DNA of 38,819 nucleotides, taken from the IMG/VR virus record IMGVR_UViG_3300037475_000102, positions 1 through 38,819 of that record, one strand, 5' to 3'. Origin of the DNA: a virus. Under the pieces are notes generated by a model, which searched no databases, was not told the DNA's origin, and saw only the letters and a list, made by a program, of their open reading frames with translations. Positions 1 through 38,819 of this stretch are shown piece after piece. A program made the position numbers and the translations under genes. Every line of letters begins with the position of its first letter. The stretch's first letter is position 1.

Positions 1-127
1 TTAGTATCCACTTAAACGTCTTAAACAGCCTCGTAGGGGCTTAGAAATGGATTGTAGAGATGTCCTCAATCTTCCTCAAAAAGATATACAATAAAAAGCT
101 CGATAAGACTTACCGTGTATATTACCT
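1..127. repeat. Terminal overlap, left copy
   Basis: Bases 1-127 are identical to 38693-38819. A length of exactly 127 equals a common maximum k-mer of short-read assemblers, so this is most simply the overlap left when a circular or circularly permuted genome is assembled. The unique length would then be 38,692 bp. It contains the start of the integrase gene and the short leader before it. Confidence 0.93.
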
Positions 128-1091
128 GAAATATACCGAAGGCGGGAAAACTATCACGGTTTCAACCGGGCATAAATCTAAACAGGGTGCTAATGAGTTC
201 TGGAAAAACTTTAAACACAATACCTTTAATAAGAAAATTGATCTTAAGCTGCTTGAAAAGGAAGTATTAGAATATGTCCGTTTGAATGGTTTTAAATCAC
301 AGTCAAGCTATAAGAATACTTTTAAAAGGTTCATTGCATTTACAGGCAATAAAGAACTAAGCCAGGTTACACGAAACAATGTTATTAATTTCATAGCCTC
401 ACGCAAAAAGGAAATGTCTAACAGGGGCGGTTTATTCAGTCCCGGCTCGATCAATCACGATATTTCCAATTTACGCAAGGCTTTCAGGATTGCTGAAGAA
501 AATGATTGGATAGATAAAAACCCCGCAAGATTCATTCCTAAGTCAAAAACCACTTCAAGAGTGCCGGACTTTCAGGAACACGAAATAGATATTCTGTTAA
601 AGGATTTGAAGAAAAACGCCAAGATAGATTATTATTACGCTGTTGTAATTGCTTTCAACTGCGGGCTGAGACGTATGGAAGTAGTTAGTTTAAATTGGAA
701 TAAGATTGATATGGAGGCCCGAACAATTACCCTGTCAAACAAAATGGACGGTATAGAAGAACCGATAGGCTTTAATGATGTTGTATATAAAATATTCCTT
801 ATACTGCAAGCACGTAAAATTAAAAGTTCTGAAGGTTTTATCTGGGGATATAAAATGTCTGATTCAACCTTATATCAAAATCTTAAAAAAGCAGTTTTCA
901 GAAATAATCTCAATCCGAAACTTACTCTACATTCAACAAGACATTCTGCTATAACTGTTTGGGTTAATAAATACGGAATACATAACGCAAAGGATATGGC
1001 GCGTCACAGAACAATAGCGGTAACAGCGGGATACCTGCATACGAAACAGGAACAGATTAATAAATTAGGAAGGGAGAGCAAAATTACCTAA
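60..1091 (+). CDS. int: Tyrosine recombinase (phage integrase)
   Basis: This 343-aa protein has the usual length of phage integrases. It catalyses site-specific recombination between phage and host attachment sites. A SAM-like DNA-binding domain occupies roughly residues 65-160, followed by the catalytic domain. Visible active-site residues are an Arg in GLRRMEV (about 205), H291-x-x-R294 in LHSTRHS, H316 in ARHR and the nucleophile Y325 in TAGYLH. The ATG at 60 is the first start in frame and has no clear SD. It is read rightward, convergent with the small gene at 1088-1345 (4-nt overlap). On the circle it lies downstream of the repressor operon, as expected for a lysogeny module. Confidence 0.95.
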   Translation: MSSIFLKKIYNKKLDKTYRVYYLKYTEGGKTITVSTGHKSKQGANEFWKNFKHNTFNKKIDLKLLEKEVLEYVRLNGFKSQSSYKNTFKRFIAFTGNKELSQVTRNNVINFIASRKKEMSNRGGLFSPGSINHDISNLRKAFRIAEENDWIDKNPARFIPKSKTTSRVPDFQEHEIDILLKDLKKNAKIDYYYAVVIAFNCGLRRMEVVSLNWNKIDMEARTITLSNKMDGIEEPIGFNDVVYKIFLILQARKIKSSEGFIWGYKMSDSTLYQNLKKAVFRNNLNPKLTLHSTRHSAITVWVNKYGIHNAKDMARHRTIAVTAGYLHTKQEQINKLGRESKIT

Positions 1092-1345
1092 AGCCTATCC
1101 TTGGGTAATTCTGCCCAAAGCTTAACGTCATCAAGACTAACAGCGTTTTTTCTTTTACGTAATTTTAAAAAGTCCACTGGCTTCAAGGCATGTGATTTTG
1201 GGAGTGTCGTATTCCAGTAAGGTATTTCTTTTTCAATAACCCCTGTACTTAAATACGAAACGTCATTCCAGACAACTAAAACGATCATGCCGGGTTCGGG
1301 AAGTTTCTCTTCTAAGGTATACCAATTTAATTCTGTTTTAATCAT
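1088..1345 (-). CDS. DUF551-like small protein
   Basis: This 85-aa protein has an N-terminal W-x-x-L-E-E-K-L-P-E-P-G stretch and a C-terminal LWAELP. That pattern is seen in the phage DUF551 family, whose function is unknown. The ATG at 1345 is preferred over a TTG six bases upstream. It lies downstream of the terminator that ends the late operon and has its own Bacteroidetes-type promoter at 1349-1379. The promoter spacing places transcription initiation on the A of the ATG, so the mRNA may be leaderless. It is a single-gene unit, tail to tail with the integrase. Confidence 0.7.
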   Translation of the reverse strand: MIKTELNWYTLEEKLPEPGMIVLVVWNDVSYLSTGVIEKEIPYWNTTLPKSHALKPVDFLKLRKRKNAVSLDDVKLWAELPKDRL

Positions 1346-1348
1346 AAG

Positions 1349-1379
1349 CAAATATAATAAATTATTTTCTTATAACAAA
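1349..1379 (-). promoter_or_regulatory. Bacteroidetes-type promoter for 1088-1345
   Basis: Reading leftward, TTTG (1379-1376) is followed by 19 nt and TATATTTG (1356-1349). This matches the Bacteroides consensus TTTG / TAnnTTTG. The TATATT is followed by 5 nt and then ATG. The upstream box shares bases with the U-tract of the terminator at 1377-1400. Confidence 0.7.
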
Positions 1380-1400
1380 AAGACCGCCTCAACGGTCTTT
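1377..1400 (-). terminator. Intrinsic terminator of the late operon
   Basis: An 8-bp perfect stem, AAAGACCG/CGGTCTTT, has a 6-nt loop and runs into five T on the minus strand. It stands after the last late genes (endolysin and the small gene at 1570-1731) and just before the promoter of the next unit. It likely stops late transcription. Confidence 0.75.
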
Positions 1401-1402
1401 AA

Positions 1403-1560
1403 TGCGGAGTTTAGCGGATTCCTTGTCGGGATACGTAGCGAAGAACTCCAAAACTCACCGCCCTTATCTTCAGGGCGGGGCTTCCGCAAAGTTATTAAAA
1501 TATTGGTTTTATTAAAAGTTTCCACGCAAATAATAACATCAAAGATTTTCTAACTGCGGA
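1403..1560. other. Structured intergenic region with competing stems
   Basis: No gene is seen here. The region has a strong hairpin (CCGCCCT 1458-1464 / AGGGCGG 1472-1478). TCCGCA at 1483-1488 can pair either with TGCGGA at 1403-1408 or, extended to about 11 bp with a 2-nt bulge, with the arm at 1550-1560. GGAGTT 1406-1411 can pair with AACTCC 1444-1449. On the minus strand the element follows the lysis genes and precedes the late terminator. The GGAAGCCCCGCCCT pattern on that strand resembles right ends of IS200/IS605 elements, but no tnpA or tnpB is present. Its function is unknown. Confidence 0.45.
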
Positions 1561-1569
1561 AAATTGTTG

Positions 1570-1731
1570 TTAAAAATTAAACGGGATATTCATTTTAGTG
1601 TGGTCAATTTTAGCTCTTTCACGCATAGCTTTATTTTCTTTTCTAACCTTCTCGAATATCCGTCTTATACGTTTACTGTTAAAATTGATTTTCTTGATTT
1701 CATCTATCGTTGGGAATTTTATCTTTTTCAT
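1570..1731 (-). CDS. Small basic protein after the endolysin
   Basis: This 53-aa protein is Lys/Arg-rich with a predicted helical centre, and I recognise no family. The ATG at 1731 is chosen because it directly follows the endolysin stop (TGATATG) and has GGAG 7 nt upstream. Starting at 1758 would run 26 nt back into the endolysin. It is the last gene of the leftward late operon before the terminator. Confidence 0.6.
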   Translation of the reverse strand: MKKIKFPTIDEIKKINFNSKRIRRIFEKVRKENKAMRERAKIDHTKMNIPFNF

Positions 1732-1732
1732 A

Positions 1733-2530
1733 TCAAGCTCCGTCAATATTGCCGTCATTAGCTGTGCGTATCACTTCTTTGGCACGTTTCAAATACTGTT
1801 TTCTGTCTTCAAGCCCATTGGTTCCGCCATTGATAACTTTAGTAACCATAACAACATCATCCCTATCCGCCCACTTATTTAGGTTCCTTGTTTTCCAGAA
1901 CCAACAAGCTGCTCCAACTGCGTGCTTAGGCTCATTGCCAATTCTTTCAGGGTGTTCTATCAAATCCAAATCTTCACAGTAACCAGCATAGGCGGTTATA
2001 TTGTTCCTGCCTGTTAATTGTATCAACCCTTCGCCACGATATTTTTTGCCGTCCCCTGTGTGTATATTACCAAGATCCGTTCTGTTCTCATAAGCTGAAC
2101 CGTCCGCTATTTCGTGCCTGTATTTAAGACTACCTGATTCGTGACCTAACTGCGATAAGAAATGCTGTTTGCGAAGTGGTGTATTTATCTGATAGGCTTT
2201 CATTTGCGAATTTAAAGACGGTAAATATAATTCAACATCGGCACGCTTCCCGCCTTTCATAATGTACGATAACTGTTCAACTGTAATATCGCCGTTCTTA
2301 GTGCCTTCGTGTGCCTCTGAATTGTAGCCTAACCCTTCAGCAACGGCAATTGTCTTTGAACCTACAATACCATCATCATCAAGCCCGTTAGCTTTCTGAA
2401 ATGCTATTGTTGCAAATACAGTCTTATTGCCAAAGTTGCTATCAGCTGTACCGCAATCAAAACCCTGTGAGTTAAGGAACGTCTGCCAGGTTCCAACAGA
2501 AGCTCCTATCATACCTTTTCTTAATGTCAT
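1733..2530 (-). CDS. Endolysin: peptidoglycan-binding domain + GH19 lysozyme
   Basis: This 265-aa protein cleaves the glycan strands of peptidoglycan at the end of the lytic cycle. Residues 1-70 look like a PG_binding_1 domain. Residues about 85-255 are a glycoside hydrolase 19 (chitinase-like) domain with HES at 130-132 carrying a candidate acid Glu131, then YEN, the YRGEGLIQLTGR signature at 164-175, CWFW and TKVINGG. It lacks a signal peptide, so a holin should release it. It lies next to several small membrane proteins of the lysis region, and the preceding gene ends only a few bases upstream. Confidence 0.9.
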   Translation of the reverse strand: MTLRKGMIGASVGTWQTFLNSQGFDCGTADSNFGNKTVFATIAFQKANGLDDDGIVGSKTIAVAEGLGYNSEAHEGTKNGDITVEQLSYIMKGGKRADVELYLPSLNSQMKAYQINTPLRKQHFLSQLGHESGSLKYRHEIADGSAYENRTDLGNIHTGDGKKYRGEGLIQLTGRNNITAYAGYCEDLDLIEHPERIGNEPKHAVGAACWFWKTRNLNKWADRDDVVMVTKVINGGTNGLEDRKQYLKRAKEVIRTANDGNIDGA

Positions 2531-2534
2531 AATG

Positions 2535-2816
2535 TTATTTATTTGTTATGTTCCAAAAAATAGGACTTTCATATTGCAAATTTGCAATGGGTTCTTTAAA
2601 AAAATATTCGTAAGGCAGATACAAAATGAACGAGAAAAGATTAACATCGCTGACAGTAGGCACTTCCTTTTTCTCGAAACCTTTTATTTGCTTTAGTGTC
2701 ATTCCTGTTAATTCAGCAAATCGTTGTTCAGTATAACCTCTTACAATTCTTGCTTCATACAGGGATCTATTTCTAAAACCTTCTGCCTTTTCTTTTTGGT
2801 ATTCAATTATTTTCAT
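2535..2816 (-). CDS. XRE-type HTH protein in the lysis region
   Basis: This 93-aa protein has a helix-turn-helix of the Cro/C1 type. The pattern Y-T-E-Q-R-F-A-E-L-T-G-M-T-L-K-Q-I-K-G-F-E is a typical HTH_3 core. The ATG at 2816 is preferred because AAGGG stands just upstream; starting at 2840 would overlap the previous gene by 38 nt. A DNA-binding regulator between a zinc-binding protein and the endolysin is unusual. It could control late or lysis genes or act on the host. Its role is not shown by the sequence. Confidence 0.7.
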   Translation of the reverse strand: MKIIEYQKEKAEGFRNRSLYEARIVRGYTEQRFAELTGMTLKQIKGFEKKEVPTVSDVNLFSFILYLPYEYFFKEPIANLQYESPIFWNITNK

Positions 2817-2991
2817 TTCCCTTTTTACTTTCTTTCTCATAACACTCTACACAATAATATTTCTCACCCATTTTATACGAACACACCCCCTTATCGGTTT
2901 CTCCCCAATCGGTGACGTTTTTACGCACCCCTTTCGGGTCAAGTACCTTGTCGCAGTGGTTGCATAGGTGGTATAGTATGGGGGTTGGCAT
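2803..2991 (-). CDS. Small zinc-finger-like protein
   Basis: This 62-aa protein has two Cys pairs, C-N-H-C near residue 10 and C-V-E-C near residue 47, separated by about 35 residues. That suits one bound zinc in a ribbon or treble-clef fold. The intervening segment has a further Cys. Its 3' end overlaps the start of the XRE protein by 14 nt. The function is unknown, and nucleic-acid or protein binding is a guess. Confidence 0.65.
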   Translation of the reverse strand: MPTPILYHLCNHCDKVLDPKGVRKNVTDWGETDKGVCSYKMGEKYYCVECYEKESKKGNENN

Positions 2992-2994
2992 TGT

Positions 2995-3462
2995 TTAATT
3001 ATTATTTAATTTTTCAGCAACAGCCTTCAATTTATCTAATGTATCTGGTTGTCTTGCTGCGGGGTGTGGAGAAACAATAATTTTACAAGTCGGAACTGTA
3101 TGGTAAAATATTGCACCGCTTTCATACATTGATGTAACCGCCTTATAAGCGTGATTACCAAAAGTTATTATAACGTCTGGTTTTATTCTTTTAATCGTAT
3201 TAGCAATATGCTCAAAGTCGGGCTTTAAAATTACTTTCGGATTGTCGGCAATCTCTTTAGTGCATTCATCATAAATAATACTAAAAGCTAGGTCATCACC
3301 AAATGCCGTTTTGATACGTCTGCCTGTAATACAACCACTGAATAATAATGAGGCTACCATTCTATTCCAAAATTCAGGCGTATCTTTCCACCTGTCAAGA
3401 GAAACTTGAACTTTAGCGGGGTCTTTAACCCACATATTTTGTAGAAATGCCAATACTTTCAC
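2995..3462 (-). CDS. Uracil-DNA glycosylase-like superfamily protein
   Basis: This 155-aa protein resembles phage members of the UDG-like fold. Signs are the N-terminal AFLQN-x-W, the segment GCITGRRI, a PDVIITFG strand (about 94-101) and a C-terminal SPHPAAR that resembles the HPS motif of UDGs. The usual catalytic GQDPY motif is not seen, so true glycosylase activity is doubtful. It begins with the 4-nt overlap ATGA onto the previous stop. It may act on modified bases or be a structural homologue with another role. Confidence 0.6.
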   Translation of the reverse strand: MKVLAFLQNMWVKDPAKVQVSLDRWKDTPEFWNRMVASLLFSGCITGRRIKTAFGDDLAFSIIYDECTKEIADNPKVILKPDFEHIANTIKRIKPDVIITFGNHAYKAVTSMYESGAIFYHTVPTCKIIVSPHPAARQPDTLDKLKAVAEKLNNN

Positions 3463-3833
3463 TTTACCACCACCGTTACTATTGCAGTCACAAGTGCCAC
3501 CAAGCTCCCTATCCCTATCACCTCAAGCAAATTAAACCCCTTATGGACTTCTGCGAGTTGTTTCTCAGTGATCTCGTATAAAGTTTTATAGCTTTGCATA
3601 TCATATATCAAATCCTTTTTATCAAGTTCCTGTTGTGAGATAAGTTTGCGGAGATTAGTGGTATCGGAAACTAATCCTTTATTATCCTCAATTATTTCTT
3701 CACTGATTTTAAATGCCGTAGTGTCGAACCAGAAACCGTTATCAAGGGGTTTTATTACCTGACTTGTAATTACGGTAGTATTCCATAACACCACGCACCC
3801 TATTACTATCAATAGGAGTTTTATTAATTTCAT
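3459..3833 (-). CDS. Membrane protein, unimolecular-spanin candidate
   Basis: This 124-aa protein has a hydrophobic N-terminus (residues 3-17) with a lipobox-like VIGC ending at Cys13. A polar, partly coiled middle (45-98) follows, and a C-terminal membrane helix (102-123). A lipid-anchored N-terminus plus a C-terminal transmembrane helix is the plan of u-spanins such as T1 gp11 (131 aa), which join inner and outer membranes at lysis. The residues after Cys13 remain hydrophobic, so the N-terminus could instead be a plain membrane helix. Its start overlaps the preceding gene by 92 nt in another frame, as Rz/Rz1 pairs often do. Confidence 0.5.
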   Translation of the reverse strand: MKLIKLLLIVIGCVVLWNTTVITSQVIKPLDNGFWFDTTAFKISEEIIEDNKGLVSDTTNLRKLISQQELDKKDLIYDMQSYKTLYEITEKQLAEVHKGFNLLEVIGIGSLVALVTAIVTVVVK

Positions 3834-4089
3834 CTTTTTTCTGTTTAACTTTATTGTGGTTCTGCTGAATATCGTTTATGGTTTGCTTTTCCTGTTCACC
3901 TCTGACGGCGATACTTATATCGTGAACTTTTATGCTGTCTTTGATTGCGTCCTTTTGTGATTGCATAGAATCGGTATCTGAACAGGATTTGAATTGAGAA
4001 GCCGTTAAGATAATACATAGATACGCTAACAGGATTAAGATACATCTTTCCAAAGTGAACCAAAGGAGTATTTTTTTGAGGGTTGTCAT
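3742..4089 (-). CDS. Single-helix membrane protein with coiled coil (Rz-like?)
   Basis: This 115-aa protein has one N-terminal membrane helix (about 13-31) and a charged, Gln/Lys-rich periplasmic stretch likely to form a coiled coil (45-90). It ends with a basic and aromatic tail. This layout fits inner-membrane spanins (Rz type). It starts through an ATGA overlap with the upstream gene and overlaps the downstream membrane gene by 92 nt. No sequence motif proves spanin function. Confidence 0.5.
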   Translation of the reverse strand: MTTLKKILLWFTLERCILILLAYLCIILTASQFKSCSDTDSMQSQKDAIKDSIKVHDISIAVRGEQEKQTINDIQQNHNKVKQKKDEINKTPIDSNRVRGVMEYYRNYKSGNKTP

Positions 4090-4484
4090 ATTAAAGCCAT
4101 TTCAACAATGTTCGGCTGTTCTCTTTCAAAGTATTCTTTGTCAAGTTCGTAAAGTGTGTCGAATACATTTGATAAGCCTTTGAAGCCGTCAGGGTCGTTG
4201 TAAGTGTTTAATAAGGCATCATTAAAAAACTCTAAAAGACTATTCGCTCTGTCCTCAAATGATTTTTCTATTTCATAAATTTCTATTACATCATATCTAG
4301 TAGGCTCAATAATCCGCCTAGCCCTAGCTTCCTCTACGGGACTATTAGGAGTACCAAAACGATTCCAACACGGAGTTTGTCCGCATAAATTACCTACCGC
4401 ACAACTGCAAGCACCTGTATGTCTTAATTCGCCTTTTATAAATGCACTAAATAATTTACTGATTGCTGTTTCTGCTCTGTTCAT
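4086..4484 (-). CDS. Cys-rich protein of unknown function with its own promoter
   Basis: This 132-aa cytoplasmic protein has a cluster of cysteines (CSCAVGNLC, TPC) around residues 26-40, possibly binding metal, followed by an acidic helical C-terminal half. I do not recognise a named family. The gene is preceded by 165 nt without coding. That gap contains a promoter with a perfect TTGACA box and an interlocked inverted-repeat leader ending 22 nt before the ATG. It therefore looks like an independently expressed cargo gene inserted in the lysis region. Its stop overlaps the next start (ATGA). Confidence 0.65.
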   Translation of the reverse strand: MNRAETAISKLFSAFIKGELRHTGACSCAVGNLCGQTPCWNRFGTPNSPVEEARARRIIEPTRYDVIEIYEIEKSFEDRANSLLEFFNDALLNTYNDPDGFKGLSNVFDTLYELDKEYFEREQPNIVEMALI

Positions 4485-4506
4485 ATTTTTTTACATAAAA
4501 AAAAGC

Positions 4507-4619
4507 CCGAATTTCCAAATATGTTTCACGCCGTCAAAGCAAGCAAAACATCTACCGTGTGGTAGGATTGGAAATTCGGAGCAAAAAAATTTATTAAATG
4601 TAGATGCACTTGCTTTGAC
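4507..4619 (-). ncRNA. Pseudoknot-type leader P1
   Basis: On the minus strand the order is arm1 (4619-4609 GTCAAAGCAAG plus 4606-4600 CATCTAC), arm2 (4579-4568, 12 nt), arm1' (4555-4549 plus 4543-4533) and arm2' (4518-4507). All pairs are Watson-Crick. The two stems interlock, as in an H-type pseudoknot, or are mutually exclusive. arm2' is followed by GC and eight T, so arm2/arm2' could also act as an intrinsic terminator, making the element a possible attenuator. A small hairpin CTACC/GGTAG (4552-4565) overlaps arm1'. The start codon is at 4484. Confidence 0.65.
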
Positions 4620-4624
4620 CCTTC

Positions 4625-4653
4625 AATATGCAAAGAAAAGATTTCAATGTCAA
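4625..4653 (-). promoter_or_regulatory. Promoter of leader P1 and gene 4086-4484
   Basis: TTGACA (4653-4648), 17 nt and CATATT (4630-4625) precede 5 nt and the first base of arm1 at 4619. TTGACA overlaps the stop codon of the upstream gene at 4650. Transcription would start at the G of arm1. Confidence 0.65.
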
Positions 4654-5063
4654 TTGTCTTTTGGGGGTATAAGTTCATCTTTTGGGGTGTTGGTTTGTGT
4701 AGCCAAGTCCCTCAGATCAAGCTGAACAGGTTTATTTGAAGCACTCCATTTGTCCGCAATTAACTGGATAAGTAAGCCTGATAAGAAAGCTGCTGCGTAA
4801 AACCCAAAAGGTGTAGTGCCGTCAAACTGTCCCGCTGAGAAATACTTTACAAGCCAGTCCCCGCCCGTGACGGTTAAAAGGAATGATGTTACAGTGATAA
4901 ATATTACAGCACCGATAACAAAGAAAGCCTTTAAACTCCACCACGTTTTAAGTGTTTTGATGTTGTTGAGCTGGTTGGTCTGTTTAGAGAATGTCATTAA
5001 GCTCCAAAAGATAACCACCAATGCACCCGATAACGATAATAGTTCATAAGTTAGAAATAACAT
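4650..5063 (-). CDS. Putative holin (three membrane helices)
   Basis: This 137-aa protein has three hydrophobic helices (about 5-25, 46-66 and 86-104) and a polar C-terminal tail ending in charged residues. Size and topology fit class I holins, which form the membrane lesion that frees the endolysin. A strong SD (AAAGGAG) precedes the ATG. Neighbouring genes also encode membrane proteins, so which one is the holin cannot be settled by sequence alone. Confidence 0.55.
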   Translation of the reverse strand: MLFLTYELLSLSGALVVIFWSLMTFSKQTNQLNNIKTLKTWWSLKAFFVIGAVIFITVTSFLLTVTGGDWLVKYFSAGQFDGTTPFGFYAAAFLSGLLIQLIADKWSASNKPVQLDLRDLATQTNTPKDELIPPKDN

Positions 5064-5073
5064 TTTTACTCCT

Positions 5074-5565
5074 TTAAAATATTATTAAAATACAAATTCC
5101 TAAAAGTGAACCGATAGTAACACACTCAATAAAATCATCTAATGTTATGACTGCTTTTTTAAGATACCATTTACCAAAGAAGTTATAATATAAATGCATT
5201 TCATCAGCATTAAAAACCGCTTTATATATTACCTCGTTCTTAAACCAAGCCACTGGAATCCACCATAGCCAGTAAATGCCGTCTTTAGTGTAATCTTGTT
5301 TCCAGTTGAAGCACTTCCAAAGAAGTATATATACCGCATCACAAAGTCCGGATTGTTTCATAACGTAAAAAGCTATTATATCTTTTATATCCGTGACGTG
5401 TAGCAAGAAGAATATTGTTACCGGGTAATCTATTATGAATTTTACTACCCTGTAAACTTTCCGGCTGAACGAACCGTTATCATTATCCTTGAAAATGCCA
5501 TACCAAAAAATGAAATCGTAAAGCGACTGAATGAGTATGACTATGATTATATTGAAGTCGTTCAC
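5074..5565 (-). CDS. Multi-helix membrane protein
   Basis: This 163-aa protein is rich in aromatic residues and has several hydrophobic segments (about 4-22, 42-58, 97-111 and 145-162). I do not recognise it. It starts at GTG through a GTGA overlap with the preceding stop, so it is translationally coupled. It may take part in lysis or superinfection control. Confidence 0.55.
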   Translation of the reverse strand: MNDFNIIIVILIQSLYDFIFWYGIFKDNDNGSFSRKVYRVVKFIIDYPVTIFFLLHVTDIKDIIAFYVMKQSGLCDAVYILLWKCFNWKQDYTKDGIYWLWWIPVAWFKNEVIYKAVFNADEMHLYYNFFGKWYLKKAVITLDDFIECVTIGSLLGICILIIF

Positions 5566-5855
5566 TGTAAAGCAAGCCCCGTTATCTCAGAGCCATCAAC
5601 CATAATTCCGTAATACTGCCATTCGATACCGGGCTGAATACCTATGATTATTCTTGACGTTGTCTGAGCATAGCTTGAGCCGTCCACTGTACAGACTACA
5701 ATATCACAAAGCCCCGAAAAGGAAAGCTCGTCTACCTGCCATGCTGAGCCTGTCCATTTTATTGTGTAAAGCGGGCCAGTACCAATACGGAAGGCGTAAG
5801 GAACATTTGAGCTGTTGCATACATAGCCTGAAGAGTTTATCTGATTTATATTCAT
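5562..5855 (-). CDS. Small beta-rich protein, possible virion or fibre part
   Basis: This 97-aa protein is rich in Gly, Ser, Thr and Trp, with alternating polar and hydrophobic stretches typical of small beta-sandwich virion or fibre proteins. There are no membrane helices and no signal peptide. The leader is A/T-rich with no SD. I recognise no family. It lies between a coiled-coil membrane protein and a multi-helix membrane protein. Confidence 0.55.
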   Translation of the reverse strand: MNINQINSSGYVCNSSNVPYAFRIGTGPLYTIKWTGSAWQVDELSFSGLCDIVVCTVDGSSYAQTTSRIIIGIQPGIEWQYYGIMVDGSEITGLALQ

Positions 5856-5866
5856 TTTAGTATTTA

Positions 5867-6238
5867 TTATTTAGGAATAAACCTTGTTAAGAATTCCAGT
5901 ACACCGAAAGCACCCATAATTATCCAAATAATTTTATCGTGAAAGTTTAACCGCTTATCAATTTTCTCAAAGCGGATATTCATACTTTCAAATCTATCCT
6001 CGTAATTATTATGGATTGCCACTTTACCCTCTATCCTTATAAGTGCTTCACTGTGCGAAGCCAGGGATTTTCTTGTTTCTTCATTCTGTTCATATAAAGC
6101 CTCCCTGACTTCTGTAAAGAATTTATCAACATCAATTTTTGTTTCAAGCTGATTGATTTTGTTTTGTAAATTCTGTTCTTTGATAGAGGTACTTACTTTT
6201 GTTCCTTCTTTATTTTCCATGCTTGTCCCAGTTTCCAT
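5867..6238 (-). CDS. Coiled-coil protein with C-terminal membrane helix
   Basis: This 123-aa protein has long charged helices (about 20-98) followed by one C-terminal hydrophobic segment (104-119) ending in R-F-I-P-K. The plan resembles XhlA/hemolysin-type phage membrane proteins found beside holins. Met1 or Met7 could be the start, and Met7 has GGGA upstream. It belongs to the cluster of lysis-region membrane proteins. Confidence 0.6.
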   Translation of the reverse strand: METGTSMENKEGTKVSTSIKEQNLQNKINQLETKIDVDKFFTEVREALYEQNEETRKSLASHSEALIRIEGKVAIHNNYEDRFESMNIRFEKIDKRLNFHDKIIWIIMGAFGVLEFLTRFIPK

Positions 6239-6246
6239 TTAGAAAA

Positions 6247-6423
6247 TTACTCCGTTATAATGGTTGTTACGATTGTTATCTTATCGGGTGTCATACCCGA
6301 ACCCTGTAAATCGGTTAATCCCGCCTGTACTTCTGTTGTATGGCTAACAGCAACGTCTTCGGGATCTGTGCTGTCGGTTCCTTTTGTAAAGTGTTCCGTT
6401 ATTATTTTTTCTTTGTATGACAT
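6247..6423 (-). CDS. Small acidic/Thr-rich protein
   Basis: This 58-aa protein begins MSYKEKIITEHF and ends IVTTIITE. It is soluble and rich in Thr, and no family is recognised. A strong SD (AAAGGAG, 6 nt before ATG at 6423) makes it a convincing gene despite its size. It sits between two coiled-coil/membrane genes of the lysis region. Confidence 0.7.
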   Translation of the reverse strand: MSYKEKIITEHFTKGTDSTDPEDVAVSHTTEVQAGLTDLQGSGMTPDKITIVTTIITE

Positions 6424-6434
6424 TGTTTTCTCCT

Positions 6435-6704
6435 TTATTTTACAACTAATTTAAAAAAAGCTATTACCAATGTTATTACCGTTACGGCAGTTACTATCAT
6501 TGTATAAAATTCCTTACGGGTTAAAAAGTCCCTCTCTCTGTCGTTCATTGCACCACGCCATTCGTTGGCGGTTTTCTGCCAGTCCCTTGTATTGGCTTCG
6601 GCTTTATCAACGGCTTTCTCTGAAGCTATAAGAGCTACATTAACCGCCTTTTTATCAGCTTCGGATATTTTGTCAATGTATTCTTTGAGGTCGACTTTTG
6701 CCAT
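6435..6704 (-). CDS. Coiled-coil protein with C-terminal membrane helix (holin-like)
   Basis: This 89-aa protein has a charged helical region (residues 5-62) with KxxxAxxxA heptad-like spacing. One C-terminal membrane helix follows (about 67-86), ending F-F-K-L-V-V-K. This is common among small phage lysis proteins. It starts right after the stop of the large fibre gene. It could be a holin, antiholin or membrane adaptor. Confidence 0.6.
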   Translation of the reverse strand: MAKVDLKEYIDKISEADKKAVNVALIASEKAVDKAEANTRDWQKTANEWRGAMNDRERDFLTRKEFYTMIVTAVTVITLVIAFFKLVVK

Positions 6705-9302
6705 TTAATTATTCCACTGTGCTATTTCACTTTGTGAAAGTACACGGTTGTAGACGGCTATAAAATATATCCGGCATTTAACCCAATTAGATAAAAATTT
6801 AAATGTACCAAAGTATGTACTTGTGTTGGTTGCGGTCCATGCACCGAAACTATTATCTTTTCTTAAGACACCATTCCTATAGATGTCACCGTCACTTGTA
6901 ACTGCGGTGGCAGAATCATCCTGCTGACTGCCCCAATTGGCATAATATTCAGATGAATTATTTGAAAGGTTCAAAGTATTACCCGTTGACGTATAAACGT
7001 AAGTCCTTTCAGCGTTTGAACCTGCTGTATTTGCTATGATGTAACCATTGGCATAACCCCTGAATTTTATTATCATAGTCCATCCCGCCGGAAGATATAA
7101 TAAGGTATTGGTTTTTATCCCGTCATTCGAGCCGTCAAGATAAAGAAAACCGAACGCCGTTGAATCTGTCGGATCATCTGAAGAACTCGAAGCTGTTGCT
7201 CCTAACATTAGAGTATCACCTGTATTTGTGCCGTCCGTGTAAAGCGAGGGCATACGCTGTTGATAGGTTGAAATGCCATTATAAAAACCTCTCCATTTAT
7301 CAAATCCTACATATATCTTTAATGAATCTATTGGAACAGTATAGGTTCTATTCTTTATTAAAATCCTCTGTGTATTTGTTACAGTCATTGTACCCGTTAA
7401 ATAGCTATATCCATAAGCAGTAGTTGTGAAAACTAAAGTATCGTTATTGGCTATTGTTGAAGTATCGGGATTATACGAGTAATGCCAATAATCATTTGTA
7501 GCTCCCACTGAATCCATTGTGTAAGAAGCAACCGTAGGCGTGTTTGAGTTAATGCCTATGCTGATTTTCAGACTGTCGGTTGCAAAAAAATTATATGTAT
7601 TTGCCTGAATGTTTACAGGCAGTCTGTCTTTAATTGTATCGGAATAAGTTGTAACATTTAACCTTTGATATGTCGAATCTGTATAACCTATCCAGTATGG
7701 TTTTATAGCCTGGTTAAATATCTGTCTTGCAATTAGCCCGTTAGCATTTCTTATCGGGTGAAGTGTATCACCAAATTGAGCGTAGCAAAACTGCGGTTTT
7801 AAATCCCATAAATTTCCTGCATCTCCACCTGCCCTGAATTGTCCGAGCAATGACATTGTATTTATCCACTGTACACTATGAGCCGTACAGTATGTATGAA
7901 CCGCTGAATTAACGGAATCAACTGTTTGCATTGTGGCGTTTGTTTCAGACTGCGAAGGAGATATGCCATAAACAATAGGTACAATTGAATGATTAAGACA
8001 AGAATCTATCATAGCTTTTGTTCTTGCTATTATACCGGCTGAATAATGGTTGGCTAAGTTCCAGTCATTGATCCCGCCTTCGATAACGCAAATCTTTGGG
8101 CTTAAATCTATGCAATCAGTTTTAAACCTGCTTTGTATCATTGTTGATGTCTGAGAGGCTACACCCATATTCTGATAAGTCCAATTCATATATGTACCTA
8201 TCTTATAAGGTAAAGTAGTAGTAACATCATAACCGGAATAATTTGTATGTGAAGCACCCGAACTAAAACGGTATGAAGTGGTTGCGTTCATTGTGCCGTC
8301 TATAATGGAATTACCAATACATACCATTACAGGTGCAATCGCAAAGTAAAATCTTATAGGAAAGTATCTTTCGGTTACTGTTCCGGTAGTCCAGTCTTTA
8401 TTCAAAGAATCACTGGCGAAACTTGAATAAGACCTGTTAAAAGCTGTACTGCTTGACATTGGTTCAGCTATTGCATTACCTGTCCCCGTTATGACAATGG
8501 CATAATAGTCCCCTGCTTGTACATCAATAGGAGTAGTTAAAACAATCGAATTGACTCCGTTAACCAGCCTCGATGTTAACTCTTCACTGGTTCTTATTAA
8601 AGTGAATATCCCACCAACTTTTGTATTTACATTCCTCCAAATTTGAAATTTGAAAGAAGTTTGTTTGGTAGCATCTCTAATCTCTAAACCTATTTGAGTT
8701 ATACTTCCTGTCTGCCTTATTCTGTACCAAGAATGATTCATTAAAAGCCACTGGGTGCCATTAATTGTATTAGCTGTATCGCTTGCAGTAGTGATCGGCT
8801 GATATTCACCTATCCATGTTACCCCCGTATTTGGTGAAAGAACAGGCAATGAACCTGTTGTATTGTATAATATGTTGAGTCTTACCGTTCCCGAGCTCAA
8901 TCCGAAAAAACTTGTACGGTTAATAACCTGTGAATAATAGGAACCGCTTAGAGATATGGTCCAGGCTGAAGTATCGATGCTTGAGCTGCCGTCAATTATT
9001 ACATTGGCTTTTACTGTCCCGGAATCCTTACCATAGAATGTGACCTTATTTATTGCCTGGTTATATTTGCCGTCAGTTTGGTTGCGTACCATTTGGAATT
9101 TACTGGTATCAAGCTGAGAGATTTCTATGTAGAAGTTTATTTTGACTGTGCCGGCTGTCAGTCCGTAATATGTTGTACGGTTAGTGAGTGAGGTGTACTT
9201 ACCGTCTGTGTTATTAGCGGTTAATTGCCAGTTTGTTGTGTCGATGGTTTGCCCGAAACAGTGAGCCGTGAAAAGGAAAAAGATTAAAAGTATTTTTTTC
9301 AT
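6705..9302 (-). CDS. Tail fibre/spike: signal peptide, SGNH esterase, LamG
   Basis: This 865-aa protein from the ATG at 9302 begins with a Sec-type signal (MKKILLIFFLFTAHCFG) that is rare for a virion protein. The alternative ATG at 9326, overlapping the previous stop, would place eight residues before it. Three tandem repeats of about 43 residues (roughly 18-145) share W/F-x2-x-x-x-T-D-G-x-Y and YG-x2-x-GTV. An SGNH/GDSL hydrolase follows, with IGNS near 331, GGIND near 410 and D-T-L-HP near 515. Residues about 660-865 look like a LamG/concanavalin domain ending YNRVLSQSEI. It probably deacetylates or binds a surface polysaccharide. Confidence 0.8.
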   Translation of the reverse strand: MKKILLIFFLFTAHCFGQTIDTTNWQLTANNTDGKYTSLTNRTTYYGLTAGTVKINFYIEISQLDTSKFQMVRNQTDGKYNQAINKVTFYGKDSGTVKANVIIDGSSSIDTSAWTISLSGSYYSQVINRTSFFGLSSGTVRLNILYNTTGSLPVLSPNTGVTWIGEYQPITTASDTANTINGTQWLLMNHSWYRIRQTGSITQIGLEIRDATKQTSFKFQIWRNVNTKVGGIFTLIRTSEELTSRLVNGVNSIVLTTPIDVQAGDYYAIVITGTGNAIAEPMSSSTAFNRSYSSFASDSLNKDWTTGTVTERYFPIRFYFAIAPVMVCIGNSIIDGTMNATTSYRFSSGASHTNYSGYDVTTTLPYKIGTYMNWTYQNMGVASQTSTMIQSRFKTDCIDLSPKICVIEGGINDWNLANHYSAGIIARTKAMIDSCLNHSIVPIVYGISPSQSETNATMQTVDSVNSAVHTYCTAHSVQWINTMSLLGQFRAGGDAGNLWDLKPQFCYAQFGDTLHPIRNANGLIARQIFNQAIKPYWIGYTDSTYQRLNVTTYSDTIKDRLPVNIQANTYNFFATDSLKISIGINSNTPTVASYTMDSVGATNDYWHYSYNPDTSTIANNDTLVFTTTAYGYSYLTGTMTVTNTQRILIKNRTYTVPIDSLKIYVGFDKWRGFYNGISTYQQRMPSLYTDGTNTGDTLMLGATASSSSDDPTDSTAFGFLYLDGSNDGIKTNTLLYLPAGWTMIIKFRGYANGYIIANTAGSNAERTYVYTSTGNTLNLSNNSSEYYANWGSQQDDSATAVTSDGDIYRNGVLRKDNSFGAWTATNTSTYFGTFKFLSNWVKCRIYFIAVYNRVLSQSEIAQWNN

Positions 9303-9319
9303 AATATTGTTTTTGAATT

Positions 9320-9709
9320 TTACCATAAATTATTCCAAACAGAACCGTCATAACATTCAAGTTTACCGCTTGTCGTGTTGAATATCGTATATCCCGCTGC
9401 GGGCGAAGCCGGACGGTTCAAGGTTGACATGCTGGGGAACTGGAAAAAAGTACCATTCCCGCCTGACATAACTGCTGAACCTTTAAGCCTTGTTGCACCG
9501 TCAACATATAGTTTTTCACTTACTCCGGTTGAAGCATTGACCCAAACGTTACCGAAGGAAGATATTGCGCCATCCGCTCCGCTGCCTATTGCAAAATCTC
9601 CCGAAGCCTGGTCTATTGTCAGTCTAAGTGTTCCGTCATATTTAATTTCAAAGAGTGTACCTGTGTCGATTAATTCTACTTTCCCAAATGTAATTGCTTT
9701 GTCTGCCAT
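9320..9709 (-). CDS. Tail fibre-like protein
   Basis: This 129-aa protein is Gly/Ser-rich and beta-rich. Its end (PASPAAGYTIFNTTSG then YDGSVW) is a motif common at the tips of phage fibre and appendage proteins. The stop overlaps the possible early start of the esterase fibre. It probably trimerises at the tail tip. Confidence 0.65.
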   Translation of the reverse strand: MADKAITFGKVELIDTGTLFEIKYDGTLRLTIDQASGDFAIGSGADGAISSFGNVWVNASTGVSEKLYVDGATRLKGSAVMSGGNGTFFQFPSMSTLNRPASPAAGYTIFNTTSGKLECYDGSVWNNLW

Positions 9710-9721
9710 TTTATTTTTATT

Positions 9722-10801
9722 TTAATAGGTTAGTGTTAATCCAGTTATATATTTGTAATCCATTACATTATCACTTGAATCCCATGCGATAGGCGCATTT
9801 CCATAACAGCCGGAAAGTATTTTGTTGGAACCATCATTAACGATATATCCGTCCGGGTAATCATAGAAAAACCCGAAGTTTTTAAACTGTGACGTACCGA
9901 ACTGAAGCCTGCCCCAATCAACTAATCCGCTCAATGAAACAAACGCGCCCCCTTCGCAATTTACTTTATGGAAATCAAGATTCTGATCTCCCTGCGTGAA
10001 GATTATATTACTTGCTTTAGGTGTATCCGATGTTCCGCTTCTTGCGAATAATGCAAAAGTTGCAGTGTTTTCTAATACCACTTCGCCTACACCGATTATA
10101 TTTATAAAATCATACCATATAAAATTATCTATGTACTTACCTGCCTTGCATGGATAAACCCAAACTTCAAATCTATTAGAGCTTGAACGTGTACCTAGTG
10201 ACTGGATATAAGTCATGGCATCGCTAACTGAGTTATATAATCTTCCTGTAACTGCTGTTGTATCTGCGTGAACCCAAATAACATTTGTTAATAAAAACCT
10301 TTCTGAAAATGTTTTATTAACTACGTGATTAGGTAATGTTGGAGTTACGGTTGAAATGGGAATAGTTGTAAAAGTCCATGAACCGGATATAGTTCTTGCT
10401 TGGTCTATTACGCCAGTTTGTTCCCATCGGGTTAAATCGCCATTTGCTGTCGCTGCACCTGAACCCGTTACCTTAAACCCGCCCATAGGCTGATTAGCAG
10501 TGAAAACCACTGTTCCATCTTTGTGGATATAGTTTCCAAGGTTGCTGTCATAAAGTGCCTGAGTATCTGAGCCGCCCCCGGCAAAAGTTGTTATTTCGGT
10601 ATCGGTTGTGGTGTTGTATAATTTATATGTAACCTCCGAGCTGAAGGCTGCAAACTTCCAGACACCATTGGCTATATGGGTGCCGGATATACCCGCAGTG
10701 GTAAAGGGCGTAACCCTTAAATCAAATGAACCTGTAGTTACAGGCTGATAGTTACCGCCTGAGACTGTCATTATTGTTATAAACTTATTATTATCTGCCA
10801 T
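9722..10801 (-). CDS. Tail appendage/baseplate protein
   Basis: This 359-aa protein has an N-terminal beta-rich domain (1-75) and a TVVFTANQPMGGFKVT segment (about 95-112) that is typical of tail-fibre hinge regions. A Gly/Asn-rich C-terminal half follows that may form a beta-helix. No enzyme motif is visible. Its position between other distal tail genes supports a structural role. Confidence 0.65.
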   Translation of the reverse strand: MADNNKFITIMTVSGGNYQPVTTGSFDLRVTPFTTAGISGTHIANGVWKFAAFSSEVTYKLYNTTTDTEITTFAGGGSDTQALYDSNLGNYIHKDGTVVFTANQPMGGFKVTGSGAATANGDLTRWEQTGVIDQARTISGSWTFTTIPISTVTPTLPNHVVNKTFSERFLLTNVIWVHADTTAVTGRLYNSVSDAMTYIQSLGTRSSSNRFEVWVYPCKAGKYIDNFIWYDFINIIGVGEVVLENTATFALFARSGTSDTPKASNIIFTQGDQNLDFHKVNCEGGAFVSLSGLVDWGRLQFGTSQFKNFGFFYDYPDGYIVNDGSNKILSGCYGNAPIAWDSSDNVMDYKYITGLTLTY

Positions 10802-10815
10802 TATATTTTATTAAT

Positions 10816-11361
10816 TTAAATTACTACAAAACTGTCGTGAGCTGAAATAACCGCAACACCGGGATCGATTACGCGGCGTATGTTGATACTTGGTACCATA
10901 TCAACTGCCATAAATGAAACCTTTAAACCGTGTGCGCCCGCAGGCTTTGTACCTATGCCCCTGATGATGCTTAAGATATTTGATGTTAAGATCACCGGAA
11001 CATCAACATAAGTTGTTTCATCTATTGCGGGCGTTAAAAATAAATCATAAGTATTTTGTGAATTATAGGCCATTGCAAAGTTCTCATATACATCAACACC
11101 CATCAAAAGCCCGGCAAAATCAAAAACCCAATCAGGAACGAACCCAAAAACCGTTTTAATATTTTTTAATGTAGGCGATTCAATATTAAAATTACTTGTT
11201 CTCTGAATGACTGAAATTTCATTCCAATTTTCCGTTTTGGGGGATGAAATGAAGCTGTATGGAAAATCAAAACTCCATGACACACCGGGACTATCCCCTG
11301 TTTTGCGAACACCCCTTAAACGTCCTACTCCTATTCCATTTGGGTATAAAAAATTAGCCAT
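10816..11361 (-). CDS. Distal tail/virion protein of unknown fold
   Basis: This 181-aa protein is mostly beta with no membrane segment. I recognise no family. It is the last gene read leftward before the inverted lipoprotein cassette, and the first after it, so the cassette was probably inserted between two tail genes. It starts at the ATG MANFLYPNG. Confidence 0.55.
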   Translation of the reverse strand: MANFLYPNGIGVGRLRGVRKTGDSPGVSWSFDFPYSFISSPKTENWNEISVIQRTSNFNIESPTLKNIKTVFGFVPDWVFDFAGLLMGVDVYENFAMAYNSQNTYDLFLTPAIDETTYVDVPVILTSNILSIIRGIGTKPAGAHGLKVSFMAVDMVPSINIRRVIDPGVAVISAHDSFVVI

Positions 11362-11407
11362 TCTACTCTGTTTTTGCCCCTTTTTTAAATATCACGTGAA
11401 CTACTTA

Positions 11408-11439
11408 TTGTGTTTTACTGCCAGTTTTATATATATTTG
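11408..11439 (+). promoter_or_regulatory. Rightward promoter of the lipoprotein cassette
   Basis: TTG (11408-11410), 21 nt and TATATTTG (11432-11439) match the Bacteroidetes promoter pattern. TATATT is followed by exactly 5 nt and then arm1 of leader P2 at 11443. This is the only rightward promoter seen inside the late region. Confidence 0.75.
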
Positions 11440-11442
11440 AGT

Positions 11443-11545
11443 GTTGATGAACCTATTTAATAAAACTTTTTGTGTGCTTGCTTCGGGTAGTGTAACCTTA
11501 GATTCATTTCTTATGGTTCATCAACGGCTATTCAGGCAAGTACAC
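11443..11545 (+). ncRNA. Pseudoknot-type leader P2
   Basis: The order is arm1 GTTGATGAACC (11443-11453), arm2 GTGTGCTTGC (11472-11481), arm1' GGTTCATCAAC (11515-11525) and arm2' GCAAGTACAC (11536-11545). arm1 is 11 perfect pairs and arm2 is 10 pairs with one G-U. The stems interlock. The linker ATTTAATAAAACTTTTTG (11455-11472) matches the P1 linker at 16 of 18 positions. The ATG of the lipoprotein is 19 nt after arm2'. Confidence 0.65.
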
Positions 11546-11564
11546 TCATTTAATTTTATAAATT

Positions 11565-12014
11565 ATGAAAAATTTAGTATTAATAATTTTTGCAGTTTTA
11601 ATATGTTCCTGCGGTAAAGATGATATTACCGGACCAACCGGAACAGGTTCTACTGACAGCTTGATATATAGCAAGGATTCCGTTACCGCCGTTTCTGAAC
11701 TTGGAATGACATTGCCTACTATCGTAAATATTGACTCTTTGCATACCAATAAATACAAAATTGTTTTCGATGCTTCTACAAATGATACTACTACACGCCC
11801 CGTTGTAGAAATTCTTTATTATTTTTTTCAGGATTCCGTTCATGCACTTTACGAAGAAGAATTTACTGGCGAACAGATTAATCAACATTACGACAAGACT
11901 ATTCTTATAAATGAAATTCACGATTTTAAACTTGAAATAGATGCTGGCTTTACTGCTATTTATTCCGGCTCCTGGATTACTATAAAGCATCTTAAAATCT
12001 ATATTGTTCATTAA
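11565..12014 (+). CDS. Surface lipoprotein cargo gene (possible superinfection exclusion)
   Basis: This 149-aa protein begins with a lipoprotein signal, a hydrophobic run ending in a lipobox ICSC with Cys16. Next come G-K-D-D and a Gly/Thr-rich linker. K-(D/E)2 just after the lipidated Cys is the known lipoprotein export signal for surface display in Bacteroidetes. The rest is beta-rich and unrecognised. It is the only rightward gene in the late region, has its own promoter and structured leader, and converges with the tail gene at 12011. A membrane-surface moron expressed by the prophage, for example to block receptor use by other phages, is a reasonable inference. Confidence 0.75.
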   Translation: MKNLVLIIFAVLICSCGKDDITGPTGTGSTDSLIYSKDSVTAVSELGMTLPTIVNIDSLHTNKYKIVFDASTNDTTTRPVVEILYYFFQDSVHALYEEEFTGEQINQHYDKTILINEIHDFKLEIDAGFTAIYSGSWITIKHLKIYIVH

Positions 12015-13492
12015 ATTTCTACAAGCTCCACAGAAGCTCTTTGACCGCTTTGCGGATCGAAAGTTAAGTTAATGCCCGTGATCCTTCTTACCCAATAATC
12101 AACTTCATTAACCGTTACGATATCGAATACTTCCAGCTCAATATTGGTATCGAAATGAATATCTGTATTGATAATGTTCTTATTACCGGCAATTAGAAAA
12201 TCATATTCAACGCCTGCTGTTTTATAAATTAATGTATTTTCAAAATCAGTCGAGAACCAACCAATATCATCAATTTCAAAACTTTCACTAACGCTATAAT
12301 TTTGTACAAATAACCGTGCAAAAGCTACAGTATTAAAACCTAAATGATGTTTAAAGAAATAAGCGTTACCAGCTTTATTTATAAAGTAATATATTCTATG
12401 AACCTGCTTAACGCTTGAAACAGGTGTATAGTCAAGAGGGAATAAATCATCATCTAAATTCCTGATTAAACCTTTACATTGTATTGTTACACCCGCCGAA
12501 AGAAAGTCCTCTGAATCTACATTATAAAAGTTACTTCTTGTAGTTGGTCCAACCGTTATTTTTTCTGCATCATTTATATATAAATCATCTTTGCTTTTCA
12601 TTAATCCGGCATATCTGCTGTCAACTCTCACTTGGTCTGGTTGTGTGTCATGCCTGTAAAACAGCATTAAAAACTTCGCTGAATTAATTTGATTTGTTTC
12701 TGTGTGAGGCTCAAGCATTTGTATTTCTCTGTGGTTTATGCCTTCGCTTCTCCACCCGCACCACAAAACAACTTTAATAAAATGCGTATTAAGAGGCACT
12801 AAGCCTTCTGTTTTCAGCTTAAATATAAAACCCAATCCATAAGCAAGCTCTTTGAACAACTGCCAACCATTTTCAGAAATTCCATTTGCAAGCATTTCAT
12901 TGTATGCTTCCCAAATAATTTTAGGCGTATATCCCAAGCGTGAACTCCAATTAAAATTTAGATCCGTTGAAAGTCTTGGAGTGTCGTTTATGCCATTATT
13001 AACACCTCTAAAAAGATAACTTGTTATAAAGTTGTCAATATCTACGCCGCCAGTTAAACGAGGCGGGGCTATACAGAAATTAGCAAGTTCACCTTCCCAT
13101 GTAAAGAAATTCAATGTGATATCCCACCTGCCGGACATAAAAGACTTGTCGACCGTGGTTTCTTCGTTATCCATTACTCCGCCTATGATTTTATTGCCAA
13201 GATCGAGGCTTAGTGCATACTTATAACGCGTATTATCCGAAGGCTTGAAAAATTCCTTTACTGTTAAATTATTTTCATTACTTCTTATTGAATCAGATAA
13301 GGAAAAACCGATTGCAAAGGCACTGCAAACACAGTTAAATTCACTTTCAGCACTGCTTAATTGCTCGGTGTAACTGGAGAAAGTACCGTCTAATATATCT
13401 TCAAAGAATAATGAATCGTTATAATCTTCATTGATAAAAGAAAAATAATTATCTCTTTGCTCTGTTGAGTATCTTTTTACGTATCCTATCAT
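12011..13492 (-). CDS. Tail tip/baseplate protein downstream of tape measure
   Basis: This 493-aa protein directly follows the tape measure gene (ATGA overlap), the usual place for distal tail (Dit) or tail-associated (Tal) proteins. It is mixed alpha/beta with many aromatic residues and no obvious enzymatic motif. The last residues (VNEVDYWVRRITGINLTF) look like a beta-rich closing domain. The name rests mainly on position and size. Confidence 0.6.
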   Translation of the reverse strand: MIGYVKRYSTEQRDNYFSFINEDYNDSLFFEDILDGTFSSYTEQLSSAESEFNCVCSAFAIGFSLSDSIRSNENNLTVKEFFKPSDNTRYKYALSLDLGNKIIGGVMDNEETTVDKSFMSGRWDITLNFFTWEGELANFCIAPPRLTGGVDIDNFITSYLFRGVNNGINDTPRLSTDLNFNWSSRLGYTPKIIWEAYNEMLANGISENGWQLFKELAYGLGFIFKLKTEGLVPLNTHFIKVVLWCGWRSEGINHREIQMLEPHTETNQINSAKFLMLFYRHDTQPDQVRVDSRYAGLMKSKDDLYINDAEKITVGPTTRSNFYNVDSEDFLSAGVTIQCKGLIRNLDDDLFPLDYTPVSSVKQVHRIYYFINKAGNAYFFKHHLGFNTVAFARLFVQNYSVSESFEIDDIGWFSTDFENTLIYKTAGVEYDFLIAGNKNIINTDIHFDTNIELEVFDIVTVNEVDYWVRRITGINLTFDPQSGQRASVELVEI

Positions 13493-15669
13493 GCCCGCAC
13501 CTTGCCATCATAAATTTCGCCGTCTATTTTAACTCTCCAGGAGGCTTCTTTGCCAATTTCAGAATGAACCATGACCTGAATATTGGGTTTATACATTCCA
13601 CTTCTTGAAGGCGTTGGTGTGTAGTTGTTATGAGCCATGCCATGAGCCCCTGCCGCCCCAGCCAAGGCACTTACAGCCCCGCCTCCCGGAAACAGTCCGA
13701 TTATATCTCCGAATAATCCTCCTATGCTTGAACCGGCATTGATAATAGAATCAATCATATTGACTATATCCCCGAACGTACCTACAATTTTACCAAGCTC
13801 TGTATCCATGCCTATACCAAATGCATCTAGTGTAGCTTTTAATGAGCTGTCAAATAATTTAGCATCACCGAGTAACTTCTTCCCAATATCTTCGTGCATA
13901 CCACCCGCTACACTAGACAGGTTATTAAACGGACTTTTTAAGAAGGCACTGCCGGAGTTTGCATTGTTTGCGTTGAATACTTCACCGGGACGGACCATAA
14001 AAGCGTTACCCATTAAGCGGGCATCTTTACCAAATGAGGATAACGATTCTATTTCTCTTACAAGGTCTCTTTCTTCCTGTAGGTATTTATTGCGGTGTTT
14101 TTTTATTTCAAGGTCATTCTTACCGATATATGAGAGGTTTTCGCTTGCTCTTAATTCATCGAGTAAAACCTGAACATTTTTCCTGGTTAATGTTTCTGTA
14201 AGCTCAAGGTTTAAATGTTCTTCTTTTAATTTTTCAAGAAGAAGATCAAGTAAATCTATTTCTTCTTTTTTGCTGCCTGACTTTTTATCTTTTGTATTAT
14301 CGCTTTTACTTCTTAAAGGTGTGCCGTCTGCATTGCGGGCTATCTTTGTAGTTAGTCCGTGACCTGCATCTCCTTCAACAAGTAGTCCTCCATGACCCTT
14401 TTTTATTTCATCTTCCAAGCCAAGAATATTCATTAGCTGAGATTCGTAATCTTCGGCATCCAAAATAAGATTTACAAAGAAACCACCTGCGGGAGATTGC
14501 TTAGCCCAATCCGATATGTCATGAAAACCTTTATCGAGACTTTTAAGAGTATCATATAAGCCTTGGAGATTGCTTTTTAAGGCACTTGAACCTAAATCTT
14601 TTAATCCATCAGTTACAAGTTTAACGGGGTTAAAAAGTCCAGTTACTAATATCTTACCTGTTTCACTTGCATTAATTCCAAGATTGCCTAACGCACCAAC
14701 AGCAACGGTAACACCCGTAGAAGCAGCTTCTCCAACACCTTCCCAGAATTCGCCCATTTGCTGTTTAGCGATCTTCATCTTGGTTCCTGTAGAGTTTTCA
14801 AGAGAATCACCAAGATTTTTATATTTCTTCGCAATAATATCTACAGCATCACCATTTCTTAACTGTTCAGGTGTAAGATGTTTAAGCTCTTCTTCCAGCT
14901 TACCCATTTTACCAACATTGCCTTCCATTGTTGCGTCAAGTTTATCAACAGCGGTTCTTAAATCTGTACCCTGGACGACAGCAAGTAAACGACCTGCATT
15001 GATCGTTTTATTGATCTGCTCTTCTGACCTGCCCTGAGCTAAAAGAAAAGCCTGAACGCTTTCAATCTCTTCGTCTGCAATGCCCCATTTACCCTGCATT
15101 TGCTCTGCAGCGTTCTTTAAATTCAAATATTCAGTGGTACTATCACCAGTCGCCGCTTTTAGCTGCAGTAAGGCATCTTCTTGTTTTGAGTAAGCATCTA
15201 ATCCCTTTTCAAGTGCAGCAACGACACCAACACCCGCAAAACCTACGCCCATTAAAGAAGTAGTAAATTTTTCAGCATCAAAACTTGCTTTTTTTATTGA
15301 GGGACTCAGCGCATCAAACTCACTCTTTAGCTTCATTGCATTGGCTTCTTTTGAGCCGAGTATAACACTCTTACCCATTAACCCGCCTGTAAGTCCTGTA
15401 CCGGAGGGGAGGAAGGTATTCTGCTTAACGGAGGCTTGCATTTCACGCTGTGCAGTTTTAAAATCAGTGAGTTCTTTTTGAAGTGCTGCTTTGTTTTCCT
15501 GCACACGTATCTTCTGCTCAGCGGTGATTGAAGCGGTTACTTGCTTACTGTTCTCTACGGATATTTTAGCGGCTGCCTGCTCTTGTGCGGTTAAACGCTT
15601 TTCAGCCTGCTCCGCTTTCTGGAAGAAATCAAGATTACCCTTAAATACGTATTCGTGAACGTTACTCAA
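13489..15669 (-). CDS. Tail tape measure protein
   Basis: This 726-aa protein is the longest of the tail-tube region. Its N-terminal coiled coil (about 15-70) is followed by alternating hydrophobic and helical segments, including Gly/Ala-rich stretches near 135-160, 310-330 and 635-690. It sets tail length and helps DNA pass into the cell. It begins at a TTG that overlaps the preceding stop (TTGA). It stands two genes after the frameshifted chaperones, the canonical order. Confidence 0.85.
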   Translation of the reverse strand: MSNVHEYVFKGNLDFFQKAEQAEKRLTAQEQAAAKISVENSKQVTASITAEQKIRVQENKAALQKELTDFKTAQREMQASVKQNTFLPSGTGLTGGLMGKSVILGSKEANAMKLKSEFDALSPSIKKASFDAEKFTTSLMGVGFAGVGVVAALEKGLDAYSKQEDALLQLKAATGDSTTEYLNLKNAAEQMQGKWGIADEEIESVQAFLLAQGRSEEQINKTINAGRLLAVVQGTDLRTAVDKLDATMEGNVGKMGKLEEELKHLTPEQLRNGDAVDIIAKKYKNLGDSLENSTGTKMKIAKQQMGEFWEGVGEAASTGVTVAVGALGNLGINASETGKILVTGLFNPVKLVTDGLKDLGSSALKSNLQGLYDTLKSLDKGFHDISDWAKQSPAGGFFVNLILDAEDYESQLMNILGLEDEIKKGHGGLLVEGDAGHGLTTKIARNADGTPLRSKSDNTKDKKSGSKKEEIDLLDLLLEKLKEEHLNLELTETLTRKNVQVLLDELRASENLSYIGKNDLEIKKHRNKYLQEERDLVREIESLSSFGKDARLMGNAFMVRPGEVFNANNANSGSAFLKSPFNNLSSVAGGMHEDIGKKLLGDAKLFDSSLKATLDAFGIGMDTELGKIVGTFGDIVNMIDSIINAGSSIGGLFGDIIGLFPGGGAVSALAGAAGAHGMAHNNYTPTPSRSGMYKPNIQVMVHSEIGKEASWRVKIDGEIYDGKVRA

Positions 15670-16091
15670 TTACCAAATATTTTTTTAGAAACAGTTTCGA
15701 TAAAATTATTTACCCGTAAATCTATTCTGTAACCTGCCCCACTCCACCAGTAATTAGGATTAGTAGCCTTAGCGAACTTTGAAAAGATACGTTTGCCTTT
15801 GATCTTGAATAAGAGGGCTTTTTTATTAACAGGTCTTACAGGCCCTCTCCCGTCATTGAGCCATCCCGCAATTTTTTTATCGGATTCGTTAGGAATATCT
15901 ACTTTAGCGGTATCTGCGGAAATGGATTCAGCCTTGATTGCATTCTTAAAGCGGTGGTAGTCGTGTTCTGTGCTTATATCAACAAGCTCTTTCCTGCCTT
16001 CTTTAGCAAGATTATACGCTGACAGTTCACGTCTTAGCTTTGCATTTTTCTGTGCGAATGTTTCGCCTGTTGTTTTGAACATGAACATCAT
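15666..16091 (-). CDS. Small basic tail-region protein
   Basis: This 141-aa protein has a basic N-terminal helix (8-60) and an aromatic C-terminal part (WWSGAGYRIDLRV). I do not recognise it, though its size and place recall HK97 gp10-like minor tail proteins. ATGA overlap with the chaperone frame upstream and TTGA with the tape measure downstream show tight coupling. Confidence 0.6.
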   Translation of the reverse strand: MMFMFKTTGETFAQKNAKLRRELSAYNLAKEGRKELVDISTEHDYHRFKNAIKAESISADTAKVDIPNESDKKIAGWLNDGRGPVRPVNKKALLFKIKGKRIFSKFAKATNPNYWWSGAGYRIDLRVNNFIETVSKKIFGN

Positions 16092-16354
16092 TTTTTATCC
16101 TCGAAGTAGTTCTCACGGTTATTAAATATGAGGCAGTAAGTGTAATCAAGTTCAGTCATTTGCCACGCTTCGTTAGCGTTCTTAGCCCAGCCGCGTTTTA
16201 CAAGAAGATCAATCATTGAATAATACCTATCTTCATTTGAAAGCGGTTCTAATTCACCGGGTTTTCCTCCGAAGATGCGTCTGTCTTGTCTGTCTGTGAG
16301 TTCAGCAATTCTTTGCGCCTCTTCGCCATTTCGGAGTAAAAAAAACTGACACAC
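16088..16354 (-). CDS. Tail assembly chaperone, T part (made by -1 frameshift)
   Basis: This open frame (88 codons) overlaps the end of the G-like gene by 106 nt in the -1 frame. Its own start would be a GTG without SD. It is most likely read only as a fusion: a shift at the U8 run (16345-16338) joins residue 159 of the upstream protein to the L-L-R-N-G-E-E segment here. The product is about 242 aa, running from 16815 to 16088. G/GT pairs of this type guide tail tube assembly on the tape measure in long-tailed phages. Confidence 0.8.
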   Translation of the reverse strand: MCQFFLLRNGEEAQRIAELTDRQDRRIFGGKPGELEPLSNEDRYYSMIDLLVKRGWAKNANEAWQMTELDYTYCLIFNNRENYFEDKK

Positions 16355-16815
16355 TGGCTAAACAGCCCGTCTATATCAAAGTCATTCCAATCAATACCGG
16401 ATAAGTCACCATCTAAAACAGCTTCAGCGAAAGGTTTCATAACCTTAGAATCAGTAAGCCACATATCCCAAGCGTACGAAACTTCCGTATTGAAACTGCT
16501 TTTTATATTCTGCAAGAGAACATTGGAATTAAATTCGTTCTGTTTGTCGTCAAGAATACTTTGTATCTGGTCACGGTCAACTGTATGCTGAGTGGCGTTT
16601 TCCGGTTCTGTTTGTATCAGCTTGTTATGAATATCTACACCGTTTTGCAGGTCAGCTATTTCCTTCTCGTAGCGCGTAATGGCAGTCAGGTCATAGCCCA
16701 TCTTAATCTCATTGGTCATTTGCAGACGTGACTTTTCAGCAAGCATATAAGCCTGCTTCATGCGGATATCAAAAGGCTTGGTCTGGTATTCTTTATCTTT
16801 ATGCTTTATTTGCAT
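16249..16815 (-). CDS. Tail assembly chaperone, G part
   Basis: This 188-aa helical protein lies between the major tail protein and the tape measure, the normal site of gpG-like chaperones. Near its end the frame reads AGT TTT TTT TAC, a U-UUU-UUU slippery heptamer. A -1 slip there enters the second frame. Unshifted translation ends at 16249 with an acidic/Ser-rich tail. Its start overlaps the end of the small gene at 16799-16954. Confidence 0.8.
   Translation of the reverse strand: MQIKHKDKEYQTKPFDIRMKQAYMLAEKSRLQMTNEIKMGYDLTAITRYEKEIADLQNGVDIHNKLIQTEPENATQHTVDRDQIQSILDDKQNEFNSNVLLQNIKSSFNTEVSYAWDMWLTDSKVMKPFAEAVLDGDLSGIDWNDFDIDGLFSQCVSFFYSEMAKRRKELLNSQTDKTDASSEENPVN
16338..16345 (-). promoter_or_regulatory. 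Programmed -1 ribosomal frameshift site
   Basis: Eight U in the mRNA fit X-XXY-YYZ with zero frame AGU UUU UUU. The -1 frame stays open to 16088 and the zero frame to 16249. The position inside a tail-chaperone gene before the tape measure is the conserved context for such shifts. Confidence 0.82.
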
Positions 16816-16954
16816 CGTTCTTAGTTTTAGCTTCTTCGATTACTTCATACTTGACATTTGCCTTATCAAGTTCAGCGGTATCATAAGTGAGCGTTTCGCC
16901 CTTCATTTGCCGGCCGTCTTTTATCCAGCCGGACACTATTATTACTTTTTTCAT
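16799..16954 (-). CDS. Small protein between tail tube and chaperone
   Basis: This 51-aa protein begins MKKVIIVSGWIKDGRQMKG and is charged in its C-terminal half. It has an unusual A-rich leader without SD. The end overlaps the start of the chaperone gene by 17 nt. Small beta-strand proteins of this kind are common in connector/tail regions, but I cannot name it. Confidence 0.65.
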   Translation of the reverse strand: MKKVIIVSGWIKDGRQMKGETLTYDTAELDKANVKYEVIEEAKTKNDANKA

Positions 16955-16960
16955 TTTTTT

Positions 16961-17524
16961 TTATGTATTAGTTTCGACAATTACGCACCAGTCACCGAGT
17001 GCTATGGTTACGGTAGCGGTTAAAGCAGTAGTATTCCCTACCCAAGAGGATAATTCACCGGGTGTTAATGATACTGCGTTTACCCTGAGAATTTCACCCT
17101 GGAAGTTTAAAGGAATTTCACCGCCGGGAAGTTTAAATTCAACATCGGGATCGAACTGCCCAAAGGCGAACATTCTCTGAACCTTACCCCTGACGTTTCT
17201 GCCAAGCTCGTGCATACAGATATGATAACTGTCTCTTACGCCGTTTCTTATGGAATCAATTACATCTTTATCCCTCTGCATTAAGGTACACATTATGCCT
17301 GTTTCCCTGTTACCCTGTTCAGTAGCAACCTTTTCATTTGCCTCATTGTAAAGGGCGGTAAGCGGGGTTTTATCTTTGAAAGATGAATCTTTTACTTCGC
17401 CCCAATCATGAACCGTATCGGGTGAAGATAAAGCTGCGCCTGTTGCATCACGTCCGGAGGCTTTATGAGTAGATCCCCCTCTGCTGTTTATTGCGCTTCT
17501 GTCATAACTAGCTGTTATACTCAT
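16961..17524 (-). CDS. Major tail tube protein
   Basis: This 187-aa protein directly precedes the chaperone pair, as major tail proteins do. It is beta-rich in its second half (FKLPGGEIPLNFQGEILRV), consistent with the tail-tube fold, with a Ser/Gly-rich flexible N-terminus. Identification relies on size, context and predicted beta content rather than on a motif. Confidence 0.7.
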   Translation of the reverse strand: MSITASYDRSAINSRGGSTHKASGRDATGAALSSPDTVHDWGEVKDSSFKDKTPLTALYNEANEKVATEQGNRETGIMCTLMQRDKDVIDSIRNGVRDSYHICMHELGRNVRGKVQRMFAFGQFDPDVEFKLPGGEIPLNFQGEILRVNAVSLTPGELSSWVGNTTALTATVTIALGDWCVIVETNT

Positions 17525-18494
17525 ATTGATTGATGTTTAAGTTTTTTAATTCTGTTAATTTTTCTTCTGATAAAAGAATATCATTTTGCAAGTCGGATAA
17601 ATACTGATTGCGTGTTGAAAGAATATCTAACTCTAATTCAGCTTCTTTGTGCTTACCTTTTAACTTGTAATATTCAAATAGCTTTAAATGTCCTAAGTTT
17701 TGATTTGGTGCGTATTCAAAAGACTTAGTATAATTTTTTACCGCTTCAAACTCATACATCTTGGCTATATCCATATACAAACCGCCTACCTGCAAATAAA
17801 CAAATGCCTTTAATCCAGGTTCAAGTTGACGGATACAGTTATTTAAAAGTTGTAATGCTTCGGCATGACCACCTGAACGTAAATAATGAATCCCTTTGTA
17901 ATAATCGTTTTGAAGTCCGGGTGCAAGATTACCGATTATATCATTCATTTTATTTTCGTGGTCGTTTTCTGAAAGCTCTTTACCGAAATGAATAATACTT
18001 ACATCACTTTTACCCTTATTTCTGCCCGTTATATCCGGTGTTTCGTGTCTTGCTCCGGTATATTTAATACCCAAATGATTTTTAAATAATCTGAATTGTC
18101 TGCACATTTGCCCATTAACTCCACGCTGTACCAATTCCCAGACTTCTGCTAATTCATTTGACATTAAGGTTTTTAATCCTTCATGCTCGTAGAAGGCTTC
18201 ATCACCGTCTAAGATTAGAATCCAATCACCTGTGCATTTACTAACAGCAAAGTTACGGGCTGCGGAAAAGTCATTTATCCATTCAAAATCAAACTCTAAT
18301 ACTTTCAACGGAGTGTTATCCATCCAAAATTCTTTAATAATACCTTTCGTTTCATCAGTCGAGCCTGTATCAACAATCACTATTTCAATTTGCATATTAT
18401 CTAAAGTATGAGGCAAAATATTAACAATAGATTCCAATGACTTGCGAATAGTCCTGCCTTCATTCTTTAAAATATAACATACAGATAAGCTCAT
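17508..18494 (-). CDS. GT2 glycosyltransferase with TPR-like C-terminus
   Basis: This 328-aa protein has an N-terminal GT-A domain of family 2. Signs are VDTGSTDE at 41-48, DFSAARNFAV at 75-84 and the LDGDE motif at 95-99, where the D-x-D binds metal and nucleotide sugar. Residues about 205-310 are helical repeats of TPR type. It is embedded in the tail operon, with ATGA overlap from the tail-terminator gene and a 17-nt overlap into the major tail gene. This suggests a virion protein as acceptor, although a host surface target is possible. Similar enzymes also occur in host polysaccharide loci. Confidence 0.85.
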   Translation of the reverse strand: MSLSVCYILKNEGRTIRKSLESIVNILPHTLDNMQIEIVIVDTGSTDETKGIIKEFWMDNTPLKVLEFDFEWINDFSAARNFAVSKCTGDWILILDGDEAFYEHEGLKTLMSNELAEVWELVQRGVNGQMCRQFRLFKNHLGIKYTGARHETPDITGRNKGKSDVSIIHFGKELSENDHENKMNDIIGNLAPGLQNDYYKGIHYLRSGGHAEALQLLNNCIRQLEPGLKAFVYLQVGGLYMDIAKMYEFEAVKNYTKSFEYAPNQNLGHLKLFEYYKLKGKHKEAELELDILSTRNQYLSDLQNDILLSEEKLTELKNLNINQYEYNS

Positions 18495-18940
18495 ACTTCG
18501 GTTTGATAATAAATTATTATTGAAATACCCGCTTCTGTTGCACCTTCTGAAAAATTTATTGGTCTGTGAAGCCTTGTAATCATTAAATGGTCAACACCTG
18601 TTACTGTGCCAATTGTGCAATCTAAGTTTTTCCACCTTCGGAGATCGTTAATTATCTTTTCTGTTTCAGTTGAGACCGCTTCGTCTGTATTTTCCGCTTT
18701 GAACTTAACCAATATTTTCAATGTCATTGAGGCATTGCGTGAGAATGCATAGGATTCGTTAGCATCTGCCCCTGTATTGGTATCACCTAAAACAAAGTAT
18801 GGCTTCTTATCCGTGTTGTTTTCAGCGTTAGTCAAGTCGCCATTGTAGGCACCTGCGAATGTAAAATTATAACCGTTCCCGGTTGTTATCTTTGCCAGGT
18901 CTGTTTTAATGGTTGCTAATATTGATTGTTCTACAGACAC
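18491..18940 (-). CDS. Tail terminator/completion protein candidate
   Basis: This 149-aa alpha/beta protein lies between the head-tail connector and tail genes, the usual place of the tail terminator. It has an N-terminal helix, beta-rich middle and a C-terminal strand (AGISIIIYYQTEV) like gpU-type folds. The start overlaps the previous stop by one base. The name is positional. Confidence 0.6.
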   Translation of the reverse strand: MSVEQSILATIKTDLAKITTGNGYNFTFAGAYNGDLTNAENNTDKKPYFVLGDTNTGADANESYAFSRNASMTLKILVKFKAENTDEAVSTETEKIINDLRRWKNLDCTIGTVTGVDHLMITRLHRPINFSEGATEAGISIIIYYQTEV

Positions 18941-19533
18941 TATACGTTTATATTTCTATACTGATTTAAAATTGACTGCCATTTCTTAGTAATGTCCGGA
19001 TCAAATGTTATGCTTTCAACTTTACTCTCTGTTGTGGTTGACGAATTAGTTACGCCCAACCTTCCACCACCAACACCCGCATATGAATTCTTATAATACA
19101 CGCTTGCTATTTCGAGACAAACTCCCTTGATGTCTGCGGGTGCGGTTGAATACCCGCCTAAATAGATTATTTTAATGTTACTTTCACCGGGTTCAAATGA
19201 ATAGCCTTTGACAAGACGAACAAAACGGCTATTAGGGATTATTCTTGTTGAATTAGCAATAGTGTCCGGGCTTGAAATTATATCGGCATAATCATAGGTG
19301 GAATTATCGTAATACTGCAATACCGATATAGAAGTTACAGGGTAGTTTGAAATTGTTATCTTATCGCCGTTGCCGTCAACATATTCCGTATAAGTGGCAC
19401 TTCTTAAGTCCCTGTTGCAGTAATCATTGACAGTAGATATAGCGTTATCGGCGCAAGTCTGCACGAAGGCATCTTGAGAGGTGTCCGCTGTCGCTATTTG
19501 TAAATACTGTTTTAATTCTGCGAGTGTGATCAC
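18940..19533 (-). CDS. Head-tail connector (gp6-like)
   Basis: This 197-aa protein starts MITLAELKQYLQI and has an early helix pair with Cys-Asn-Arg-Asp-Leu. That is typical of the phage gp6-like connector family (YqbG/HK97 gp6), which forms the ring below the portal. The middle is Tyr/Ser-rich beta. Location downstream of the capsid supports this. Confidence 0.75.
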   Translation of the reverse strand: MITLAELKQYLQIATADTSQDAFVQTCADNAISTVNDYCNRDLRSATYTEYVDGNGDKITISNYPVTSISVLQYYDNSTYDYADIISSPDTIANSTRIIPNSRFVRLVKGYSFEPGESNIKIIYLGGYSTAPADIKGVCLEIASVYYKNSYAGVGGGRLGVTNSSTTTESKVESITFDPDITKKWQSILNQYRNINV

Positions 19534-19853
19534 GGTTTTACTTCGTCTTTATTTTTTTCTTTTTTCTCTGCGTTATCTGTTACCTCTACATTTGCGGGAA
19601 TGTCGCCTTTAGTCATAACATCGTTACCCGATACCATTTTATTTGCACCGTGAAATGATTTTTCAAGTTCATCATGCGCTTCGTCATATTCTTTGCGTAT
19701 CATTTTTCTTTCAGAATTTAATTTATAAAGTTCATCAGTGTTATCGCCTGCCTGCTGTTTAACGGTTTCTATTTCAGTGTCCTTTTGCATTAGTCTCTGG
19801 CGTATCTCTTCGAGCTTTTCTTTTATTTCGAGTTTAACTTCTTTGAGTTTCAT
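19530..19853 (-). CDS. Charged coiled-coil protein
   Basis: This 107-aa protein is almost entirely Lys/Glu-rich, with a strong coiled coil over residues 3-65 and a disordered acidic/basic tail. No family is recognised. It lies between a hairpin-containing gap and the connector gene (ATGA overlap), so it may be a minor head or joining protein. Confidence 0.55.
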   Translation of the reverse strand: MKLKEVKLEIKEKLEEIRQRLMQKDTEIETVKQQAGDNTDELYKLNSERKMIRKEYDEAHDELEKSFHGANKMVSGNDVMTKGDIPANVEVTDNAEKKEKNKDEVKP

Positions 19854-19869
19854 AGTTTTTATATTAAGT

Positions 19870-19889
19870 GCCGGGCTTTTACACCCGGC
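19870..19889. terminator. Hairpin between head genes
   Basis: GCCGGG/CCCGGC (6 bp) with an 8-nt loop stands in the 83-nt gap between the secreted protein gene and the coiled-coil gene. There is no U-tract on either strand, so it is a weak terminator at most, or an mRNA processing or stabilising stem that sets expression of the highly made upstream genes. Confidence 0.45.
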
Positions 19890-19936
19890 TTATTGAGTTT
19901 ATTTAATTTTACTCTTTTGCGTCAATTTAGTGGAGA

Positions 19937-20428
19937 TTATGTTTGTATTACAAACGCCTGAGTTCTTGGCGTGTACGGTGTTACGTGATCATTATAGTTC
20001 AGCCTAGACAATCTGAGTGTCCCGGTAAACCGTATATCCGCACCGCTTACACCTGCGGGATACCATACCCAACCTGCTGCAACACCATCACCTGCGATAA
20101 GTAATTCGCCTGCGATAAATGTTGTTGTGGTTGTAGTTGATAACCTGTGAACAGTGATAGGCACGTCAATTGTCACGCCGTTCATTGTGTATTCTATCCA
20201 CGCGCCGAGTGAATCTGTTCCGGTCATAGCAGAATCCTTTGCACAGATATAAACCGCTGAAGCGTTATTGATCGAGAATGTTGTAGTTGTATCGCCTGCG
20301 ATAAACTTATATTCCTTAGTTAAGCCGGAAGTAAGTATGTCAGGCAGTCCTTCAATGTTGAATGGAGTTACAGCTTTTGAAACTGTCACACACACAAGCA
20401 ACATCAGGATTAAAATAGATTTTTTCAT
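19937..20428 (-). CDS. Secreted beta-rich protein in the head module
   Basis: This 163-aa protein has a clear Sec signal peptide (MKKSILILMLLVCVTVSKA, cleavage likely after SKA). A Thr/Gly-rich beta domain with no Cys in motifs follows. It sits directly downstream of the major capsid gene, where decoration proteins usually lie, but the signal peptide would export it. It may be a virion decoration protein whose signal is unused, or a periplasmic/secreted cargo protein. Confidence 0.6.
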   Translation of the reverse strand: MKKSILILMLLVCVTVSKAVTPFNIEGLPDILTSGLTKEYKFIAGDTTTTFSINNASAVYICAKDSAMTGTDSLGAWIEYTMNGVTIDVPITVHRLSTTTTTTFIAGELLIAGDGVAAGWVWYPAGVSGADIRFTGTLRLSRLNYNDHVTPYTPRTQAFVIQT

Positions 20429-20454
20429 TTTAATTTTTCCTTTTATTTTTTTAA

Positions 20455-21657
20455 TTATGCGTGTGTTTGAATTATTGCGTATTTCTCAACAAGGCCTGCG
20501 TTGAAGGCTGCTCTTGCGATTGCGCGAACACCAACTAAGTCATACTGAGCTAAGTTTGTGCCGTCAATGGTAGCTTCGGACAGCCATTTTATCTGCATGC
20601 CCATAACATCGCCAATACCGGAGTTTATAAGATTACCAAACAATATGAATGCTTTGGTAGCAACGCCATTAACTGCGGTGTATGTAGGAGCATTTTCAAC
20701 CAAAACCACCGGGAAGCCCAATAATGTAGCGGGCATTGAACCGTTAGCAGGTTGAAATATGGGCCTGTTATTGCCGTCAACTAAGCCCCATATATAAGGA
20801 ACTATCGATCTCTGCATGAACCAGCAAGCACCCTGAATGTAATTTTGATCTACTTTCACTGTTGCGTTAAGTAAATTCTGGTAAGTTATGCTGGCCGGAT
20901 CTTTTGTAGCGATTGTTTCTTTGTTACCTGCTGCATAGGTAGCCTGGAAAACTCCGGTGAAGGGTGAGCCTGTTCCGTTAAAGAACTGCTGATCTTCGCC
21001 GATTCCTTTTGCCTGCATTATCTTGCCAATAACGTAGTTACCGATATTGATATTTGCATCTGCTACCATTTCGGAAGTCATAACCACAAGCGCGCCGCCT
21101 TTTTTCGGTGTGTAGGTTAATGAGCCGATTGTAGGCTTTGAACTGGTGATAGAAGTATTTTCATCAATACCCCATGTCCATGTTGGCAGAACCGCTTCTT
21201 TTGGAATAGTTAAAACATTACCACTCATTGGGAAAGCGTTCATATACTGCCTTGCCTGGTTATATGTAGGATTAAGTTCAATAATCCTTGATTCGGTAAT
21301 CGAAGGGACAAGAACGGAACCTGCTTCAAGCATAGGGTCCGCTGCCTTGCTTATTCTTTTGCCCTGTAAAGCTTTTATAGCTTCAGCATCACCGTTTCTC
21401 ATAGCGATTATTAAGCTATGTAATGCACCACCGGGTGTTTTTGTGATGTCGGTTGATTTATCGGTTTCGATAGCGTCAACCTTCTGTTTAACGGCTTTTA
21501 ACTCGTTAAGAACAGGAGCAATTCCATTAGCGAACACGTCAGCAACCTGTTTTTTTTCTTCAAGAGAATCAAGCTCTTCTGCTTCGCCTTCCGACAAGGC
21601 ATTTTCGCCGTTCTTCCTCTGAAGTTCTTTTAAACGTTTTAATTCTTTTTCGTCCAT
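20455..21657 (-). CDS. HK97-type major capsid protein
   Basis: This 400-aa protein has an N-terminal coiled, charged delta domain (residues 1-75) acting as internal scaffold. The HK97 capsid fold follows: SVLVPSITESRIIEL near 113, YTPKKGGALVVMTSEMVADA, the IGEDQQFFNGTG turn typical of this family, and a C-terminal WLSEATIDGTNLAQYDLVGVRAI reduced here to its pattern. The prohead protease gene stands directly upstream. It would form the icosahedral shell after removal of the delta domain. Confidence 0.9.
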   Translation of the reverse strand: MDEKELKRLKELQRKNGENALSEGEAEELDSLEEKKQVADVFANGIAPVLNELKAVKQKVDAIETDKSTDITKTPGGALHSLIIAMRNGDAEAIKALQGKRISKAADPMLEAGSVLVPSITESRIIELNPTYNQARQYMNAFPMSGNVLTIPKEAVLPTWTWGIDENTSITSSKPTIGSLTYTPKKGGALVVMTSEMVADANINIGNYVIGKIMQAKGIGEDQQFFNGTGSPFTGVFQATYAAGNKETIATKDPASITYQNLLNATVKVDQNYIQGACWFMQRSIVPYIWGLVDGNNRPIFQPANGSMPATLLGFPVVLVENAPTYTAVNGVATKAFILFGNLINSGIGDVMGMQIKWLSEATIDGTNLAQYDLVGVRAIARAAFNAGLVEKYAIIQTHA

Positions 21658-21660
21658 GAT

Positions 21661-22578
21661 TTAATTTATTTTAAATTTTTTACCAGTTGCCCCGCTAATA
21701 GCCCCCGCGAAAACCTTTACACCGATCTCTGCTATCTGTATCGCTGATAAAGTTTTACGCCTACTATCCCCCCGGAGATTTTTTTTAGTGAATTGTTCTT
21801 TGAACTCGTCAAATTCTTTTTTAAGTTTGTCGTAATCACCGCCTTTAACGGCTTCGATCTGTTCAGCAAAACTTTTAATGGTTACTTCCTGCTCAGCAAT
21901 CTTTTCTTCAAGCTCCATTTTAAAAAGTTCAGCCTCAAAATAGTTTTTCATTTCATCAGACTTGATCATACTCTTTGCGAGCATTTTACCAACTTCGTTA
22001 GCATTGCGATTAGCACCCACCCCTACAATGCTCCACTCAAGAAGCTCAGACTTGCGCCATATCCATATTTTAGACTTCTTGTCATAGTCTTTGCGGTTTG
22101 ACGGGTTGAGGTCTTTGATATCCTCAAGGTTAGTTATCTCAAGAGCCTTTGGAATAAAACCTATCGAAGTCATACCCAATATGCCGTCAAATGCAAGGTT
22201 ACGGACATCTTTTGAAAGCTGTGTAGCGTCTGAAAACTTAGCCGTTGCTATCCAGGATTCATCGAGCTGTTTCTCTGAAATGGATTTACCTACCGGCAAA
22301 TTATAATTATGGTTAAAGAAAATTGTTTTCTTTGAGTTGTCAAATTCTTTTTTACCTAATCCTTTCGGATCTACGATTTCGTCAACACGGTCAATCGAAC
22401 TGTCGGTAATCACGTAAGTTTTTTCGTTCTGTTCCGGCTTAGAATCCTTTTCCTCTGAATTTACCGAATGGAAAAGTTTATCTTCCGCACCCGCTTTTAT
22501 TTCCCCGCCGTTCTCGTCAAGTGAATAACGTTTTAAAAACTCCTCGTGGCGTTCAGATTTATAATTTATTAGCTTCAT
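21661..22578 (-). CDS. Prohead protease fused to a scaffold-like coiled coil
   Basis: This 305-aa protein has an S78/HK97-type protease domain over residues 1-200. Likely catalytic residues are His90 in FFNHN and Ser138 in GMTSIGF, with E-W-S-I-V-G-V-G-A-N at 181-190. Residues 200-270 form a charged coiled coil, and a basic C-terminus follows. It matures the capsid by cleaving the delta domain. The extra coiled coil is longer than in simple proteases and may add scaffold function. It starts by ATGA overlap with the portal gene. Confidence 0.85.
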   Translation of the reverse strand: MKLINYKSERHEEFLKRYSLDENGGEIKAGAEDKLFHSVNSEEKDSKPEQNEKTYVITDSSIDRVDEIVDPKGLGKKEFDNSKKTIFFNHNYNLPVGKSISEKQLDESWIATAKFSDATQLSKDVRNLAFDGILGMTSIGFIPKALEITNLEDIKDLNPSNRKDYDKKSKIWIWRKSELLEWSIVGVGANRNANEVGKMLAKSMIKSDEMKNYFEAELFKMELEEKIAEQEVTIKSFAEQIEAVKGGDYDKLKKEFDEFKEQFTKKNLRGDSRRKTLSAIQIAEIGVKVFAGAISGATGKKFKIN

Positions 22579-23804
22579 GCTGGTTGTATTTGAGTTGATT
22601 GATTTGAGTTGCCCCTTATTGTGGGCTTTGAGTATTCACCGCCAAGTGCGGGCTTGCCTTCAGCTATCCTTACTTCATCCACTGAAAGCCAGGCATCGTT
22701 GTTATCACCGCCAAGTGCATTTTTGTAATACATTAAATCCATTTGCAGGTCACGGTTAGCGAGCTTGTCATGCTCAACGTAGTAAGGCGTATAGCCGTCA
22801 ATGGAAAAATCCGTTTCGATAAGCTGCGTAGTATAAACCTGATCGAAGTAATCCATTAACGGGTCAATTATCGTGGAATAGAATACATAATAAACTGTGT
22901 CGGCATTACCCCTTTGGATTTGTTCTGACTGTCCAAGCAAGAGTTTATTAACACCAAACGCTGAGCATATTTCGTCACGGTTCAATGCTCTTTCATCCTT
23001 CATTTGCATATCTTTAGGGCTATATGCTGTCGGGATTGGCTTTAAACCTGAATCGAATAAGGCGATATTAAAAGCGTTCTCTGCCGAACCGCCATACTTA
23101 GCCTGTAATTGGTCTTTGGCGTTCTTGAATGAATCGCCTTTTAGCTGTTGGTCTGTTGTGAATGTAGCCCCAAGAAAACCGCCTTTTTTATAAAACTGTT
23201 TGCGGTATTCGTTTTGAAGCTGTTCAATGTCACGGAGATTGTCGATGTAGCTGATTAGCGGTGTGCCTTTGATGTAATTATCCTTTGAAGGTAAACGGAA
23301 ATGTATAATCTCTGATTTAGGTATCTCAAGCATTTCTGTCCCGGTATTGTAAACGTAGTAATCGATCCTTTCGTAGTTAAGCGGGTAGGTTTGCATACGT
23401 GTAGGATGAAGCTGTACCAATGCACGAGGAACGCCCATTGAATCCCTGAGCTTCATAAGATAAGAATTCCCCTCCCATATCAACTCCCAAGCCTGACGAT
23501 ATTTAATTTCCCAGGCGGTTTGAAACCAGTTAGGTTTTTTCATCAGGTCGTTAAAGGGGTGAGTTTCTACCTTTTCGTTATCTTCTTCGGTATCGTATAA
23601 CCAGTGACAGGTTTTAGCGAAGGACAGGCCCCAGATGTTTGAGCAGGCGAAGATATAGCCAGAGTTCTTTGTATCGCTGCCGTTAGCGTTGAGCCATTCA
23701 GAAAATGTATTTTTGAAAGATTTGAAGTCGGTAAGAGATACTTCTTTGAGCCTCGAAGAGAAACTGCGGAATAACTTTATTTTGTCAAGTAAACTTATTT
23801 TCAA
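22575..23804 (-). CDS. Portal protein (HK97 family)
   Basis: This 409-aa protein shows typical phage portal patterns: WEIKYRQAWELIWEGNSYL, LHPTRMQ, EIIHFRLPS, and the GVNKLLLGQSE segment near 290, followed by helical crown residues. It forms the dodecameric DNA gate of the head. It starts with TTG at 23804, which directly follows the 3' arm of a large leader hairpin. It is the first gene of the structural transcript from the promoter at 23922-23952. Confidence 0.9.
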   Translation of the reverse strand: MKISLLDKIKLFRSFSSRLKEVSLTDFKSFKNTFSEWLNANGSDTKNSGYIFACSNIWGLSFAKTCHWLYDTEEDNEKVETHPFNDLMKKPNWFQTAWEIKYRQAWELIWEGNSYLMKLRDSMGVPRALVQLHPTRMQTYPLNYERIDYYVYNTGTEMLEIPKSEIIHFRLPSKDNYIKGTPLISYIDNLRDIEQLQNEYRKQFYKKGGFLGATFTTDQQLKGDSFKNAKDQLQAKYGGSAENAFNIALFDSGLKPIPTAYSPKDMQMKDERALNRDEICSAFGVNKLLLGQSEQIQRGNADTVYYVFYSTIIDPLMDYFDQVYTTQLIETDFSIDGYTPYYVEHDKLANRDLQMDLMYYKNALGGDNNDAWLSVDEVRIAEGKPALGGEYSKPTIRGNSNQSTQIQPA

Positions 23805-23884
23805 TTCAGGCTATAAAAAAATTGCAAAAATAATTAAAAAGCTGTTATGCTTTTAAACTACTTTTGCAACCTACTTGCCTGAAT
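23804..23884 (-). promoter_or_regulatory. Nested hairpin leader of the portal operon
   Basis: Three nested stems are visible: 23804-23811/23877-23884 (8 bp), 23822-23829/23862-23869 (8 bp) and 23837-23842/23849-23854 (6 bp). The outer 3' arm runs into the TTG start of portal. CAAGTAG is repeated twice just upstream on the minus strand. Such a fold should limit ribosome access or stabilise the mRNA. Confidence 0.6.
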
Positions 23885-23921
23885 CGCTTTTGAGAGCTAC
23901 TTGTATATTTAAAATCTATTA

Positions 23922-23952
23922 CAAATCTAAATATAAATAATCAATTTGTCAA
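23922..23952 (-). promoter_or_regulatory. Promoter of the structural operon
   Basis: On the minus strand TTGACA (23952-23947) is followed, 20 nt after TTG, by TAGATTTG (23929-23922). This fits the Bacteroidetes consensus TTG / TAnnTTTG. It lies in the 151-nt gap between terminase and portal. Confidence 0.75.
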
Positions 23953-23955
23953 GGG

Positions 23956-25137
23956 TTACATTATCCAGATTTTTGGTTCAAGGATTTTACTGTGCGTGTA
24001 TAGGGCATAACGGAACGAATCGCAGAAATGGTCAAACGCCTTAACCGGAACGTCCATTATCTTCCCGTCTTTGTCCTTCTTCCAGGAATACCGCTTAAGT
24101 TCCTTTATCGCTTCCACTGAATCGGACAGTATTTTTAAAGATTGTCTCTTACAGTAATCTATGCCGTCAATGACTGACTTATCTGAAGCCACCGCATTAA
24201 ATCCCGCATTGCATATTTCCTGTATCAAGTCGGGTCTTGCGGAATCGCAGTAAATATTATCGCTGTTTGAGACGTTAAACTCTTCGAGCTTTTTTATAAC
24301 ATCGCTGTTTAGAAGTCCGCTTGCGTAGATCAGCGTTTGCATATAAGGCACAGTATCAACGAAATCAATTTTAGTTAATACCATTTTGTTATTATACCCG
24401 AAGTCTAAGCCGTAAATGGTTTCGTCAACATGAGCCGGGACAAATTTTACTTCCTGCCAGTTGCTGTAAATAATTTCCTGCGCCTGTCCACGTTCACCTA
24501 ATCCGTAAATGTTCCATAAGTTCTCGTCTGCGTCTTTGAGCTTCTTAATTTCCTCAACAAGCTCTTTGGGTAAAAATGGCATGTTATCAGTGAATGACGA
24601 CTTTATAAAAGCGCAGTCTTTGCGTGGTATTATCTCGTCATAGATATACGAATACAGATCAGACGGGTTGTAGTCAATGATTATTTTGCTTTCAGTTCTA
24701 AGATTAAGCTGCATAAATATATCTTGTGCAATGGTATTGGCTTCGTTCACAAATAAAACTTTTCTTCCCGGACCCCTCACCTTCTTGTCATCATCCACAG
24801 AAAAGAATTCAATGTAACTTCCATTAGAAAAATTATAAACGTTATCTGTGCGGTTGTAATCAGCTTCGGAATACAATTCGTATTCCTTCATAATTTTTAA
24901 GAAGTCACGTATAGCACCTTTTTTTAAATGCGGTAATGACTGGCTAACAACGGATATTGAAATGCTGTTTTCTTTGTAGCCAAACGATTCAGGTGAAAGC
25001 GCAAGAGAAATTAAAAGGATAATTATGTTATAGGTTTTTCCTGAACGTGTACCACCTTGGTTGCATGCGATGCGATAACCTTTATCGAATAACCACCTGC
25101 GGTTAATTTCGTATATGGGGTTTGCGTGGAAGGTCAA
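23956..25137 (-). CDS. terL: Terminase large subunit (ATPase and nuclease)
   Basis: This protein is 393 aa from the TTG at 25137, which overlaps the previous stop as TTGA. A longer frame to 25215 would overlap 82 nt. Walker A is G-G-T-R-S-G-K-T (28-35) and Walker B is VLFVNEA with Asn131-Glu132. The C-terminal nuclease begins near YGLDFG with Asp245. It belongs to the Terminase_3/6-type packaging motors. It cuts and pumps phage DNA into proheads at the portal. Confidence 0.92.
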   Translation of the reverse strand: MTFHANPIYEINRRWLFDKGYRIACNQGGTRSGKTYNIIILLISLALSPESFGYKENSISISVVSQSLPHLKKGAIRDFLKIMKEYELYSEADYNRTDNVYNFSNGSYIEFFSVDDDKKVRGPGRKVLFVNEANTIAQDIFMQLNLRTESKIIIDYNPSDLYSYIYDEIIPRKDCAFIKSSFTDNMPFLPKELVEEIKKLKDADENLWNIYGLGERGQAQEIIYSNWQEVKFVPAHVDETIYGLDFGYNNKMVLTKIDFVDTVPYMQTLIYASGLLNSDVIKKLEEFNVSNSDNIYCDSARPDLIQEICNAGFNAVASDKSVIDGIDYCKRQSLKILSDSVEAIKELKRYSWKKDKDGKIMDVPVKAFDHFCDSFRYALYTHSKILEPKIWIM

Positions 25138-25337
25138 TTGGAATAAATTATTATTGTTCCGATAGGATTTATGGTGTAGGCTCTGAAACCCTTTTGAGTT
25201 AAATAATGTATCCAATATCTTTCGTGAATATCTCTACGAATAACATTATCTAATCTCTTAGCAAATTCCCTTGCAGACGTTTCCGAAAATTCATCTAATG
25301 GCTCAAAATCTTCTTCTGGTATTTCTTCGTAATCCAT
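25134..25337 (-). CDS. Small acidic protein before terminase
   Basis: This 67-aa protein has a very acidic first third and a basic/aromatic second half. No family is recognised. It starts with TAATG overlap and ends with TTGA overlap, so it is coupled on both sides within the packaging operon. Confidence 0.65.
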   Translation of the reverse strand: MDYEEIPEEDFEPLDEFSETSAREFAKRLDNVIRRDIHERYWIHYLTQKGFRAYTINPIGTIIIYSN

Positions 25338-25498
25338 TATTCTTTTATGGTTTGCTTAACTTTAATATTTGAATATTTGTCGATATTAATTTTTTCTGCA
25401 AGCGGGTATTCGCAGGATATTTTAATTAAAGCCTCCCTATCACTGTTGGCTTCGATTGGTTTTGTTATCTGAAACGTAGCTAAATATAATTCTTTCAT
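25337..25498 (-). CDS. Small protein in the packaging operon
   Basis: This 53-aa protein begins MKELYLATFQITKPIEA. It starts by ATGA overlap with the terminase small subunit and ends by TAATG overlap with the next gene. The fold looks like beta-alpha-beta. The function is unknown. Confidence 0.7.
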   Translation of the reverse strand: MKELYLATFQITKPIEANSDREALIKISCEYPLAEKINIDKYSNIKVKQTIKE

Positions 25499-25965
25499 TC
25501 TTCACTCTCCAATAATTTACTTTCGCCATTTGCAATTTGAACGCTTATGACGGGATTGGGCAATGGTTTATTATCTGAAGTAATGTCCTGACGGTCTTTC
25601 CAGCCAATAACATTTTTAGCGGCAAAGATTGCAAAAGGTTGTGCATAATTATTTCTTAAACCATTTGTGATTAAAATTTCAGATTGAGAATCCTTTGCCT
25701 CTTTGTAGGCGTCGAAAAACTCCGGGTATTGTTTAGTCCAATTTAACAAAGTTTCTCTGTGAACTTTGATTTTTTTGGCAAACTTTTCAAATAATGGCAA
25801 GTCACAAGGTATCTCTACGTGTTTTTCTTCGGTTGAACCGTCCTTGTATGCCTTAATTAAAATCTGAGATTCATAACATTTCTTATTAAAAAAATCTTTA
25901 ATCATTTTGCAGTATTTTGGGTCATATTTTGAAGGTGCGCCCCCTGCATGTTTTTCTTCACTCAT
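25495..25965 (-). CDS. terS: Terminase small subunit
   Basis: This 156-aa protein has GGAPSKYDPKYC at the N-terminus and an HTH-like helical region with KKIKVHRETLLNWTKQYPEF. A C-terminal segment AAKNVIGWKDRQD follows. These features are typical of phage small terminases that recognise the packaging site and load TerL. It lies three genes upstream of TerL with coupled starts. Confidence 0.8.
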   Translation of the reverse strand: MSEEKHAGGAPSKYDPKYCKMIKDFFNKKCYESQILIKAYKDGSTEEKHVEIPCDLPLFEKFAKKIKVHRETLLNWTKQYPEFFDAYKEAKDSQSEILITNGLRNNYAQPFAIFAAKNVIGWKDRQDITSDNKPLPNPVISVQIANGESKLLESEE

Positions 25966-26153
25966 ATACTTGATTTAATTTCTTTTTTACCACTGTTAAA
26001 TTTAACTCTGTGCTGCTCTACTCGTGTGCTGTTACTGTCACCGTCAATAGCGGTGGTTTCTAAAAATACCTCTTGCTTGTCGGTTGTGATGATAAGTATC
26101 CCATCTTCGATTATGTATTCAAGCCCGTTGAGATTTTTTTTTAATATCAGCAC
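25962..26153 (-). CDS. Small protein, GTG start
   Basis: This 63-aa protein has beta-hairpin-like sequence (IEDGILIITTDKQEVF). Its stop overlaps the ATG of the small terminase (ATGA), which supports its reality. The start is GTG at 26153. TATATTTG lies just upstream, but without a -33 box at the right distance. No family is recognised. Confidence 0.55.
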   Translation of the reverse strand: MLILKKNLNGLEYIIEDGILIITTDKQEVFLETTAIDGDSNSTRVEQHRVKFNSGKKEIKSSI

Positions 26154-26192
26154 TTTACAAATATAAATAAAATTTATGGATTATGGTTTCAA

Positions 26193-26645
26193 CTAAAAGC
26201 CAGACACACTTGGACTAGGGCGTGTTGGTTTGGGTGGGGGCGGTATAATTTCAGCGAACACCTTACCCGTTTCATCATAAATCTTTTCACTGTCCTTTAT
26301 ATACTTATCTTGCTTTTCGCTTCCCGTAATATCCCCGCAGTAGCTACATTTGAAAATCCCTGTTTGAATTTCCTCGTAATCTTTTGCACCGCAACATTTA
26401 CATTTATCGGTTTTGATGTTTTGCTGAATTGGTTTAATGTCACTATCAAAAACGGGAGCAAGAAAACCGCGATAAGCATTGTACTTGTTATTAAGTTTTT
26501 CTTTTATTCCTTCAAATCCCGCTAGTTCCCTAATTTCGTTTGGCGTTAAAAACATCCTACCCTTTGGGTTTATATCAACTTTGGGCATCGGCGTCCAGGT
26601 ATCGCCCCAATAAAATATCTTTTTTAAAACTTGTATTATTTTCAT
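26193..26645 (-). CDS. Zinc-ribbon protein with portal-like NEIR motif
   Basis: This 150-aa protein has the segment GRMFLTPNEIRELAGF (about 29-44), which resembles the LTPNEIRE motif near the C-terminus of many portal proteins. C-x-x-C at 84-87 and C-x-x-C near 100 follow, forming a zinc ribbon, and then a Pro-rich tail. It lies in the packaging region and starts by ATGA overlap. It may be a detached portal C-terminal module or an adaptor. Confidence 0.6.
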   Translation of the reverse strand: MKIIQVLKKIFYWGDTWTPMPKVDINPKGRMFLTPNEIRELAGFEGIKEKLNNKYNAYRGFLAPVFDSDIKPIQQNIKTDKCKCCGAKDYEEIQTGIFKCSYCGDITGSEKQDKYIKDSEKIYDETGKVFAEIIPPPPKPTRPSPSVSGF

Positions 26646-26830
26646 AAATTATTATACCCCTTATATTTTACCGCCACCGGATCCACAATAGGTTTCCCTT
26701 TACCGTTACCGCCACGAGGACACATTGTGTCAACACCGTTTACATATTTTGCTAATGCGTTGAGACTTCTGGGTATATGCTTCCAGAATGCCTTATACGC
26801 CTTTACTGTTGCGGGGAGTTTGGTGGTCAT
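26642..26830 (-). CDS. Small basic protein
   Basis: This 62-aa protein is Lys-rich with MCPRGGNGKGKP in the middle. It is linked by ATGA overlaps to the genes on both sides. No family is known to me. A nucleic-acid binding role is possible from its charge. Confidence 0.6.
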   Translation of the reverse strand: MTTKLPATVKAYKAFWKHIPRSLNALAKYVNGVDTMCPRGGNGKGKPIVDPVAVKYKGYNNL

Positions 26831-27000
26831 TTCATTCTCCTCAGACTGTTCAGCCCGCTAAAGATCATAACTGTAATACCAATTTCACGTGCATATTTGC
26901 GAATAGTCGCAGGCTTGAAATCTTTCCCAAACTTCCAACTGTCACCTACCTCAAGACTTTTTAACATTAACATTAATTTCCTTTTGTCTGTGTTATTCAC
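26827..27000 (-). CDS. Small HTH-like protein, GTG start
   Basis: This 57-aa protein has FGKDFKPATIRKYAREIGI, which looks like a helix-turn-helix core. The GTG at 27000 has AAGGAG just upstream, and the stop overlaps the next ATG. It is probably DNA-binding. It stands between replication and packaging genes. Confidence 0.65.
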   Translation of the reverse strand: MNNTDKRKLMLMLKSLEVGDSWKFGKDFKPATIRKYAREIGITVMIFSGLNSLRRMK

Positions 27001-27043
27001 TTCCTTCTCCTTCCCTGCCCCGTTGTTGGGGGGTTAAATGATT

Positions 27044-28024
27044 TTAAAATAATATTTCTGTGTATGGATTAAATTCAGGATCGTATTCCTGTATTACTGT
27101 GCTTTTTGTATCGTAAAGTAAATACGCTGTTTCATATTTACCTTGTTTTTTCTTTTCAATTTTAGCTTTGATTAAATAAACTATTTCCTTTGAGATTAAA
27201 ACCCGGAGCCAATCAGAAATAATTAATGTATCCTGTTTATCAATGTTGGTATTATCAACACGGTTTAAAGTTATTACAATCTGTGAACTATTCTCAACTT
27301 CCCCGCTTGATTTACCGGAATGCAACCCTATTTCGGTTGAGTTCTTAATATCCTGTCTTGAAGGCTGTGAAAGGTTTATTATCGGTACGTCAAGGTGTAA
27401 TGCGATTTCTCTTAAGGTAGTCATAACATAAGTAACCCTGTCATATTCCGAAAGATTGAGTTTTGTTTTTACCAATCCCAAATAATCAATACCGATAAAA
27501 CCCAATTCTTTCCCAGATAGCTCTTTGCAGGCTAAACAGAACGGTAATACATCTTCAATTGCAACACGCTGAATTATACCGATAAGGTTAGGTAATACAA
27601 ATTTTGTTTTCTGAAAATTAGTGAAGTTAGCTCCGCTTTTTTTCTCATAAGCCTCCTCAACCTGCCTTGTTGTTGCATCGTGTTCCATTTGTACAAGCCT
27701 TTCAAAAAGCTCGTGAGTAGGTAATTCGCACTCGAATATCGGGTTAATGCGGTCTGTGATTTGTTTTGCATTGTGCCGGGCTATATGTAACATTATGGCG
27801 GTTTTGCCGATATTGGTTTTTGCGATAATGGTTACAACCTGTCCAGGGCGAATTAATCCAAGTGCATCATCAAGTTTTTTAATACCCGTTCCTATCTTGC
27901 TTGATTTCATTTTTGGTATGTACTCGTCCATGTAAATTTGTTCCATTTCCGCAACCGTATATATCTTACCAAAGTTTTGATCTTTGAACTTCGGCATTAT
28001 CTCATATATTTTTTTTATATCCAT
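27044..28024 (-). CDS. DnaB-like replicative helicase
   Basis: This 326-aa protein carries a RecA-type ATPase core without the DnaB N-terminal domain. Walker A is A-K-T-N-I-G-K-T-A (68-76), where the usual Gly is Asn. Walker B is GFIGIDYLGLV near 175-185. Further motifs are LSQPSRQ and the arginine-finger region near the end. It unwinds DNA at the phage replication fork, likely loaded by the initiator encoded upstream. Confidence 0.82.
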   Translation of the reverse strand: MDIKKIYEIMPKFKDQNFGKIYTVAEMEQIYMDEYIPKMKSSKIGTGIKKLDDALGLIRPGQVVTIIAKTNIGKTAIMLHIARHNAKQITDRINPIFECELPTHELFERLVQMEHDATTRQVEEAYEKKSGANFTNFQKTKFVLPNLIGIIQRVAIEDVLPFCLACKELSGKELGFIGIDYLGLVKTKLNLSEYDRVTYVMTTLREIALHLDVPIINLSQPSRQDIKNSTEIGLHSGKSSGEVENSSQIVITLNRVDNTNIDKQDTLIISDWLRVLISKEIVYLIKAKIEKKKQGKYETAYLLYDTKSTVIQEYDPEFNPYTEILF

Positions 28025-28262
28025 ATCGCATTAGTAATTGTTTAAAAATAATTGTGGATTGTTTTTGTAGCTGTTCATCTTCCCATTGTGCGTAAAATAT
28101 ATCACAGTCCTCAACATCAAATATCAATCCGTTATCGTATGCGTGCCGGGCTATTAATGTTTTATTGATGTCGCAAAATTCTTTAACTAATCCCCTTGCT
28201 TCTTCGGGAAACATCCCCCGCATTTCAAGAATGGTAACTATGTTGTGATAATTAATTTGCAT
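28002..28262 (-). CDS. Small protein between initiator and helicase
   Basis: This protein is 86 aa from the ATG at 28262, and a TTG at 28277 is also possible. It is helical with acidic and aromatic residues (DVEDCDIFYAQWEDEQL). Its position between the replication initiator and the helicase, overlapping both, suggests a helicase-loading or replication accessory protein. This is inference from context. Confidence 0.6.
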   Translation of the reverse strand: MQINYHNIVTILEMRGMFPEEARGLVKEFCDINKTLIARHAYDNGLIFDVEDCDIFYAQWEDEQLQKQSTIIFKQLLMRYGYKKNI

Positions 28263-28959
28263 ACTCAGGGAACTCAAGAATATTAGAAGTCTTTGACTTA
28301 TGGAAATGCGTCCCCTTTGATTCCTGAATTATATATCTTTTAATTTCATAGAAGAAATTATTACTTAATCTGTTATTAGCGGAGTAAGTACTGACACAAT
28401 ACGAATGATAAAACTGCAAATCGGGATTAATCGCTTTTATCTCAGTATCTTCATCTGCTTCTTTTTTAAAAATCTCAAAGTTTTTATAAGGGCTTTGCTT
28501 AATATCGTGTTTGTAAAGTGGCTGTTCCGGTAATCCATCATTCTTTTCCTTATTATCATTATTGTTTGTGTCCGTTTGATGTCCGCTTGTTGTCCGTTTG
28601 ATGTCCGCTTGTTGTCCACCTTGCTTTTCTTCGAGCTTTTCGATTTGGTAATTTTTCCAATTTATGACCGTTATTATACGAAATTTATTAGTTTTCTGCT
28701 GTTTAATTTGATGTTCGTTTTCGAGCATTTGCAAGATTCTCTCAAGAGTACTTTCACTAATTCCCGTTTCTTTCTGTAATTCCTTACGTCCCGTTAAAAG
28801 CTGTCCTTCTTTAATAATTATTGTTTCACCGTTCCACATAAATTCGTTTGGTTTATGATTTGCTTTCAATAAAAGGTGTACCCACAAATGAACATATTGT
28901 GATTTTTTGTAGTAACCTTTTTCGGTTAATTTTCTATGTAACTTTATCCAGCCCTGCAT
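28252..28959 (-). CDS. Phage replication initiator (DnaD-like N-terminal wHTH)
   Basis: This 235-aa protein has an N-terminal winged-helix domain (GWIKLHRKL, GQLLTGRKELQKETGISESTL reduced in form, ITVINWKNYQ) typical of phage replisome organisers. A hydrophilic Gln/Asn-rich linker (115-150) and a C-terminal domain follow. It should bind the phage origin and recruit the helicase. A strong SD (GGAGGG) precedes the ATG. The unusually polar linker may contain origin repeats at the DNA level. Confidence 0.78.
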   Translation of the reverse strand: MQGWIKLHRKLTEKGYYKKSQYVHLWVHLLLKANHKPNEFMWNGETIIIKEGQLLTGRKELQKETGISESTLERILQMLENEHQIKQQKTNKFRIITVINWKNYQIEKLEEKQGGQQADIKRTTSGHQTDTNNNDNKEKNDGLPEQPLYKHDIKQSPYKNFEIFKKEADEDTEIKAINPDLQFYHSYCVSTYSANNRLSNNFFYEIKRYIIQESKGTHFHKSKTSNILEFPEYAN

Positions 28960-28978
28960 TATACCCTCCAGTATTTTT

Positions 28979-29308
28979 TTATCGGGTATATTGTTTGTTA
29001 TAAAATGGTTTAAGCCTTTTAATAAGTCTTTGTTCTGTTTCTAATCTTTTATTTGTATTTGATATTAATTTAATTTTAAACAGCGGTATTTCATAAATAC
29101 CTTTTTTAATATCTGATACTAAATAATTGTTAGTGTTATGCTGGGGAATGCGTTTTTGCAAGTTTTTAGAAGTTCCGATATAAATTAATCTTTTCTCACC
29201 TGTTAGATAATTTAAACCGTAAATAGCGTAGCAACCCGCAAGAGCTGGGGGTGTACAATAAGGTACTACATCATAAGTATTTGTTATGAACCAGTTACTG
29301 TTTTTCAT
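28979..29308 (-). CDS. GIY-YIG nuclease (possible homing endonuclease)
   Basis: This 109-aa protein is a single GIY-YIG domain: G25-C-Y and Y-I-G at 43-45, Arg53 and His57 of the active site, a Glu near 90-92 and the terminal P-F-Y-N. It cuts DNA with one metal ion. A GIY-YIG domain alone without a DNA-binding partner suits free-standing homing enzymes or structure-specific nucleases. It has its own promoter and pseudoknot leader after a terminator, and a good SD (AAGGAG), marking an independent cassette. Confidence 0.88.
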   Translation of the reverse strand: MKNSNWFITNTYDVVPYCTPPALAGCYAIYGLNYLTGEKRLIYIGTSKNLQKRIPQHNTNNYLVSDIKKGIYEIPLFKIKLISNTNKRLETEQRLIKRLKPFYNKQYTR

Positions 29309-29328
29309 TGTGTTCTCCTTATAAAATA

Positions 29329-29433
29329 AAATAGGTATCCTTCATTTCCCCGTCGCCACACATAGTTCAAAAGAACAATGAGTGAAGGAAACTCCAGATA
29401 CCTATTTAAATTATAAAAACTATGTGTAGCGAC
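29329..29433 (-). ncRNA. Pseudoknot-type leader P3
   Basis: On the minus strand the order is arm1 (29433-29418, 16 nt), arm2 (29407-29397 plus 29389-29383), arm1' (29367-29352) and arm2' (29344-29329). arm1 has 15 of 16 pairs, and arm2 has 11 plus 7 perfect pairs. The two stems interlock. After arm1' comes GGGG, comparable to GG at the same point in P1 and P2. The ATG of the nuclease is 20 nt after arm2'. Confidence 0.7.
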
Positions 29434-29438
29434 ATTGC

Positions 29439-29467
29439 AATATACGCAACCGCAATGACTTAATAAA
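29439..29467 (-). promoter_or_regulatory. Promoter of leader P3 and the GIY-YIG gene
   Basis: TATATT (29444-29439) is 5 nt before the first base of arm1 at 29433, the same spacing as in P1 and P2. The -35 region is weak (TTTATT at 17 nt) and lies within a small hairpin GACTT/AAGTC (29457-29470). Confidence 0.5.
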
Positions 29468-29504
29468 GTCTTTTTCACTTCGTTCTCCCCTAAAAATTTC
29501 CCTT

Positions 29505-29540
29505 AAAAAATTCCCTCCAAAGTTCCCCAACCAAGGAGGG
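29505..29540 (-). terminator. Terminator after the methyltransferase gene
   Basis: CCCTCC/GGAGGG (29540-29535 with 29518-29513) is a 6-bp stem with a 16-nt loop. On the minus strand it is followed by AATTTTTT. It isolates the nuclease cassette from the early operon. Confidence 0.6.
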
Positions 29541-29550
29541 GTGTGGTGTG

Positions 29551-30036
29551 TTACAGTTTCATAAAGGCCATCCAAATTGTTTTACTTTGGCGACCCGTAG
29601 TGTGTCCGAATAGCGGTTTATATGGTATCAATTTTAATACTTCGCTTGCCATTATTTCGTTTTCGTTCCACTTAAATATTAATGTTCCGTTTAACTTTAA
29701 AACCCGCATACATTCATCAAATCCTTTTTTAATTACCTCTTTCCAGTTATCGGGCAGCTTACCATATTTCTTAGCCATCCAACTTGTTGCGCCTAATGTT
29801 TTTAAATGCGGAGGATCAAATACAACCATATAAAAAGTTTCATCATCAAACGGCATTTCTGTAAAGTCCGCTATTAACCCGGGCCGTATATTAAATGTTC
29901 TTATACCCGATTTACAGCTACTATCTCTCGCTTGGATCGTCTCGCTTCTGTTATCCATAAACAAAGTCAATGGATTATTTTTGTCAAACCAAAACATTCT
30001 ACTGCCACAGCAAGCGTCTAAAATTAGTTTATTCAT
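29551..30036 (-). CDS. DNA methyltransferase-like protein
   Basis: This 161-aa protein is a compact Rossmann-type SAM-dependent methyltransferase. LDACCGSR (6-13) matches the SAM site and the motif DPPH at 74-77 matches the catalytic DPPY/H of adenine or N4-cytosine methylases. VLKLNGTLIFKW is the next motif. There is no obvious target-recognition domain, so it is small for a DNA methylase. It may protect phage DNA from restriction. It is coupled to the previous gene by ATGA. Confidence 0.8.
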   Translation of the reverse strand: MNKLILDACCGSRMFWFDKNNPLTLFMDNRSETIQARDSSCKSGIRTFNIRPGLIADFTEMPFDDETFYMVVFDPPHLKTLGATSWMAKKYGKLPDNWKEVIKKGFDECMRVLKLNGTLIFKWNENEIMASEVLKLIPYKPLFGHTTGRQSKTIWMAFMKL

Positions 30037-30191
30037 CCGATTATCTTTTCAATCTCGTGTCCGTTGAATAATTCAAAGTCCTCAATTTCCTTATATACGC
30101 TTAACTGAAAATGTATATCTTCAGAGGCTAACGCTTGATATGATTTCTGTAAAAGCTCATAAGCCTTTTTTAATAAATCTTCAGCTTGCAT
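30033..30191 (-). CDS. Small acidic helical protein
   Basis: This 52-aa protein begins MQAEDLLKKAYELLQKS and forms two acidic helices. GGAG stands upstream at a longer than usual distance, and the stop overlaps the methyltransferase start. The function is unknown. Confidence 0.65.
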   Translation of the reverse strand: MQAEDLLKKAYELLQKSYQALASEDIHFQLSVYKEIEDFELFNGHEIEKIIG

Positions 30192-30553
30192 ACTCTATTT
30201 TCTCCTTCGATTTACCAATAACAATAATTGTATCGGTTTTATCATTAATGTTCTCCTGTTTAAGAATTGTCTTTTTGTTTTTACGTGAGTTTTCTGTTCT
30301 AATCTGCTTCCTTAAATATTCAATAGCCCACGCCACCGATAATTTTTTAAAGTTGAATTTATAAAACTCTACCCCTTGTTGTTGAAGCGACACAAGATGT
30401 TTCCCTAGGGCTATAATGTCAGGAAATTTCTTAGGTAGATTTATTTTTTTCCAGTGGCATTATTCTTGATCCGTCAGGGAGGCACTTGTAAGATTTAATT
30501 ACACCCACTTCCTGCCTTATTACATCCGCTATCAATAAAATATTTTTATCCAT
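30181..30553 (-). pseudogene. One gene split by a +1 frameshift at an A7 run
   Basis: The frame 30553-30431 (40 codons, good A-rich SD at AAAGGA) stops soon after an A7 run at 30450-30444. The frame ending at 30181 has no ATG, GTG or TTG before residue V-S-L-Q-Q-Q, yet its upstream open part (KKFPDIIALGKHLV) reads like normal protein. Removing one A joins both into about 123 aa. This may be a sequencing error, a genuine frameshift mutation, or transcriptional slippage at the A run. The family is not recognised. The C-terminal part is basic and helical. Confidence 0.6.
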
Positions 30554-30685
30554 TTATTTTTCCTTTATTTTTTGTAAAATTTCATACTTCCCCCACCTCT
30601 CAAGACGTTTCTTCTTACGTATCACCCTGCACAAAGTCCCGATGTAGATAAGCGTGCCGGAACGGTAGAGGTAGAAGGTGGTCAA
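30554..30685 (-). CDS. Small basic protein, TTG start
   Basis: This 43-aa protein has a hydrophobic N-terminal half (FYLYRSGTLIYIGTL) and a Lys/Arg-rich second half. The TTG overlaps the previous stop as TTGA, and the stop directly abuts the next ATG. It may be a membrane-associated peptide. Confidence 0.6.
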   Translation of the reverse strand: MTTFYLYRSGTLIYIGTLCRVIRKKKRLERWGKYEILQKIKEK

Positions 30686-30867
30686 CGGTAAACTATATCG
30701 CAATGAACACATTCAACCTCACTAAATAAATGTCTGTCGTCTTGAGTAGTACTTAGCCCTATAATTCTGTTCTCAAAGTCAATAGAGAAAATCCAATATT
30801 CTACATTACTTACTTTGATTTTTGTATCCTGTGAAAATTTTGTTTTATCAAATTCTGTTGTTGTCAA
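30682..30867 (-). CDS. Small beta-rich protein, TTG start
   Basis: This 61-aa protein looks like an OB- or SH3-type small beta fold (KIKVSNVEYWIFSIDFENRI). The TTG at 30867 has AAAGGA 7 nt upstream. It is coupled to the downstream gene by TTGA. No family is recognised. Confidence 0.65.
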   Translation of the reverse strand: MTTTEFDKTKFSQDTKIKVSNVEYWIFSIDFENRIIGLSTTQDDRHLFSEVECVHCDIVYR

Positions 30868-30898
30868 CTTTTTATCCTTTCTGTAATTATTTTTATTT

Positions 30899-31048
30899 TC
30901 ACATCACCCACAGCAACCCCGCAAGGCACACCGCCAACAAAAACAGCAAGGCTTTACCTGTATTGGTCGGTGTGATAAATTCCTCCAGGTCGAGGCGTAT
31001 GTCCTCGCATTGGTAATAATAAAAGCGTATTATTTTTAGTGGGGTCAT
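30899..31048 (-). CDS. Small single-helix membrane protein
   Basis: This 49-aa protein has a charged N-terminus and a C-terminal membrane helix (about 31-48, ALLFLLAVCLAGLLWVM). GGAG lies 7 nt upstream of the ATG, overlapping the end of the preceding gene. It is an early-expressed membrane peptide that might interfere with host functions or exclusion. Confidence 0.65.
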   Translation of the reverse strand: MTPLKIIRFYYYQCEDIRLDLEEFITPTNTGKALLFLLAVCLAGLLWVM

Positions 31049-31049
31049 A

Positions 31050-31502
31050 TTAATACTCCGTGTACTTCGTTATTAAAACCACTTTATAGTTTTTGTCAAG
31101 AACATCAACTATTGCTGTTTCGCCAGAATTGCCGTAATTAGCAACCCAAACGGGCGTGTTTTTTGTCATAGTGAATTTCCCGCCTTTGTAGCCAGTGAAT
31201 GTTTTACCAACCGTTTCTTTCAGTAACTTTAAAAATGCCTGAACGTTTAAAGGCTTGCAGTCAGAATCATCTACTACAAAATTTAAGGCACATTCTGAAT
31301 AGTCGCCACGCCACGAATCAATACAGGTAGGAAATAAATATTCAAAATCATAACCAACCTCTATATCGGGTTCGTCTTTATATTTTTCTGCAAGCGGTTC
31401 AATCTTTAAAATCAATTCCCCTAAAGTTAATTGATCGGAATTGTCAAACGACTTTTTGCGTGTCGCCTCACAGTGGTTTTTCATTATTGTTTGTAAATCC
31501 AT
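31050..31502 (-). CDS. Widespread phage protein of unknown function
   Basis: This protein is 150 aa from the ATG at 31502, chosen for its SD AAAGGAG. It shows a pattern recurring in many phages: LTLGELI, a central CIDSWRGDY segment, then GKTFTGYKGGKFTM and PVWVANYGNSGETA. The family has no known function to me. It sits downstream of a hairpin and in the early region. Confidence 0.75.
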   Translation of the reverse strand: MDLQTIMKNHCEATRKKSFDNSDQLTLGELILKIEPLAEKYKDEPDIEVGYDFEYLFPTCIDSWRGDYSECALNFVVDDSDCKPLNVQAFLKLLKETVGKTFTGYKGGKFTMTKNTPVWVANYGNSGETAIVDVLDKNYKVVLITKYTEY

Positions 31503-31523
31503 TCCCTTCACTCCTTTAAAATT

Positions 31524-31548
31524 TCCCGCCCTCAATACGAAGGCGGGA
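31524..31548. terminator. Hairpin between early genes
   Basis: TCCCGCC/GGCGGGA is a perfect 7-bp stem with an 11-nt loop. On the minus strand it is followed by AATTTTAAAGGAG, so it could be a weak terminator or a stem close to the SD of the next gene. Confidence 0.5.
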
Positions 31549-31598
31549 CACAACCTTATTTTGGTTTTTTATTTCATTGTGGCTCCTTTCTTGAGGTA

Positions 31599-31925
31599 TT
31601 AATTTATGAATTCAAGCTCAATGTTTTGCGTGGCAAAGAGTTGGATAAGTTTCGCTTCACGGTCGGCGTCTGTAATTTTTGCAGTATCATTTATATGGAT
31701 TGCTTGAGAAGTAAAACTGCTATTTTGTAAATGATTTGGTAATGCCATTATTCCATGAGCTACCTTGTGTATATCTTCTGGTACGGCAATGCTCTCGATA
31801 TCTTCATCAGTAAAGCCGTGGAGTTTGCAGTCAAATCCTAAACAGCACATACCTCCATTTAGCAATAGCCCACTATGATACTTGCCCCTCAACCACTTTG
31901 TTCTGTCAATAATTAATTTTTCCAT
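31599..31925 (-). CDS. Widespread phage protein with MCCLGF motif
   Basis: This protein is 108 aa from the ATG at 31925 (TAATG overlap), and an upstream ATG at 31952 is less likely. Features are I-D-R-x-K-W-L-R-G-K, then G-M-C-C-L-G-F-D-C, a sequence type repeatedly found in phage early regions without known function. The C-terminus (INDTAKITDADREAKLIQLF) is helical. Confidence 0.7.
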   Translation of the reverse strand: MEKLIIDRTKWLRGKYHSGLLLNGGMCCLGFDCKLHGFTDEDIESIAVPEDIHKVAHGIMALPNHLQNSSFTSQAIHINDTAKITDADREAKLIQLFATQNIELEFIN

Positions 31926-32266
31926 TATTTTATCCCGTGTATCCCTCTCCATTTTTTAAACTCATTTATAAAATTATCTAACCCGTTGTAACCTCTTGCG
32001 ACAAACACCTTACCACCTGCCATTTCGTATTCTGCTATATATTGTATCTGTGAATCGGTTAATTTTTCGTTGATGTCTTTCACTTCAACTTTAAAGCCTC
32101 TGCCCTTATAAAGGCAGTCTGTGTCAGGATGTCCTTTGTTATCCTGCTTGCGGTTTCTAACACCATACACATTGATACGCCTCGCATATCCCCCTATTGC
32201 ACGTATGTATTCTACAATCTGCTTAGTGACTATGTTAGCGTTGTACGCTTCAGGTGGTAATGGCAT
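31925..32266 (-). CDS. VRR-NUC-type nuclease
   Basis: This 113-aa protein is a minimal PD-(D/E)xK nuclease of the VRR-NUC family. GHPDTDCLYKGRGFKVEVK (about 63-81) supplies Asp, Glu and Lys of the active site. A helix with Q and K residues follows (LTDSQIQYIAEYEMAGG in part). VRR-NUC proteins act on branched or flapped DNA. It is coupled by TAATG overlaps on both sides in the recombination part of the early region. Confidence 0.8.
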   Translation of the reverse strand: MPLPPEAYNANIVTKQIVEYIRAIGGYARRINVYGVRNRKQDNKGHPDTDCLYKGRGFKVEVKDINEKLTDSQIQYIAEYEMAGGKVFVARGYNGLDNFINEFKKWRGIHGIK

Positions 32267-32703
32267 TAGTTGGCTCCGCCCTCTAATATTTCAAAAGATT
32301 TTACAAAGCTCTCTATGCGGGCTGTTTGGTATGTCTCAAAGTGAGTTCCTTTATCAAGTTGATTCATACAGGTTTTTTCTTTAATATAAATTTCAAATTC
32401 AAAACCAACAAAACCCGTTACATACATTGCTGTTGTTATTTCGCAGTAAATTCCCTCACCCATAAGAAACGCATTGATAACACCTTCTTGCATTAAAAAA
32501 TCTAATTTATCAAACGGAATCGTAATGAATTCGTCAATATTTTTTACTGCTTGCCGTAGTTTATCGTCAAAAAGTATATTGCTTTTGGGATATTTTTCTT
32601 TTAAAAAATCCTCAAACGGGTGGTCTACTGTTTTAAATTTTTCGTTAAAGAAATTGCAAAACCGCTTCCACGTCTTAGAATACTGTTTTAATTGGTTTAT
32701 CAT
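32266..32703 (-). CDS. Early protein of unknown function
   Basis: This protein is 145 aa from the ATG at 32703. GGAGG stands 7 nt upstream and the ATG overlaps the previous stop, so the longer frame to 32778 is rejected. The first half is helical and aromatic, and the second is beta-rich with many Glu and Phe. No family is recognised. Confidence 0.6.
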   Translation of the reverse strand: MINQLKQYSKTWKRFCNFFNEKFKTVDHPFEDFLKEKYPKSNILFDDKLRQAVKNIDEFITIPFDKLDFLMQEGVINAFLMGEGIYCEITTAMYVTGFVGFEFEIYIKEKTCMNQLDKGTHFETYQTARIESFVKSFEILEGGAN

Positions 32704-33008
32704 CTCATTTCCTCCACCAACAACTTCTCCATTGAGCTTACCAATGCAAGCTGAGAATAGGCGTGTGTCTTTATGCATAAAAGCGATTGACGGATAAGCC
32801 CGGGATCGTTCTGGTAATAGTAGCCTTCGTTACTGCTACATATATGAGGCGAAATATTTGTCCTTACATAATTCACAAGCAATCTTAATTCACGCTGTGA
32901 AATACTTAATTTTATAGCGAGTGCCTCACCCGATATTGGTTTAGGTAATGCCTTTAGAGTTTGTATTAACGGCTCCGTGAGGGATTTTAAATTTGGTTGT
33001 AGTTTCAT
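32700..33008 (-). CDS. Winged-helix-like phage protein
   Basis: This 102-aa protein has LPKPISGEALAIKLSISQRELR near 21-42, which looks like a winged HTH, followed by an aromatic wing (NEGYYYQND). Proteins of this size and pattern are common in phage recombination regions. It is coupled by ATGA at both ends. Confidence 0.65.
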   Translation of the reverse strand: MKLQPNLKSLTEPLIQTLKALPKPISGEALAIKLSISQRELRLLVNYVRTNISPHICSSNEGYYYQNDPGLIRQSLLCIKTHAYSQLALVSSMEKLLVEEMR

Positions 33009-33319
33009 TTGTAATCGTTAATAATTTTTTTTGCCAAATCACAATTAGTTAGTTCCGATTCACCTAATTGCGTGTGATAATTTTGAATCATATTAAGCAC
33101 GTCCCTTTTTGTAAATTCTTTTTCGGCTCTTATTGGCAAGGTTTCTTTTATATCTACCCTGCTTGTAACCGCAATAACTTCAAACGGGCCAAGCAAACTC
33201 TCGCTAATTGCCATTCTTATATTTTCAAAGTCTTTAGTTTCGATCTCAGGCGATTCATAAATATCTACCCTAAAATCATTGTCACGAAACGGGTGCTTTA
33301 TAATTGCTGCTAATTTCAT
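33005..33319 (-). CDS. Early protein of unknown function
   Basis: This 104-aa mixed alpha/beta protein has a short acidic central helix (ETKDFENIRMAISESL). It is joined by overlaps to the NinB-like gene and the wHTH gene. No family is known to me. Confidence 0.55.
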   Translation of the reverse strand: MKLAAIIKHPFRDNDFRVDIYESPEIETKDFENIRMAISESLLGPFEVIAVTSRVDIKETLPIRAEKEFTKRDVLNMIQNYHTQLGESELTNCDLAKKIINDYK

Positions 33320-33711
33320 ACAACTTCCTTTTCCATTTCGCCACGTTTCGGTATTACTATACCAATACTGTCAAAGTAGCGGTAAATCCTGTTAAGGTAT
33401 TCGTCAAATTCATCCTCAGGCATACGTGTTGTCTGAGCTATTTTTTCCTCGTTCCCTAGCAGGTCTTTTATTTTAAAATTAAATGTTAGTTTTAACCACT
33501 CGTGAATATCTTCAAGATCCCAACCTCCGTAAGCCTCAATTGAATTTTGAATGAACGGTACCAACACGCCCCAATAGTACCGATTCTTATTATTCGGTCT
33601 AACATTCCTTTTTATCTCAATCTCATAAGAGCCGTCTTTCACGGTGTCACAGTGGTCAAGGAATTCCACGAGATCAATGACGTTGTTGTGTTTTGTGGTA
33701 AAGAATTTCAT
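33316..33711 (-). CDS. NinB-like recombination protein
   Basis: This 131-aa protein has the pattern RPNNKNRYYWGVLVPFI (about 38-54), then a conserved Asp-Ile-His-Glu-Trp-Leu-Lys. These are typical of phage NinB/Orf-type proteins that bind ssDNA and aid recombination. Size agrees with that family (about 140 aa). It is placed among nuclease and SSB genes. Confidence 0.65.
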   Translation of the reverse strand: MKFFTTKHNNVIDLVEFLDHCDTVKDGSYEIEIKRNVRPNNKNRYYWGVLVPFIQNSIEAYGGWDLEDIHEWLKLTFNFKIKDLLGNEEKIAQTTRMPEDEFDEYLNRIYRYFDSIGIVIPKRGEMEKEVV

Positions 33712-34100
33712 TAGCTCATTTTGGTCTCAATGTTCTCGAACTTACCCCAGCTATAATTTTTATATTCTGCTAACTTAGGGATTAAAGCCATTATACCTTT
33801 TGCTAAAAGTTCAGCATCTTCAATATCTATGCTGTCAAAACTTAGCGTAACAGAGTCTCTGCGGGCTTTAAGGGTAATTTTATTAAGAACTGCTTCAGTA
33901 AACCATTCAGGATTATCCCAAATAGTTTTTATTATAGCCTCCTCTGATTCCTCAAAACAAGTTATGCCATTAGATGAGCTTCCGCCTGTTGAATAATAGG
34001 TCTCTCCGTTCTTAATGCAATAACCGCTGTTATATTCGCTTATAACCATACCTGCTTTTAAGTTTGCAAATGGTAGGTCTTTTAATAATCTTTTTTTCAT
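33711..34100 (-). CDS. Early protein of unknown function
   Basis: This 129-aa mixed alpha/beta protein has a Ser/Gly-rich loop (STGGSSSNG) and a helical C-terminal half. It overlaps the next gene by one base. No motif is recognised. Confidence 0.55.
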   Translation of the reverse strand: MKKRLLKDLPFANLKAGMVISEYNSGYCIKNGETYYSTGGSSSNGITCFEESEEAIIKTIWDNPEWFTEAVLNKITLKARRDSVTLSFDSIDIEDAELLAKGIMALIPKLAEYKNYSWGKFENIETKMS

Positions 34101-34129
34101 TTTTTTCTTTCCTTATTTCCCCCATCAAC

Positions 34130-34157
34130 AACCGGCAGACACTTACGCCTGCCAGTT
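34130..34157. terminator. Hairpin after gene 34174-34641
   Basis: AAC-C-GGCAG pairs with CTGCC-A-GTT (8 bp with one mismatch) over a 10-nt loop. It fills the 73-nt gap between two early genes. No U-tract is present, so termination is uncertain. Confidence 0.4.
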
Positions 34158-34173
34158 AGTGACGGCGTTAAAG

Positions 34174-34641
34174 TTATTTGTTCAAGGTTACTGTTATACC
34201 ATACTGCGGGGTTGATGTATCTTCAAAGATTTCCTCTTTGGCAATCCCCTGGTTAATTTCCTTTGTCTGTTCGAGCTTCAGTAAATCCTTTTTGTATTTT
34301 AGATCGTTTTCAAGGTTTGCTATCTCGCATTCAATCGCTGAAACATTATCACTGTAAGTATATTTCTTACGTGTTACGTCCCTGCGTTCCGCTGTTATCT
34401 TGACATTAGCCCCAAAGAGTATATCTGTCGTAGCACCCTTTTTGAGTTCAAGAAAAGAAGTTATAGCGGGGTTCTTCAGCTTTTCAACACCGAGCTTAAT
34501 CAGGTATTCGTATGCTTTTAAAATCACGAATTTTTCAACAGGCAAATATTCTTCTGAAAGAATGAACTTATTAAGAACTGTTTCTATTTCACTCTTAGAA
34601 GGAACCTGTTTTATTTTTATTGGGAAAAAGTTGTTATCCAT
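34174..34641 (-). CDS. Coiled-coil early protein next to SSB
   Basis: This 155-aa protein has a compact N-terminal half, a basic stretch (AERRDVTRKKY), then a strong coiled coil (about 105-135) with repeated LE/LK. It lies directly downstream of the SSB-like gene, which suggests a recombination or nuclease-inhibitor role. No family match is claimed. Confidence 0.55.
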   Translation of the reverse strand: MDNNFFPIKIKQVPSKSEIETVLNKFILSEEYLPVEKFVILKAYEYLIKLGVEKLKNPAITSFLELKKGATTDILFGANVKITAERRDVTRKKYTYSDNVSAIECEIANLENDLKYKKDLLKLEQTKEINQGIAKEEIFEDTSTPQYGITVTLNK

Positions 34642-34662
34642 TGATTTATTTTTTAAAAGTTA

Positions 34663-35352
34663 TCAGAATGGTATTTCATCATCCGACATTGTTTCGGAAT
34701 CGGGTGCATCTGTAAGCTGTTCCTGTATAATTACATCTTCAACAACGTACTGCTTGCGGGCTTCAAAGTAATCCTTCAATTTCGCAAATAAGGTTTTCGC
34801 TAATAGCTTTGCCTTATCGGGATTTGGAGGAGTGAAGCCTTTTAAGACAGGCTGAAAGTAATTAACAGCACCGTTTTTTTTCTTTTCAAGGTCATCAATC
34901 ATAACGCCCTGAACGTCTGTATTAATTTTAGCCTCGATCCATGCGTTAAGGAAAGAACCGCTTATTTTGAAGTTTACCAGTTCAGGTTTGCCATCTAAAA
35001 CAACCATAGCGTAAATACTCTTTGTGAATTTTGCACCGCTTATCGTTCCCTTTAAGTCGTCATAAGTACCCGTCCAGACTTTACCGCCTTTTTGAGATTT
35101 AACGTGAAAGACTTCACTCTTAATGTTGTGTACTTCGTTTGAATAAAGCCCGCAGTCAAGCTCTTTGTTGTATCCTGTAATCATTGCAAGTTCATCTATA
35201 ACGATAAACTTTATAGGCAATGATATTTCTTTATTTTCACCCGGCACGCCTTCGACTTGTGATTTGACGTAATAGAAAAATTTACCTTCTGCCCCTTTCC
35301 ACTCAATGAATTTACTTGCGGGGTTTACTGGTCTTGGATTTCCGTAACTCAT
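34663..35352 (-). CDS. Single-stranded DNA-binding protein (acidic tail)
   Basis: This 229-aa beta-rich core ends in an acidic tail, S-D-D-E-I-P-F. That is almost identical to the tip (D-D-D-I-P-F) by which bacterial SSBs contact partner enzymes. The core does not look like a classical SSB OB fold of 110 aa and is closer in size to phage gp2.5-like ssDNA-binding proteins. It coats ssDNA during replication and recombination. It starts by ATGA overlap. Confidence 0.8.
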   Translation of the reverse strand: MSYGNPRPVNPASKFIEWKGAEGKFFYYVKSQVEGVPGENKEISLPIKFIVIDELAMITGYNKELDCGLYSNEVHNIKSEVFHVKSQKGGKVWTGTYDDLKGTISGAKFTKSIYAMVVLDGKPELVNFKISGSFLNAWIEAKINTDVQGVMIDDLEKKKNGAVNYFQPVLKGFTPPNPDKAKLLAKTLFAKLKDYFEARKQYVVEDVIIQEQLTDAPDSETMSDDEIPF

Positions 35353-35498
35353 ATTATAAAGTCCTCTCTTATTTTTTCAAGTTTTTTAATTGCTTCCTGT
35401 TTTACTGTTTCGGGCTTGTCAAGAGAATTGATATAGGATATTGCATTATCAATCTTGACTTTCAAATCAGATACATCTTTTCTTAAATCGTTTATCAT
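35349..35498 (-). CDS. Small coiled-coil protein
   Basis: This 49-aa helical, heptad-like protein begins MINDLRKDVSDLKVKIDN. AAAGGAGG precedes it, and the stop overlaps the SSB start by ATGA. It is probably an early accessory peptide of unknown function. Confidence 0.7.
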   Translation of the reverse strand: MINDLRKDVSDLKVKIDNAISYINSLDKPETVKQEAIKKLEKIREDFII

Positions 35499-35596
35499 TT
35501 TCCCTTTGCCTCCTTTAACTCACGAAACTCAAGAAATAAATTCCCGCTTGCTCCGAATTGACACGGAAAGAATTTATACTTATTTTTGTATAACAT
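35495..35596 (-). CDS. Small early peptide
   Basis: This 33-aa peptide begins MLYKNKYKFFPCQFGASG. AAAGGA lies 7 nt before the ATG and the stop overlaps the next start. It is short but well supported by these signals. The function is unknown. Confidence 0.55.
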   Translation of the reverse strand: MLYKNKYKFFPCQFGASGNLFLEFRELKEAKGK

Positions 35597-35617
35597 TTTA
35601 TAGTTCCTTTCTTTTTT

Positions 35618-35640
35618 AGCCGATCCCTGCAAGGTCGGCT
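35618..35640. terminator. Hairpin before the SSB gene group
   Basis: AGCCGA-T-CC pairs with GGTCGGCT (8 bp with a one-base bulge) over a 6-nt loop. No U-tract follows on the minus strand. TTT follows on the plus strand only. It is a possible processing stem or weak terminator. Confidence 0.45.
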
Positions 35641-35656
35641 TTGTTATGGTTAGTGT

Positions 35657-35869
35657 TTATCTTCTGTCTCTTGTGAATGAAGTAACTCTATTGCTTTTCT
35701 TACCTTTTAAAAAATTAAATTTGATGTCTTTACTTTCACCGTCTGTCATTAGTAACGAGGTGATTTCCTCTTTTCTTCTTAGGTCTTTAGGGTCAGGATT
35801 TTCACCTCTTAATCTTTCAATCACTTCCCGCCATTCATTTTCTAAGGCTTCACGTTCTTCAGGTTTCAT
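35657..35869 (-). CDS. Small highly charged protein
   Basis: This 70-aa protein is very Glu/Arg-rich in the first 40 residues and basic at the C-terminus. Its start overlaps the previous stop (ATGA). It is probably a helical early peptide with no recognised family. Confidence 0.6.
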   Translation of the reverse strand: MKPEEREALENEWREVIERLRGENPDPKDLRRKEEITSLLMTDGESKDIKFNFLKGKKSNRVTSFTRDRR

Positions 35870-36027
35870 TTATCTTTCTCCCCCTTCTCCTCTACCCCGC
35901 ATGCTTCTACGAGTTTGCCGTTTTGAAATATCCAGTAGGAACGGTTCTCCCAAAGTTCAACTTCTTCGGGTGTGCCGAATATTTTGTAATATTCTGGATT
36001 GTTACTGTGTAGTGGATTGTCTGTCAT
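35866..36027 (-). CDS. Small early protein
   Basis: This protein is 53 aa from the ATG at 36027. The longer frame to 36090 would overlap the previous gene by 59 nt. It has aromatic pairs (YWIFQNGKLVEACG) and an acidic/basic tail. No family is recognised. Confidence 0.6.
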   Translation of the reverse strand: MTDNPLHSNNPEYYKIFGTPEEVELWENRSYWIFQNGKLVEACGVEEKGEKDK

Positions 36028-36031
36028 AGTA

Positions 36032-36280
36032 TTAAAGTTTAATTGTGAATGAAAATGGTTTAACGGGTTTACCGTTATCAAATTTTGCAATGAATGTTTT
36101 TGCTCTTTCGGGTAACTCTGTCCCCGATGTTAAGCCCAGCACGCTTGTAAATATGTAGCCCACAGTAACATGTTTTTTGAATTTTCTTTTCAGAGCTAAA
36201 GCAACCGGGCAGAGGCACGGCTCCATAACCTTACCTCTTTTTATATCTCTTTCCTTTACCTCAATTTTATAAGTTTTCAT
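36032..36280 (-). CDS. Small early protein with PCLCPVALAL motif
   Basis: This 82-aa protein has a Cys/Pro motif C-L-C-P-V-A-L-A-L near 22-31 and a basic middle. The C-P-[IV]-A-L-A pattern occurs in other phage hypothetical proteins. The function is unknown. Confidence 0.6.
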   Translation of the reverse strand: MKTYKIEVKERDIKRGKVMEPCLCPVALALKRKFKKHVTVGYIFTSVLGLTSGTELPERAKTFIAKFDNGKPVKPFSFTIKL

Positions 36281-36298
36281 ATCAATTTGTAAAAATTG

Positions 36299-36388
36299 TT
36301 ATTGATCCTGTAATTTGCTTGGGTAAATGAAGTAGTAAACCAGTATAACGCCTCTTATCATTTCACCCGCTTGGTATTTTGGTTTCAT
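36299..36388 (-). CDS. Very small early peptide
   Basis: This 29-aa peptide begins MKPKYQAGEMIRGVILVYYF. GGAGGG stands 6 nt upstream, and its ATG overlaps the previous stop, so translation is likely. It has a hydrophobic middle and may be membrane-associated. Confidence 0.55.
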   Translation of the reverse strand: MKPKYQAGEMIRGVILVYYFIYPSKLQDQ

Positions 36389-36651
36389 TTCAACCCTCCT
36401 AACATCATCTCGTCAAACACTTCTTCGGGTATAACTTTACTTTTGGGCGGTGTATCTTTGTCGGGATACAAAAAACTTGCATTGCAATTTCCCCTGTTTT
36501 CATTCCACTGCTTTAAGCCCTGCTTAAGCGTGTGTTGTAATGGCGTTTCGGGTTTGGGTTCGGGCTTGGTGATTAGAGACAGTAGTTTCTTTGCCGTGTG
36601 TACCCTTTCGAGTTCTTTGAAGGTGGAGGCGAGTTGTGATAGAGTTTCCAT
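36385..36651 (-). CDS. Small early protein
   Basis: This 88-aa protein has a helical N-terminal half, a Pro/Lys-rich linker (KPEPKPETP) and an acidic end. It is coupled to the next peptide by ATGA. No family is recognised. Confidence 0.6.
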   Translation of the reverse strand: METLSQLASTFKELERVHTAKKLLSLITKPEPKPETPLQHTLKQGLKQWNENRGNCNASFLYPDKDTPPKSKVIPEEVFDEMMLGGLK

Positions 36652-36659
36652 AGTGGTTG

Positions 36660-36854
36660 TTAAAGTTTAATTTTATTTATTTTTTGTTTTACGGCTTCGG
36701 TTTTATTAATGCATTCAGTAGCCACTGTTGACGGCAGTATGTTTGGGTGCAAGAATTGAATCAGTGTGTTGTTTACCTCTATTAGTAAATTAATAGCGTC
36801 TCTGGTTTCCCTGGTGAACAAGTTGAGTTTATTCATATTCGTTTGGGGAGTCAT
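36660..36854 (-). CDS. Small helical early protein
   Basis: This 64-aa helical protein starts by TAATG overlap with the preceding gene. No known domain is seen. Confidence 0.6.
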   Translation of the reverse strand: MTPQTNMNKLNLFTRETRDAINLLIEVNNTLIQFLHPNILPSTVATECINKTEAVKQKINKIKL

Positions 36855-37078
36855 TAGTCGTCAACCTCCTTTGCGTAAGGATATATCACTGTGTCTGTGT
36901 CGGGGTTAAAATCCTGTAACATCATATCTAAAACGTCCTGCTCTGTGGCGTGATTCCACTCTTCATTTGTCAAAGCATTTTTAAGATTCAGTCTTGCTTC
37001 TTCAAACTTTTCTTCGTCACGGCAGAATTGAACAAACTGAATTATCTTATCGTTGTATTCGTTGTTTTCTATTATCAT
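36854..37078 (-). CDS. Acidic early protein
   Basis: This 74-aa protein is strongly acidic with aromatic residues (FVQFCRDEEKFEEARLNL). DNA-mimic or inhibitor roles are common for such early proteins, but nothing here proves that. Confidence 0.6.
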   Translation of the reverse strand: MIIENNEYNDKIIQFVQFCRDEEKFEEARLNLKNALTNEEWNHATEQDVLDMMLQDFNPDTDTVIYPYAKEVDD

Positions 37079-37113
37079 TGTCTTTTTTAATTAATTATTA
37101 ATTTTGTCGTTCA

Positions 37114-37251
37114 TTAATCGCAGAATATATTCTGCGTCTGAAATTCTGACCTTTCTTCTACATTCGGCAGTTTGCCGTATTTCTTTTCTGAGGCTTCAAC
37201 CATTTCAGCGTGGATGTTGAATTTTTGGAATATTAAGAGGAGTTGTTTCAT
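37114..37251 (-). CDS. Small early protein
   Basis: This 45-aa protein begins MKQLLLIFQKFNIHAEMVEA. It follows the RHH-like gene by one base. It has a hydrophobic start and acidic end. The function is unknown. Confidence 0.55.
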   Translation of the reverse strand: MKQLLLIFQKFNIHAEMVEASEKKYGKLPNVEERSEFQTQNIFCD

Positions 37252-37252
37252 G

Positions 37253-37432
37253 TTAATTAATTGTTAGTTTTTCTCTTTTGATATATCTGTCTAAGATCGT
37301 CTCAAGAAGTTTCGGGGGCGATATTAGCTTACCCTTTTTAGCTGTTATTAAAGCGGCAGCCTGTGTCAGTTTATGCTTTGAAGTGGTGTAAACTCTAATG
37401 TGGGTGGATTTGATTTTTGTCTTGGTTGCCAT
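37253..37432 (-). CDS. Ribbon-helix-helix-like early regulator
   Basis: This 59-aa protein has a basic N-terminus, a single strand THIRVYT, then two helices. That is the plan of Arc/MetJ-type regulators (usual length 45-60 aa). It is the first gene of the leftward early operon, divergent from the repressor, where Cro-like switch proteins sit. It may repress the lysogeny promoter or autoregulate. The start is the ATG at 37432, preceded by an 80-nt leader. Confidence 0.65.
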   Translation of the reverse strand: MATKTKIKSTHIRVYTTSKHKLTQAAALITAKKGKLISPPKLLETILDRYIKREKLTIN

Positions 37433-37477
37433 TTTATTGGGTTTTATTTCTTAATTGAATCCTTATATTATCAATGC

Positions 37478-37513
37478 TTTGTTAAGTTTGTTACCTATGT
37501 TAATTATGTTAAC
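37478..37513. repeat. Four tandem 9-bp repeats at the early promoter
   Basis: On the plus strand the units are TTTGTTAAG, TTTGTTACC, TATGTTAAT and TATGTTAAC. The consensus is TWTGTTAMN. They begin right at the predicted transcription start of the early operon. They could be operators or iteron-like sites. Confidence 0.65.
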
Positions 37514-37516
37514 GTA

Positions 37517-37548
37517 CAAATATACATCAAGCATCAATGTATCCGCAA
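37517..37548 (-). promoter_or_regulatory. Early leftward promoter with operator candidate
   Basis: TTG (37548-37546), 21 nt and TATATTTG (37524-37517) on the minus strand match the Bacteroidetes consensus. The inverted repeat ATACAT-N9-ATGTAT (37522-37542) fills the spacer and is a good repressor operator candidate. A second one, GGGTAAA-AA-TTTACCC (37570-37585), lies nearer the repressor gene. Confidence 0.65.
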
Positions 37549-37626
37549 GTCTTTTACGCATAAATTTAAGGGTAAAAATTTACCCCCATTGAAAACACGG
37601 AATTTAAGTGAGAAAAAAATACAATT

Positions 37627-38076
37627 TTGGGTAGAGAAGCAGAAGATTTAAAAGAATACCTCAAGCTGGGAGGTATCACTGAAAGGGTTATTAGGCTGGC
37701 AATCGCCAACGAAATAAGCTCGATATACAGGCTTGCACAATTAGCTAAGGTCGGGGAAGGCGGTTTGCGATATTCTGTAAAAAAGAATACATGGCAAAAA
37801 CCAGAGACCCTGCAAAAAATAGCTGAATATTTTAATATCGGTATTGATTGGCTCATTACAGGAAAAGACAGTTTGGTATTTCATACAGAACGCCTCAACA
37901 AACTCGAAGAAGTGAACAGGAAAAATATAATAACCATAACAGAATTATTTGATGAGAATACACGATTAAGAAAAGCATTGATAGAGCTTACTAAGCTGCC
38001 GGATATGAAAGAGAAGTTTGATAAGATACCAGAAAAAGAAAAACCCAATATGACCCTGCTGGATAATAAGAACTAA
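37627..38076 (+). CDS. XRE-type repressor with C-terminal coiled coil
   Basis: This 149-aa protein starts at TTG 37627. Residues about 30-78 form a C1/Xre helix-turn-helix (IYRLAQLAKVGEGGLRY, then FNIGIDWLITG). A leucine-rich coiled coil (90-125) replaces the peptidase domain of LexA-type repressors, so induction probably does not use RecA self-cleavage. It is divergent from the early operon, with inverted repeats between. It is the likely lysogeny repressor. Confidence 0.8.
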   Translation: MGREAEDLKEYLKLGGITERVIRLAIANEISSIYRLAQLAKVGEGGLRYSVKKNTWQKPETLQKIAEYFNIGIDWLITGKDSLVFHTERLNKLEEVNRKNIITITELFDENTRLRKALIELTKLPDMKEKFDKIPEKEKPNMTLLDNKN

Positions 38077-38085
38077 TAAGAACAT

Positions 38086-38448
38086 ATGGCTAATTCTAAA
38101 CTTAGAATAGCCGAGCTAACAGAAGAGAATAACCATTTACGAAGAATCATTTTTTTACTTACCCCTCCTCCGCTAACAAAGGTGGAGTTGAACATTGCAG
38201 ACGTATTCGATCGATTGGAAAACGTGGCTCCGCTACTCTTAGATACTGTTGATTATTTTAACGATATAATCGAACAGTATAAAAATCACTATCCCTTAAT
38301 AACGGAATTATTAAGAGAGTACCTTTTACATTCACAAAGGGACTTGAGAAAACTCACAGATAATTTTGATAAGGCATTAAAAGAGGATAGACTTCACGAT
38401 GAAATTGTTACGGAACTGATACAAATATTACACAAAGGCAATGGATGA
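38086..38448 (+). CDS. Coiled-coil partner of the repressor (possible antirepressor)
   Basis: This 120-aa protein has an N-terminus (IAELTEENNHLRR then LLTPPP) that closely resembles the repressor coiled coil (ITELFDENTRLRK then ELTKLP). It lacks a DNA-binding domain. Sharing this module and an operon suggests mixed dimers that tune the repressor. The rest is helical. No family is recognised. Confidence 0.65.
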   Translation: MANSKLRIAELTEENNHLRRIIFLLTPPPLTKVELNIADVFDRLENVAPLLLDTVDYFNDIIEQYKNHYPLITELLREYLLHSQRDLRKLTDNFDKALKEDRLHDEIVTELIQILHKGNG

Positions 38449-38533
38449 GGGTGCTACTGTTGGTGCTACTTAAAGCTAATTTTACAGCATATCCAATTAC
38501 AAAACATACATTTAATGCTTCAAATATCACTGA

Positions 38534-38623
38534 CTTTGAATAAGAATCATTTTTTTATTATACTCGTAAAGAGCCGATTAAGGCTTTTAAACCTAATGTT
38601 TATTTATTCAAAGCATTGGGTTT
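38534..38623. other. Interlocked inverted repeats near the integrase
   Basis: CTTTGAATAA (38534-38543) pairs with TTATTCAAAG (38604-38613). AAACCTAATG (38589-38598) pairs with CATTGGGTTT (38614-38623), with one G-U. The two stems interlock as in leaders P1-P3, but no -10 box with 5-nt spacing precedes them on either strand. It fills most of the 244-nt gap before the circle junction. It may be part of attP or a 3' end structure. Confidence 0.5.
38569..38588 (+). terminator. Terminator candidate of the repressor operon
   Basis: AAGAGCC pairs with GGCTTTT (7 bp with one G-U) over a 6-nt loop; the 3' arm itself ends in four T. It is 120 nt after the last rightward gene. Confidence 0.45.
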
Positions 38624-38683
38624 TATTAGAATTCAATACCTCTATTTCTGCGGTATATTGATAATATTAGCTCAAGCAATGGT

Positions 38684-38705
38684 GTATCCACTTTAGTATC
38701 CACTT
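38684..38705. repeat. Tandem 10-bp direct repeats upstream of integrase
   Basis: GTATCCACTT occurs at 38684-38693 and 38696-38705, a 12-bp period. Direct repeats beside an integrase gene are typical of integrase arm-type sites. The core of attP cannot be located from one sequence. Confidence 0.55.
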
Positions 38706-38819
38706 AAACGTCTTAAACAGCCTCGTAGGGGCTTAGAAATGGATTGTAGAGATGTCCTCAATCTTCCTCAAAAAGATATACAATAAAAAGCTCGATAAGA
38801 CTTACCGTGTATATTACCT
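38693..38819. repeat. Terminal overlap, right copy
   Basis: This stretch is identical to bases 1-127. It ends inside the integrase gene, whose first 68 bases (from the ATG at 38752) are repeated here. It should be removed when the circle is closed. Confidence 0.93.

What the first reader, a model, noticed from the sequence alone, without database searches (positions are those of the whole stretch)
11408..12014. Inverted lipoprotein cassette inside the tail operon
A complete rightward unit (promoter, P2 leader, lipoprotein gene) sits between two leftward tail genes and converges with one of them by 4 nt. The lipobox Cys is followed by G-K-D-D, matching the K-(D/E)2 surface export signal known from Bacteroidetes lipoproteins. 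Inference: a moron that displays a protein on the lysogen surface, perhaps for superinfection exclusion.
Basis: partly seen in the sequence, partly recalled or inferred. Interest (0 to 1): 0.75.

Follow-up and report, generated by a model that had tools for sequence, protein, structure and literature searches.

The report
Prophage lipoprotein gene tied to tail-tip
A temperate phage carries, backwards inside its tail genes, a self-contained gene for an outer-membrane lipoprotein of a previously unnamed family that turns up in several unrelated prophages with the same tail-tip genes and also in the host chromosome, so it probably marks or shields the surface of infected cells, most plausibly against related phages.

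Summary
At 11565-12014(+) there is a real gene (codon usage; relatives under purifying selection) for a 149-aa lipoprotein (LICS^CGKDD), behind a Bacteroidota-type promoter (TTG-N21-TATATTTG) and converging by 4 nt with a leftward tail gene. Libraries held no match, but whole-genome searches showed a new lipoprotein family in one class of the host phylum. Of 13 resolvable loci with the flanking tail pair, 8 (window included) hold the lipoprotein gene inverted at this spot; four Mu-like prophages join the tail genes directly and carry it behind the CI-like repressor instead; one lacks it. A monophyletic host chromosomal copy also exists. Own promoter, orientation, presence/absence at one junction and relocation beside the repressor fit a lysogen-expressed moron. 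Linkage to one tail-tip module makes superinfection exclusion (Llp- or Ltp-like) the best mechanism, but it is untested. The surface-export motif fits the window protein exactly, yet is not conserved in phage relatives. The 'P2 leader' match is chance level. In passing: the same lipoprotein/tail pair sits in a conserved ~15-kb capsid-tail cluster at one chromosomal site in several species, a candidate gene transfer agent.

The parts
11408..11439 (+). Bacteroidota-type promoter: TTG 11408-11410, 21-nt spacer, TATATTTG 11432-11439
   Evidence: Exact match to TTG-N19-21-TAnnTTTG. -7 element present in 6 of 6 stand-alone cassettes, full form in 5 of 6 counting this one. Prediction only.
11445..11564 (+). 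about 120-nt structured leader, special to this phage
   Evidence: RNA fold z -2.75, 2 of 200 shuffles as good; no Rfam match; five relatives have the -7 element only 28-33 nt before the ATG.
11443..11453 (+). 5' arm of stem A, GTTGATGAACC, pairs with 11515-11525
   Evidence: 11-nt perfect inverted arms; 3 of 1000 shuffles reach it. Crosses stem B 11472-11481/11536-11545, so pseudoknot or alternative fold.
11515..11525 (+). 3' arm of stem A, GGTTCATCAAC
11472..11545 (+). hairpin B, outer arms 11472-11481 / 11536-11545
   Evidence: minimum-free-energy fold
11565..12014 (+). lipoprotein gene, 149 aa
   Evidence: family relatives; mature-domain homology; omega of relatives
11565..11609 (+). lipoprotein signal peptide, residues 1-15 MKNLVLIIFAVLICS
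   Evidence: lysine n-region, hydrophobic core, lipobox I-C-S-C; same form in all 27 family members. No signal-peptide predictor was available.
11610..11624 (+). lipidated Cys16 followed by G-K-D-D
   Evidence: fits C-X-K-(D/E)2-X of Capnocytophaga (PMC5080379); not conserved in phage relatives
12011..12014 (.). 4-nt convergent overlap of the two gene ends
   Evidence: relatives overlap by 4-20 nt or abut
12011..13492 (-). tail gene following the tape-measure gene (493 aa, 'tail493')
   Evidence: homologues in prophages at E 1e-5 to 1e-202; tape measure 13489-15669 by PHROG
10816..11361 (-). next tail gene (181 aa, 'g181')
   Evidence: homologues at the same place in relatives, abutting tail493 where the cassette is absent

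Best explanation
A moron: an independently transcribed, inverted cassette that makes an outer-membrane lipoprotein in the lysogen. Shown: the gene is real, belongs to a new lipoprotein family, has its own host-type promoter sequence, occupies or leaves empty the same junction in related tail operons, and in other prophages lies behind the repressor. Inferred: it is expressed from the silent prophage by the host's primary sigma factor, is carried to the outer membrane, and there blocks or masks the receptor or entry site used by the tail tip that its own phage encodes, so that lysogens are not superinfected and progeny do not stick to their debris. Also inferred: leftward late transcription of the tail operon runs antisense through the whole cassette and would turn it down on induction.
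For: Same inverted position in window, L092, L110, L111, L169, L115, L118, L119. Empty junction in L093, L113, L116, L117 and L175. In four Mu-like prophages (L158, L159, L165, L166) the family member follows, on the same strand, a repressor-like gene (HTH plus S24 peptidase in two, S24 alone in one, HTH alone in one; in L165 one small gene lies between), and DDE transposases are present. L158 was found through the lipoprotein alone and then proved to have the tail493-g181 pair (E 8.5e-25 and 3.6e-15). TAnnTTTG upstream in 6 of 6 stand-alone cassettes. Homology survives removal of signal and linker: chromosomal profile finds phage copies to E 1.6e-11, tail profile finds chromosomal copies to 3.4e-10. 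Precedents: T5 llp lies next to the receptor-binding protein gene pb5 and blocks its receptor (PMC9586334); Rtp45 (PMC12685063); Ltp lies in the lysogeny module near the repressor and is transcribed in the prophage (PMC3952083).
Against: No expression, localisation or phenotype data. The window protein is a distant member (21-28% identity; leave-one-out mature-domain E 0.0014), and L166 is weaker still. No transcription terminator was found after the gene. The tail module may simply be common in phages of this host, so co-occurrence could be less telling than it looks. In the gene-transfer-agent-like cluster, exclusion is a less obvious need. A conserved chromosomal homologue leaves a general host-surface role open.
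Confidence: 0.5

Rival explanations
1. Lysogenic conversion without exclusion: the lipoprotein is a phage-borne relative of a resident host surface lipoprotein and changes a host trait (binding, nutrition, biofilm, masking), carried because lysogens benefit.
For: A homologue sits at a conserved chromosomal locus in 11 genomes and forms one clade, 98/98, outside the phage copies. A retained copy lies in a decayed prophage remnant beside a gyrA-like gene (L115) and in the fixed gene-transfer-agent-like cluster.
Against: 12 of 13 loci with one tail-tip pair carry a copy, in two different positions, which a general host benefit does not predict.
Confidence: 0.27
2. Part of the lytic programme: a lysis lipoprotein (outer spanin) or a tail-assembly factor.
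For: It lies in the late region, and outer spanins are lipoproteins (general knowledge).
Against: Inverted, with its own promoter, not next to the endolysin; about 130 mature residues with no C-terminal membrane segment; chromosomal homologues and repressor-linked copies. A secreted lipoprotein cannot join cytoplasmic virion assembly.
Confidence: 0.07
3. Receptor display: the lipoprotein is itself a docking site for the tail, promoting spread among kin or uptake of gene-transfer-agent particles, rather than blocking it.
For: Tied to the tail tip and kept in the gene-transfer-agent-like cluster, where exclusion is not needed.
Against: A prophage that makes its host more receptive to the same phage is unusual; absent in one such cluster (L113) without loss of the rest.
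Confidence: 0.1
4. The leftward 137-aa ORF 11598-12011 is the true gene and the lipoprotein frame is its shadow.
For: TAATG overlap with the preceding tail gene, same strand as the operon.
Against: Codon score 0.01 against 0.28; no consistent long leftward ORF at the site in relatives, while the lipoprotein frame is conserved with omega 0.13-0.15.
Confidence: 0.01

Closest known systems
T5 Llp, T1-family Cor, Rtp45 (superinfection-exclusion lipoproteins of siphophages)
   Same: Phage-coded outer-membrane lipoprotein; for T5 the gene lies beside the receptor-binding protein gene (PMC9586334, PMC12685063)
   Different: Those are small (about 6 kDa for Rtp45) and periplasmic, from lytic phages; no sequence match of our family to any solved chain. 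Here temperate phages, about 150 aa, with a chromosomal homologue.
Ltp of Streptococcus thermophilus phage TP-J34
   Same: Lipoprotein gene in the lysogeny module near the CI-like repressor, expressed from the prophage (PMC3952083), as in the four Mu-like prophages here
   Different: Gram-positive; no sequence match; in the window the gene is in the tail operon instead.
Morons of lambdoid phages
   Same: Independent promoter, inserted between genes that are adjacent in relatives, orientation foreign to the surrounding operon
   Different: No terminator seen; Bacteroidota-type promoter; a host chromosomal homologue exists.
Surface lipoproteins of Bacteroidota with a lipoprotein export signal
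   Same: CGKDD fits C-X-K-(D/E)2-X; chromosomal copies fit the S-D-D-D type (PMC5080379)
   Different: Motif not conserved among the phage copies; the signal of this host class is unknown.

Membership tests
Moron | own promoter | tested here: met
   TAnnTTTG in 6 of 6 stand-alone cassettes, chance 0.12-0.21 each; full promoter in 5. Consensus match, not activity.
Moron | inserted between genes that are adjacent in relatives | tested here: met
   tail493 and g181 abut in L093, L113, L116, L117, L175
Moron | own terminator | tested here: inconclusive
   simple scan finds none on the + strand at the gene end; convergent gene, and terminators of this host class are not known
Moron | expressed in the lysogen | not testable with these tools
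   no transcript data
Bacterial lipoprotein | signal peptide with lipobox and Cys | tested here: met
   ICS^C at residues 13-16; same form in all 27 members; by reading, not by a predictor
Bacteroidota surface lipoprotein (export signal) | C-X-K-(D/E)2-X or polar plus acidic run after Cys | tested here: inconclusive
   met in the window protein, not in most phage relatives
Llp/Cor/Rtp45 superinfection-exclusion lipoproteins | sequence kinship | tested here: not met
   no convincing match in PDB sequences with the family profile, nor in Pfam, NCBIfam, PHROGs or PADLOC
Llp/Cor/Rtp45 superinfection-exclusion lipoproteins | blocks adsorption of the cognate phage | not testable with these tools
   needs an adsorption test
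Ltp family | sequence kinship | tested here: not met
   no match
Outer spanin | paired with an inner spanin next to the endolysin | tested here: not met
   inverted among tail genes, no partner gene beside it in the window

The most novel reading that the evidence does not exclude
A phage family of surface lipoproteins, kin to a resident host lipoprotein, is a dedicated partner of one tail-tip module and travels with it between temperate siphophages, Mu-like phages and a chromosomally fixed gene-transfer-agent-like cluster, moving between a 'behind the repressor' and an 'inverted in the tail operon' site; it controls who may be entered by particles with that tip.
Probability: 0.3. Interest if true: 0.8.

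Novelty: new variant of a known kind. Interest (0 to 1): 0.6.

Why it matters
Superinfection-exclusion lipoproteins are known from a few enterobacterial and streptococcal phages. This is a candidate counterpart in the Bacteroidota phylum, with a defined protein family, two recurrent lysogeny-compatible gene positions, a linked tail module and a host homologue, which together make receptor and exclusion tests straightforward to design. The same pair inside a fixed capsid-tail cluster would also open the question of how gene-transfer-agent-like particles choose recipients.

Tried and rejected
Antisense ORF 11598-12011 as the real gene: rejected by codon usage. Close relatives in viral contigs by the lipoprotein, the 493-aa tail protein, the capsid protein, the lipoprotein-family profile or the tail profile: none. 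Terminase relatives (80 viral contigs) share almost nothing else with this phage, and 41 of those records held no tail493. Flagellimonas and Allomuricauda hits of the lipoprotein are only signal-peptide likeness (CSCGKDD) on unrelated chromosomal proteins. The leader's inverted repeat was sought in viral contigs: none. No Rfam family. L171 is not a convincing family member.

Full report
Setting. The window is a complete phage genome by its 127-nt end repeats, with a tyrosine integrase (60-1091), repressor-like gene (37627-38076), large terminase, portal, protease, HK97-type capsid and tape-measure genes. Its terminase is closest to phages of Bacteroides, Parabacteroides and Flavobacterium (34-36%).

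The observation. A 149-aa ORF runs rightward at 11565-12014 between two leftward tail ORFs, with 4 nt of overlap at the convergent end. It scores as coding (0.277, phage genes 0.18-0.64), while the antisense 137-aa ORF, which starts in a TAATG overlap and might have been the operon's own gene, does not (0.01). TTG-N21-TATATTTG lies 126-157 nt before the ATG. The protein starts with a typical lipoprotein signal and CGKDD.

Relatives. Direct searches for the lipoprotein in phage records, viral contigs, Pfam, PHROGs, NCBIfam and PADLOC gave nothing useful. Searching 396 genomes of the Bacteroidota phylum with the neighbouring 493-aa tail protein gave two good loci, both in one class; 391 genomes of that class gave several more. 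The class is not named by the tool; secreted proteins with NYPNPFNP-type C-termini in the flanks suggest Ignavibacteria (inference only).

The cassette is recurrent. At the 3' end of the tail493 homologue, a convergent lipoprotein ORF of 146-165 aa stands in L092, L110, L111, L115, L118, L119 and L169. All begin with a lipoprotein signal and share residues C-G-x-D ... S-x-D-S ... F ... T-N. In L093, L113, L116 and L117 tail493 and the next gene join directly. Thus the junction is a presence/absence site.

The family is wider. A profile of seven members searched against the class found more full-length members. Their surroundings fall into three main kinds: the inverted tail-operon site; behind a CI-like repressor, same strand, in four prophages with DDE transposases of the Mu kind; and a conserved chromosomal locus, beside a radical-SAM-like gene and a 158-aa gene, in 11 genomes. 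Three of the loci that lack the cassette in the tail operon (L093, L116, L117) lie on the same contigs as, and appear to be parts of, these Mu-like prophages, which carry it behind the repressor. The fourth Mu-like prophage, L158, was found through the lipoprotein alone; its tail region, fetched afterwards, holds the tail493-g181 pair with nothing between (L175). Count: 13 resolvable loci with the pair, 8 inverted, 4 behind the repressor, 1 without (L113). Two further loci (L114, L120) end at contig edges.

Is the homology real? With signal and linker removed, a profile of chromosomal members finds tail and repressor members to E 1.6e-11, and a tail profile finds chromosomal members to 3.4e-10; the best shuffle scored about 1 in that test and 0.43 in the next. 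The window protein, left out of training, scores E 0.0014, the only hit in its window, and its best pairwise score beats all 200 shuffles; L165 scores 1e-5, L166 is marginal, L171 is not supported. The tree puts the chromosomal copies in one clade (98/98) apart from phage copies, so the phage genes are not recent captures of the present host gene. Deeper branching is unresolved.

Regulation. All six stand-alone cassettes have TAnnTTTG upstream (each 0.12-0.21 by shuffles), with full TTG-N20/21-TAnnTTTG in five including the window. In five of them it is 28-33 nt from the ATG. Only the window has a 120-nt leader, which is more structured than chance with two crossing stems; no relative allows a covariation test.

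Selection. Among three cluster copies, omega of the lipoprotein gene is 0.13-0.15, close to that of tail493 where measurable (0.12) and of the chromosomal lipoprotein (0.09-0.14) (synonymous sites are near saturation, so values are rough). The gene is maintained as protein.

Mechanism. Shown: lipoprotein family, own promoter sequence, presence/absence at a junction, relocation behind the repressor, linkage to one tail pair. Inferred: lysogen expression, outer-membrane location, exclusion of phages with the cognate tip, and antisense turn-off by late transcription. Precedents are T5 Llp beside pb5 (PMC9586334), Rtp45 (PMC12685063) and Ltp near the repressor (PMC3952083); none is related by sequence as far as tested. 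Surface exposure is possible: the window's CGKDD equals the optimal Capnocytophaga signal C-X-K-(D/E)2-X (PMC5080379), but phage relatives do not keep it.

In passing: a candidate gene transfer agent. L092, L110/L172, L111/L173/L174, L112, L113/L121, L114 and L188 hold the same ~15-kb cluster (small and large terminase, portal, capsid, short tape-measure-like gene, tail493, lipoprotein in most, endolysin). Where flanks were read, the chromosomal neighbours are the same (both sides in G314, G455 and G349; one side in G529, G503, G496). No integrase, transposase or replication gene was seen. The capsid gene is single copy in 10 of 15 genomes of the family, at 89-94% identity to the query, with omega 0.02-0.05. 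This is what a domesticated particle looks like; no paper in the library pairs 'gene transfer agent' with 'Ignavibacteria'.

Noticed in passing
L092 3354-17905; also L110/L172, L111/L173/L174, L112, L113/L121, L114, L188: Conserved ~15-kb capsid-tail-lysis cluster at one chromosomal site in several species, capsid gene single copy in 10 of 15 genomes of the family (89-94% identical, omega 0.02-0.05), no integrase or transposase seen: candidate gene transfer agent or other domesticated phage particle.
   Followed up: partly
L092 5278-6621(-), also in L110, L111, L113, L093, L116, L118: A 430-450-aa gene inside the tail operons starts with a Sec signal peptide (MKKLLLILTIIMLVQIPLSAQ...), which is odd for a tail protein; it recurs in Mu-like prophages and in the cluster.
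   Followed up: no
window 11443-11545: Two crossing stems in the lipoprotein leader (pseudoknot or switch), stronger than chance, not found in relatives or Rfam.
   Followed up: partly
window 17508-18494(-): GtrB-like glycosyltransferase (PHROG 13126, E 6.6e-13) among the head-tail genes: a second possible surface-conversion gene.
   Followed up: no
window 6705-9326(-): 873-aa tail-region protein with a GDSL lipase/acylhydrolase domain (PF13472, 1.1e-10), possibly a capsule or O-antigen deacetylase.
   Followed up: no
L157, about 500-980 nt after the start of the chromosomal copy: Tandem second lipoprotein (MKLKIHLTILSSWILLVCSCGDENIVQPDIPVGTVLFSADSI...) beside the chromosomal copy.
   Followed up: no
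L188 4561-5028(+): Cluster copy of the lipoprotein gene with one in-frame TAG: decaying copy or sequence error.
   Followed up: no
L115 9489-12832: Apparent decayed prophage remnant near a gyrA-like gene that keeps a tail493 homologue, the inverted lipoprotein and an integrase-like gene.
   Followed up: no
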